Positions 1 through 64,000 of a DNA stretch of 64,000 nt are shown here, in pieces (the first letter of the stretch is position 1; every line of letters begins with the position of its first letter). The position numbers and the translations under genes are program-made. Origin of the DNA: Branchiostoma floridae (lineage: Eukaryota; Chordata; Leptocardii; Amphioxiformes; Branchiostomatidae). The stretch lies in the NCBI RefSeq assembly GCF_000003815.2, contig NC_049991.1, forward strand, positions 18,566,037-18,630,036. The letters are read 5' to 3'. Under the pieces are notes generated by a model. That model made no database searches, had not been told where the DNA came from, and saw only the letters and a program-made list of their open reading frames with translations.

Positions 1-791
1 ACTGCAAGGTTACCTTGCTACGGTCTGGCATGCCCTGGTTAGCCTTATACATCTAGACAACACAGAAATGTGACAAACAGAAATCCCATCTGCATCCCAG
101 CCCTGCCCGTGCAGTGAGAGTCCTTGCGTGACCACTACTGAAGTATGTGGTGTATATATATGGCACACCTATGTTTACCAAGGAGTAAAACCAGGCTGCA
201 CCCCACTCGTCAATGTCACAGTCATAATATTTACTCTCTGGAGGAGACTTGGGGAGTATCTTTCTTACTTATATGGTTGGATATGATGTAAGAAACGTAA
301 TTCAGGTTAATTTCAGCTGTTAACAAAACACTAGTCGGCCTTTAATTTCTATTTTGTAGAATTAGAATTTTTATGTTTTTTATGAAGGCATTTGAACCCC
401 AGATCTAAATGTAACCTCTATTCTTAAAAAAAGTCTTAACATTTGTCAAATAGCATTTATTGACCCCTCTGAAAAAATGAATCTACAGAGACCTGCATAT
501 CTAAACTACCTGAGGTGTGCTGTAAAATAATAGAGATATCTCAAACTTACTGTTTTTCAAAGTGGTGAATATATGTATTTACATGTAATAATAGTGGATA
601 AATGGCAGCAGATTAGCTGTTGTTTACTGACCACTTTAGCATCACAAAAGAAATTTACGCAATTCTCTCACTCTCGTACCGACCATACAAAAACATAGGG
701 CTGAAAGCAAGTTTCCTTACTGTTCGGTGGTATACTCTCCGATATAATGAGACAGTCAACTGCAGAAGAGAGTGGATGTCTGACCTTAAAC

Positions 792-1262
792 CTGCGATCC
801 TTGCAGCAGAGACAGACGATGGTGAGCACCACCAGCGAGAGTAAGACTGCACCAGACACCCAGACTGCCAGCACACTCCCCTGGTCCAACATGGCTCCAC
901 TGGCTGAGGGGTCCACATCTGCACAGGAGAAAACTCAAATGTTTCAGCTTATATTTGTATAATTTACTATAATAAAGGTACATCTCTGATGACAGTAAAA
1001 TTACAGCAGACACCCAGGCTGCCAGCACACTCCCCTGGTCCAACATGGCTCCACTGGCTGAGGGCTCCACATCTGCACAGGAGAAATGTCAAATGTTTCA
1101 GCTTATATCTGTATAATTCACTATATAATAAATGTTCATTTCTGATGACAGTAAGACTGCACCAGACACCCAGGCTGCCAGCACACTCCCCTGGTCAAAC
1201 ATGTCTCCGCTGGCTGAGGCCAGTGACGGGTCCACATCTGCACAGGAGAAATGTCAAACGAT
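792..1262 (-). repeat. Triplicated segment around the transmembrane exon
   Basis: The 5' half of the transmembrane exon, with its acceptor, occurs three times: about 834-935 (the intact exon), 1000-1090 and 1150-1262. The second and third copies keep acceptor and phase, but diverge into intron-like sequence after the codons for VLL, where the intact exon continues SLVVLTIV. They are partial tandem duplicates lying upstream of the intact exon in transcript order. Confidence 0.75.
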
Positions 1263-3442
1263 AATGGCAGTCACTAACCCCTGTCCCGCTTCTGTTCAGC
1301 TTCTGATGCAAGTAAAACTTTTTCTGGTTCCATATTTTCTTTCTGAAATGACAATTATTTCCTTCTCAGGAATATTCAATCTGATAGAAATTACTTGTTT
1401 AAAATTCTGTACAGTTAAGGTCGCATACTATAGTCATACACTCTTGGCACCGCAACAGATTTTACTTGTGGCTTTTGTTGGTACATGACATTAACTTATG
1501 ATTAAGGAGGTTGATCAACCTCCTTGGTGGCATACATGTATGGAAAACACAGAACGTCCTAACGTCAATAATTCTTAAAGTTATGTGGTAATAGCATAAT
1601 GCTTGCATGTACATTGTACATGTAAGGTACACAGATTTTAAGATTTGATCCACTCACACAGTGAAAGATCCCTGCTCTTTTCAATAAGTGTGGGGGGTTC
1701 TTTTACATACAGGAAGTGTGGCTCTCCGCAAACACGGGACCTCCAGTAACATCCTGTCCGAGGGACGTCCCTTACCGAAGCTAGGGCACAACACCACGGC
1801 ATGTCAAGGGATTCAAACCAAGAACCAAGAGGTTTTGCGCCAAACAATTTAACTCTTACACCACACATGTGGGACCGCGTGGCGCAATCGGCAGCACGTT
1901 TGACTCAGGTCCAGAAGGTCCTGAGTTCAAACCCCGCCGTGTCACCGATCTTGTACCCTTGGGAAAGGCACTTTACACGACTTTCCCATATAGGCTACAA
2001 CAGTCTTCAGCAAATTGAAGTTGGTAGCCTCAAAAACGGAAGAAAAATCCATCACACAATACTACCTTACAAAGTTACAAATACTGATTGCCATTCTGTC
2101 CAGGATGTGTTATTAGGATGTGTTCTCATTATCTCCCAGCAAATCCTACAATGGCATAAGATAGCACCAAACTGGACAGGAAGTGTAGTCAGCCAAGAGG
2201 TGTACATTTGCTATGTAGGTAGCCCAACACACTCCGAGGTCGGCTTCACTCCTCTGGCTACCGCAGGATCCGCTTGGAGATGAGTGTTTTCACAGATAAC
2301 TCCATGAAACCCTGGAAATAGTCTACCATATCCAACCACCCTTCAAACTGATCCCGTTACAACACCTGAGGAATGGCCAATTATAAAACAGTAGTACTGC
2401 GCCCTGGGTGGATTGCCCCAACACTAAGGGGTGTTACCCTGTAACCATACATGAACAAGAACCCGGAAATCAGGGCCAGACGCTGACAGTAACAGGATCA
2501 TGCCAGGTCAGGATTTTCGCCTTCCGTCATGAAGAAACGCAAACACAACCTCGTGCTCGGGTCATCAAGATACACAGACAGGAAGGGTTGATCTACTCCC
2601 ACCGGGAAGGACCTTAGTAAGTTATAGTACTCTTTTGATAAGTGGTGGGATCTTTTATGTACAGGAAATGTGACTATCCTCAAACACAGGGCCTCCAGTA
2701 ACATTCCAATTTCCATCCAAGGGACATCCCTAACTGAAGCTAGGGCTCAACATCATGGCATGTCATCATGGGATCCAAACCTACAAACTTTAATATGCAT
2801 CAGGGTTCTGCGCCAAACAATTTAACCCTTACGCCAAATACTACAATACATTATGATGATAGCCGTTCCGTCCAGGATGTGTTATTAGGCTGTTTTATCA
2901 CAGATGACTCCATGAAACCCGGAAATCAGGGCCAGACGCTGACAGTAACAGGATAATGCCAGGTCAGGATTTTCCCCTTGCGTCATGAAGAAACGCAAAC
3001 ACAACCTCGTGCTCGGGTCATCAGATCGATGAAATATGCGGTACTAAAAACAGGTGCATCATTTTTGCACCAACGGGACGTTTGCGCTGCGATCGAGACA
3101 TAAACGAAGTGTAGCCTTTTCAGTGATTTGTATGATGTTTTCATATCTTCTCTGGTTTGTTTTACATGCCGCACAGGAGGAAAAAAATTTCTAGCGGTTT
3201 TTCAAACTCGCCTACGGATGATCACGTTCGATACGCAACATGCAAAAATCTCAGCCGTGTAAACGTTCGTTAGCCGCGGAACCACTGCGGGAAAATGAAA
3301 TCTTCAAACCTCCCCCCTACCCTACAGATGGTTTACCTTTCTTGTGAGGCAGAGCGGTCCCATCTGACAGTCCAGACAGAAGGAAGAACAGCGCGCACGC
3401 CACGGAAAAACTCAGGCGGGGAAAATTTCTTCCCGAAGCCAT
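792..3442 (-). CDS. Signal-peptide/single-TM membrane protein, 5' part (3' end outside window)
   Basis: Two exons are visible. Exon 3442..3337 starts MASGRNFPRLSFSVACALFF and continues through LLSGLSDGTA to LPHKK, a good signal peptide, with donor gtaaac in phase 1. Exon 918..792 follows acceptor ctcctgtgcag, also in phase 1. It reads DVDPSASGAMLDQGSVLAVW, then a hydrophobic stretch VSGAVLLSLVVLTIVCLCC, then KDRRF before donor gtttaag. If joined directly, the ectodomain is only about 25 residues, followed by one membrane span and a CLCC motif suitable for palmitoylation. That layout recalls transmembrane adaptor proteins (LAT/PAG/LAX class), but no cytoplasmic tyrosine motif is in view because later exons lie left of the window. 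The family is not recognised. Phase agreement and the acceptor support the joining; an intervening exon is possible. Confidence 0.5.
1640..1866 (-). mobile_element. tRNA-headed SINE, minus orientation
   Basis: Read on the minus strand, it has a B-box-like GGTTTGAATCCC followed by the tail found in the other SINEs here: a block related to GTCCCTCGGATAGGACGTTA, then GGTCCCGTG, then a CACAC run before AAAGAACC. The same tail occurs at 2625-2850, 28260-28385, 29640-29770 and 61795-61870. Confidence 0.6.
1868..2035 (+). mobile_element. tRNA-derived SINE
   Basis: The head CGCGTGGCGCAATCGGCAGC resembles a tRNA A box. It is followed by the B box GAGTTCAAACCCCGCC and then by the tail TTGTACCCTTGGGAAAGGCA and CTTTACACGACTTTCC. 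The same head and tail recur at 41325, and the same tail at 61690. It lies head to head with the minus-strand SINE at 1640-1866. Confidence 0.75.
2464..3021. repeat. Direct repeat pair enclosing a minus-strand SINE
   Basis: A block of about 107 bp at 2464-2570 recurs at 2913-3021 with few changes (core GGGCCAGACGCTGACAGTAA). Between them, about 2625-2850 is a second minus-strand SINE like that at 1640-1866. Parts of 2090-2140 also recur at 2863-2895, so 1640-3020 looks like a diverged duplication about 1 kb long. Confidence 0.6.
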
Positions 3443-3720
3443 CGCGATGTCGTAAGGGTCGCCTTTACTTGTAGGATTTCTTCACACACAGATCGCGCCT
3501 TAACGCCATGTCTTCGGGGTGTCTTCGAGGTCTTGAGAGCTTCGGTTTTCGTCCAGAAACAGCGATCTAACGACTCGAGGGAGTCAGAAAGAAGAGGTTG
3601 GAAACTCGGATGAATGGACGACACTTCCCTCCACAACAAATCCCGCCATCTTTGATTAGAGCATGACGGGATACTTATCACAAGACCGAGGGAAAGTGCG
3701 CTACGTATCCTAGGTGGTGG
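3150..3720 (-). promoter_or_regulatory. CG-rich 5' region of the minus-strand membrane-protein gene
   Basis: CG dinucleotides are denser here than in the surrounding AT-rich sequence. The stretch covers the signal-peptide exon and its upstream side. No TATA box or initiator can be assigned by eye. The 107-codon minus-strand reading frame here is read as 5' leader and promoter sequence, not as a protein. Confidence 0.3.
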
Positions 3721-4178
3721 CAAAAAATGTATCAAACATTAATTTTAGACAATATCATTACTTATGAGCCTAATATTTCCAATACTTTATTGTTAAAATA
3801 CAACTTTTCATGGTATAAAGTAGCCTTTTTGTTCTTTTCAAGGCCATAGGCTTGGTAAAAGGAAGTTTTATAGACTGACTCCTTTACTGTGAACGGCCAG
3901 TCCCCTCAAGAAAGCATCACGTCTTCTGAAATCCTGGCAAATTGGGGCCCATTTCAGCACCTCTGTCTCGGGGGAACGGTAGAATTGATCTAATCGGAGT
4001 AAATCACAGAGGGAACGGATTAAAGCTGGCTTACGCCGGACAACCTGTCACGGTTTTATGGCAACGATCCATAAATTCTGCTCAAAAATAACGTTTGCAG
4101 GATTAAATTGATTATCATTTTCCCTGGCTTTCCTTTGAAACTCCACCGTATTGGAATATACTAAGAGTAACATACTCT

Positions 4179-4244
4179 CCAAGCAGAGGTTGGTGGGGAA
4201 AATTCGTGACCTTTTCCTTTAATGCCGGCTAATATTTTTGTTTT

Positions 4245-4279
<35 letters not shown>

Positions 4280-4470
4280 TTGTTTTTCGGATTTTCCTCT
4301 TTGTCTTCCGTCCTTTTTTTCTCCAATTTGGTTTCTCTTTCTTTCCCCCCCTCGTTTTTTTCTTAGTTTTCCTTACCCTTTTTCTTTTTTTCCCCCCTTT
4401 TTTTTCCTCCTTCCCCCCCCGTCTATTCCACAAGAGCGCCCTCGGTTTTTCCCCACCAACCTCTGCTTGG
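4179..4470. mobile_element. Inverted-repeat element around a poly-pyrimidine tract
   Basis: CCAAGCAGAGGTTGGTGGGG plus AAAA (4179-4202) has an exact reverse complement at 4447-4470, giving 24-bp terminal inverted repeats. The interior 4240-4420 is almost wholly T and C on the plus strand. This is the shape of a small non-autonomous DNA element. The long Lys-rich and Phe-rich open frames inside come from this tract. Confidence 0.7.
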
Positions 4471-5499
4471 AAAGTGATATTTTGACACTTCCAGAGGTAA
4501 TTTTGTCAGGAAGCGTATGAACCTCTACTCCTTACAAACAAGGAGGTTATCTGAAGAAAAGAAAAACAGAAAAGCTTATGTTAGCTTGAAGTCGCACAGG
4601 ACAAAAAGTGAAAAACGCCCATCAGGCATCACTTTTCGATCTCCGTTTGTAAGTGGATTTCTCAGGTTTACAACCCATCCTCAGCACTGATGGACTTCTT
4701 GGCTCGACGTCAAAAAAACACGCGTCCTTTTGCGCATCTGGCAGTCGTGAATTCTATTAAGGACTATCACAAATTGACGATCATTAACGTTCATGAAGGT
4801 TAGACATTCAGGTAAACAATTTTCAAATACAATTTAATCTCTACAACTGGATAAAAAACGGATATTTACTTCCGGACGTTTCGAGTGACATCCATCACTC
4901 TTCTTAGCGTCACAGGAATGAACTGGCAGAACAATTCAATACAAGTACAGCTAACTAGAAAAACTGGTTGAACCTCTATTAAACTCGTAGGGATCACATG
5001 CAAAAGTCACTCAAATTTTTATATCACAAATTAAATGTTTTACATTTACATTAAATATTCACAGGAGGTTGGCCCTCTAAAAACGATCGCAAAGTGTCCG
5101 TGGCAAGCTGAAAAGAAAACAGAATTTATTTTTTTCATTCAAAACTCACTTTCTTCAAAATAACATTGTACTTATAGGTACGTGCCTTGTGGCACGTGTC
5201 TCCTATTCAGCTTTACCCCTGTGGCCAATGTTTGTCTTTTATATCTGGACACGTTTTGAGTAATTATTTCGCTCCCTTGCGTGCAACAACGTGCCACGCC
5301 TACCCGATCACCAATACCAGCTGGTACCTGCAGTTTACAACCGAACCGCTAGGATACAATATCCACCTGTTCCCCGTTCAAGATGGCCGCCTGCTGCTAA
5401 CATTTTTGCACGATTCTCTCACTTTCTTGCCCTCTATACTCCTTTTTTCGCCTTCTTTGCTGCATCCCTGTAGTTCTGAGATGAGCTGACAAACGGACA

Positions 5500-8400
5500 A
5501 TGCCGAGGCCTATCAGAAGTAGAAGGTGAGTGCGTTGTGTTTTACAAAGTATGACTATCTGAAGTAGCGGTACAACACCCCCCTCCCCCTCACGGGTCGT
5601 TGCATATGATGCTGACAAGTGCATGAGAAATGTATGAGGAACTGAGGAGAGAAAAGGGGAACCCGTATAATAGAACACAAACTATTGTATAAATGTATGG
5701 ATTGTTGAGCATGTTCTAATACAAAGAAGCATTCTGGTTAAAATTACCCTATATGTAGACACTGTCACAAAACAAAATACTTATAAATAGAATCACTTTT
5801 AATACTTAATGTTTCCTTTCATACATTCATAATGGATACTTTGATATCACGTTTCATATATTCATAAATTCATATATAAGACCAGTGGAAAGCAAATGGC
5901 AAAGATTGCATGAGTCATTGTTGAGCATTAAAACATTCATTATCATCCATACAAATGTTGTAAGCATGAAAACATCAACACACAACAAAATGGTTCACCT
6001 TCTTCATACATTTGTGTCGTTACATCTAGTGTCCGTGGGGCCACCCCAGACAACGTCGCAGTGACTGCCAAGATAGTTGACCTGGAGAAGAGAAGAGGCA
6101 TCACCAACTACTATGTGAGAAGGAGTCTTAACAGGGCTCAGAATACTTTTTCTGCATACCTACACTGGTTAAAGAACCCACCACACTTATCTAAGAGAGT
6201 AATGGTCCTTCCCAGTGTTAAGAGGTAAAATAAAACTTGGCAAATAACCTCAAAACAAAGAAGAGGAGTACAATTGAAGTAACAAAAGTTCTTGTTTTTC
6301 CAGGTGTATGTGACTGAGGTGACCCTGAACAACGGCAGTTCGTATAAGATCTTCCGCCGGTACAGCCAGTTCGACGCCCTGCAGAGCGATCTGCTGGCCA
6401 GGTTCCCCATCGAAGCTGGAGACATCGATGAGAAGGACAGGGTCCTGCCTTCCCTGCCTGGTACTGGGGCTTGTTAAAATATCTAAATGTGTAAAATTTA
6501 TCAGAGCTACTCCATGTCTCATGAAAGACATGACTTGTGCTGATGTTTTAACTTTATGACTACGAGTGGAAAGGTAGCATTTGCAAGTGGTGGCTTGTTT
6601 TGTCCTGTGTTGCTTTGTACAGCTTCTTGCAGCTCTTGAATGCCTAATAAGCTTTGTCACTACAGTAAATGTAGTTTTCCAAATAGTAATGTGGCATAAC
6701 AGACACTGATACCAGTGCTGCAACTTTTGAGGACTGATCATATATATAAGTTTTGGCCATCCCATACCCTAAGGCATAGTTCAAACTTCCTGCCATTTTT
6801 TTATGTTTTGTAGTGAGTGTGATGGCATGGTTAACATGCTCCAAGTATACATTGAAGTACAAACTTCTTTTTAAGTGGGACTAATAAGTGCTTGCAATTA
6901 TTCTGTCTAGCTTTATACATAATGTATTCTATACAACAATAATTTTGTCTCCATTCCTGCAGGAAAGATCTACTTCGGCAGAAGTGCGATCCGCGAGGTG
7001 GCAGAGAGACGTAAGCCTGAGCTGAACAAGTACATGCAGGTAGGGCTGTGTACCTAAATACCATACCTATAAGATTGTTTAGGTACAGGTCCGGACCTAA
7101 ACATCTGTGTACCTGTACATGTACCTAAACACACTAAATTGCTATTAAACACCACTTTTTGAGACTACAGGGAGTAGTGATAAGTAAATCCCCCAAATCA
7201 AAGATGGCAATTTGATCATCTTGCAGTTGAAAATTAAGAAAACTTTGTTTTGAGGTTCAAATATCTAAATCCTCATATAAAGATGTCAATTTCTCACTAA
7301 AAAAGACAGTTGGCTACGTTTATAACTTACAGATGATTGATCAAACTTGTTTAGGTACAGGTAAAGGTCCGGACCTGTACCTAAACCCGTGTACCTGTAC
7401 CTGTACCTAAAATTTCTTTAGGTACACAGCCCTACATGCAGGTGTGGAGTAACATAAAGGGTAACAGTTTAATATACACTATGCATCATGTACACAAAAA
7501 GTCAAAGTCCTTCCCGCACCAGACAGTACATAGGGCGGTGCCCATCTCCGTTTCAGTAGCCCTGGGCCACACAACTTTGAGCGATCACTACAGCAGGGGG
7601 CTAGTCCACAGGTTATAGTGGTATCTGTATTCAACTTCCATACTCTTTCTCTAATGCTGAGTGCTAAGCAGAGAAAGCAGCATGTACCATTTTTAAGTCT
7701 TTGGTATGACTCCTAAGGGCACCCGCCCCAGGGGCAGGCCTAAAACTACACTAAGACGGACAGTCTTAGATGATGGAAGGAAAATGGGTCTCATGGAAAG
7801 CATGGCAGTAGCTGCTCAAGACCGCAACCTTTGGAGAAAGTATGCTTGACGAGTCGACCAATGCAACAGTGTTGCGGGAGGGTCTAAGGTAAGGTAAGGT
7901 ATGACTTAGCCCGGGATTGAACTCACGACCTACCAAATGCAGGGCAAACACCACCACTGGGTCATTGCAGGCCAGTGAACACCAATAGAAATCTGCACAG
8001 GCAATAATTTAGAAATGAGTAAGTTCAGGGTGTCATCATCTCATCCATGAACATCTACATCTACATTCAGTCTGATTTTTAAAAATTCCGACCAGCGGAA
8101 GTTGCCGCAGCCTTCAAATATCTTTGATTTTCATGACGTCATTTTAGGGACTGACCACTTCAAATTAGGGGTCAGCACAAGCCTAAAAAATAGACCAAAA
8201 CCTTGTTTTTTTTGCATTACCTGAACGTCTGCACCCTAAACTGTCTCACCAATATGAAATGTTTCTTACATTTTCCTATTACAAGTCAAAAATAGGCTAA
8301 AATACTGTATGGACTCGAAGTGGGCCTTCTGCGGCTGCGTCAGTTAGGGTCATTGCCCTGCAGTGACCTATTGTCTATAACCCCAGGAGCTGTTGTCCCT

Positions 8401-11400
8401 GGACCCTAAGATCTCGCGAGACCCGGACGTTCGGCTGTTCTTCGGCCAGACGGAGAGCGACGTTCTCGCGCTCGAGAACAGGGAGAAGCAGGGCATTGTG
8501 GGAAGTGCTCCTCATGCGTCTCTGAAACCCTCACTCAACTCCAACTCAGCAATCAAGACTTCTCCAAGGTATGGAGGGGAACTTGGGAGAGAACAAGCTT
8601 GTTTTTTTTATTACAGATTCAGATACAACAATATTGATGAACAAAACTATATTATCCAATTCATGGCAATGATCAAGCTTTCCATAAAGTGTGATACACT
8701 TTTTTTATTGTTGAAGTATCATGTAGTCATCTTTAGTCCAGATTACTAGTACAGAAGTGTGTATAAGTCTTGCAGAACTTGGCTTAGAGAGTTATTTGTT
8801 GTGCTACAGATTTTGATTCAACAATGTTGATAAAACAAGCTTCATTTGTATATTTTGTACACAATATATATCCATCTCCTGGGTATTTTCCAGACCAAAG
8901 GTGAAACCCTCCCGACCCAGACCACCTGTGCCCAGACGTCCCTCCAAGCCCCCATCCATTGTCAAGGGACCGAGGGCTAAGGTGAGTTACTTTCCTTTCA
9001 AAGTAGTCCTTAGCTTGGCTAGTCTCAGTTAGCTTTATGTTATGGCTCAGGTTAAAAGTAAATTATAATCAAAATCAGTAGTAGGTTTGTTGATATTATA
9101 GGTGAAACTTCAGTCCTGCAAACCTAATATCAATGTGCCAAGGCTTGCATATTTAGAGCTATGTTTTGGGTACCCGAAACGAGGAACAACACGACGTGAA
9201 GTTCCTCAAAACACGTCATTCCACACGAAACGTGCCATTTCTCAAACGCCGCTATCTTTGCACGGGTGCGGAGTTACTGTCGCGCGACGGAAACCGCACG
9301 CGTGTAAAGATAGCGTCGCTTGAAGAATAGCACGTTTCGTGCCGATTGACGAGTTTTGAGCAACTTCACGCAAACTCCGAACGCGTGCATTACCTCGCTC
9401 CGTGCTGACTTCGCACGCTTGGGCACAGAACGGACACGCATTTTCGTGGGCGCAAAAGCGACGGGCATAGCGGCGGACATTGCGCGTGCCGAGGTACCTC
9501 GCGTAGTCAACAGACACGTGCATGACCTCAAAGCAACCCGAATTGGCACGTAATCCATGTACACAAGAAGCGGAAAGCGGTGGCGTAAAACGGAGCGCAT
9601 TGATACGATGAGTGACGTGTCGCAAACGTCGGACTTGAAATGCGTAAATTTCCTTTAAAAAACAGGAGTTTACAGCGGTAGATTGGAACATCTGCCGCTA
9701 TTTTGCAACGCACAATGCTTTGCGAGGTCGGGCGTACAATTCCTCATTATAACCGAAAGTCGCACGACGTGCGTTTCCTCATTACAGAGCCCAAGATTTG
9801 CACAGCGTAAACAACATATTTTGTGTAAACAAACATTTTTGACGCAGCGATACCAAGCTAGTAGTAGATTTTTACTTATTTACAAAGAACTTACAACGAA
9901 AACTGATGATCTAGTTTGGTACTTTGGAGGAGCGAGTAGTAAACTTACAAACGATACGAGGAAATGCTCCGCCGACACCATACCATTTTCTACTATATCT
10001 AACCAATCTATTTACGGCGTACGTAGCTGAAAATAAATGATAAACATTACAAAACAGAATTCATACCTTGTACTATGTGTGACTAAACCACAGCTTCCCA
10101 AAGGCTGACTCGAAACAAGTAGTGACGCAGGTTGTAAATAAACGGCCCGACTGTAAACATGGTTGTTGTTTGAATGACGCGGCTAAACAAAATATGCACG
10201 CATGCGCGCTGCTTACCCACGTGTTACCTAGGCAACCAACAAGCGCAAAGCATCTCGGTCTGGGCGATACTATTTATTTTGAGGGGTGTCAGGTATACTA
10301 TAATACATGTAATAATGAATCTATTAGTATCGCTAAGGTTCTTTTTTAATCACCTTGGTATCGCATTGTGGCAAAATTGATGGACAGATTTCATCCTAAT
10401 CCCTGCTAAAAGAAATGATTTCATTGCTTTCAGTCCACACAAAAGTTAGTGTGATATTTATATTTTGCAAATAAAAAAAATATGGTTGAAATGAATAATG
10501 GATGATCCCAAGTTCGCCACTGTACCCTAACTTCGCCATGCTACTTTGTGTTTACTTCATTTTTAAGGTGGAAACTTGGAAGATTGTTGACTTATCGATC
10601 GAACGTACACAGCATTTCGGTAGTTCGATTTTCCAAGATTATGTCCAAGGAGATCCTACGGTAGCATAAGATAGTATCAAAAGCTGGCAGAGGAGTGGAA
10701 CCGGCATCGGAGTGTTTATGCGACCTGATTGGAGACTATTTGCAAAATATAGAATGGACTCAATGGAGACATAAAAAGGTAAGATCGTGTTACATTTTCT
10801 GTAGATAATCTGAGAAACCAAGTCAATAGATACTGTGTAACAATGTGGTAAGTTGTAACTTATGTCGATAACACTAATAAGGTTACATTTCTTGGGAAAA
10901 ACGACAGATTATAACCTGTTGGCTGCAACGTCGGGGGTAAATGTTGGCAAGGGAAATACAACGATAACTACAGTTTTCATTTCACATCCAGCCAAGAAAA
11001 CTCCCGAATATAGGAATAAGCATTACTTAATTCTATTTATACAAAATCTTAGCGGAAGGTGTTGCGACGTCGGGAAATTCATATGGAATTTTAATAGCTT
11101 CTTAATATAGGCTCTAGCCAAGCGATCGTAACAAAAAGATACGTATCATGTAGTTCTCTCCATCTGGCCGTTGTGTCACTTCACATAAGAGCCTGCCCTT
11201 GACGAATTCTTTGGGGTTTTTTTTCCGAACTACCACTTCAATCCGCGAGACTCCCTGGGACGAGTCACCTTTTTTTAACATTGTAAAATACTCCATTTCA
11301 CAATTTATTTACGGTTGATTTGATACAATTATTACCTCCCCGTCTATTTGGTAGAGATGTTTCATTTTATATCTATCTATAATCTTATATACATCTTATG

Positions 11401-14400
11401 TACGAACACTCGACTTAATTGTTCAGATGCCGGTCGTGTTATGGCAAAAAGAGAACCTACCGAATGTGTACTAGTAGTTTGGATGGGTGGAGACAATTTC
11501 ACCGCGTCGATCAATTTGAGTGACACATCCTGCACGAAACATTTTCTTTATCCTTGGTTGATTATTGGTGTTGTTAGCAGCTTATAATACAGAGTGATGG
11601 AAATCATTCTATAATGTCTTGAATATACGCATGTCTTTTGAATGAACTCCGTACGATGCGTTCTATCTCCAACATGTTCATGTCGGGGGAGACACGATCG
11701 GAGAATTCGGAAAGGACTTAAAACATTCATGATCCATTTGTTTTCAAACATGTCTCAATTTTCAAATTTGTATCAATTTACTTATGAATTTCTATCAAAT
11801 CATCAACGTACCGTGTTGCCGACGAGTGATGAACACCATTGTATAATGTATTAAGTATTTGCATCGGCAACGTTCTCCATGGCATGCAAATCAATGTCTA
11901 TCTGGCTGATTTGAATGAAGTACGATGTGTTCTATTTCCAACTTGCTCCTGTCGGTGGAGACACGATCAGAGAATTTGGAAAGGACTTTACATTCATGAT
12001 CCATTTGCTTTCCAATATGTCTCATTTCAAATGTATCAGTTTACTTGTAAATTTCTATATATTAAATTATCAACGTACCGTGTTTCCGACGAAATAGAAG
12101 TAGTTGCTGACGAATTATGACCATGGTATACACTTACCTTTGATGCTTCAAAAGTAACGACACTAGTATGTCGTGACGTACTGTACATGTACTAGTATAT
12201 GCACAGGTGTTGTTAATAAAAAAACAGCCTAGAACAGTTTTTAGACGTGTCAGAAATACATGTACATGTAATACGTACTAGAAGTAATATTAATTTATGC
12301 AAAGAGCCAGCGCCAACACAAATAACTTTTAATAAACAAGAAATGAAAACAAATTATTTTTAAAAAATGTCATTTTGAACCAAAGAGCTTTTCTTGAACA
12401 CAAACTCAACACAAATCTACCCAAGGCAATTTTCCCATTGTTGTTTCCAAGTAAAGCTGTTCTATTGTTATACTGACAAGCAGCTTTCATGGATGGTTGT
12501 TTTTTCTTTGGGCGCTTATCTTTATACTAGTAATTTACCGTATCTTGTTTATTCCGTACTTCGTATATTTTGAAATGGATCCAATGTAATAGTTAGTACG
12601 GAAAACAATGTGAAAGGAATATTATTATAAAGTTCCTACCACCAAATTAAATGAAGGGGTAACAAGGTCCAAATTTTAAAGAAAAACAGTTTGAATCTCC
12701 TTATTCGAAGGTGGAAAACGGAAAGAATCAACCATTAATTTGCAAGAAAAGACTTTTCGTTTTTCTTCTTGTTCCTCAAATGTCATTTATTGTAGGGTAA
12801 GTCAAGACGCAACTTGTGTTAGTAAAACCAAGCTCCTTGGTAAAACCGTTGTTCTGAACACAGTTAATAGAAGGTAAGTTTCAATCTTCATGCAAACCAG
12901 AACAGAAATTTTTCGTCAGAACAAGAAGTTGAAAGAGATCAACATACAAGTTAAACGGCGTGAGAAACTCTTCCTCTGACCAAGGAGGTTGTTTTTTTAA
13001 CCTCCTTGCTCCGACTTGTTCCGACAGTTCACACCGACCTACTTACATATAACAAAAGGTAAGTTGATAGGTGATAATGATGAATGAATGAAGACGTCTA
13101 TAGTGTAGTGTATTTCACGACCCGACGGTCAGACTGTACTGTCGGCTTTAACAACCGTTAGCGCTGATGTGTTGCAGGACATTTTGGACATTCAAGTCAC
13201 AGCGAGTTGTGAACAATAGAGTGTGCACCAGAGTCCTGGACGTGACATTCTAGACACAGATGTGTATTACAATCTTTGGCTTTTGTCTGTTTCGTGGCAA
13301 AATACAAGAAACCAACATTTACCCCCCCCCCTCCCGAGTTTGCCATAAAAAAACACCGTCCACGTTGTCACCAGTTAGCGAGATTGATTTGCTGATTAGA
13401 CATTAGTTCGTCAATCCGAACACCAGATGTTGTTTTGTTGTATAAAGGGCTAATTTTACAGGGACAGTGGTATTGGGATTTGACATTTCTAGTAAAAAAA
13501 ACTTTCGAATTTTCGAATAGCAGTATTTGAATTTATTTGGAAGTATTTGGCAATAATATTATACACAGGCTTCAGGCATTGGTGTTCTTGTTCTTGTGAA
13601 GGAGCGATATTACAATCTATATACTATAAAAGTCTATTCAATATTGTTACTGTATATAATTTATTGTATAAACTACTCTATATACAAAATGCGTCTTACT
13701 TAGTTGAAACCAGAAGGTTAGGATAAACGAAAGTAGTGTTAGGATTAACAAAATATCGTCAACAGAACTGAACGACACACACACACACATATATAGAACT
13801 GAACGACACACACAGATACATGCACACACTTCAGAACAACACAACTGCTGGCAGACTGTTCTTCCTTCGACCAAGGAGGCTATACTTGTAATTAACCTCC
13901 TGCTCCGACACTTCAAACCACTGAGCTTCGATATATTGTACCTGCGTATTGGAGAGAAAACAAACAGAAACTCATTATCCATCTCAAAGGTAGTTGACAA
14001 CATCTTAAAAACGGTAGGGTTTTACATGTAGGTTGAAATGAAATAACACTATATATAGCTGAGCGTAGATTTAATTTGTCAGAGGAATCTAGCCGTTTGA
14101 TCAAACCACACTTCCCAGACTTTTCCTTCTTTTAACCATTGTTTTAATAAAACTTCGTAGTCCATTTCAATCGCCGAACCAAAAACGTTATATCCAGTAA
14201 GAATTACCTTGTAACATGTGTTTATCGCTGAATTCGTCTGCGATTGCTGAATGAGATTAGATACAAGCCCCACATATTCTGTTAGTGTTATTTCGTGCAC
14301 CGTAACCGTGAGAAGTCTGCTACATTCAAGTTTTCCCGCACAGCCCGCGGAAGCCTTTGGTCATGCCGCCTCGGGCTCGCGACAAAGCGGTGGCGCCATG

Positions 14401-17400
14401 GTGTCTGGGAAGGACCATTCTCGCATGTTGTGGAAAAATTATTTGTAGTTTGAAAATATCTGGATAAACTAACACTGACATATATAGCCACAAACCGTGA
14501 CTTTCCTTGTCAAGTTTCGCAAACAACAGTTGATCTACTGAGTTTAACGGGATAAAGTCAATTATGAGATGCTTTATCAGAAATTGTGTTTCATTACTCT
14601 TTCCGACTTTGAGTCGTCTTGTCGGAGTTGTAACAATCGCACATATCAAAGCCATCTGTAATAAAATTCATTATTTACATGGCGTCACCTTTGTTTACAG
14701 AAGTGAACCACACTGGGCACTACGAGTCCGGTAGAATTTTCCTTTATGATATAAGACGTTTTACACACGATTAGATGCTACAAAATCTGTGACTACTGTC
14801 AATGTACCACTAAAATCGAGTACCGGTAAGCTACTGGCCATGGCACTTGAATTAACGGAAAGAAAATGTGCAAACTGCGATAATTCTACATAAAACAAAA
14901 TGGCGGCGATCTTTGTTTATAGTTTCACGCAATGATAACATTTACCGACGTGCCTATGTTCTCCGCCATGGCTTGGATACTTGTTCACTTGGTCAAATAC
15001 GCCTTGCAGCCATTTGGTATGCAGAAGCTTGAGTAGAGTCAGTTTCAAGTAAAGTCCAAACGGAGAGGACAAACTACAATGTTTCGCCGCCACCCAAGAG
15101 TACAAACAAATCATTACGGGAAATGGCGTCGGATTCGAGTTACGAGTTTGGCAATTCAAGTAGCAATGATAATTGTGTGATAGCCCAGTACGATAGCCAT
15201 TTTGCCCCGGGGAAGAATGATTGTCAGCGGAATTTAGCCGTCCGATCAGACCACACTTCCCTACGCTTTTTCTAGCTAACAAACCACACTTCCCCACGTT
15301 TTCCTTCTTTTAACAAACCTTCGAATTCGTAGTCCATTTCAATCGCCGGACCAAAAACGCTGTATCCAGAAAGAATTAGCTTGTAACATGTGCGTTGAGC
15401 GCTGAATTCGTCTCCGATTGTTGAGTGAGATCAGATATAAGCCCCACATATTTTGATTTCGTGCACCGTAAGCGTGAGAATTTCTAGTTGAACAAGTTCG
15501 CTGCATTCAAGTTTTCCCGCGCAGCCCGCGGCAGCCTTTGATCATGCCTCGGGCTCGTGACAAAGAGAGATCATCAATCAATTTTGACAAGGCGATGGCG
15601 TCATAGTGTCTGGGGAGAAACGACTTCGTGTGATGTCAAAAAATAATGTGTACTTTAAATTTTTTATTCATTTATTTATTAAACTTCACAGATCAGGTAC
15701 AATCTGAGGGGAACCGGCAACAGAAATCTATCCTGGGATAAACTAACACTGATATATATATTGCCACAAAAGCGTGACTGAGCTGTGGTTACTTCAGGCT
15801 CGTTACTTAGGTTGAAAAATTCACACAATTAGTATAAAAGCTATCTATTTGTAAAAAAATTCATTATTTACACAGCGTCAACTTTGTTTACAGAAGTAAA
15901 ACACACTAGGCACTACGGAGAATGAGAGTCCTTACAAGCGCTAGCCGTATTAAACAAGATTACATGCTACAAAATCTTGGACTACAATGTCAATCCCGAG
16001 CCGGCTCCCCGGGCCCGGCCCCGTGCAGACACTTGTAAAATTGAAGAAGTACACGGGCGGGAAAATGTAGCCGTGTTGCCCGGGCCGGCTCCCCGGGCCC
16101 GGCTCCGTGCAGACACTTGTAAAATTGAAGAAGCACACGGGCGGGAAAATGTAGCCGTGTTGCCCGGGCCGGCTCCCCGGGCCCGGCTCCGTGCAGACAC
16201 TTGTAAAATTGAAGAAGCACACGGGCGGGAAAATGTAGCCGTGTTGCCCGGGCCGGCTCCCCGGGCCCGGCTCCGTGCAGACACTTGTAAAATTGAAGAA
16301 GCACACGGGCGGGAAAATGTAGCCGTGTTGCCCGGGCCGGCTCCCCGGGCCCGGCTCCGTGCAGACACTTGTAAAATTGAAGAAGCACAGGGGCGGGAAA
16401 ATGTAGCCGTGTTGCCCGGGCCGGCTCCCCGGGCCCGGCTCCGTGCAGACACTTGTAAAATTGAAGAAGCACACGGGCGGGAAAATGTAGCCGTGTTGCC
16501 CGGGCCGGCTCCCCGGGCCCGGCTCCGTGCAGACACTTGTAAAATTGAAGAAGCACAGGGGCGGGAAAATGTAGCCGTGTTGCCCGGGCCGGCTCCCCGG
16601 GCCCGGCTCCGTGCAGACACTTGTAAAATTGAAGAAGCACACGGGCGGGAAAATATAGCCGTGTTGCCCGGGCCGGCTCCCCGGGCCCGGCTCCGTGCAG
16701 ACACTGTTAAAATTGAAGAAGCACACGGGCGGGAAAATATAGCCGTGTTGCCCGGGCCGGCTCCCCGGGCCCGGCTCCGTGCAGACACTGTTAAAATTGA
16801 AGAAGCACACGGGCGGGAAAATATAGCCGTGTTGCCCGGGCCGGCTCCCCGGGCCCGGCTCCGTGCAGACACTGCCACTGGTAAAATTGAGGAAGCACAC
16901 GTAATGGGCCTGCTTTGAGTGCCGAGTCTGGCGGGCGGGAAAATATAGCCGTGTTGCCCGGGCCCTGCTCCCCGGACCCGGCTCCGTGCATACACCGGTC
17001 GAATTTGAAGAAGCACACGGGCGGGAAAATATATCCATGTTGCCCGGCACACGTAATGGGCCTGGTTTGAGTGCCGAGTCTGGCGGGCGGGAAAATATAG
17101 CCGTGTTGCCCGGCCCCGGCTCCCCGTGCAGACAACGGTTAAATTGAAGAAGCACACGTGTTGCACGTCACCCAGGGCGAGAAAATATAGGCGTGCGGAC
17201 ATCGCTAAAATTGAAGAAGTGCACGTAATTGGCCTTTACCTGGGGCGAGCGTGCAAAGATAGCGGCACGCGAGCAATGGCACGTTTCGTGTTGATCCTCG
17301 TGTGAAGAGAAACCTCACGTCGTGTTATTCCTCATATCACTGTCCCCCTATATACCTGCTGAGAAAATGTCTTTGTAACAACGCTTACCACAAATCAACC

Positions 17401-19215
17401 ATAAATATTATACAATATGACAAGTACCTCCAATAGATAGATGATAAATGACAATGATAACTAACAGTAACTACAAAAGCTTGTTGTGAGCTGAATATAA
17501 GACAGCTACAGTGTTGTACTGTACCCCTCCCCACAGGTCCTGTATCCATTTGAGGCTAGAACCACAGATGAGCTGTCCCTGACAGCTGGTACTACAGTCA
17601 GCCTGCTGCACAGGGTCAACCAGGACTGGATAGAGGTATGTACAGCTTTAGATTTCTTATTAATATTAGCACAGTGTTGTAATCGACTGAATTTGGAATG
17701 ATACTGTGAAGCTTAAAAAATCTCCCTAACATCAAACCTGCAAATGGTGGACCAAGGCTTAATGTCCTGTCCAAAGGACTGCAACTCTTTCCAGTACCGT
17801 GCATTTCGAATGAGCAACAAAAGCCTGGTCAGGAATCAAATTCACAGCTTCTTGGTCTAGAGGATGGGCCGCTAACCACTGAACTACACCTAAAGATGTA
17901 TAATTATGCTGGTTGTTCTCTCTGTAGGGCAGGTACAACATGAAGACTGGGCTGTTCCCTGCAGCGTATGTGGAGATTGTGGAGGATCTGGATGAAGACC
18001 AGGAGGAAGGAGAGGTGAGAACAGCTGATTAAAGATCAACAGAATATGTCACTAAGGTCCCCTTTCTAGTAGACGCTGATCTCTAGGGGACAAAAACTGG
18101 ATTTATTATTGGAATGTATGTGATGCAAAAGATAAGAGGTTGTTTGCAAAAAAAATCTTTAGATTGTTACAAACAATCTGGAGATTGTTTAGAAAAATCT
18201 CAAGATTGTTAAATATTTTCCAGGATGAGTGGGATGACCCTGAGCCAGTAGCTGTGATCTGCTGTCACTACTCCGGCGGAGTCAGGTTAGAGTCATTGTA
18301 CCTGTGATTTCTCTTAGTGATATCTTTTTGTAAACAGGTTCCTTCACATTGTTAGCTTTCACTTCAATCTAGAATGGAATATATTACTCTAAGTGCATGT
18401 AAATGTCCATTAGATTTGCAACTTTTCAGAACTGGTGATACTATTTAGTGTTTTTGTATGTAAAATGGTGAGAAAAATTGATTGGGTGTCTCTTTTTATC
18501 AAATTCCTTGTTAAATCTTAATATGCCTTTGGAAAGAAACCAACTTGAAGGCACTATACCATTGTTTTTGCAGGGACATCGAGGTACATCCAACCTTTGT
18601 GGAGAAACCAGTATTTATGGAGCTGCTAACTCTAGTCAGGTGAGTTGTTTTGGTTTTGACTGACTTCAAGAAACATTTGTTGTAAGTAGACAGTACATGA
18701 TTAATCAGTTATAGTAAATCTTGACATTTGTGAAGCCAAGAGTGACATGTGATAAAAGATAAAAGAAAAATTATATGATATTATGCACAAAGTGCATTAT
18801 GATTATACTCTTCCAAATACACATTACCAAGATCAAAATCTCTTTTGTTGCATCAGAAAAGAAGTCACCTAAAGCTGAAAAGCTAAGATATTTGTTCCTC
18901 AGGTGGGTAAACGTTATGTTTAACATTTATTTTTACCTTCATACCTCCAGACAATCCTTGCAGCGGCAGGATCTGGTTCTGAACTACCTGGATCGGGAGG
19001 GAGATCTGATCCGAATCAAGGACCAGGACGACGTGGATCTGATGATCGACCGGTCGGAGAAGAAGACGTTACCACGGCAACTGAGCCGGCAGCTGAGCAG
19101 CAGCCAGTACGCTCCGTGGGAGGTCCACGCGACCTTGGAGAAGGACTATTCTGTTTATCATGTCAAGGACACGACTCCAAGGAGGTCGTACCTTCTCGCA
19201 ACCCAAAATCAATGA
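5500..19215 (+). CDS. NCF4: p40phox / neutrophil cytosol factor 4 (PX-SH3-PB1)
   Basis: Cytosolic regulatory subunit of the phagocyte NADPH oxidase: the PX domain binds PI3P on phagosomes and the PB1 domain pairs with p67phox. Exons: 5500-5525, 6030-6114, 6304-6460, 6963-7039, 8387-8568, 8894-8981, 17537-17635, 17928-18014, 18224-18285, 18574-18639 and 18951-19215 (the last two carry most of PB1). All junctions are GT-AG and phases match, giving 1194 nt and 397 aa (human about 339). PX spans about 14-125, with RRYSQF at 55-60, K91 and R105/R106. A proline-rich linker (VPRRPSKPP) lies at about 185-200. SH3 spans about 206-260 (ALYDF-like VLYPFEA; DWIEG; GLFPAAYVEI). PB1 spans about 278-385 with the acidic motif DREGDLIRIKDQDD and a PWEVH core. 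The start follows from the only phase-compatible upstream exon, MPRPIRSRS. The serine at position 58, where human p40phox has Arg60, is unusual. Exon 4 ends at a transposon insertion (see findings). Confidence 0.9.
7041..7434. mobile_element. hAT-like MITE at the exon 4 splice donor
   Basis: The ends are perfect 18-bp inverted repeats: TAGGGCTGTGTACCTAAA (7041-7058) and its reverse complement (7417-7434). Flanks are an exact 8-bp duplication, CATGCAGG, at 7033-7040 and 7435-7442. An 8-bp target duplication and TAGGG ends fit the hAT superfamily. The interior has several copies of a palindromic GGTACAGGTCCGGACCT-like motif and no reading frame. Confidence 0.85.
7709..7905 (+). mobile_element. 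LINE 3' fragment (end of reverse transcriptase ORF)
   Basis: Translation from 7709 gives TPKGTRPRGRPKTTLRRTVL, then a short stretch to AVAAQDRNLWRKYA and a stop at 7850. GRPKTTLRRxVLDD...AxDRxxWR is the usual C-terminal pattern of non-LTR retrotransposon polyproteins. A short TAAGG tandem tail at about 7888-7902 marks the 3' end. It lies in the p40phox intron, sense to the gene. Confidence 0.65.
9176..9372. repeat. Foldback repeat; a further arm at 17225-17324
   Basis: The block containing CACGAAACGTGCCATTTCTC and CGCTATCTTTGCACG (about 9190-9262) reappears inverted at 9290-9372, making an imperfect hairpin. A third copy lies at 17225-17324 (CAATGGCACGTTTCGTG, CTCACGTCGTGTTATTCCTC), inverted relative to the first. 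The sequence is CG-rich. The open frames here on both strands are shadows of the repeat. Confidence 0.6.
9380..14080. other. Intronic stretch of p40phox without recognised genes
   Basis: No exon with coding similarity is seen. It holds a CG-rich part to about 9790, a 275-bp-period direct duplication (11636-11826 and 11911-12097, sharing ATTCATGATCCATTTG), a hairpin AAGGAGGTT...AACCTCCTT at 12981-13009 and 13873-13905, and a short CA microsatellite near 13771-13815. Confidence 0.6.
14085..15995. repeat. Direct segmental duplication, two copies about 1.15 kb apart
   Basis: 14085-14800 and 15235-15995 share long collinear blocks: CCACACTTCCC...CCTTCTTTTAAC, GTAGTCCATTTCAATCGCCG, CAAGTTTTCCCGC, GATAAACTAACACTGA, and TTTGTTTACAGAAGTGAA against TTTGTTTACAGAAGTAAA. 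The second copy contains extra sequence and abuts the 84-bp array. No protein family is recognised. Confidence 0.75.
16000..17215. repeat. 84-bp GC-rich minisatellite
   Basis: About ten near-identical 84-bp units run from 16000 to 16870, then degenerate units to about 17215. Each contains CCCGGGCCGGCTCCCCGGGC, GTGCAGACACTTGTAAAATT and GCGGGAAAATGTAGCC. Because 84 is divisible by 3, every frame that is open in one unit stays open. This produces 216-406 codon open frames on both strands that are not evidence of a gene. The array lies in a p40phox intron. Confidence 0.9.
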
Positions 19216-19255
19216 TTGATCTTCTCCAAAGATGTAATCATTTTTGCCTCTTTTG

Positions 19256-19367
19256 CAGACCTTCTAAGTAAGGCATTTATTTTGGGGAGCATTGTATTTG
19301 CAAGATTCAACCTGAACATTCGTTTAAAATTACCCAAAATAAATGCAGGCCGCACCTAGAAGGTCTG
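19256..19367. mobile_element. Foldback element in the p40phox 3' UTR
   Basis: CAGACCTTCTAAGTAAGGCA running to TTTGGGG (19256-19287) pairs with an inverted copy at 19332-19367. The right arm carries AATAAA at 19338-19343, the first poly(A) signal after the p40phox stop codon at 19213-19215. Confidence 0.6.
19338..19343 (+). terminator. Candidate poly(A) signal of p40phox
   Basis: AATAAA lies about 123 bp after the p40phox stop codon, inside the foldback element above. Confidence 0.45.
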
Positions 19368-19534
19368 TGAAGGAGGCTAACTTCTCATATCATATGGGCT
19401 ACAGTAAGTTAACTCTAACTGTATTTATTCCTGAAATAAAATTGGTAAGTAGTCCCTTGAGATGTCACAGATTCATTTTATAGGTAGCCATCACAGTTCC
19501 AGACACAGTGGAACATTTTAGTAACATTAGATAG

Positions 19535-19892
19535 ATTGACTGTCACAGTGATCTTCTATGACAAGGTCATATAGTGACTGTGACCTTCTATGACAAGGTT
19601 ATATAGTAACTGTGACCTGAAGCCTCTATGACAAGGTCATATGGTGACTGTGAACTTCTATGACAAGGTCATATAGTGACTGTGAACTTCTACAACAAGG
19701 TCATATAGTGACTGTGACCTTCTATGACAAGGTCATATGATGACTGTGACCTTCTATGACAAGGTCATATGATAACTGTGGCCTTCTATGACAAGGTCAT
19801 ACAGTGACTGTGACCTTCTATGACAAGGTCATACTGTAACAGTGACTGTGACCTTCTATGACAAGGTGACTGTGACCTTTGACAAGGTCATA
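19535..19892. repeat. Minisatellite of about 32 bp with AGGTCA half-sites
   Basis: About eleven units of TGTGACCTTCTATGACAAGG plus TCATATAGTGAC follow the p40phox gene. Most units contain TGACCT and AGGTCA facing away from each other with 9 bp between, the core half-site of many nuclear receptors. Confidence 0.85.
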
Positions 19893-22800
19893 CATAATCA
19901 ACAATTTGTGTACACGTACCTTCATATTTTCTGTGTTGATAAGTACCAAACCAAAGGCCAGTATCTCTTAATTACCATTATGCTTTTTTTAGTTCATACA
20001 TGTAGCAAACTGTGTTATTGTGGAGGTCCAAAAGAGCAAACGACAATCATGTCTTGAATGAAATCAAATTAATGTTATATTTTCCAGTCCATATAGCAAA
20101 TGCCAGTATCATCATTAAATTGGTTTGATTAGCTAGTAGGGATAGGAACTAACAGTTTCAGTCAAACAGATAGCATTTTATTTGTCCAGAATAGCAAATT
20201 GACACCAATATGATCTTAAAAACATTAGATAGATGTAAATAGAAGTATATTCTATGAGTCCAGTATAGCAAATACCATTACCAAAATGCAATATGTGAGG
20301 CTGTACTACTCGGACTAAACAAACAATTAAGAATAAGGAAAAGCGACTAATCTAAACTGTCAACCACTTCATAAAGAAAAGTGACTATACATATCATTAT
20401 ATCTTTTTATTCAAGCTGCATTGTGGCAATGATTGTGACTAACATGGAAGTTAATAGTAGGGAGCAACTGTCAAGAAATCCACAATAAACAATGTAAATG
20501 AATTCCATTTAATTTAAAGACTGACACATTAGGTAGTTTTATCAATCTGAAGTTGTGCAGTTGCCTTACAGGTGGTTACTGTTGTTCATTCATAGGACAT
20601 TTGTTGCAGTTTTCGCAACAACATTTAGCTCACTAACATGCACATGCTAGCTAATTTATGATGCCAACATTCTATTTATTAGACACCAGTGAAATGTGAC
20701 TGAGTTTTTCTCACTTATACATATCCCAACATCAATACATATCTAACGTTCTAAAGATGCATATCACTTTCTGTGTTTTTTTTACCATCATGTCAAATGT
20801 TTTATCATGTAACGTCAGGTATTTTCAGTTAGTTCCAGTATTGTGCATGGGTTAATAGTTTGCAGGCTGTACTGTATGTTGTAGGTCCGGTGTTATGATA
20901 ACTTCTCATTTATTTTGGATTTTTCTTTAGGTATTTTTAGTTTGAGACACAACCTTTCATTGCATGATTTGGAAATATTACCATTATTGTTAGTTGACTG
21001 TAAATGAATTGTCAGAAGATCTAAGGCTTAAGAGTATTTTCAATGCTCCCAACGCAACCAAAGGACCAATATGTGCATGTGCAAGATTATAAATTAGAGG
21101 AGTGTGATGCACCCTTCAAATAAAAGTATATACAAATGTATTATTAAGCAGTGTGAAATCTGCCTGATGTCTGTTTTTTGGTCAAGACTAGGCTTATTGA
21201 CAAGTTCACTAAGGAGCTGATAGTATCTTAGCCAGTATATTTGAAATTCTCTTGTAAGTGGAAATGTATCTCTTATTTTAAACCTTAAAACGCTAATGTG
21301 GCAAGCATGTTTCTTCAATTGCGAGCCATGCATGCTTTGAACAAACACCTGCAAGAAATTTGTTCTATCGAAAGCGAGTTTTTGTTCAACTTCCTTAACT
21401 TGTTAGATTTCATGACTTCCCGTTTACCTCTTAATATAGCAAAACTTTTCTCCTATTGCCAACCATGCAGGGAGCAAAAACGATAGAACGTTATTCCTTC
21501 AAACGTGAGTTTTTGTTTAGCTTCCTTAACATCTTGATATTAACATCTTGGTATTATATTCCTTAACAACTTGTTATTATCTTCGCCAGCGAAGATTATA
21601 AGATTGCTTACTTGGGTCTGTATGTAGGTCAACAGCATATAAGTCGAGAAATTGTGGATGGAACTTTTTGATTTTTTGTAGGTGTGTAGCGGTTGTCGAA
21701 AGGCATGCCTAGTTTGAAAATGGTTTACCTGGCGTTTTCCTACGGTACAGCAGCGACCTTTGTATTTTTTCGAGGTTTGTTTCGAGAAGCATAACTCAAA
21801 ATGCAGCTGGGCGATTTCTACGATATTTGGCAGGTGTGTAGCGGTTGTGTAAAGGATTGTCATGTGCGAGAATGGTTTAGCTAGCTTTTACCTATGGTGC
21901 TGTAGCTGGCTTTGTATGTAATTGCGTTTGTCTGTTAACACGATAACTCGAGATGTTCTACATGGATGCTAATGATATTTTGTTGATAGGTAGGGGACAC
22001 AGAAAGGAAGGTCAAGTTCGATAATGGGCCTCCTAGCGACTTGTTTTGGTACTGCAAGTGAGCGTCAAAGCTTGCGCCTAAATTTTCCAGAAGTGCCATG
22101 TTCATGATTTTTAAGTGATGGATAGCTGTTGGGACTAGGAGTAAATGGTGTAATTTTGGGCCCCCTGGCAGCTTGTTTGGAACTGCAGTGGGTCTTATAG
22201 TTTGTAACTTTTAAAAAGGATAACTGCAGAGGGGATTGATGGATATTCTTTGCTTTTGGTAGGTAGGTACTTAGGGTGATTATCAACATAATGAGATGCT
22301 AATTATGTAAATTGCGATCTACTTAATATAATTACTTTGGGATTCTTATCATGGAGAGAACCACATCCCTTACAAAAGTGGTGTGCAGTGCAACATGACA
22401 CTGGCACCATTGTCACCCTAGTCCAGCACTAATGTGTGGACCATTAATCTTCATTTATCATTCAAGCCCTTCAGACAGAAGCAGAAGCCTGATCTCCTTT
22501 CCCTGACAAGGGCCAGTCACACCAAATTAACCCCCTGCCCTCATCAGTCTCCGGGTCTTAGCACAGACAAATCAAAGGTGGAGCAGAACTAATCGTCATG
22601 CCATGGCAGGGTGTTACACCCCTGCCCGTTTGAGGCATAAGACATGGTCACGTAAAAAAAGATTAAAACATCGCGGTGGGCCAAATCAGGCTGTCAAAGG
22701 TGCCAACGTAATCCTCATGAGTTGTTCGATCGCATACAGTACGCTTAATGATTCAAATACTATTTCGGGATGAGATTTGAAGAGTCAAAGTTGGCCTTCA

Positions 22801-23810
22801 AACTGGCTCTTTTTGCCTGATTTTGGCCTCGATTTCACACTGCATGGGGGTTTCCGTGCAACCGATTACGACAATATCATATACTTCCGGGTTGTACGAG
22901 TGCGGTCATAGAACGCGGGTGGTATCGTATCTTGTCTCGGTTTGTGCTAGGTTGTAGAGGAGGATCTAAGTAAGGCTTATGAATATACTAATACTTGGAG
23001 ATTAGCAATTACTATGCCTGTCAATCAGCTATTTTGTCTTTGCGGGGCTATGAATGGGGGGATCTGAGTAGCCTGACGTGATAGCCAGGCCAGGTAGACT
23101 GTGTAAAATACCTCTGACTTAACTCGCGATTGCAAAACTTTACTTACTATTTTCATGAGATGGACACAAACATTCACCAAGGCGGGGCCGTAACAATCCT
23201 TACGTATGACCCTTAGGTAACCCTTAGATGACCTATTATCTAATATATAGGCCAGTCACTCAAAGTTTGTTTATTATTTCTTTTTTTACGAAAAGACTGC
23301 AATGTACATTTTGTAGAGTGAAATCTTACATAAAACTAAAGACCTAGCCTAACCTAGCCTAACTAAAGACCTTATATCCAGCTTTGCTATATTAACATCT
23401 CGTATTAAGCTGTATTTGGTGCTTATCCGGCCCATTATAGCCATAATTACATACATTAATCATTCAAAAACAACGACCTTCGATAAAGAATGTTTATTTG
23501 GCGAAGATGTGTGTTCGAGGAACTCTAGTCATGAACTTAAACTCGTTTGCTAGCTCGTACGTCTACCTAAAAAAAACCGCTAATGTGGCAAACACGTTTC
23601 TCCCATTGCGAAGCTCGCAGGGAGCAAACGCGATAGAAAGTTATTCCTTCAATCGTGAGTTTTTGTTTAGCTTCCTTAACTTGTTATCATGAACTTAAAC
23701 TCGTTTGCAAGCTCGTACGTCTACCTCAAAAAAACGCTAATGTGACAAACATGTTTCTCCCATTGCGAAGCTTGCAGGTAACAAACACCAGGGAAACAAT
23801 GGCTGCCATG
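19893..23810. other. Intergenic region with dispersed repeats, no gene seen
   Basis: The stretch is AT-rich and has no convincing coding exon. A repeat containing CCCATTGCGAAGCTCGCAGG and GTGAGTTTTTGTTTAGCTTC occurs at 21294-21560, 23500-23690 and partly at 23690-23790. From 21580 to 22290 an older repeat begins CTTCGCCAGCGAAGATTATA and carries two internal GGTGTGTAGCGGTTGT copies. Confidence 0.55.
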
Positions 23811-23819
23811 TGAACGGTT

Positions 23820-24211
23820 TGCACAGCGTGGTCGGGTCACCTGTTGACTTGTGACCGGGAACTAGCTACGGCCACTTGCGTACGGTGTCGTCTTGTTCTT
23901 ACGTACTTCCGATCTTTTCCTGCGACTTTCCGCGACTTTAAACGAGTAAAGCATCGCCGTTTCCGTCTTCAGAGACCTTTTCCAAGAATGTTCAAGGAAT
24001 TTTGACAACTATATCTACGAGTTATGATTGTGAATGGGACGAGGACGCGATGAAGGTCCTGATTTTCGACCTTGGAATCAAAGACGCGCGCGTTCTTCGG
24101 GAGGGAAGGACGTAGAGCAAGTCAGGAATTCCTTCATAAGATACATCTGAGTGTTTTGGAGGCGCTTGAGATTAAGTGATGTCAGAAGGAGTCAAGCAGA
24201 AAGAAAACAAG
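23820..24211 (+). promoter_or_regulatory. CG-rich candidate promoter and first exon of the PIDD-like gene
   Basis: CG content rises here. An ATG at 24179 opens MSEGVKQKENK, followed by a strong donor (AAG|gtgagt) at 24211 in phase 0. A phase-0 acceptor exists at 26681 (ttcttcaag), which would join in frame to PRPVKANK... and the LRR exon, adding 30 residues and giving 796 aa. This is plausible but rests on one weak acceptor; the alternative start is the ATG at 26739. Confidence 0.4.
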
Positions 24212-24544
24212 GTGAGTGGAAGTCGTCATAAGACGAGGTCATGGTACCTTGAGACCTGTGTGTAGCGAGGCTTCTAACACCGACGCAAACACCCTAAAGA
24301 CTCGAGCAACTTGACGAGATTGACACAGCTGTCGGTCGATACTTTCCACCCCGCGGAGAAGTGCTCCCGTTGCCATATCAACGCGCGGTTGCCAAGGCTG
24401 TAGCGGGATAGATACACAGATTGTAGCGAGAGAGCACGTAATACAGCAATAGTCGTGTGGAGATGGGTGATAGGGGTGCTTGTGCGGAGTTGTGTCGTCT
24501 GCGCACCGCGGTAAGTGCACAGTAGTAGCTATAGCTGTCATTTT

Positions 24545-24850
24545 TATTATGAGAGATCATTATTGACACGACAAAAGTACAGCGACTTTCGTAAGGTCTA
24601 TAACAACTACCTACAGTACAACTAAATAGACATATATGGATATCTATAGGTATGAATACGTCAACATATTGGGTCTAGAATGTCATTTACACTATTGGTT
24701 CTATGGTATAAGCATTCGTGGATATATTTGTCTACTTGTACACAGTGAGGGTTATCGCCTCCCAGAATGTAGCTGAGTTTACCTATCGAACAGAGAGTAA
24801 CAAATTCTTAAAAAGTTAATGTGAACAGCTTTGTGCGTTGATCATTATAT
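24545..24850 (-). mobile_element. Dispersed repeat, inverted copy of 29795-30110
   Basis: Its reverse complement matches 29850-30110 over about 270 bp (GTTACTCTCTGTTCGATAG, CTACATTCTGGGAGG, AAATATATCCACGAATG, CGCTGTACTTTTGTCGTGTC). The plus copy ends in AATAAAG and encodes a short frame ending HECLYRRTNGVNDMQDPIC, which may be the 3' end of a LINE. The family is not identified. Confidence 0.65.
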
Positions 24851-26738
24851 CGTCAACAATCCATAACAAATAAAGTCTTCGATCTCATTAGGGTAGAATT
24901 ATGTCTCCAACGAGAAGCACGTCCTGCTATAGTGGATACAGTATGGGAGAATCTATAAGCAAACACCGTTGTTAGCACAACAGCACGGTTAATTTCAATA
25001 GATGTTTGGTCAACCTTTCAGGACTTCGACAAAGAAAAACATACAAGTTGTTTGTGTGGTGCGTTTATTTGTGTACGATTACAAAATAATGGGTTGTTTT
25101 GGAGTCCGGATCCGTCAAACAGAAAATGTTGCCTGAAGAAGTTGTTACTTTGATCAACTGCTGGTCGTTCAAAGCATTAATTTTAGATGGAGTGTTCCGT
25201 ATTTTGACATGTGTAAGATGTTGTAATGTATACACTATAGGCCTTCCCGTTAGAATATAGTCAAGTGTAACTTAACAAACGCCAGACATTCGCAATGAGT
25301 AACGTAGTGTTCCAGTATCTTGACACATTTGTTAAGTTGGAAAATGTTGCTCCAAGAAGCCATTACTAAAATAAGGCGTTTAAGACGCGAACATTGGTAG
25401 ACAATGCGCTTTTTAGTTGTTATTTAGTCAAATGCAACTTAGCAACTGTCAGACACTGGTAAATGAGTAATGTAGTGTTTGCCTCTTTTTGACACATTCA
25501 TTTATTGCATATTTGTCATCAAGATTTTTAAGATAGATATAAACAAATGCTGAGACATGTACGAAAAAACAAGGACGCAACTTCTGATACCTGCACTCTA
25601 TCGATAAGTCGTCACTAAGTTTTAAGTTTTTTTTCTGTAATCTGTAAAAGTTATTTCATTACCTTAATCCTACATTAGCGAGAGAAGTGAGTTGATTGTG
25701 TATCAGCGTGTTAAAACATGGCGACCGCACCATGGCAACGGAGTCCAGCGTTGCTATGGATCAAGTGTCCGGCCTCCATCAAAAATCGCTTTATCAAACA
25801 GCGTTCTCGCCTTACAACGTAGATGATGAGTCACTGCCATGGTTGCTTCGTCTTGTAGGAAAACATTAAGAACTTTTTTGGGGCCACAATTTCCTCAGGA
25901 TTATCTAAATTCTTTCTTCTTCACCTAACCCAGGTCGATTTCAGGTAAGAAAACAATCAGATAGAAGCTTTAGAGCGAGAGAGTTTTGAATGGGTCTCCC
26001 ACGTTAATCATGCCCATGCTGTGTTTGTTTTGCGGCGCGTAAGCCATGTGTACACACTTCTGAGCAGAGGGGTTATTTTGAAAGGAGAAACACTCAAAGG
26101 TTGATGCGAATAAGACAGATTTGTTGAAAACTAAGCAGGACTCGAAGACTTGGTTTGCAAATAACAATGATGACATTACATATTGTTTTACCTTCATTGT
26201 CGCTATGTTATGTTTTGCCGTCGGTTATCAATATCGTTCAAGGGTTCATATAGATTTTTCTTACCTCATAAAAAGTGGATGAAATTGATACGTCTTCTAA
26301 GCAACTTTGGAATAAGAAAATTCCAATTCGTACACCAATATCCATAAGAGGTCTAAAATAAAAGTTCTACACTACTAGGCAACTAACCGTGCTACCATTC
26401 TTAGTAGTGAACGCTGGCTCAATCCCATCGCTTGCTAACGGTGGTAACCAAGTAAAATTATAGCACGAACCAGCATTTACTACAGAGGATGGTACCTCAT
26501 TTGCTTGGCTGTACAATCATCCAAGGTTACCCAACTAGCCATTGGCCACTGTTAAGGGTTAACGTAATAGATATTGATAACAAAGCATAAAGTATAGGTA
26601 TATAGCCAAACATTACCAAAATAACATTATTATTTTTTACAATGTTCACAGTCTGATCTGTAAGCTGATACATTCTTCAAGCCACGCCCAGTGAAAGCGA
26701 ATAAGACTGACAAGTTCTCTGGGTGTGTCTTGCCGTAC

Positions 26739-29700
26739 ATGGGACCGATGACGCTGGCCCTGCGACCCCCTCGCGGCCCCCGTCGGCGGGCGGACAGCAT
26801 AGACTACAGCGGGAAGGGTTTGTCAGAGCTGCCGAGGCACATCTTCCGCAACACCGAGGTGAAACGCCTCCGCTTGCACGACAACAACATCACGGAACTT
26901 CCGCGAGAGATTAACACCTTAGTCTGTCTCGAACGTCTTACATTAAACAATAACGGTCTTAACGACATCATTGACGAGGTTTTCCTTCTGGAGAACTTGA
27001 GATGTTTAGATCTGAGTGACAATAGCTTGACGCAGCTCTCTGCGGCGGTGAGTAACTTGCGAGAGCTGAGGGAACTGCACCTGAACAAACTGGACCTGAC
27101 ATATCTGATAGAGGACATCGGGTGGTTACCCAAACTGGAGGTACTTTCCGTAGCGTATAACAAACTCACGGAGATTCCGGGTTCGATCTCACAACTTAAG
27201 AAACTGAAGGTGTTGATTTTGACGGGGAACCACTTCGACCACTTTCCGGATGAGGTTTGTTGTCCTCTTTTATTTCTTGAATGTTCCAACATTGGCAACA
27301 AGCTAACTATTGTAGCAAATATAGATATGAGACATCGCATAGAACACATATTTCAAAATTCCTTTATGTTAGAAACAGTATTATCGTAGCTTGTATGTAA
27401 TAAAATCCGACCTGAAATGTATGTAGACAGTCTGGTATTAGACGCTAATAGTATTATGATAACAAAATAAAATGTGTTTAATGTACAAAAGCATAACAAT
27501 GGCACGCTCTAGACTTTAGTTTGCTGCCATGACGTTTCTCTCTGACACTTCCTAATAAGGTGTGTGCAGTGACGTCACTGGAGACCATGAGTATCTCCAG
27601 TCAAGTGGGAGAGTCGAAAATCTGCTTCATCCAGGATAGCATAGGGAGGCTGAGGAACATGAAGGTAGGCTTTTTTTATTCAACATAGTAACTAAATTGG
27701 CTAACACCCTCATCAAAGATGATGAGATGTAAAGAAACTCAATCTTAAACAGGAGCTGAATCTGGAGAACAACATCGTTGATGAATAACACGAGTTTCAG
27801 TCTTTGACTTGACTTGACTTGACTTAGGTCAGGTGCCTCTCCCTCTCCGCCACCCGAACCATCAAGATGGTTCGGGTGGCGGAGAGGGAGAGATTGCATC
27901 CATCACAATATTGCATGGTCTTTCCATACTTTCCGGCTGTATTCATGTGCCCTTCTTCAGCACATCCAGGCATGTTAGAGGTGGTCTTTTCCTGATCTCC
28001 TTTTCCCATAACCTGGGAACCATAGGACTTCGTTGGACAATGCCTCATTTTTTGTTTCTAAAGCAGTACCCGGCAAACTGCAGCCTCCTTGCCCATATTC
28101 TATCAGACCTTAGTTTTTAATGTGACGCGTTGGATACACCCGATCCTAAGATCTCGGAAGTTAAGCAACGCGCGGCCCGGACAGTTCTTGGATGGGAGTC
28201 CCACAACCAAGGACGACCGGATTGCTGTAGCCGGACCAAGCATGGTCATTCCACGAAGTCGTCGTCCGGGAGGGACGTAAAACGGGGGTCCCGTGCTCGA
28301 GCAGGTGCCTCGACCACGTTAAACAGCCTCATTACTGATTGGGTACCTACTGGCTGGCAAAATGCACCAGATGATGATTATTATTATCTAATCGCCATGT
28401 ATAAAAAATAATCTTCTCTTCCAGGAGCTGTATCTGGAGAACAACACGATCTCCACCCTCCCGGAGACCATCCGTGAGATGAAGGAGCTGGAGGTGCTCT
28501 CCTGTTTCTCCAACCGTCTGGAGCAGCTGCCGGACTCACTGTGCACGCTGAAGAACCTCAGAGTACTGCTGCTACAGGTTAGGAACTACAAACATGGTCT
28601 TAACCCTTGTAGTGTAAGCATGAGTGTTTACAAGGGATAACAGTCATTCCGCAAGACTGTGGCAAATAAGTTTTTTTTTTTTTATTCATTTGTCAAGGCT
28701 TTACAGATTGAAAAAAATCTAGGAGCTTCGTAATGGTTTTTATAAAAGGCCGGCACCTCCGGCGGAAAGCAACTTATCATGAAACTAGACCAGACATCTA
28801 ACTGACTAATTAATCACAGTGATAAAAATGCAGTTATTAATAGGTTGTAAGCTAATTAGAAAATTGAGCTAAACATTGCAAGATTTGAAGTCACAGGACA
28901 GGAGAACAAAGTTTGTAAACTGTGCCCGAAGGACAAGTGAAGAATCAAGCCGAGAAAAGAAACATGCCAACGAAGGGCTCAGACGCCACGCACACACGTG
29001 GTCACCTTTGATTCTAAATTATTGAATACTTCAGTACAGACAGTATCTAATCCCTGGAACTGCTACTTGTGTTGAAATGTAATGAAACTAAAAGTAAAAG
29101 ACGTATCTACTAAATGATAACCTGCTCAATCTTCACAGCATAATTGACTATTAAATCTGCCCGACAATCTCGACCAGCTGCTCGAGATGAACCTGAGGTC
29201 ACATTTGATTCTGAACTTTTGAATACTTCAGTACAGGCAGCATCTAATTTCAGGGACTGTTTCTTGTGTTGTCTGTTGAAACGTAATGAACCTTAAAACA
29301 CGTATCCACTAAATGATAACCTGTACGTGTATGTTAACTCTGTACAGCATAACAGACTCTCGAAGCTGCCCGACAACCTTGACCAGCTGCTGGAGATGAA
29401 CTTGAAGGAACTGCGGCTGGACGGGAACCCCCACCCGTGCGGCAGTAAGGGCGCGGGGCTCAGACAGGTCAGGGACCAGCACAAACTGGCCAGGCTAGGT
29501 GGGTTTGTTTGTTTGTTTCTCTGTTTGCTTGTTTGTTTGTTTGTTTGTTTGTTTGTTTGTATTGCATACCCGGTAAACCATCTCAAGGCTTCACCCACCA
29601 GGTTTGTACTGAGGACTACAAGGTACATGTCCGGGCTGATTTATTTCACCCATTCACATCGGGATGGACCCCTTTTCTGTAAGTCTGGTGGGTGTGGCTC

Positions 29701-32700
29701 AACTCAAACACGGCCCTATCCGAGGGACGTCCGTAACCAAACATGGGTACTCATTTTCATCTCAGTAAAGAGAGGCCTAGGGAAGTCTTGAATAGTGCCT
29801 TTCCCAAGTGCACAACGTCGAAGCATATCCGCTAGCTCTAAAGAATCTGCTACTCTCTGTTCGATAGATAGACTCAACTACATTCTGGGAGGTGATAATC
29901 CACACTGTGTACAAGTAGGCAAATATATCCACGAATGTTTATACCGTAGAACCAATGGTGTAAATGACATGCAAGACCCTATATGTTGATTTATTCATAC
30001 CTATAGATATCCACATATGTGTGTTTAGTTGTACTGTAAGTAGTTGTTATACATGTAACGTTAGACCTTACGAAAGTCGCTGTACTTTTGTCGTGTCAAT
30101 AAAGATTATAAGGGGACCCCTATCGCGACGCCACTGAACAGGTGGGGCGATTTTTTGGCAAAGCGTCAGAGGCGGAGACGATTCTGTCTTTTCTCTGGCC
30201 TAAACCATTCTGCGTCTGTCTCATCTTTTGCATGTAATTGGCATTTTTCTACGACGAAAGACTTTCATCATTGCATTACCCATTTCAATTCCAATTTCAA
30301 TATGGTTTTGAATTGCGAATGATAATGATGATGATGAATGTTAAGTTGGCTTCATTTCTCTCTACTTTTACAGCCAGAATAAGCTCGTGTAACGCCAGCA
30401 CAATGGACTACAGATATATATTCAGGTAAGGGGTTGGATGTCTTTAGAAACAGTAATACACAGATAATTGGTTCATTGTAGTTTTTATCTCTTACACATT
30501 CTCGCACAGAAGCATTCTTAACGCGGAGACCCATTTTTCTCATAAGGATGCTTTCAGTATCTAGTGACTATCTACATTTATTGCACAAGACGAAGAATAG
30601 CATGTGAACTGTAAAGGGCACGTTTAAACTCAGTGATAGAAGATACATGTACGTCAATGATGGTTAGCCATCCACGTAATAAGGTAAGCCAAAAAGCAGC
30701 TACTTGAGTAACTTGATATGATTTTGGAAACGGTCAGTGTCACTGACAAAAGATGGTGGATGCTATCTGAAACCTTTCATTAGTGTCACAGAAGAACGAT
30801 CATAGTGGATGCTATGTGAAACGTCTGACCGTTTCCAAAATCATATCTAATTGCTTGAGTAACTGTTGTTTGGCATATCAATGATCGAACTTTTCCTCAG
30901 GTATCGTCTGAAGAAGTGGCTGCAGCAGGTCATCAACTTTCCCGCCAAGTGCAGCATCCGGGTTCCCAGCAAGGCCACGCCCATCGAGACCTCCCTGACC
31001 TTCAAACTGGTCAATCCCGACAAATCTTCGCTCACACTTTGCAAGGGCAGTCGCGAAATTTTGGTAGGTTAACGTTGTCAGAATTTAAGTATTAGAATGT
31101 TGCATCGTTGACTTCAAATATACATGTATATTATTATTAGGTGCGACATTTCTCTTGGTTTTCGTTCTCTGTGTTTCTATATATATCGTTATCATGTTTG
31201 CAGTTTCTACTTGTGTTGATCATGGTCTTTTTCAGTTATTGTGAAATTGAAATGCAAGAGGCGAGTAGAAATAGCCCCCTAGTCTCCCGGGATTCGAACC
31301 CGGGACCGCCGTCATATGTTCCGTTTTCTGTCCCACTAGAAAGTGCGGACAGAAAACGAGACATATTATGAAAAGGTCGCAATCTTCCCCACCATCCTCT
31401 TCTTCTAGAGTTATAGTTCAGTTCTGTTCATCCTCGTATGTACTACATGTATATGAACGATGCTCCAGACATCTCTGTCCAGTATGGCTGCCAGCAGGTC
31501 GCCGTCCAACTTCTTCCTCCAGCACTTTCTTGAGTGTTAGGTTAGGTCGTCTCATTCTTCTTGTTACGTCAGGTTGCCAGAGGCGGCCATCTCCTCATGA
31601 CGCACTGCATGGCCAGCAAGCGCCAATCGTCCAGGTGGAACTAATTGTGTATAAAATAATATAACGTGTATTGTCTCCTGCAGGTGAGCTATATTGTGGA
31701 GCTGGGCCCCAGGAACTACCCACTGCGCAAGCCCGTCACGCTGGCCATGACGCACTGGGCGGACCCGGCCGACAGGAGCCGCGAGATCGTGGTGAAGATA
31801 AACCCCTCACGAGCCGCGAACGTGAGAGCGCCATGGGTGGAGGTGCCTACAAAGGTGGGCAATGATCTTAGTATTCTATGATGCACACCTGTGGGTGTGT
31901 TGGGGATGGGGGACTCAGTGTAAATGAGATCGTGGTGAAGATAAACCCCTCACGAGCCGCGAACGTGCGGGCGCCATGGGTGGAGGTACCTACAAAGGTG
32001 AGGTAGAAAATTATTACATTTCAATACGTGGTGACGTCTTAAACGTGAAATAGGTAATTAATGTAAGTGAAACCAACCCGTCCCTTATTCGACCTACAAC
32101 AGTCGTAACAGAACCAATATTCATTTAGAAAGACATGCAGAATGAAACAAAATGCAAAAACAACTTCAAGATCTCATGTCGAAGTCAAAGCGTTACGCTT
32201 TTCAGGTGACGGACACTGCAATGCGCCTTTGCTACGACTCGCCTCAGACGATTTGATACGTGTGTTGGGTTCTTTACGTAAGATTAAATCAGATACAGAT
32301 ACGGGGGAAGATGGGTTTTACCACGTCCCACCCATTTCTCCCCAGGTTGCCGGCAGTCTAGTGAAGGCCCGTGTGCGCCAGTTTTCTCAGTTCGCCGTCA
32401 TCTCACGACTAAAGACTGACAAGTTCCGGGTGTCCAGCAGCCAGGGAGCAGACCTGCACTCCACCGCCCTGCATGACGTCACCGTCAAGGTGCCCAAACG
32501 GGGCGTGGTCGGGGACGCAGACGTGAACCTCAGGGTAAGGACTAAGGACGCTTTCGTTTGGGATGGAAGATCATCTGTTTTGACTTCAATACATTATACA
32601 GCAAGGAACGTTCCAATCACTTCTAAAAGCCGTTAGATTTGCCCTCGCCTGTACAGGCTTATTTCTAGTGCCTGAACATAGCTTAGCAGTTTGGTATTGC

Positions 32701-35663
32701 TCTTCTGCTTTTTGTATGGTATTCCTTTGAGACAGTGCGAATCCACTCCATTCAGCTACAATATTCTTTCTGATTTTTCATCATTTGGGCTAACTTTTAT
32801 CGGCATCCATGTTTCCAAAAATAAATTTTACATATACAAACCCATTCGTTCTAGCTGGATGGCCTTAAGACAAATCTTTTCACCCGCCTCTCCGTCCATT
32901 CATTCATCATTTCTACTGTCGCCATAAATTTTACCTCCCTTTATCCATCTGCGCCTGTCCCGTCCAGGTGAAACCCATAGTCCTTGGTGAGTACCCCCAG
33001 CACGTATACGGAGCGTCGCCGTTCGTCGAGGTGTGGCGCCCCGCTGCCGACAAGCGCACCTTCCGCCTCAAGGTGGCCATCTCCCTACCCGTCACACGGA
33101 AAGGTATTTTGGATGTTGTTTATTTGGCATGACCAACAAACAGCCTTTAGGGCACAACACGTCATTTTTATTTTTATTTTTGTACAGTAAGTACAAGCTA
33201 CGTGAAACGGAACTATGAGGTTTGATCAATATCATATTCATATCGTGAATCCTTTTTTTTTATAAATGATCTTTGTCGTGTTGGAGATCGGATTCTCCTC
33301 AAGCACAGGATTTCAGAGTTTTATTTTCAATTTCCGCCCCTTCTTGCTTAGACTTAGATCTTACCTTTTTGGAAATAAAATATGTAAATAAATGCAGTGG
33401 TTTATTGTCTAACATTGTATGCTGTTAGACCTATTATTAGTGACTTTGAATTAGGAACGTCGCACTCCTCTCTATTATTGATAAAAGCCATCTGTCCTTG
33501 AATGACCTTCAGGTGACTTCACCCCGTCTGACGCTGACCTTCACCTCCTGCTGCACGCTGAAGGTCAGTGGACGGACGTGACGTCAGAGGTCAGCCACAA
33601 GAAGAGCGAGGACGGGAAACTGCTGTTAGACACTAAGTACTGTGGAGGGTGAGTGTTGGCTCATGCTTAGGTCACATTTCCAACATGGGGCCCGGCCGGG
33701 CTGTTCGCCCAAACGAAAAATACAGTTGTGTAACAAGAAAAATTGTGATTTCGGGCCAGGCCCCGGTTTTGAAACGTGACCTAGGCATTATGGGTGGTTT
33801 ATGTGTAACGTTATACATTGTATCTCTGTCTGTCTGCCTGTCGGTATCAATCTCTCTGTTTCGCTCTCTGTCTGTTTCTCTGTCTTTTCCTTTCTCGTTC
33901 TTTCTCCCTTTCTCTCCAACTCTCTTTCTCTGTACATGTGTGCATGCATGTGTTGCAGTTAATTATCAAGATTCAGAAATGATTTTATGAAGAAATGTTC
34001 TTAATTCAATGCAAGATGGAGTAACGTGTATGTTACAGTTCATAATCAAAGTCCAGAGATGTTCCAATGTAAGATATAAGGCAAAATTGTATTAGTGAGT
34101 TTAATAGCGCTCCTTTTCTATGTTTTCATGCTTTCTTTCTTGTCAGTGATAAAGATGTCACGTCACTGCAGGTACATGGCGCTGGAGACCGCAGACGACC
34201 TTGACCTGAAGGACCTGTATGACCTAGCGGACGCAGTTTGGGAAGGGTCACAGGCCTGCCTCATCCTCAAGCAGAACCGGCGGGACCGCAGCCACGTGAT
34301 GATCACGTGCGTGCCACGTGAAATGGCCTCCGCGATCAGCAGGTGGGTGGCCAAACCTTGAGAGTTCTGTCTTATTACTGTAGCCTCGATACCATGGATA
34401 GTAGTTCGCTCTGACATTTAGTATATACTATAGACAGTCGCTTCTCGCTCCAACATTTATCATACACTATATACAGTCGCTTCTCTGCTATAGCAGAAGG
34501 GAACATAAGAGGGAACAACTAACCAGGCGCTGTATATCAACTCAGAATGTACCAAAACGTTTAATTTCACTTATTGTAGACAGCAATAAAGTCGTTTGAT
34601 AGCAGTTCAGCACCAAGGACTTAAGCATCGTGTCTTTAGTTTTGCATGCTGTAAAGCTCTGGGAAGTATTTGGGTGGATGAAACGTTAAGGGTTTGTGTG
34701 TAGTCACTGTAGATAGCAACAAAGTCGATTGATGGCATTTCAGCACCAAGGGCAAGGGCTGTGTCTTGAGTTTCTTACGGAGGTTTGAACAACAACGGCG
34801 AGAATATCAGGCTTTCGGTACGGTGTAACTGGTAGATGCTATGGACGATAACAAAGTCAACTGGTGGCATTTCAGCACCAAAGACAGCGACTCGAAAGTC
34901 TAATAAACCGAACAAGGTAGGTTGGTAACCTTATTAATCATAGCCATTTTCCTTTTTTTCACTTTTCTCCAGAGTTCTGGACAACAACGGCTGGACCGGT
35001 CCGGAGCCGACCGAGCCGGTGTTCCTACAGGACGGCCAGCCTGTGCAGGTGACGCTGGACGGGAACGTGCGGCCCCGCGGGACCTGGCCGGGGGACAGGG
35101 TCACCATCATATACAACTGCAGGTAAAGTCGGGCTAACACATGCGTATATTAAGTATACTAATGTCCATATAAGGTGGAGTTCTTATCCTCTATCAGGCT
35201 CCACAGGTTGTTGAAAAAAATAGCAGAAATTCTGTAAATATAGACACAACATGCCAAGGGAGGTATCTGTCCGATGAGTATGGTTCTCTCCCGCTCCACC
35301 TCTCTTATCTTTTCTCTCTCTCTCCCTCTATCTCCTTATCTGTGGGTGTATATGTAAGCATGTCCATAAATTTACCACAGTCCATTGTAGAGACGAAGAA
35401 TCATTCTTTCACCAGTGTAGGATATGACGTGATGACTCCTTACCCCTCTCTCCAGACACAAATGCCACCGTGAGTTCTTCGTACGGCCCCTGGAGACGGA
35501 GGAGGGCTATCCCGTGGCCGTCGCCATGGATACCGAGTACTACGTGGGAACGGCGGAGTTCAGCACCCCGCTGCACTGGAAACTGGGGGAGGGGGGCGAC
35601 ATCAGCAAGGGCATCCGGGCACTCAGCAGCCTGCCGATCAACTTACCGGTCGCTCAGAAGTAG
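26739..35663 (+). CDS. PIDD1-like: PIDD1-like scaffold: LRR-ZU5-ZU5-UPA, no death domain
   Basis: Exons: 26739-27254, 27560-27664, 28425-28577, 29348-29498, 30374-30425, 30901-31063, 31684-31854, 32346-32534, 32968-33103, 33513-33648, 34172-34342, 34973-35122, 35456-35663. All phases agree, giving 2301 nt and 766 aa. Leucine-rich repeats (LPxxIxxLxxLxxLxLxxN) fill about 25-300. A first ZU5 lies at about 333-460 (CSIRVPSKATP, VELGPRNYPLRKPVTLAM). A second ZU5-like domain lies at 480-590 (VTVKVPKRGVVGDADVNLRV). A UPA-like region follows to the end (NGWTGPEPTEPVFLQDG, TIIYNC). This is the PIDD1 order; PIDD1 normally continues into a death domain that binds RAIDD, but here a TAG stops the frame right after UPA. 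The two self-cleavage HFS motifs of PIDD1 appear here as QFS (449-451) and KYC (587-589). The role is presumably in stress or NF-kB scaffolding, but without known partner binding. PIDD1 assignment is by domain order and motif memory, not alignment. Confidence 0.75.
27837..27892. repeat. Perfect 26-bp-arm hairpin in a PIDD-like intron
   Basis: Arms 27837-27862 and 27867-27892 are exact reverse complements (outer end CTCTCCCTCTCC, inner end CGAACCAT) around the 4-nt loop CAAG. A short GACTT microsatellite lies just upstream at 27806-27825. No family is recognised. Confidence 0.9.
28122..28385 (+). mobile_element. 5S rRNA-headed SINE
   Basis: 28130-28245 matches 5S rRNA in order: CCCGATC..AAGATCTCGGAAG, TTAAGCAACG (box A region), CTTGGATGGGAGTCCC (box C region), and GGATTGCTGTAGCC. 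Substitutions relative to functional 5S and the fused 3' tail (GGACGTAAAACGGGGGTCCC, CACGTTAAACAGCC) mark it as a SINE3-type element, not a 5S gene. It lies in a PIDD-like intron. Confidence 0.75.
29139..29196 (+). pseudogene. Dead tandem copy of a PIDD-like exon
   Basis: CATAATTGACTATTAAATCT and what follows copies the start of the real exon at 29348, with its preceding intron also duplicated (28999-29138 against 29191-29347). In the reading frame the third codon is TGA, so this copy cannot be included productively. Confidence 0.8.
29506..29770. repeat. GTTT microsatellite plus minus-strand SINE tail
   Basis: 29506-29560 is a run of TTTG units just after a splice donor. 29640-29770 matches the SINE tail on the minus strand (GGTGTGGCTCAACTCAAACA, CCCTATCCGAGGGACGTCCG). 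Confidence 0.6.
29795..30110 (+). mobile_element. Dispersed repeat, possible LINE 3' end
   Basis: Plus-orientation partner of the inverted copy at 24545-24850. It has a short open frame ending at 29987 and a tail with TGTCGTGTCAATAAAG. The family is not identified. Confidence 0.55.
30650..30860. mobile_element. Foldback element related to 36973-37320
   Basis: ACTTGAGTAACTTGATATGA..TTTTGGAAACGGTCAG is mirrored at 30819-30860 as CTGACCGTTTCCAAAATCAT..TTGCTTGAGTAACT. The same arms occur at 36990-37060 and 37250-37320, and a diverged piece at 4780-4915 (GGACGTTTCGAGTGACATCC). Confidence 0.7.
31927..31999 (+). pseudogene. Duplicated 3' end of a ZU5 exon inside the next intron
   Basis: 73 bp copy 31783-31854 plus its donor almost exactly (GAGATCGTGGTGAAGATAAA through CCTACAAAG|gtgag). 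No usable in-phase acceptor precedes it: the nearest AG (31914) would give the wrong phase. Confidence 0.85.
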
Positions 35664-36561
35664 CGCAGAATTTTCATGTAGAACTTTTTTTTCTGTACAT
35701 CGTGCTGCGCTCTCACTGCGACCTAAATAGGATATGTGTATCCTTCAATTTCACACTGGGTATATCATACAAAATGTAAAAGTGTGACCGAGAAGACAGC
35801 AAAACACACAAAGTGTGAAAAGATTCGTTTTTTTTAAATGCAATTCGTTGAGCGATATGTCAAATTTTAGGTCGGAGAGAGAGCGTGGTGAGAGCGCCGT
35901 TCTAATGGAAAGGGGGTGTCATTTATAACTGAATCCTGTTAGACAAAGAACTACTTATAAGTATACTTGTAAGTTATTGTAGGCTGGCGTAAAATGTACT
36001 GTTACGAGTTTTCCAAGTAGACTCCAAAGAAACGTGTACAATCCCAGTCACACACGCCATCTGCTGGGTCCTTAATACATTATTATGTAAATATCCAAGA
36101 CATTTGCAGGGATATATATGTAAAGTTTAGGACTTTGAGTACTCTTGCCAGCTTGAGGGTTCAAGGCTTTGATGATCGCAAGCTCACTGGCCACCTATTT
36201 GTTATATTTTTCTCAGGATTCCACTATGATCCAAAGTACCCCAGGGCTACATTTTCTTTTAGTCTGTGTCCATTTTCTTTCTGGGGTTATAAGATAGTGA
36301 CAATATTAATGTTCACAAACTACCGTTGCTTTCACGGTCGCCTACGTTGATTAGCGCAATGTCGTTTTAAGAGCAAGCGCTGTTAACATCGCAATTTCGC
36401 TTCCGCTGAGTCATACTATGAATTAAGTAATGTATTATTGAAATAAGTGTGCTTTTGCGAAGTATCCATGAAGCATTAGTTACTATGATGACAAGCACTA
36501 TTTCATAATTTCCATTCTATTCTATCAGAAGCTACTTAATTTGTTGCACTTACTTGTTGGA

Positions 36562-36567
36562 AATAAA
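36562..36567 (+). terminator. Candidate poly(A) signal of the PIDD-like gene
   Basis: AATAAA about 900 bp after the stop codon; the first canonical hexamer seen on this strand. Confidence 0.35.
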
Positions 36568-36972
36568 TATATTGAATACCACGTCTTAAATTGTAGTTTA
36601 AGATATCACAAGTTGGGACTTTTCCGAGTAGCCTTTTTAACTTCTACTTCTCCTACTGGCTGATTTAGTCCTTACTATTTAATATATATATGTAAGTGAG
36701 CAGCTGAGCTGGTCTATATCATGATGTTTCGACGTAGGGAAAAGAGATGTTGTTACTTGTAGACTTTCTGAAACAGCGTTCTAGTCTTGTTACGTGGTGT
36801 CCATTTATTCAAAAAATTGAAAGAAGAATCGGAGATATCGATAAATCTATCTTACGTGACATTCTAATGACGTGACGATGACATTATACCACTGCCAATC
36901 AGCATTAAGCTTCTTTGTCTTTAAATTTCAAGGGGCAGTCAGTCATGAAAGTGAATGGAAGCTAATATGTGA

Positions 36973-37325
36973 CGTCGATGTAGGTTAGACATCCAGGTAA
37001 TAAGATACGCCAAAAATAGTTACTCAAGCAACTGGATATGGTTTTGAAACGGTCAGACGTTTCGGAAAGAATCCACTTCCNNNNNNNNNNNNNNNNNNNN
37101 NNNNNNNNNNNNNNNNNNNNNNNNNNNNNNNNNNNNNNNNNNNNNNNNNNNNNNNNNNNNNNNNNNNNNNNNNNNNNNNNGTCTTCATTCATAGTTAGAG
37201 TAAAAAAGACCGTTTCTTGCAGATCACTTCAGTGTCACTGACGAAGGAAAGTGGATCTTTCCGAAACGTCTGACCGTTCAAAACCATATCCAGTTGCTTG
37301 AGTAACTATTTTTGGCGTAATATGT
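36973..37325. mobile_element. Long inverted-repeat element split by an assembly gap
   Basis: Left arm 36990-37080 (ACTCAAGCAACTGGATATGG, GGTCAGACGTTTCGG) and right arm 37245-37320 (CCGAAACGTCTGACCG, CATATCCAGTTGCTTGAG) are reverse complements. The centre is 100 N. Confidence 0.8.
37081..37180. other. Assembly gap (100 N)
   Basis: Run of N; it falls between the arms of an inverted repeat, which may be why assembly failed. Confidence 1.
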
Positions 37326-37707
37326 GACGCTTTTCCAGCTTCCTTGGAATGCCGTTTGCAATGGGGAGGGGAGCTAGAAAAATATTTTACCGTCCAACAT
37401 CTGCTTTGAGATTACGTCACGCATACAAAGTGGGCAACTAAAGTGAAATGGAGTAAAACGAGTCAATTTTCAATACATTCTAATGGTATAGTCTTTATCG
37501 TTATATGGGCAGCACACACCCTTGTAACTTCGCTTGATCTATCCATGAATTGACAGATGATGAAACCTTATGTGTTCTGCTGCTTCAGTGGTCATCCTGT
37601 CGTGTACAACTACAGGGCACTGGACCATCCCTTACGTCCGAAAATGTCAGTATCCTGAGTATTCAGAATTGAAGAGCAGGCCAAACTGGAGTGGATACTC
37701 CTACCGG

Positions 37708-37762
37708 ACTGAAAAACTCTACTCTACTCTACTCTACTCTAGAAAAACCCTGCAGTTTTATT
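37708..37762 (-). terminator. CTCTA microsatellite and candidate H2A.X poly(A) signal
   Basis: ACTCT units run from 37708 to 37742. TTTATT at 37757-37762 is AATAAA on the minus strand, about 520 bp past the H2A.X stop codon. No histone 3' stem-loop was seen nearer the stop, which fits a polyadenylated, replication-independent histone mRNA. Confidence 0.35.
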
Positions 37763-38279
37763 GACAGTGTAGTTTGTTACATTCAGCAAAACAGTTCAGT
37801 CTCTTTGTTTCACTGATTTCCGATAACAACGCATTATACTGTTTTTGATATATCATTTTTTTCATACAAAATATAATCTTCTACATACAAAATCGGTATT
37901 GATACAAAATCGTAATCTAAGCAAAATCGGTGAAAGCGGCATATACAAGTATCGTTCATATAGTATGACGGGATAAACGCATGTTACAATGAAGTCCTCG
38001 TCTACTTGCGTGCAGCGTGACAATGATGCATGGGCACGGCAGCAAAGTCTGAAGCAAGCGTCGGTTGTGAGAAGAATGACGTGACTGTTCATGGTTGTAT
38101 TCTGTTGTCAAATTCCATTCGCTCAGTACTATATAACGTTATATTAGTAGTAGTAGTCCACTGTATTATATTAGCTAAATTCATCGCCCAAAACGGTCCA
38201 TTTCGGGTTCTAACGTTCACCTTAGTACATGTGGTTAAATTCCTTGGTGGCGGTGGTTCAACTCGCGTGCCCCACGGTT

Positions 38280-40060
38280 TCAGTAATCCTGACTTGCCGA
38301 GCTCAATTTTTTTCCCTGCCTGATCGACGTCTTCTTGGGCAGCAGTTGAGGCAAGATGTTTGGTAACACTCCGCCCTGGGCAATGGTCACTCCAGACAGC
38401 AGTTTGGCCAGCTCCTCGTCATTGCGGATGGCCAGTTGTAGGTGCCGGGGGATGATCCTATTCTTCTTGTTGTCGCGGGCAGCGTTACCGGCCAGCTCTA
38501 AAACCTGAAGAACACAACAACAAGAAAGAACAGTCGACGTAGTACTGTAAGTTCATTTAAGTTCGCGAGATTTTTAAGTTCGCGTATTTCGCTGAGACCT
38601 CTGCTTCGCGAAGTCATCTACTCGCGAACATGCATGTTCGATATCGTCCCCCTCCCCACATCCTCCGTCCAAAAGATCCAGTCTCTGCAACTACGTGTTT
38701 ACTATGATAGCAACTTATACCAATGACAAGACTCAATTGATAACAGACTATTTATTCTTTTCAAACCGAAATAAAAGTTGATTCAACACATATACGATAC
38801 ATGGAGTCATTATTGTATAGGAATGTGCCACTGGCGACCGGAGGAAAATTAAAGAAACATGTCGGCTTTGTTTACTAACAAAACTTTAACGTACACGCCG
38901 TGACATGGCTGCGATAATAATTTACTTAGTACATTATCCTAGTTTAACTAGATTTCTACAAGTTACAAACAAAACAAAAAATAAAACTGAGTAGTATTGG
39001 TTTTTACAAATACAAGTAATGGCTATGGAATTACAGCAACTAAGATTTACAACAAATATTATAATAGCGGGGAAATTTTCACGACTAGAAACGTGGCAAC
39101 AAAACTCCGCTTACATGTCGAAAAAAAAGACATTCGTTTCATAATTCTGAGTTAGAACTGCTGTAAATATAGGAGGGATAAACTCTTCACCTTCTTGTGT
39201 ACAATTTGTGTCCACAAATTACGCTGAAAGTTTAAAACTTAGCGTCGTCTTTCACGCCGAAAATATTTCAAAATGGCGCCCGCGTCGCTTGTGTTTGGCG
39301 TGGGTATCCCGTCAGCCTGTGCGGCAAATGTGATTGCGACATATCAGAGGTCATTGGCCCTGTTGCGTTCCGTGCGCTATCGTCAAATCACGGCCCAAAC
39401 AGGCCTAAATGAGCCAACAATGAGACAGTGGCTTGGTAGAAACACATTTTTTATTTGAGTACACCAACTTTAGACATTGTTTGAAGGGTAACTATGAACT
39501 CTAAGGCGTAAATGGCACCTTTGACGGCATGACTAGTGTTGCGGTGTGGGTGGGAGGGGGGCACTCGCTACCGTCATAGTACCGGAACGTAACTTTTGAA
39601 AAATAATTGAAACACCCGCTCGCGAACTCAAAGATCTCGCGAACTCCCGATTTGCTCAAACTCGCGAAATTAAGTGCTCGCGAACATAAATGAACTTACA
39701 GTAACCTTAGCAGGAATGCGAGAAAATCTGGAAGACGAAGCAAGCAGAGGGATGTGTATGCATGTGGCACTTTCTACATATGTAGAAGACACGAAAAGGT
39801 CTGCCAAGCAGGACTAAGAATCACTCCCAAACACACATAAGCAAAGCACCAGTGAAGGACAACAACAACAACAACACCTCGGCGGTGAGGTACTCCAGCA
39901 CGGCCGCCAGGTACACCGGGGCGCCCGCTCCAATCCGTTCGGCGTAGTTGCCGTTCCGCAGGAAGCGATGGACTCGCCCCACCGGGAACTGTAGACCGGC
40001 CCTCGCAGACCTACTCCTGGGTTTCGAGCGAATTTTCCCGCCTTTTCCCCGTCCGGACAT
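38280..40060 (-). CDS. H2AX: Histone H2A.X, two exons
   Basis: Nucleosome core histone of the variant phosphorylated at DNA breaks. Exon 40060..39878 encodes MSGRGKGGK to LEYLTAE, including [20 protein letters not shown]. Exon 38504..38280 continues [14 protein letters not shown] to the end. The join is phase 0 with donor GAG|gtgttg and acceptor cttcag. Total is 135 aa. The last residues SASQDY carry SQ-[ED]-aromatic, the H2A.X motif whose serine is the gamma-H2A.X phosphosite. Odd points: NRIIPRH for the usual [17 protein letters not shown] for [21 protein letters not shown] in the docking region, and a tail with [10 protein letters not shown]. Core H2A histones usually lack introns, so an intron and the missing 3' stem-loop point to a replication-independent variant. 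Confidence 0.9.
38545..39701. mobile_element. TIR element in the H2A.X intron
   Basis: CTGTAAGTTCATTTAAGTTC plus GCGAG (38545-38569) matches the reverse complement of 39677-39701 at 24 of 25 positions. Both ends are flanked by TA, as in Tc1/mariner-type insertions. Extra inner copies of CTCGCGAAC occur near each end. No transposase frame is seen. An ATG-initiated 61-codon frame at 39273 is unassigned. Confidence 0.8.
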
Positions 40061-40699
40061 GTTGCAATGTTATCCTGAGGATGATATAACGCTGGTTCAC
40101 CTTTATCCGCCGGGTAACCTATATCCGTTGCTGTCAGAAACGGACGAGAGCTTCAAACTACAATATTTTGAACATATTACAGCTTGAAACCACTTCCATC
40201 CAGTTGATATCCCTTAATACCATGTTGGTAAACACAAGGAATATAGGCTACCCTGCGGATAGAGGTGAACTAGCGTTACCTTGCAATAAAAGAGCTGAAG
40301 ATTTGACGATGGATGTTTGGAAGCTTTTCCACATTCGGACTTGTGAGGAGTATCACGTCGACAACAGATGGCTGATCAGTAGACAGTAAGTACTTCACCT
40401 GTCGAGACCGAACCATGTACCATTATAGGGGTATGTCGGAATAACAACAATGGGGTGACAATTTGAGGTCGGTTTGTTTCCATAGTATACATAGCCATTT
40501 TGTTGTTGCACTTAAGTCTGCGAAAATTTGGCATAAAATTGGGCTTTGGGTTAAATTGAAAACTGACAGTGTCTGTAGTCAAATGTAAGATATTGTTTTT
40601 CGCCCAATTATTGTATTGCTTTGTCTTCGTATTTATCTGCATAGAACACCTGTTGAATCCCTTCAGCTGACTGCATTTGAAAAACTGATTAAACCGAAG

Positions 40700-41095
40700 G
40701 CGGATTCCTGCGTAGTTCCTCGGGTCTGGAACGAAGACGCTTCTGGCGCGCTTCGTGAGCGGCGGTATCGCCGCGCGTCAAGCTCCACTACAATGCTAGA
40801 AGATCTGAAATGGAACAGTCTACAGAACAGAAGGAAGTCTGCCCGCCTTGGAATGTTGTATAAAATAAAACATAACGTTGTCTACACAGATGGGTTGAGG
40901 GGAAAACTACAGCCCGCCCCACCCCGAGCGAGACGTTCTCATGACAGGCAGTTGGTACAAACTGTCTGTAAGACACTCTACCGTAAGGCCTCCTTTTTGC
41001 CGCGTACTATCAGTGACTGGAACCTACTGCCACAAGTGGCGGTCGAAGCCATCACCATTGACACGTTCGTGTCAACGGTCTCCAAGCTGATGTGA
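40700..41095 (+). mobile_element. LINE reverse-transcriptase C-terminal remnant
   Basis: The frame contains RYRRASSSTTMLEDLKWNSL, QNRRKSARLGMLYKI and, later, FLPRTISDWNLLPQVAVEA before a stop at 41095. W..L..RR..ARL.MLYKI and FFPRTI.DWN.LP are typical of the end of CR1/L2/Jockey-type polyproteins. It is 5'-truncated, as usual for LINEs. Confidence 0.85.
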
Positions 41096-41324
41096 AAACC
41101 GAAACCTTGACCGGTGACCTTGACCCTTCACTCACAAGCGACAGAATAATCAGCACGTTGATTGTGGTCGCTTCAACAGGAAGATCAAACTTTGGATACA
41201 AGCCTTTACACAACAATTAGAAAAAAAAATTCTGAAAAAAAAGGTTTGAGTTAAAACAGTCAATTGGTACTTGGGGCCGGGAAGGTATCTAATAGTATAT
41301 TAGGTACTAGTACGGAAATATGCG

Positions 41325-41490
41325 AACCGCGTGGCGCAATCGGCAGCACGTTTGACTCAGGAACCCCAGAAGGTCCTGAGTTCAAATCCCGCCGTGTCAC
41401 CGATCTTGTGCCCTTGGGAAAGGCACTTTACACGACTTTCCTATATAGGCTACAAAAGTCTTCAGCAAATTGAAGTTGGTAGTCTATTGC
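41325..41490 (+). mobile_element. tRNA-derived SINE
   Basis: Near-copy of 1870-2035, with CGCGTGGCGCAATCGGCAGC, GAGTTCAAATCCCGCC and CCCTTGGGAAAGGCACTTTA. Confidence 0.8.
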
Positions 41491-42504
41491 ATACAAGAAT
41501 GACGGATGATGTATCAGCAAATCAATCAATCTTTATTCAAATCAATATGCCGTACACAATTTAACAATGCCGTAATCTTTCACAATGCAGAAAAAGTCAC
41601 TTTTATATAACTAAAAGTCTTCAAATTTCCATACTTTTTTGTTCTTTCCCTAAAATGTTTTTATCTGTGATTATACAGTTTCATTTAGATACGATAATAC
41701 GTGTTAACATAATGTCAAAACAACATGTTTGCTGCCAAGGTACTTATAATGAAAACTTCCTCTGAGCAAGCCATTTCGAAGTGTAGCATGAACTGACGAG
41801 ACTTTGAATTTTAACGTTTTTCATTCAGACTTTTAAAAGTGCTTGGTCTGTTTTCGATGTTGTTTATTTCTTGCTGATATTTTTATACTTCTACTCTTTC
41901 TTCACAAGCTTTCATGCAATTTTAGTTAAGCACAAGCAATATTTACAAGCAGTAGTTTTAGTCTTCCCCGGTACTTTTGTTACATCGCCGTGGTGGTCAG
42001 GCTTGGGTGCCTCTAGGATCCTGTGCTCTATACGGACTGGGAATAGAGTGTTCTGTTCTTACACATAAGAGTTTTGTAGATGACCAAAATCTTAATACGA
42101 GACACATGTGATATCACTTGACATTAAGCTTCCTTTGTTAAGATCAACCATAACAATCATAACTGCCCTTTTAGGTATTCAAAATACAACATGGTACTCT
42201 ATCACACCTGTTGCTATTTGGGCACGTTTCAAATATATACTGTAACATTATTTAACAGAATAATTAAAGCATTCATTAAATATCTATAAAACTCACACAT
42301 GGCAAATATACTGTACAAAGTATTATCAGAGCAGTACCTCCTGTACTGATGGCAGAGGTGGGGACATCATGATACATATCATGGACTAAATCACTAAGAT
42401 CATGCATCATATTAAAACATATCAAACAGTCATGGTGGAGCGATCACTTTTGTCAACATTTTGCCATGAGTCCTGAGATGACCAGACGAAATTTTCATCC
42501 CCCA

Positions 42505-43350
42505 GGGGTCATAGAAATCTCATTGATCTTTCCTCCCATCATGGGAACAAACAGCTACTTTATATCCTTGACTTCCAATGAATTAAGTTCACGCAATATT
42601 TACAAGCAGTAGTTTGTCTTTCTGACCGATATTTCATCAAGTGACACAAGTATCATTGCAAAGTTATTTACAAGTTTCTTTGTTGAGCATAATTGCTATT
42701 GTCATCAACATCATCCAGTCATCATCATCTATTTTAGACAGTCGAAAATAGAACTTGGTGATCTAACACACCAAGTCCTAAATTTTCTTGCTATTTGAAA
42801 ATATTTCAAAGACCAACACACAATAAAAGTTTTGACATTTGGCATCTATAAGATGTCTGGACGTACGTAACCAAGAATATCTACTGATAACAGAAGTAAA
42901 CTCATCTTAGGTCTTGGACCAAGTTTTGACAAGCACAGTCACATAAACAAGCAAAAAAATTAAATGATCAATCTAACGTTATGTCATGGAAGGAACCTAC
43001 TCCCCATGGCTCCAGAGATGTCCACACCAAATTTTCATCCTTGAGTGCTCATTAATGAGCTTTCGTTTACATCATGGGAACAAAGGCATTTTTTATCATT
43101 GACTTTTGATGAATTAAGTTCATGAAATATTTACAAGCATTGGTTTGTCTAAAATCTCATCAAGTGACAAAAGTATCATATTCATTGCACAGTTATTTAC
43201 AGTTTTCTTTGTTAAGCATAATTGCTATCATCATCATCATCATCATCATCCAGTCATTATCATCTATTTTAGACAGTCAAAAACAGAACTTGGTGATTTA
43301 ACACAACAAGTCCTGAAAGTTCTTGCTACAAATATTTCAAACACCTACAT
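42505..43350. repeat. Diverged direct duplication downstream of the polycystin gene
   Basis: About 42505-42810 recurs at 43046-43350: CATCATGGGAACAAA, GATGAATTAAGTTCATG, ATATTTACAAGCA, TTTCTTTGTTAAGCATAATT, ATCTATTTTAGACAGTC and AGAACTTGGTGATTTAACAC. A shorter third piece is at 41925-41960. The second copy has an ATC microsatellite at 43226-43250. Part may be polycystin 3' UTR. No coding exon is seen between 41500 and 43730. Confidence 0.7.
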
Positions 43351-43730
43351 GTACACGTGTACATAATGATAGGTAAATGTACTTAAACATAGACTTTTGA
43401 AAACCAGAACAATTACTGATAATAGAAGAGACACATCTTTGACCAAATTGATACTATTACACACATGAACACGCAAAAAATTCAGATCTGATGACAGACA
43501 CATTGCCTGGACTCCTAGACTTAATTGTTAAACATATCATACACAGAAATACACAAAAAAATTGATCGGTAATCATGTAGGGATCAGTTCAACATTCATT
43601 TTGTCACCCCTCCGTAGACGACCACACCACGCTAGTCTTGTGCTTTAATTGATGCCCATCAGGAGAACAAAGAGCTATCCTTGATTCTTAGTGTCAATTA
43701 GTCGTTTGAACACGGCAGAACAGTTTTTTC

Positions 43731-44802
43731 TTACACGCCGCAGTAACCACATGCCAATTTCCCATCACTGAAATGGCTGACTGGCAGGCAGTTGACGTGA
43801 AAGATCCTCCGGCATGCCTTGCAATTCTGCATCCTTCCCAGACGCTCCCCCTGCTGGCAGTAGCAGACCAGTGAGATTTGCTGTGCCTTGGTTGGACCAA
43901 CCTTCCTGCAGCTGGTCTTACGTGGAAATGGCGTGAGTTTGCCTTGTTCGAAGCACGTCTCCAAATGGCTCCTCATCTTCTTAACATCATACACAACCCT
44001 GCTCACGTCTTGCCCCTCTGCGATGTCCACAGCCCAGGCGATGGCAAACAGCCCGCAATCAAAGACGTTCTCCTGACGCTGTATGTCCGGTAAGATGACG
44101 GTTAGGACTTTTCTGGCTTGGTCAGCAAACGCGGCATATGACTGGTAAAGTTGGATTTGCAGAGATGGAGTCATGGCAACTCCGAGGCTGTCATACAGGC
44201 GCACCTGTCCGCCTGCACAAGATGATAGGACCCAGTGCTGGCTGCCGTTGTGGTGGATTTGTAGCCCTGTTCCTGTAATCTTGGCAAATCCGTCTTCACA
44301 GTGACCAACTGCAGGCGCCTCCAGTCCTTGGAGTGCCGGGTACTGGCGGCGAAGCAGAATCTGGACAGCCTGGATGTGGTTGTCTGTCAGCATCTCGCCG
44401 AATGCCAGAGTCGCCTTGTCATGGATGCTCAACTTGACACTTGGCCACTCCACTTTACGCTCCTCGGTGTGACGAACAAGAACAACCTGAGCAAAACGAA
44501 CTCTCCTGGTTGATGTCTTGTCACTTTTCCCACCTTTAGATAGGACAGACTTTATTTTTCTGACTTGTTTGGTTTGGTGGCTTTCCGGGGTGTCCTCCTC
44601 TTTTGCCGGGGACCTGGATGTCACCACCACTGGAGTCTTGCTCTCGGAGTGGGTCCCTTGACTGCCACTGTCTGTGCAGATGGTCGGGGAGGCAGCGCGG
44701 ACCTTGATGACGCGGTGGCGAAGTTCCACTGCTGCAGCATCGGGGGCATCTCTGACAGTAGGAACAAACTCCGGCTCTGCAGGGAGGTCTGCATCCTTCA
44801 TC
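43731..44802 (-). CDS. Last exon of the polycystin gene: Ulp1/C48-like protease domain plus PHD finger
   Basis: 357 codons from 44802 to the stop ending at 43731; acceptor tatcctcacag, phase 2. Numbering from M at 44801: residues 1-100 are low-complexity and charged. 101-290 resemble Ulp1/SENP cysteine proteases, with H189 (GSQHWVLSS), D204 (RLYDSLG), Q243 and C249 (QENVFDCGLFAIAW), a complete H-D-Q-C set. The lead-in MLTDNHIQAVQILLRRQYP is a pattern I associate with transposon-borne Ulp1-like domains. 313-354 is a PHD finger: C313-x-C315, C327-x2-C330, H335-x2-C338, C351-x2-C354 (C4HC3). The frame starts with ATG, so it could also be a separate intronless transposon gene, but the upstream exon enters it in frame. 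Confidence 0.8.
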
Positions 44803-45431
44803 CTGTGAGGATAGAAGTGTTAACGCTTCTGAAGTTGTGCTGTCCAGAAACATAAAAACACTCGCACACTCACTCGCACACTCACACACATGCACACACA
44901 CAAACACACAAACGAACAAACACACAGTAGGAACAAACTCCGGCTCTGCAGGGAGGTCTGCATCCTTGATCCTGTGAAGATGGAAGTGTTAATTAGCTAA
45001 TATCTTTAGAACCTCTTGTGTAGAGTGATTGCATCAACAATTATCACCATCAACTTTCCAGATTATCCTGGCTAGAACTAGAGTGTCACAAGCTCATACC
45101 TTTGCCACAAGCTCTACTAGTCGAAAATCATAACCAAAGCATATCCAGAACACAAGCTATAAAAACTGGAAGCTCCCCTGCATTACCATAGAGTACCACA
45201 AGGAGGCCAATTATCAAAGTTGACTTTTGTTTTCCCAACCTTACTCATACTCAACCTAATATCATACAGATCCATCCACAGCTTTTGCTCTCTGGAATCA
45301 TACAAACACGCACACACACAGCACACACACACTCACACACATAATATGCACACACACACACTCACACACGCATGGCACACAGACACACACAGACACAGAC
45401 ACACACATACACTCACACACACGCACGCGTG

Positions 45432-45470
<39 letters not shown>

Positions 45471-48400
45471 CCAAACAGTGCCATAGACATAAACCAATTG
45501 GTGAATGTAATTGTTGTGCCAGGAAAATCACTCCTTGCATATTTGAGGACATCTGATCAATCTTGACTGGTATTTCTGTATTTCTTGTAAGATGTTGTAC
45601 TTACTTAAGGTTGAAGAGCGACTGTCTCTTCAGCCACAGTTTCTCCACTTTAATCTCGACCTCGATCAGGCTGTCATGTAGAGTGTCCATGGAGTCGTCA
45701 TCTGAGCAGATGTAAAATTAATGTAGTTTGTAAGTTTTCTTTAGTACGTACCACATAAAATAAACAGTGATTTGATCACAATGTGCAAATTAAAATGTGA
45801 AGCCCAGCTAGCTGGCAATGGGCCAAGGATGCCAAAGAGTAAGTTAGTAAGGATAAACAGGATATGAAATAACTTTGGACCTTACTCCTGGCCATCCTTT
45901 CATACCTGCGCATGCATTACAGCCCAATACAATGATTAAGCAAAGGTGCTGGGTTCAAGTCCCACACTCGTACCTAATATATACTAAAATGGACTGTCAA
46001 CTCAACTAGAAAGAGCTAATGCAGTAATATCAGGCACTTATTTCAATAACCTGTGACTTTGCAAAATTATCAAGACCCAAAAGATGATAGACTTTATTGT
46101 TTGGTTGTGCATTGTCTAGATGTAAAAAAAAAAAACATGCACATGAACCTGTGGCTGGCGCTTTCCAGAAGCCGAAGAAGGCCGTGAAGCGTTCCCACAA
46201 CCCCTGGATGAAGTACCGGTCCTCTTCAGGCATGTCGTGGTTCCGCATCTCGGGAAGTGCGCTGTCGATGATCGCCATGGCGATGTTCATCAGCACCAGG
46301 AAGATGATGCTGATGAAAGCGAAGAAGAAGATGGGGCCGAGGATGGGGGCTGCCTCCTGTAGCTGGTAGTAGTAGAAGTTTCCAAGAGACATCTGGAACA
46401 ATGTGGAGAAGGACTTGCTGATGGAGCTGAAAGATAACAAAAAATCAAATCGTTGTAATGAGGACAATTGGCGTGTTTTACTTCCAAGCACTCAGAATCC
46501 ATGTCCTTTTGTTAAAACGAGACATCATGATATTAAATTTTTTACCCACATTGATACAAGAATATGTTTTCTTACCTGTACTCTGTCACAGTAAGGCCGA
46601 ACATGAGATATGCGTAGACTCCGAAAGCTGACATCCAGAAGAAAAAGTAGAAGATGAAGGAGGAGAACTCTCCCGCCATCCCTCGGAACACGGACATCAG
46701 CTTGGCGAGGAACGGGTTGAACCTCAACAGCCGGAGGAGCTTCATCATGTTGACAAACGCCAAGAAGGCCAGGAACCAGCCGTAAACCTGGCTTATGTTG
46801 ACCGCAGATCGGAAATGGTGGACTTGATCTTTAAGAGAACAGTATTGCATATCATAAGTACAGTGTTAAATAACCACCTTGTAATACAATCAACTTGGCA
46901 TGCTTTCCAACATTGACAACATTGACATTGAGGGTTAAAGTGAAATTTTCATGAACATGTAAATACTACAGTAACTGTAACAATGCTTTTGCTGCTTTTG
47001 CATTGTGTTACAAATGTACCTTTCTCTTCCTTGATCGCCACCAGAGCCCTGGAGCTGTAGATTGCCTTAAAGCCATACAAGGCAATGACAATCAATGCCA
47101 AGAAGAAGTTGAAGATTTCAATAATATTCCATGCCCCCTTCAGGTAGGCCAAGCCGACTGTGCGTGCAGTTTTCACCTCTCTCCACAGAGTGTAGAGGAG
47201 AATGATGACATAAATGATTTCCAACAAGGCGTAGATGTACCCGATTGTACCAGGCCGTTGATGGAGTCGGAAGGTCTGCACGTGGTGACGGGAGAAAACT
47301 CCGGCCATCTCGGAGAATTCAAACACAACCGTCAGCGATGTGAACAGATCAACGTTTCCATTGTAGAGCATCGCTTCCAAGAAGATGACCCTCGTGTGCT
47401 TGTCGATCCAACGGTTTGCCATCAGGTCTGCTAGGATGCTGCGCATCTCGTCTGCTGATTTTCCAAGGTGCAGACCAAAGCCGTCTCCCCAATAGTGCGT
47501 TGTCACACCGTAGATGGGGAGACTGGGGTCGTTATTGGGGAGGTAGATCCATCCAGGGGCTGCTGATTCCACAGCTGATGTATTCCTGACCCTTTTCCAC
47601 CCCTCCTCAAATGCTCCGGTCTCCTTGGCGTGTTCATCATACGGTGATGAACATTCCTCAAACAAGTGCTGAATTGCCACAGGCACCACGCACGGCCCTA
47701 GTATGACAGGAAAAGAAAACATAATATACAAGTCAGTCGCATTCCCTTCACTTTTTTTAGGTACAAAATGTAGATGTCTTTCAAACATAGATCAATCCCG
47801 AATAGTTAGATAATGATCCTTTGAATTTCTTGAACGTAGCTTTCCACACTATTTCTTTTGGTATGGTAAGGCTGCTTGATTGTGGAATAACATTTGCAGC
47901 TGCCATGTAAGCCCTCGGCAAGTGTTCCATGAAAGTAGTTCCACCCACCTGGCTTTACACGGCCTTGGATCAGGCTAGGTGGGTAGACCAGGACTGTCTG
48001 CATGTCAGCTGTGAAGACCTTCTCAAACCAGCGGGGCTTGTCGCCATTGTAGGAAGTCTCTGGGTAGAAGCTCTGCAGAGCGGTCTCATTCAGCCAGGAC
48101 CAGAAGGTGAGAGGATCATTTACCTGTGGAGAAACAACGCCATGTGAGTTTATTTATTCCACAAAGTAATTGTAGATTCCTCATCGAGGGTGCAAATAAT
48201 GAATGTTATTATGATAATAATAAAAATCACTATCTATTTGTGTCAAGATGGCTTTCCACTGGCTTCAAATGTTTTCTAAAGTTTCACAGTCTACAGTTGC
48301 CGGGTAGACCCAGGAAACCTTGGCTGGAGTATGTCAGGAAAGACATCAAGGTGTACTGCGGCCTTGACAGTGTGAGCCCGCTAAACAGGGCCGCTTGGAA

Positions 48401-51400
48401 GCTGCCAACGCTAGAATCAGGGATCTTAGCAGCAAAATAATCAAATACTGGATTACTATGTAACAGTACTACATACTACTACCACTGCTGCCCACCACTG
48501 TGTCAGGGACCCACACAGCAGTTTAATCATTAAATACTTGATTCTACTATTACTACTACTGCATAATGTCTGATCAGATATATGTAGAGATTTAAAGATC
48601 TATCCCAATGCAAGGACCTGGTGTAAGGAACTCACGTCGTCCACAGACTGCAGGAAGGTGTTGGTTGTGCTCAGTGTCTGATGGAAACCCTCTGTGGTGT
48701 TGTGGTGCTCAATGGCGATGCTGAGCACGAGCAGGAGGAAACAGCAGAACCACGCGATGTCCCACACGGTTTCCCCAAATCTCCTGTCCCTGCGCTGCCT
48801 CATTCTTGCTTGTTTGATGTTGGCAAGGGACCTCATTGAAAGTCGCTCCATCTTCCTCCTCATGCGAAATGCATCGCCTTTAGTAAGCAAGAAAAATATG
48901 AAGAAGTCTATATGGTCTATGTGTATTTGTTTGAGGGTAAAAAATTACTCACAACCTGGACAAAAGACTGAAGCACGAAGAAATAAGAACAATTCAGAAT
49001 GCAGGGTATGGCTGGGAGCACACTGAAACTACACAAAATGGCTTTCTTTAAACAGCTTCGAACATGTGGTAACAAATTGTGCACAGTTTACTTGTTCGCG
49101 GTAATAGTTCTTTTCCACAAACTGATGAGCTGACACTTACAGTTGAAGTCTGTCTCCCTTTGTGAAGACACCATGCTAGCTTTAATCAGAGCGGGGCCCC
49201 GCTTCTTTTTAAACATCTTCTTGACGGCTTGCGTCTTACCAACAAAGCAAGTCACGATGGTGAGGAACAATATCTGTAAGATAAAAGCATTAGTTGGTGG
49301 AGTTTCTGACAGGTTGTGACTTCCGCATACAAAATGTTGTGACTAGGTCAGGTTCTATTAAACTAGCAAGAAATTGTGTTGATGGCCAGATACCTTATAC
49401 CACATCATGCAGCATACATTAATTCATGATTCCACCAGGTGAGGTGCCATAATAACGCCACCTCAAAAAACGTTGTTATAGAGGCCTTCTCAAGATTGTT
49501 TTCAACACCTAAATATCTGAATTGTATTACATTTAAGACATGTAACATTCGGTGTTCAAGACAACCTTAGTAAAACCTCTATACTTGTCTAACGTTTTTT
49601 TTTCAGGTGGAGGTATCATGGCTCCTGGTGGAATTATGAGAGTCGATGTTACAAGAAAATTCAACAGAGAACATGTCCTAATACCTTTCCTGGTTGCATG
49701 ACGAAGATATCCGCCCAAAATGCGATGAAGTACACAGACAGCCACCTCTCGGATTTGTCCTTGCCCCAGTACATGCTGTACAGCACCGTGAAGACAGCTG
49801 ACCCCACGGCAGACAGCACCACGAGCACCCAGGCAACGTAATTGCACCAGTGTGGCAGGCCCTTGGCTTGTCCTTGCTGCGTGGGTGCCTCTGGTGTGTC
49901 ACCTGTCTCCATGTCTCTGACCCGCCGGTCGCCCTTGTTGCTGGGTCGGCTGTACTGGAACAGCAGGACTATGGCCATGATGACGGGAAGGCAGGTGAGG
50001 CTGGCCATGATTCCCGTGTAGACTCCATTCAGGGTGAAGGAGAATGGCCCCAGGTTGACGGCCTGCACAACCTGGGTTTTTATTTCGTCCCTTAGCCACA
50101 TGGCGCTGGACACCATGGACACAAGGAGGAGACTCAGGCAGCAGCCGAGCCTCTGGCTGCGGGTGAACGTGCCACCTGGAAAGGAAACACAATTGACACA
50201 TTAATCAGCAAAACTAGTTGCTATCAAATGGAAGCAACAAAACCAGCAACAGACATTCATCAACCGTAACAGTTGCTCAAATTTTGTTCAGTAAAACTTC
50301 AGACAATCGTTGATATACATGATTGTATAGTCCGTTTAGATCCATCTAAGATAAAGATAAAGTGCAGAAATAGCAAAATAACTGTTACCTTCAGGTGTGA
50401 AAGCGACGGACAAAAAGAGGTGCTCCTCTATCAGATTACTCCGCAGAATTGCCGGGAACAGGAACCCGAAGGATCGCAGATCCTGCTCAGTGGCGACAGG
50501 AAAGGTCTTCACCACCTGCCCGTCCCCGCGGTCGGCTGCCAGCCACTCATTGCAGAAGAAATAGGACCTGAAGTTCCAACAAAGAGAAAACTGACCTATA
50601 GTGACATATCATAAAATATTGTGTAATTTCAGTCCCTCAATGACTCTGTGTTAATCTTTTATTATGTTTTCCCTGGTGAATAGATAAACAGACAAACAAA
50701 AAGGACCCTAGGCTTGTATAATCATGATTGGATGAAACTAAGACAGCCCCAAAAGCTCAAATTAACTCACGTTTTGCCAGTGGTGACATCCTCCACTGCT
50801 GCTCTGTCCACGTGCCACGATGCACGGCTCCCCTCCCCACTGTTGTCGTGCATGAGCTGCAGCTGCTCCACGTTACCCAGCTGTTCCACTATGCTGAAGG
50901 TCAGGGTCACCTGGCTGCCCTGGGTAAAAACCTAAAACAGCAACAAAATTCCACCTGTTAGGAACTGTCGTAAATGATTGTACTATAATTGAAGTCTTCA
51001 GTGGATACAGCAGCAGCAAAATAAATGATTGAGGATACACTTTCAGGGGAAAGTTGGGCGATGGAATGATTACATTAGAGGCCATTGCTAAATTTGACAT
51101 TCTAACCTTCTCAGCGATGTTGACCACTCTCACATCGGAGTTTGCGGCGTCTCCGACAAGCTTGAAGGTAACGGTAGACTCTGTCCCAGCATGCCTAGCT
51201 GCACCTGTCCAGACGAGAAGGCGGTACAGGTAGCCGTTCTGAAGGTCGTCCAACCTTACAGCATGATGTAACTGTAACAAAGTGTGAAAAAATAGACCAT
51301 AACAATAAATGTTCACATAATGTGATGATAACAACATGACACTGACATTTCCCAGCACACACAGTATAGTCTAATACTGCATGAAGACTGGGTACTTTCG

Positions 51401-54400
51401 GTAAGTCGCAAGTAATTGGTGAATCACACTTCGTGACCCTGCCCTTGTTGGTTAAGATTTATGAAGCACTAAATTGTGATAGACATCGCTCTTTTGGGCT
51501 AGCCTGCGAGCCCTTTTTATACTTATTTGTCTTTTCCTGTCAAACCAAGGCCACACCTATTTTATTTGATGTTTCTCGGACTTCCCGACACTATTTTTCC
51601 GATTTGAAAAAAAAAAAAATTTCAAATGGATGGCCACACCTCATGTTGACAAGATTTCACTGCCTCTCCTTTGATTCTCAAATTATAGATGTTCCTCAAA
51701 TTCCAGTAGCTGTACATGCCTATTTTGGATGGTACATTTATCATTTTTCTTCAAACTTTGTACTTTGCTAACAGGGACCCTCTAAATGCTAAAATGTTTT
51801 CATTTCTGTTGTGGAACTTGAGTAAGCCCCTCGATCTCTCCAACCCCTTACGTTTTGCAAAAGTTTTTAAACCGACCGACCCAATTTTTTTTTTTTAAAT
51901 CCGAGAAACAACAAATAAAATTGGTGTGGCCTTATGAATCGATAAATTTTTTAATGAATACTGGAAAACTCTAAGACTTACTCTAACTGACCTGTGGGAT
52001 ACCCTTTATCCATTGTATATGTACGTATTGTAAACAGGGCAATTTGGAGATACAATTAGGTAGCCGGATGGTGGTTTCAGATTGCAATTATTTCAAAACA
52101 TTGCTACAGTTTGAAACCAATATATTCTTTTACTTGATATCCCTAAATACCCTGTTTTAAAATGCAACGGATATAGATTACTCCACAGATGTAGGTGATT
52201 TCATCATTATGATAACAGCGTAATAAAATCATNNNNNNNNNNNNNNNNNNNNNNNNNNNNNNNNNNNNNNNNNNNNNNNNNNNNNNNNNNNNNNNNNNNN
52301 NNNNNNNNNNNNNNNNNNNNNNNNNNNNNNNNNNNNNNNNNNNNNNNNNNNNNNNNNNNNNNNNNNNNNNNNNNNNNNNNNNNNNNNNNNNNNNNNNNNN
52401 NNNNNNNNNNNNNNNNNNNNNNNNNNNNNNNNNNNNNNNNNNNNNNNNNNNNNNNNNNNNNNNNNNNNNNNNNNNNNNNNNNNNNNNNNNNNNNNNNNNN
52501 NNNNNNNNNNNNNNNNNNNNNNNNNNNNNNNNNNNNNNNNNNNNNNNNNNNNNNNNNNNNNNNNNNNNNNNNNNNNNNNNNNNNNNNNNNNNNNNNNNNN
52601 NNNNNNNNNNNNNNNNNNNNNNNNNNNNNNNNNNNNNNNNNNNNNNNNNNNNNNNNNNNNNNNNNNNNNNNNNNNNNNNNNNNNNNNNNNNNNNNNNNNN
52701 NNNNNNNNNNNNNNNNNNNNNNNNNNNNNNNNNNNNNNNNNNNNNNNNNNNNNNNNNNNNNNNNNNNNNNNNNNNNNNNNNNNNNNNNNNNNNNNNNNNN
52801 NNNNNNNNNNNNNNNNNNNNNNNNNNNNNNNNNNNNNNNNNNNNNNNNNNNNNNNNNNNNNNNNNNNNNNNNNNNNNNNNGTACCTTCCTTACCTTTCTT
52901 TTATCTTTACGCTCAGCGATCTTGATCACGGCTGATGTCAACGAGAACAGACAGAGCGCCACAATGATGGTTGTCAAAACGGCACCGTTGTCCACCAAAT
53001 CACTGAAATTCAAGGCCCCGAAGTCAAGGGTGTTTGGCGGAGTGGCGAAGTCAAGTCCGAAGGCCGTCAGATGGTTGCAGTGGCAGATGGTGCTGGTAAT
53101 GGTGGACTGCTCGCTTATCTGTGGAAAGCAGGAATGAGAGTCAAGTTGTTAGGATCACATTTTGCTGGTACAAACACTGGTTATTTTATTTATTGAAAGA
53201 CGCCAGCAACCTTGAGAGTCTGTTCACTGCTTTAGGCATTATTGATATACAGTCAAACCTGTCTATAGTGGCCACTCAAGGGACCGGACAAATTATAGAC
53301 AGGTGGCCTCTGTATAGAGGTGGCAACTTGTAGATAAAATACCCAAGGGACCGACAAAAAGTGGCCACTATGGACAGGTGGCCCCTCTGTAGAGGTGGCC
53401 CCTAATACAGGTTTGACTGTACAGTCAAACCTGTCAATAGTGGCCACTCAAGGGACCGGACAAATGTGGCCACTATAGACAGGTGGCCTCTGTATAGAGG
53501 TGGCAACTTGTAGATAAAATACCCAAGGGACCGACAAAAAGTGGCCACTATGGACAGGTGGCCCCTCTGTAGAGGTGGCCCCTAATACAGGTTTGACTGT
53601 ATTAAGAATATATTCAAGCCATGGATTTGAATTGCTTTTCTTGGCATATTGGCCTCTTTTCACTATAGCACAGATTGCGAACATTATATTGCAATTTTAG
53701 TTGTTTCGCCAAAACAAACATTTGACAACATTAACATCCAAAACTTTGTCTTTTGTATGTGGCCATTAAAAAAGTATATTGAGTAAACGTAGGTCATTAC
53801 AATTGTAGTTCCTGTGAATACTGAAAAGTAATTTAAAAGTTCTCCTGTAAATGTCAAGAAATGTACACACCGTGCAGCCGTCAGTCCTCCAGTCTTCCTG
53901 GGTCTCGCTCCAGTAGATGCAGCCCAAACGGACCCACTGGATCCGGTAGGCATAGAAGTCATTGCTGTCTGACTCCTTCATGTCAGTTTTCGTTTCCATG
54001 TCACACTCGGTCACTGGACCTGACAAAAGGAAGTTCGCACAGGTTCTGATAAGTTTATAACTACTGAGATTTTGCCAGTGATTCCTGTTGTCAACATCAA
54101 AAATGCAACATGTATCTTATTTTAAAGATATTCCAAACAAACAAACAAACAAACAAAAGCACAACATTGCTCAGTGGAACATCAACACTTTCTATTAAGT
54201 ATGTGAAATTCACATTATATCTTACACTAGACTGAGTGTAACAGTTTAGATTCTGATAAGTTTATAACTACAGAGATGTCGCCAGTCTGACTCCTATCTT
54301 CACTGTGCGCTCATTGGTTGATCCTGAATCACATGATTCTCACAACCATATAAGTACAAGGGATGATCACCCTACTGCCTCTTGTTGGATCCATCCGCAA

Positions 54401-57400
54401 CGCCGAGGTCGCCTGGCGATGGACGACCAGGTCTCCGCCGCTTGCGGTTCCACGACCACGTTTCTCGCCGCCGGGCGGGTTTTGTGCCAGAGGAGCACGC
54501 AGTGTTGCAGCCTAGACTCCAGCTTACCAGTTGGAGGAAGACAACTTCTGAGGTTTGGCTGTGCAGCAAGTAACGGCGGGGCGAGGGATCCAGAAGCTCC
54601 GGCGGACCTTGGGGCAGACCCTCTCCACGCATCGAAAGGACGGAAGAGTCCTAGTGTTCTACCTAGTGGGGTGAAATGTCAGGACGGTGGATATACGGCA
54701 GGTTTGGGTGGAAAATGCGGTAACATACGTTGTGGTATTTGTCGAATTCTGCTTTTCTGGGAACAATGGTCTGGGTGCCGTTTGTTCACGTGTTGTTTTG
54801 CATATCTTTGGGTCGAGCTTTCGCCCGGTTTGCACGTGCTTTATTTGCATTTGTTTGCTTTTAGTTGACTGGGTATTTTGTCGATATGCACACAGTACAG
54901 TGAGGCAGCATAGACTCCAGTTTGACAGGTCGAAGACAACTTCTGAGGTTCAGCTGTGCAGCAAGTAACGGCGGGGCGATGGAACCAGAAGCTCCGGCAG
55001 ACCTTGGGCAGGCCATCTCCACGCAGCGAAAGGACGGACGAGTCCCACATAGTGGGGGGAAAACTTCAGGATGGCTGAGATATGGCAGGTTTGGGTGGAA
55101 AATGCGGTAACGTACGTTGTTGTATGTGTCGAATTCTGTTTTTCTGGGACACTCGTTTGGGTGTCGTTGTTCACGTGTTGTTTTGCATATCTTTGGTGTC
55201 GGGTTTTCTCCCGGTTTTTACTGCTTGATTTGCATTTGTTTGCCTTAGTTGACTGGGTGGGATTTTCATTATCTTTTGTTTNNNNNNNNNNNNNNNNNNN
55301 NNNNNNNNNNNNNNNNNNNNNNNNNNNNNNNNNNNNNNNNNNNNNNNNNNNNNNNNNNNNNNNNNNNNNNNNNNNNNNNNNAGGAAGGGAGGGAAACTCG
55401 TGACAGGATCCCCTTTTGACCACGTGAACAGCGTGCCAGCGTGAATGCTCGAGTGGGGTTTAGCTGCTTTACTGTAGGTTCAGAATTTGTGGTCTGAACG
55501 TGTTGTTTTCTTAGCAGCTCAGCCCGGATTCCAGCTCTCCCAGGCCGAGGAAGGCGACTACCACAGCGCGACTGAGATGTAGCAAGCTCTGACAGACTTT
55601 TGGCGGCCTCTTCACATATTGAAAGGGCGGAAGAGTCCTACCTGGCGGGTCGAAACATCGGATGTTAAAGATACAGCAGGTTTGGGTGGAAAATGCGGTA
55701 ACAAACGTTTGTGTTTTTTGTCCAATTATGTTTTCCTGGGAACAATGGTTTGGGGTGGCTAATGTGTACACGTGTTGTTTTGCATATCTTTGGTGTCGGG
55801 CTTTCGCTCGGTTCGCTCGTGCTTGATTTGCATTTGCTTTGTCTTTAGTTGATACTTGTGTTCTAAACGTGTTGTTTTCTTAGCAGATCAGCCCGGTTTC
55901 CAGCTCTCCTGTGCCGAGGAAGGTGACTACCACATCGCGACCGAGGTGCAGCAAGCTGCGACAGAGCGTTGGAGCCAGCAAGCCGAGCATTCCCAACACA
56001 TACGGCAGTTCTTCGCGGCATCGACACTAGACGACAGCCGTCACGGAGCGCACGGCTTTGGTTTTTTCAGGGAGGCGTGCACGTTTTTGGTGACATCGAT
56101 ATTTTGTCTTTATGTCTGTTGTTGCTGTTTTGAAGTGTTTGGTTTCCCTCTAATTAGGGATATTTTCTTTTACCGTTGTTGTTTGTAAAGTTTTGCTTGT
56201 GTTGACACAGTGACGGCGACACAGACCTGGACTATTAAGGAATGCAGTCGTCTAAGGAACCACAGCCTGGCAGCAGCGTTGGCAGTTTCTATCGCTGAGG
56301 GGAGTCTCCTTAAATCACGAGGAAAGAAGGTGTGTTTTGGTCCGTTTTGTACTATATTTTGGAGAAAACAGCGCATGTACGGATCGTTCTCGGTCGCTCC
56401 TGCTTGGTGTTTGATGGTTCTTTTATACCGTGAGAACACCGAGTAGCGAGGTCCGGAGAGGTTTCGTGTTGGCGTGTTTTCTTTTCAGCTGGTGAAACGG
56501 CGCGCATGTGCGGGCCTTTCATCGTTTGTGCTTGGTGTTTGGTGCACTGTTAGTGTGCGATCACTGAGTAACGTTGATCAGAGAGTTTTTCCGCACATGG
56601 CGGGTGTTTTCATGGGGGTGAAACGGCGCGCATGTGCGGGCCTCCGATCGTTGGTGCTTGGTGTTTGATGCACTGTTAGGGTGCGATCACTGAGTAGCGT
56701 TGATCGGAGAGTCTTTCCGCACATGGCGGGTGTTTTCACAGAAATGAAACGGCGCGCATGTGCGGGCTTCTGACTGTGCTCGGTGTTTGCTGCACTGTTA
56801 GTGTGCGATCACTGAGTAGCGTTGATCAGAGAGTCTTTCCGCACATGGCGGGTGTTTTCATAGCCATAGGAATGGAACGGCGCGCATGTGCGGGCCTCTG
56901 ATGGTTGGTGCTCGGTGTTTGCTGCACTGTTAGTGTGCAATCACTGAGTAGCGTTGATCAGAGCGTCTTTCCGCACATGGCGGGTGTTTTCACAGAAATG
57001 AAACGGCGCGCATGTGCGGGCTTCTGATTGTGCTCGGTGTTGACTGCACTGTTAGTGTGCGATCACTGAGTAGCGTGGATCAGAGAGTCTTTCCGTACAT
57101 GGCGGGTGTTTTCACAGAAATGAAACGACGTGCATGTGCGGGCTTCTGAACGTTGGTGCCCGGTGTTTGTTGCACTGTTAGTGTGCGATCACTGAGTAGC
57201 GTTGATCAGAGAGTCTTTCCGCACATTGTGGGTGTTTTCACAGAAATGAAACGACGTGCATGTTCGGGCTTCTGAACGTTGGTGCCCGGTGTTTGTTGCA
57301 CTGTTAGTGTGCGATCACTGAGTAGCGTTGATCAGAGAGTCTTTCCGCACATGGCGGGTGTTTTCACAGAAATGAAACGACGTGCATGTGCGGGCTTCTG

Positions 57401-60400
57401 ATCGTTGGTACTTCAACCTGGTGTTTGTTGCACTGTTAGTGTGCGATCACTGAGTAGCGTTGATCAGAGAGTTTTTCCGCACATGGTGGGTGTTTTCACA
57501 GGAATGAAACGACGTGCATGTGCGGGCTTCTGATTGTACTCGGTGTTGGCTGCACAGTTAGTGTGCGATCATTGAGTAGCGTTGATCGGAGAGTCTTTCC
57601 GCACATGGCGGGGGTTTTCACAGAAATGAAACGGTGCGCATGTGCGGGCTTCTGATTGTGCTCGGTGTTTGTTGCACTGTTAGTGTGCGATCACTGAGTA
57701 GCGTTGATCAGAGAGTCTTTCCGCACATGGCGGGTGTTTTCACAGGAATGAAACGGCGCGTATGTGCGGGCCTCCGATTGTGCTCGGTGTTTGTTGCACT
57801 GTTACTGTGTGCGATCACTGAGTAGCGTTGATCGGAGAGTCTTTCCGCATATGGCGGCTGTTTTCACAGGAATGAAACGGCGCGCATGTGCGGGCTTCTG
57901 ATTGTGCTCGGTGTTTGCTGCACTGTTAGTGTGCGATCACTGAGTAGCGTTGATCAGAGAGTCTTTCCGTACATGGCGGGTGTTTTCACAGAAATGAAAC
58001 GACGTGCATGTGCGGGCTTCTGAACGTTGGTGCCCGGTGTTTGTTGCACTGTTAGTGTGCGATCACTGAGTAGCGTTGATCAGAGAGTCTTTCCGCACAT
58101 GGCGGGTGTTTTCACAGAAATGAAACGACGTGCATGTGCGGGCTTCTGATCATTGGTACTTGGTGTTTGTTGCACTGTTAGTGTGCGATCACTGAGTAGC
58201 GTTGATCAGAGAGTTTTTCCGCACATGGTGGGTGTTTTCACAGGAATGAAACGACGTGGATGTGCGGGCTTCTGATTGTACTCGGTGTTGGCTGCACAGT
58301 TAGTGTGCGATCATGGAGTAGCGTTGATCGGAGAGTCTTTCCGCACATGGCGGGGGGTTTTCACAGAAATGAAACGGTGCGCATGTGCGGGCCTCCGATT
58401 GTGCTCGGTGTTTGTTGCACTGTTACTGTGTGCGATCACTGAGTAGCGTTGATCGGAGAGTCTTTCCGCATATGGCGGCTGTTTTCACAGGAATGAAGCG
58501 ACGCGCAGGTGCGAGCCTCTAATTGTTGGTGCTCGGTGTTTGCTGCACTGTTAGGGTGCGATCACTGAGTAGCATTGATCAGAGAGTCTTTCCGCACATT
58601 GTGGGTGTTTGACAGGAATGAAATGGCGTGTATGTGCGGGCTTCCGATTGTGCTTGGTGTTTGTTGCACTGTTAGTGTGCGATCAATGAGTAAAGTTGGT
58701 CAGAGTCTTTCAGCGCATGCCGGGTGTTTTCATAGGGGTGAAATGGCGCGCATGGGCGGGCCTCTGGTCATTTGTGCTCGGTGTTTGTTGCACTGTTAGG
58801 GTGCGATTACTGAGTAGCGTTGATCAGAGAGTTTTCCCGCGAATGGCAGGTGTGTTCATAGGGAAAAAAGGGCATGCAGGTGGCAGGTGAGGGCCTCTGA
58901 TCGTTTGTGCTTGGTGTTTCTTGCACTGTTAGTGTGCGATCACTGAGTAGCGGTGCCGTTGGTCAGAGAGTATTTCCGCACTTGGCGGGTGTTTTGACAA
59001 GAAGAAAAGGGAACGCATGTTTGGGCCGCTGATCGGCTGTGCTTGGTGTTTGCTGCATGGTTAGTGTGAGTTCACTGAGTGGCGTTGTTCAGAGAGTCTT
59101 TCCGCACGTGGCGGGTGTTTCCAGAGTCCGGAAAGAAAATGGCACGCATGTGCGGGCCACTGATTGTTTGTGCTTGGTGTTTGCTGCTCTGTTAGTATGC
59201 GATCACTGAGTAGCGTTGATCAGAGAGTTTTTCCGCGCATGACGGGTGTTTCATAGGAAGAAGATGTCATGCGAGTTTCTAGATCTGGTCGTTTGTGCTT
59301 GGTATTGGCTGCACGGTTGATAGTGTGCAATTGCTGAGTAGCGTTGGTCAGAGAGTCTGATCGCACACGGCGGGTGTTTTCACAGGGAGAAAATGGTACG
59401 CGTGTGCGGGCTGCTGATGGTGCTGGGCGTTGGCTGCATTGTTAGTGGGTGCTTAGTGGGACTCATAGGAGTAGCGTGAGTCAGAGAGTCTGCGTCCTTT
59501 GCACATAGCGGGCGTTTTCACAGAAAGGAAATGGCGCGCATGTGTGGGTTTCTGGTCGTTCGTGCGTCGTGTTTGCTGCACTCAGTGTTAGTGTGCGATC
59601 ACTGCGTGACTAGTGGCGGTCAGGGAGCCTCTAATCGCGTACGATGGGAGTTTCATGCTGGGAAACGGCACTCGTGTATNNNNNNNNNNNNNNNNNNNNN
59701 NNNNNNNNNNNNNNNNNNNNNNNNNNNNNNNNNNNNNNNNNNNNNNNNNNNNNNNNNNNNNNNNNNNNNNNNNNNNNNNGATAAGAGAGGGTGTTTGAAG
59801 TTACGTGAGAAGGTGAGGTAGAGAGAAAATGGAGAATAAGGGAGGGGGTAAGAGATGTGAAATGTTGAAGTAGAGAGAACTTCAATGATAAGGAAGGGGG
59901 TAAAGTATAGGAGTTAGAGAATGTGTAGATTTATGAAGTAACAAGTTAGCATGGGGATAAGGTGAAGGTAAGCGACTTCGGCGCTATCCCCATAACTTAA
60001 TCACATATGAAGGATGATCCAATGAGTGCGCAGTGTGGATAGGGAACTATCTTCACTGTGCGCTCATTGGTTGATCCTGAATCACATGATTCTCACAACC
60101 ATATAAGTACAAGGGATGATCACCCTACTGCCTCTTGTTGGATCCATCCGCAACGCCGAGGAGCGCGTGGTGAGGTCGACCCAGGAAGTAACAGCTGGAG
60201 GGAGATTCGATGGGAAACAGGGTTTTCCCGAGGAGGGGATTTATCAGAAACCGAACCACCAACCCACCCTCCTTTATATTGGTGTACAGCTGGCAAGGGT
60301 TCCGTCTTCGCCGCGCGACTTCGGCGCTATCCCCATAACTTAATCACATATGAAGGATGATCCAATGAGTGCGCAGTGTGGATAGGAAACTGTTGTCAAC

Positions 60401-63395
60401 ATCATAAATGGATGATGTATTTTACTTCAAAGAGATTTGAAACAATCCAAATCACAACAGTGCACAGTGGGAAATCAATACTCTAAAAACTCAACACTTT
60501 CTGTAAGAAAATACCAAAAAAATCTCTAAAACATTTCAAACAAAATATACTTTTCCATCACAACAAAACAAAGTTTAATTATGATATCATCATTGACAGT
60601 ACAATATCACTTCATCTGATACAGATATTCACCTCAGTCTTATATTCTGTCAATCAGTCCAATTTTTATGAAAATACTCACCAAGTACTTGGACCTTGAT
60701 GTAGTAATCCGCAGGACCATCTCCTCCCAGGATGAATATCGTTGCCTCTGTCTTCTCTGTGTTTGTGTCTTCATCGCCACTGAGAGATTTCATCAAGGCA
60801 CACTCCTCAGGTAGGATGTACGTCTCCGTGGACATGTTGTAGTTTTGGTCATCAGGGCGGCCGCCGTACCTGCCCCACACGCCGTAAACCACGCTTGTGT
60901 TCAGTGGGGTGATGGTGACCAGGAATCCTTCTGCGGTGCTGTTGAGCTTTAGCAAATGGTAGCTTGAACTTTGGTTTCCTGGTGCAGGGAAGGTGATGGT
61001 TGTCGTCGCTGGTTTGTTTCCAGAGCCGCCCGGAATGGTGATGTTAAAGTCTTCAGTCAGGTTGTTGAAGGCCACGGGGATGTCGTTCTGCAGGAGTGAC
61101 AGTTCCATAACAGACGAACGTGCCTGGTACTCCCCGCGCCCCCAGGTGAAGGGGTTCTGTTGAAACTGCGTCAACTGATAAATAACAAAATCTTAGACTA
61201 GATAATTGACTTTTGAAACAAGTGGCCAGTATCAAAATTATTCTACTACTTACATATTCTATTCGTATTGGTAACTGTATTCAGGAATTTGTACCTCACT
61301 CATTCACGAAAAACATGATATATTTAATATGTAGATGAGTGAGTTGTAACAGGAACCTTCTTCACAATGACCTTATGTAATATGTAAAAATGCTGAGCAA
61401 TAACTCACGTAACTGTATCAACTTTCATATTGAGTCATATTTTTCAATGTGTCAATAGATAAATTATAAAGTTGGATAAAATTTATTGTATCAATTGTAA
61501 AACAGTTACTGCAACGTTGTTACTAACAGTTAATAAAAAATCTAATGACAAAAAATCAAAGTTGGAAAACAGACAAAAACAATCCTTAAAGAAAATATCA
61601 AGTTTAATTATTGAAATCATCACAAATTGTGACCGCGTGGCGCAGTGGTCTAAGCATGTGCGGATCTGCACCGAGAGGTTGCGGGTTCAAATCCGCCTGT
61701 CGTGCCACCGATCTTGTGCCCTTGGGAAAGGCACTTTACACGACTTTCCTCACTTTACTCAGGTGAGAGTGAGTACCTGGCTTTGGCTGGGGCCGTCCCT
61801 CGGATAGGACGTTAAATGGAGGTCCCGTGTATGGGGAGAACCACACCCCATGCACGTTAAAGAACCCCCACACGTGCGATGGTGCTATGTGGATGGAGCA
61901 AACCATTCTGTCTGGAGTTGGTGATTCACTACAAATCACCCGGACGGAGGCCTGGCGAACCTTCGTGTCGTATCAGCCACATGGTGATTACATCATTCAC
62001 CATGCCCCGGAGAGGAGATAGGCGCCGCCAGGGGACTAAAATGCCTATTGATACAGCACAACATGTTGTGCTGCCCCTACGGCTGATTAAAAGGCTATGG
62101 GACGAATGAAAAATGAAATGATCATCACAAATATAATATATATAAACGAAGAGAGACATTATTCGTTAATGATAAACCAGGACATGACATGACTCGTACC
62201 CTTATAGCGACGTTGTGCGGTGTATAGTCCGGGAACAGCGCTGCTTTAGATGGAAGATGAAAGCTCCCATCCTCCATCTGCACGACCCGGCCTCCAAACT
62301 GGTCACCCCAGACCCTCTCCGCACGGAGAGCAACCCCTCCCCTCTCGATGGTGACTGCCGGGGCTCCTGGACTCATGGAGCCCATAATGGCGTCGAACAG
62401 ACCATCCAGGACCCGGCGGCTTTCCTGGACATTTCTTCGTTTCTGTAAGTAACCGTAAAGACAATATTATGGATGAGCTACACCAGCTAATATGATCCAG
62501 GTATTTCCTCAATAACACATTCTATTAGACAAGACGTAGCACGCAGTATTTGTGCAATTTGTTCTGAAGAAAAAAGCTGTTTTATGAGAGATGCGAATCA
62601 TTTAAAAGGCAGGAAAAGAGTAAAATGTACTTTTGTTTCGTTTTAAAGACATATAGATATTTTAGTACATAGTAAGGTTAATTTGTTTATGTGATAGTAC
62701 GTAGTTCTGAAATCTTTTAAGTATGTGGGATTGAATGTTTCTAAGTTTAAGCCACACCATCACACATCTTTGGTGCATATATTGCATACTTCAGAAGCGC
62801 ATGTTTTGTTCAACATTAAATACAAGTCAAGTCAAGTCATGTACACATTAATATGTTAAGAAAATCAAGGAAGAACAGCTTGCAATGCATGTGATTTAAA
62901 TCACGATCTACGATGGAAAATGGTCTCTAACAAAAAACTAAAAATTAACTTCAAGCATCAAACGAAGCATAATGACTTTTTGTTACCTCGGCTTGTTTCT
63001 CCTCTTCCCTTTCTTCTGCCTTTTCAAGGCGCTCCTTTGGAGAGAGACTCTGGTCTTCCTCGAGATCAGATGCAAGCTTCCCATCATCCTCTTGTGTATC
63101 TCTCTCTGGTTCCTCAAGCAGAGAACCGACCGACTCCACCAGAGCTGCAGTAGAACAGAAGCAAATGTTACCAAAGTAATGAACACAGGAAACCAACGGA
63201 CTCCTCCAGAACTAATATGCATGATTAACACATGCACAATAAGACAATACAGATGTGGACAACTGAAATAGTTAGTACTGCAGAGTAATAGTTGGATTAC
63301 TTACATCCTCCCACGGACTGGACAGTGGCCGGGTCAGACATGTCCAGTTTGTCCAGGTTGCTGGTGATGGACTTCAAAACACCTACGGCGATGTC
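43731..63395 (-). CDS. PKD1-like: Polycystin-1-family protein with C-terminal C48-like protease and PHD finger (5' end outside window)
   Basis: Exons in transcript order: 63395..63305, 63144..62987, 62442..62200, 61174..60682, 54019..53871, 53118..52894, [gap 52880-52233], 51271..51107, 50931..50771, 50567..50389, 50175..49685, 49273..49141, 48877..48636, 48123..47949, 47697..47020, 46828..46576, 46426..46149, 45701..45605, 44802..43731. Every visible junction is GT-AG (acceptors ctAG/aaAG included) and phases agree. The part after the gap is 3924 nt (1307 aa plus stop), and the part before it 453 aa. Order: REJ/GAIN-like ectodomain, GPS with CIYWSETQEDW and CHCNHLTAFG, first membrane span, PLAT (YLYRLLVWTG, LMHDNSGEGSRASWHVDR), further spans, TOP domain, pore, short charged exon, protease, PHD. 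Family role: large membrane receptor/channel subunits of cilia and sperm. The extra C-terminus is discussed separately. The paralogue (PKD1, PKD1L or PKDREJ) cannot be fixed from this part. Confidence 0.85.
44870..44982 (-). repeat. Second copy of the last-exon acceptor region, with CA-rich spacer
   Basis: 44927-44990 repeats 44751-44815 (GTAGGAACAAACTCCGGCTC, GGGAGGTCTGCATCCTTGAT), including a usable acceptor cttcacag. Entered in phase 2 it gives IKDADLPAEPEFVPTV and then reads through the CA-rich spacer into a different frame of the last exon, losing the protease domain. Confidence 0.75.
45295..45470. repeat. CA/GT microsatellite
   Basis: CACA-rich run in the intron between the small charged exon and the last exon. 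The open frames here are artefacts of the repeat. Confidence 0.9.
45605..45701 (-). CDS. Small charged exon linking polycystin pore and protease domain
   Basis: It encodes DDSMDTLHDSLIEVEIKVEK and then LWLKRQSLFNLK, a probable short amphipathic or coiled-coil helix like those after the last span of polycystins. Acceptor tctgctcag, donor AA|gtaagt. It accepts phase 1 from the pore exon and delivers phase 2 to the last exon. Confidence 0.8.
46149..47697 (-). CDS. Polycystin channel exons: TOP domain, S1-S6-like spans and pore
   Basis: Exon 47697..47020 holds the extracellular TOP domain (PGWIYLPNNDPSLPIYG, THYWGDGFGLHL) and two spans (GYIYALLEIIYVIILLYTLW; IFNFFLALIVIALYGF). Exon 46828..46576 adds YGWFLAFLAFVNMMKLLRLL and FIFYFFFWMSAFGVYAYLMF. 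Exon 46426..46149 has the pore helix FSTLFQMSLGNF and last span ILGPIFFFAFISIIFLVLMN. Against the LGDF-like filter of PKD2, this one reads LGNF, so the acidic residue is replaced. Whether it conducts is unknown. Confidence 0.85.
48255..48440 (+). mobile_element. LINE 3' fragment in a polycystin intron
   Basis: The plus-strand frame reads LPGRPRKPWLEYVRKDIKVY and, further on, SVSPLNRAAWK before a stop at 48440, the usual end of non-LTR retrotransposon ORF2 (GRPxxxWxxxVxxDL...DRxxWR). It is antisense to the host gene. Confidence 0.7.
48636..50175 (-). CDS. Polycystin transmembrane exons between PLAT and TOP domain
   Basis: Exon 50175..49685 contains spans LLLVSMVSSAMW, ASLTCLPVIMAIVLLFQY, YVAWVLVVLSAVGSAVFTVL and the FIAFWADIFVMQPGK signature. 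Exon 49273..49141 completes a span (ILFLTIVTCFVG) and a basic loop. Exon 48877..48636 has basic residues then DIAWFCCFLLLVLSIAI, the span before the TOP domain. Confidence 0.8.
50389..51271 (-). CDS. PLAT domain exons of the polycystin gene
   Basis: Exons 51271..51107, 50931..50771 and 50567..50389. PLAT hallmarks are present: GYLYRLLVWTGAARHAGTES, VTFKLVGD, LQLMHDNSGEG followed by SWHVDRAAVEDVTTGK, and FFCNEWLAADRGDGQV. The N-terminal edge probably lies in the 648-N gap. PLAT domains bind lipids and proteins at the cytoplasmic face. Confidence 0.85.
51547..51933. mobile_element. MITE with about 35-bp inverted ends
   Basis: AAGGCCACACCTATTTTATT..GTTTCTCGGA at 51547-51580 pairs with TCCGAGAAAC..AATAAAATTGGTGTGGCCTT at 51899-51933. 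No coding capacity. Confidence 0.75.
52233..52880. other. Assembly gap (648 N)
   Basis: Run of N in the intron-exon stretch between the first transmembrane exon and PLAT; one or more polycystin exons may be hidden. Confidence 1.
52894..54019 (-). CDS. GPS and first transmembrane span of the polycystin gene
   Basis: Exon 54019..53871 ends with GPS part one (CIYWSETQEDWRTDGCT). Exon 53118..52894 has CHCNHLTAFG, where self-cleavage in GAIN/GPS proteins falls between L and T, then TIIVALCLFSLTSAVI as membrane span. The cysteines, tryptophans and HLT cleavage triad are all intact, so cleavage is predicted. Confidence 0.85.
53250..53599. mobile_element. Two tandem Tc1/mariner-type MITEs
   Basis: 53250-53419 and 53422-53599 are about 170-178 bp each and nearly identical. 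Each begins CAGTCAAACCTGTC and ends ACAGGTTTGACTG, with TA before, between and after. Confidence 0.85.
55282..55381. other. Assembly gap (100 N)
   Basis: Run of N within the composite element. Confidence 1.
56467..59660. repeat. Satellite-like array of about 125-bp units
   Basis: Units carry GAAACGGCGCGCATGTGCGG, GTGTTTGCTGCACTGTTAGT, GTGCGATCACTGAGTAGCGT and TCTTTCCGCACATGGCGGGT. Spacing between successive CATGTGCGGG copies is mostly 126 bp. Units diverge toward 59000-59660. The open frames seen here are generated by the repeat. Confidence 0.9.
59680..59779. other. Assembly gap (100 N)
   Basis: Run of N at the edge of the 125-bp array. Confidence 1.
60047..60385. mobile_element. 339-bp short relative of the 5.7-kb element
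   Basis: The first 110 bp equal 54294-54406 almost exactly, and the last 75 bp equal 59968-60042. It sits 4 bp after the large element and looks like an internal-deletion derivative. Confidence 0.8.
60682..63395 (-). CDS. Ectodomain exons (REJ/GAIN-like) of the polycystin gene
   Basis: Exons 63395..63305 (DIAVGVLKSITSNLDKLDMS), 63144..62987 (acidic, coiled-coil-like), 62442..62200 (LDGLFDAIMGSMSPGAPAVT, VALRAERVWG) and 61174..60682 (LTQFQQNPFTWG, TTTITFPAPG, GFLVTITPLNTSVVYGV). These match the helical then beta-rich layout before a GPS in polycystin-1 proteins. Several NxS/T sites occur. The coding sequence enters the first listed exon from beyond 63395. Confidence 0.75.
61625..62106 (+). 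mobile_element. Long tRNA-derived SINE
   Basis: Head CGTGGCGCAGTGGTCTAAGC with B box GCGGGTTCAAATCCGC, then CCCTTGGGAAAGGCACTTTA, then the tail GTCCCTCGGATAGGACGTTA, GGTCCCGTG, CACGTTAAAGAACCC. It is the most complete family member here and lies in a polycystin intron. Confidence 0.8.
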
Positions 63396-64000
63396 CTATG
63401 CGATGGGAAAGAATAAATGAAAGAACGAACGATTCATCCAAAGAACCAAGGAACCTTGGATGGTCATGTCTAAGCCATGAAGCTGGGCCGCAAGCAGCCA
63501 CGAGCGAGCGTGGTCCATTGGATTGGCTTGCCTCCTTAATGTTTGTGTACCCTTAGGGGTCAACTACTTATGATTATGGTCATTGTATCGAATGGTCATT
63601 ACTAATTTTGAGCTGTCATTCTCCATCAAAAAGAGGAAAGGATAAATGTTTCTTTTGAAAACGTGGTTAAAGATTTAAAAGCAACGCTTTTGTTGCTATT
63701 GGGGTTGTTGACCTCGGCACCTAATTACCCTAACGCAAGCTGTTCGCTAGTCAGACGCTCCGAGCGTATAGAACAGTCGTGATTCAGCAAACGATTTGCG
63801 TAATTACGCCACTGATTAGCAAACTCTGCTGATAACAGAATTGGGCAGCTGTTTAACCCTCGTCGAGACATAGCCTCTACCAGGCTCCACGGATCGGTGG
63901 TCTAATAGTAGAAATTGGACAAATAGAGTCTATAGTACGCTAGGGGAGTTAGTCGGCCAGACGAGTACGTTTCCTCACCGTTGGCTAATCAATACTTTCA
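63396..64000. other. Intron sequence at the right edge, no exon recognised
   Basis: AT-rich sequence upstream of the first visible polycystin exon; no coding similarity or classifiable repeat seen. Confidence 0.5.

What the first reader, a model, noticed from the sequence alone, without database searches (positions are those of the whole stretch)
43731..46426. Polycystin channel apparently fused to a Ulp1-type protease and PHD finger
Seen directly: the pore exon (46426..46149) leaves phase 1, the small exon (45701..45605) takes phase 1 and leaves phase 2, and acceptor 44802 takes phase 2 into a 356-residue frame that ends in a C48-like domain and a C4HC3 PHD finger. Known: polycystins normally end in a coiled-coil or short tail; Ulp1-like proteases cut SUMO or related modifiers and also occur in transposons; PHD fingers read chromatin marks. 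Inference: a transposon-derived protease-PHD module has been exonised as the cytoplasmic tail of a membrane receptor-channel. If GPS cleavage or tail release occurs, it could send a protease/chromatin reader to the nucleus. I know of no such architecture.
Basis: partly seen in the sequence, partly recalled or inferred. Interest (0 to 1): 0.92.

Follow-up and report, generated by a model that had tools for sequence, protein, structure and literature searches.

The report
Ion-channel receptors with captured transposon protease
Lancelets carry many polycystin-type membrane receptor-channels whose inner tail is a SUMO-protease-like domain plus a zinc finger of a kind otherwise seen in jumping genes, and two different polycystin lineages seem to have gained it, so a cell-surface sensor may directly control the removal of protein modifiers.

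The parts
60682..61174 (-). Most upstream exon of the model built here (extracellular part); the gene may start further upstream
   Evidence: tblastn with P0029, 69% identity; AG/GT borders
53871..54019 (-). Exon before the GPS exon
   Evidence: tblastn with P0029, 52%
52894..53118 (-). GPS exon (CHCNHLT) and start of first membrane span (span read by eye)
   Evidence: Pfam GPS 22.7 bits, cut-off 22.5
51107..51271 (-). PLAT domain exon 1
   Evidence: tblastn with P0025/P0029, 64%/60%; their PLAT scores above cut-off
50771..50931 (-). PLAT domain exon 2
   Evidence: tblastn with P0025, 85%
50389..50567 (-). PLAT domain end and following loop, exon 3
   Evidence: tblastn with P0025, 78%
49685..50175 (-). 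Membrane-span exon
   Evidence: tblastn with P0025, 75%
49141..49273 (-). Loop exon
   Evidence: frame and splice borders
48636..48877 (-). Loop and membrane-span exon
   Evidence: tblastn with P0019, 72%
47949..48123 (-). Polycystin domain, first part
47020..47697 (-). E1: Polycystin domain and first spans of the channel
   Evidence: Pfam Polycystin_dom 98.1 and PKD_channel 105.4 bits on E1-E4
46576..46828 (-). E2: channel spans
46149..46426 (-). E3: pore exon
45605..45701 (-). E4: short exon, coiled-coil-like by eye; donor GTAAGT, in which an unspliced read meets TAA at once
44803..45604 (-). Intron 4, holding a second acceptor (exon start 44971) from a 169-bp tandem duplication
   Evidence: family D4; frame
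43731..44802 (-). E5: terminal coding exon, linker + Ulp1-like domain + PHD-like finger + stop
43914..44444 (-). Ulp1/SENP-like domain (tail residues 120-296)
43734..43889 (-). C4HC3 PHD-like finger (tail residues 305-356)
   Evidence: 8 ligand codons in 26 of 26 close copies, in 4 of them partly or wholly behind a stop; pLDDT of residues 311-356 is 46-61 in the first and 59-84 in the second model

Best explanation
This is the 3' part of a polycystin-1-like receptor-channel gene of a lancelet family in which a mobile-element-type protease-PHD module has become the cytoplasmic tail. Shown by sequence: one open spliced frame, recurring junctions, paralogues and multi-species gene models, and a predicted Ulp1 fold. 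Inferred from trees and exon comparison: two polycystin lineages gained the module, once as a new terminal exon after the coiled-coil exon (window type) and once appended inside the terminal exon (P0030 type). Proposed mechanism (inference): the tail is a membrane-tethered Ulp1-like isopeptidase held near the pore by the coiled coil and linker. It trims SUMO or a related modifier from the channel complex or nearby proteins, with the PHD-like finger binding a peptide or the substrate. The receptor's outer domains or channel opening would set where and when it acts. Copies with Cys-to-Ser or Asp-to-Asn changes would be binding-only versions.
For: 15 exons, all introns GT-AG, one 1596-residue frame. 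27 of 41 tail places lie 512-2072 bp downstream of a pore exon, same strand. Of 20 loci fetched whole, 17 show E1-E5 in order, L016 has part of E3 plus E4 and E5, and L021 and L024 have tail only; six more fetched as short pieces all show E3, E4 and E5 (L032-L037). E4 donors at the 18: 11 GT, 7 GC; E5 acceptor AG seen at 17, L019 not readable. Of 44 proteins found with the tail as query, 41 are Branchiostoma proteins with a PKD_channel domain, 3 are mobile-element proteins. Of 37 window-type entries read (P0002-P0007, P0019-P0026, P0036-P0058), 34 keep His, Asp, Gln and Cys. Pairwise dN/dS medians: Ulp1 part 0.43 (322 of 325 pairs), 0.31 within the window's clade (53 of 55); PHD part 0.48 (316 of 325); pore exon 0.32 (271 of 276). 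AlphaFold and SENP/Ulp1 match. Two lineages: p-AU 2.9e-97; channel 25% versus tail 51% between groups, 68/74% and 78/83% within; terminal exons of tail-less L050 and L051 share the start of the P0030-type exon and then stop.
Against: No transcript evidence was available. Public models are predictions; lancelet domain novelties have been blamed on prediction errors (PMC4967905, passages), and a later paper shows one wrong lancelet model that joined a PKD_channel domain to chordin (PMC6071037, passages). No public model identical to this locus turned up in three searches; the nearest tail, P0002, is 90-93% identical. Three window-type channel models lack the tail domains (P0027, P0028, P0029). 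Four of the 24 fused window-type tails have an in-frame stop (L013, L014, L019, L020), and in L035 linker and Ulp1 part lie in different frames. C249 is Ser in L025-L027 and in P0023, P0024, P0057; Q243 is Tyr in L020, L021, L024, L035; H189 is Leu in L024; 11 of 12 P0030-type proteins read have Asn for D204, the twelfth (P0066) a gap. The linker's dN/dS (0.49, 166 of 325 pairs) is about that of the PHD part, so constraint on the finger beyond its ligands is modest. The second acceptor at 44971 could drop the tail here. Substrate unknown.
Confidence: 0.85

Rival explanations
1. E5 is a separate gene or a transposon remnant that merely lies downstream of polycystin genes; the fusion is an annotation artefact.
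For: E5 starts with ATG right after the acceptor base at this locus, and models P0003, P0005 and P0007 begin there. Three channel models end before the tail domains. Prediction errors are known in lancelets, one involving a PKD_channel domain (PMC4967905, PMC6071037, passages). Two close tail copies have no polycystin exon recognised upstream (L021, L024).
Against: The pairing and order recur at 27 places, with E4 donors at 18 of 18 and E5 acceptors at 17 of 18 loci in the same phase. The first residue is Val, Leu or Ile in 8 of 29 models read (P0022, P0023, P0024, P0026, P0036, P0054, P0056, P0057), so the ATG is not strictly kept. No transposase-like frame or strong terminal inverted repeats were seen beside E5. 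Models of other species carry the junction.
Confidence: 0.06
2. The protein is made, but the tail is a non-catalytic binding module: a Ubl-binding or scaffold tail.
For: Asp-to-Asn in 11 of 12 P0030-type proteins read; Cys-to-Ser in 3 of 26 genomic copies and 3 of 37 window-type entries; Gln-to-Tyr in 4 of 26 copies. dN/dS of 0.43 is high for an enzyme (my judgement).
Against: The window copy and 34 of 37 window-type entries keep His, Asp, Gln and Cys. In the first alignment, which includes the distant relatives, H189, Q243 and C249 are invariant and D204 nearly so.
Confidence: 0.3
3. One ancestral fusion, then repeated loss of the tail, instead of two acquisitions.
For: The two tail groups join before any other sampled Ulp1 domain (support 85/85, not strong).
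Against: The P0030-type channels nest among tail-less channels. Tail-less L050 and L051 share the start of the same terminal exon and then stop (L052 showed no match to it). Tail divergence is far smaller than channel divergence between groups but not within groups. The one P0030-type locus read (L029) has coiled coil and tail in one exon, while the window type has an intron between them.
Confidence: 0.15

Closest known systems
Polycystin-1-like proteins (PKD1L family)
   Same: GPS, PLAT, Polycystin domain, PKD channel; coiled-coil-like exon after the pore (by eye)
   Different: About 356 further residues with a Ulp1-like domain and PHD-like finger; known PC1 tails are short (PC1 tail fragments of 17-34 kDa, PMC10063565 passages)
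Ulp1/SENP proteases (MEROPS C48)
   Same: Predicted fold; His, Asp, Gln, Cys; top VIA-align matches SENP5, SENP3, NEDP1, Ulp1
   Different: Below the Pfam cut-off, 15-20% identical to these four, joined to a multi-span membrane protein, followed by a PHD-like finger
Ginger1 and Mutator-type transposases with C-terminal Ulp1 and PHD (PMC2836005, passages)
   Same: Ulp1 and PHD together; a SWIM-Ulp1-PHD frame of the same genome is 34% identical
   Different: No transposase in the polycystin genes; host splicing and host paralogue family
Host-transposon fusion genes (transposase captures; recalled, no call)
   Same: A mobile-element domain spliced on as a new exon of a host gene
   Different: Here the captured part is the protease-PHD module, not a DNA-binding transposase, and the host is a membrane receptor-channel; apparently gained by two lineages

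Membership tests
Polycystin-1-like receptor-channel | PKD_channel and Polycystin domains above Pfam cut-offs | tested here: met
   105.4 bits (cut-off 22.4) and 98.1 bits (cut-off 23.6) on E1-E4
Polycystin-1-like receptor-channel | GPS motif | tested here: met
   22.7 bits, cut-off 22.5; only just above
Polycystin-1-like receptor-channel | PLAT domain | tested here: met
   By homology only: window exons 60-85% identical to P0025/P0029, whose PLAT scores 39.7 and 40.7 bits, cut-off 23. Window frames of single PLAT exons scanned alone gave no PLAT hit
Polycystin-1-like receptor-channel | Eleven membrane spans | not tested
   -
Ulp1/SENP protease (C48) | Ulp1 fold | tested here: met
Ulp1/SENP protease (C48) | His-Asp-Cys triad and Gln | tested here: met
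   H189, D204, Q243, C249 at this locus; altered in some copies
Ulp1/SENP protease (C48) | Pfam PF02902 curated score | tested here: not met
   11.8 bits, cut-off 20.7; so I call it Ulp1-like, a divergent relative
Ulp1/SENP protease (C48) | Cleavage of SUMO or a related modifier | not testable with these tools
   -
PHD finger | C4HC3 ligand pattern | tested here: met
   8 of 8 ligands here; ligand codons in 26 of 26 close genomic copies, but behind a stop in part or whole in L013, L014, L019, L020
PHD finger | Pfam PF00628 curated score | tested here: not met
   13.8 bits, cut-off 24; the best polycystin tail scanned, P0059, 19.3; the related SWIM frame L030 reaches 28.2. So I call it PHD-like
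PHD finger | Histone-tail binding | not testable with these tools
   -
Autonomous transposon at this place | Transposase or reverse transcriptase frame and terminal repeats around E5 | tested here: not met
   None recognised by eye among the open frames of at least 90 aa beside E5; only two weak inverted pairs, 70% and 76%, in 42000-46600

The most novel reading that the evidence does not exclude
Lancelets turned a mobile element's modifier-protease and chromatin-reader module into the signalling output of sensory receptor-channels, twice: an external cue or calcium entry would switch a tethered SUMO/Ubl protease, and a proteolytically freed tail could carry protease plus PHD finger to chromatin, a one-molecule route from cell surface to the modifier state of the nucleus.
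Probability: 0.2. Interest if true: 0.96.

Novelty: new variant of a known kind. Interest (0 to 1): 0.83.

Why it matters
Polycystins are central to kidney disease and sensing, and how their tails signal is not settled. Here a natural experiment extended that tail with an enzyme-like module in a whole gene family found in several lancelet species and, by my trees, gained by two lineages. If the tail is active, a receptor-channel and a modifier protease are one molecule, which would make the coupling directly testable. It also shows capture of the accessory protease-PHD part of mobile elements, rather than a DNA-binding part, by a membrane receptor.

Tried and rejected
Transposon standing alone: rejected, no flanking element parts recognised. 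Sequence search of solved structures with the tail: nothing significant (best E 0.14), so a fold comparison was used; the second, better model was not searched again. Non-coding RNA in 42000-47000: none at gathering score. Tail-only loci L021 and L024: no polycystin exon recognised upstream in the stretch fetched, but L021 has a long N run there and L024 a LINE-type frame (by eye), so inconclusive. C14 pore without tail: a long retroelement-type frame (by eye) lies directly downstream, so its lack of a tail says nothing. The 140-residue frame upstream of the SWIM-Ulp1-PHD frame in L030 had no Pfam match, so calling that element Mutator-like rests on the SWIM finger and recall. The broken E5 of L035 was not pursued. 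Paper searches for the architecture. None of the listed titles described it, but searches listed only 15 of 37, 10 of 25, 10 of 109 and 12 of 65 papers, and only open-licence papers are held. Passages of PMC4284660, PMC4967905 and PMC6071037 hold no mention of Ulp1 or C48. One search used a faulty tail query (several proteins run together) and was discarded; one search repeats it correctly. One search stopped on an error; one search repeats it.
Full report
What is there. On the minus strand the pore exon (46426..46149), a short exon (45701..45605) and a terminal exon (44802..43731) join in one frame. Extending upstream with guide proteins gives 15 exons from 61174 to 43731, with AG before each and GT after each but the last, and one 1596-residue frame ending at the stop. 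It holds a GPS motif (22.7 bits, cut-off 22.5), a PLAT domain by homology, and the Polycystin and PKD_channel domains well above cut-off. The first exon of the gene was not sought; the frame is open at its 5' end.

The same thing elsewhere in this genome. The genome is Branchiostoma floridae: P0003, named as B. floridae, is 100% identical to the translation at L015, and P0025 to L036. A six-frame search with the tail gave 57 matches. I merged 4 and dropped 12 short fragments just downstream of full tails, leaving 41 places. A search with the pore exon gave 73 matches, of which I used the best 47. In 27 of the 41 places a pore exon lies 512-2072 bp upstream on the same strand; 24 are of the window type and 3 of the second type described below. 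Of 20 loci fetched at about 10 kb, 17 have all five exons E1-E5 in order, L016 has part of E3 plus E4 and E5, and L021 and L024 have the tail only. Six more, fetched as pieces of about 2 kb, all have E3, E4 and E5. At the 18 loci the E4 donor is GT in 11 and GC in 7, and the E5 acceptor AG is visible in 17, always leaving phase 2. The remaining 14 of 41 places have no pore exon near: L021, L024, C12:11893554, frames of mobile-element type or unread.

Elsewhere among species. Three protein searches were made. With the tail region of the model as query, 44 proteins passed 1e-5. Of these, 41 are Branchiostoma proteins with a PKD_channel domain (up to 2555 residues, many with GPS, PLAT and fibronectin domains), one is an endonuclease-RT-RNase H protein, and two are Helitron-type proteins of an insect. 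In one search a Mytilus reverse-transcriptase protein also carried the Ulp1-like domain. P0010-P0018 are unnamed proteins. The search needs shared exact words, so absence elsewhere is only as good as that. Against the fusion, three window-type channel models lack the tail domains (P0027, P0028, P0029). P0028 matches locus L035 at 98%, where linker and Ulp1 part lie in different frames.

Is it under constraint? Pairwise Nei-Gojobori values on 26 close tail copies give medians of 0.43 for the Ulp1 part (322 of 325 pairs used), 0.48 for the finger (316 of 325), 0.49 for the linker (166 of 325) and 0.32 for the pore exon (271 of 276); within the window's clade the Ulp1 part has 0.31 and the linker 0.56. 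Pairs are not independent, and single pairs reach 0.86 (Ulp1) and 1.54 (finger). All eight ligand codons are present in 26 of 26 copies, but L013, L014, L019 and L020 carry a stop before some or all of them. Of the protease residues D204 is kept in 26 of 26, H189 in 25, C249 in 23 and Q243 in 22; His, Asp and Cys together in 22. Of 37 window-type protein entries, 34 keep all four residues and 35 show all eight ligands. So the family is mostly intact, with some decaying or probably non-catalytic members.

Two lineages. A second set of models (P0030 and relatives; L029 in this genome) has a Ulp1 part 44-54% identical to window-type tails but a channel only 22-27% identical (84 pairs, 14 window-type and 6 second-type rows). 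Within each set channel and tail diverge together (68/74% and 78/83%). The channel tree used 14 window-type rows, 7 second-type rows, 4 channels without a tail nearby and 3 outgroup rows, a part of what was in hand. In it the second set nests among tail-less L047, L048 and L049, and holding all tail bearers as one clade costs 102.7 log-likelihood units (p-AU 2.9e-97). Some branches there are long (the program warns of L046 and the outgroup), but identities agree: L047-L049 are 66, 59 and 47% identical to the second set and 24-26% to the window type. Tail-less L050 and L051 have a terminal exon whose start is 57-67% identical to that of the second set over about 30-40 residues and which ends after 78 and 70 residues; L052 shows no match to it. 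In L029 the same exon runs on into the Ulp1 domain. In the tail tree the two tail groups are neighbours with moderate support (85/85). I read this as two acquisitions, from the same kind of mobile element or by transfer of the exon between lineages. The tail-less state of these loci rests on about 3.9-4.9 kb downstream of the pore exon. In the second set 11 of 12 proteins read have Asn at the Asp position, P0066 has a gap, and only P0059 shows all eight finger ligands.

Source. Ulp1 with PHD occurs in a Ginger1 transposase, and Ulp1 in Mutator-type transposons including lancelet ones (PMC2836005, passages). In this genome L030 has a 593-residue frame with SWIM and PHD above cut-off and Ulp1 below it, and L031 a frame with YqaJ and Ulp1 above cut-off. 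PMC6446971 (passages) lists SWIM fingers in many Mutator groups but could not detect Mutator transposases in B. floridae. The closest relative outside the polycystins is 43% identical to the window's Ulp1 part (P0010, unnamed), so the direct donor is not identified.

How it may work. Shown: gene structure, family, predicted fold. Inferred: a membrane-tethered modifier protease or modifier-binding tail. The outer domains and the channel could govern its position and timing. In mammals PC1 C-terminal fragments are reported in nucleus and mitochondria (PMC10063565, passages), which makes release conceivable. GPS cleavage, however, leaves the tail on the 11-span fragment and is not by itself a release step.

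Confidence (my estimates). Fusion is a real gene structure: about 0.93. Window-type tail catalytic: about 0.6. Two acquisitions rather than one: about 0.85. Nuclear action of a freed tail: about 0.2.

Noticed in passing
window 44755-44823 and 44924-44992: A 69-bp stretch holding the E5 acceptor is duplicated 169 bp upstream (96%), giving a second acceptor (exon start 44971) that would lead into another frame and remove Ulp1 and PHD; of 20 fetched loci only the window locus showed a second match to the exon start.
   Followed up: partly
window 42464-43428: Duplication of about 530 bp in the 3' flank of the gene (pairs of 73-92%).
   Followed up: no
window 44493-44504 (tail residues 100-103); L010-L016; P0019, P0036-P0040, P0042-P0045: The otherwise loose linker keeps an RVxF-like motif (RVRF, RVSF, RVTF, RVHF, RVCF, KVSF), a possible phosphatase-1 docking site by recall: in 8 of 11 window-clade loci (L017 has KIKF, L018 none, L019 not readable there) and in none of the 15 other close copies.
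   Followed up: partly
L020, L022, L023, L025-L028: The intron before the tail uses a GC donor in these seven loci; models with the residues CR at the junction agree.
   Followed up: no
G000 C9:2487880, C12:17111475-17112838, C13:18712591, C13:20068470, C13:21161158: Short degenerate copies of the C-terminal Ulp1/PHD part lie within 2 kb downstream of five full tails (12 fragments).
   Followed up: no
G000 C12:17114638-17129162: The pore exon is split: its halves lie about 14 kb apart, suggesting a large insertion.
   Followed up: no
L031; also C8:16146282 and C10:21666561: A frame with a YqaJ exonuclease-like domain, two cysteine-rich finger-like stretches (by eye) and a Ulp1-like domain; matches with nearly equal scores on three chromosomes suggest a mobile element.
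   Followed up: partly
L024 1084-2830: A LINE-type frame with a PHD-like stretch and an endonuclease (by eye) lies upstream of a tail copy without recognised polycystin exons.
   Followed up: no
window 38280-38552, minus: Open frame that reads like the second exon of an intron-bearing histone H2A gene (by eye).
   Followed up: no
P0008, P0009, P0030, P0031, P0059-P0066: In the second polycystin lineage the catalytic Asp is Asn in 11 of 12 proteins read and only P0059 shows the whole finger, hinting at a switch to a non-catalytic tail.
   Followed up: partly
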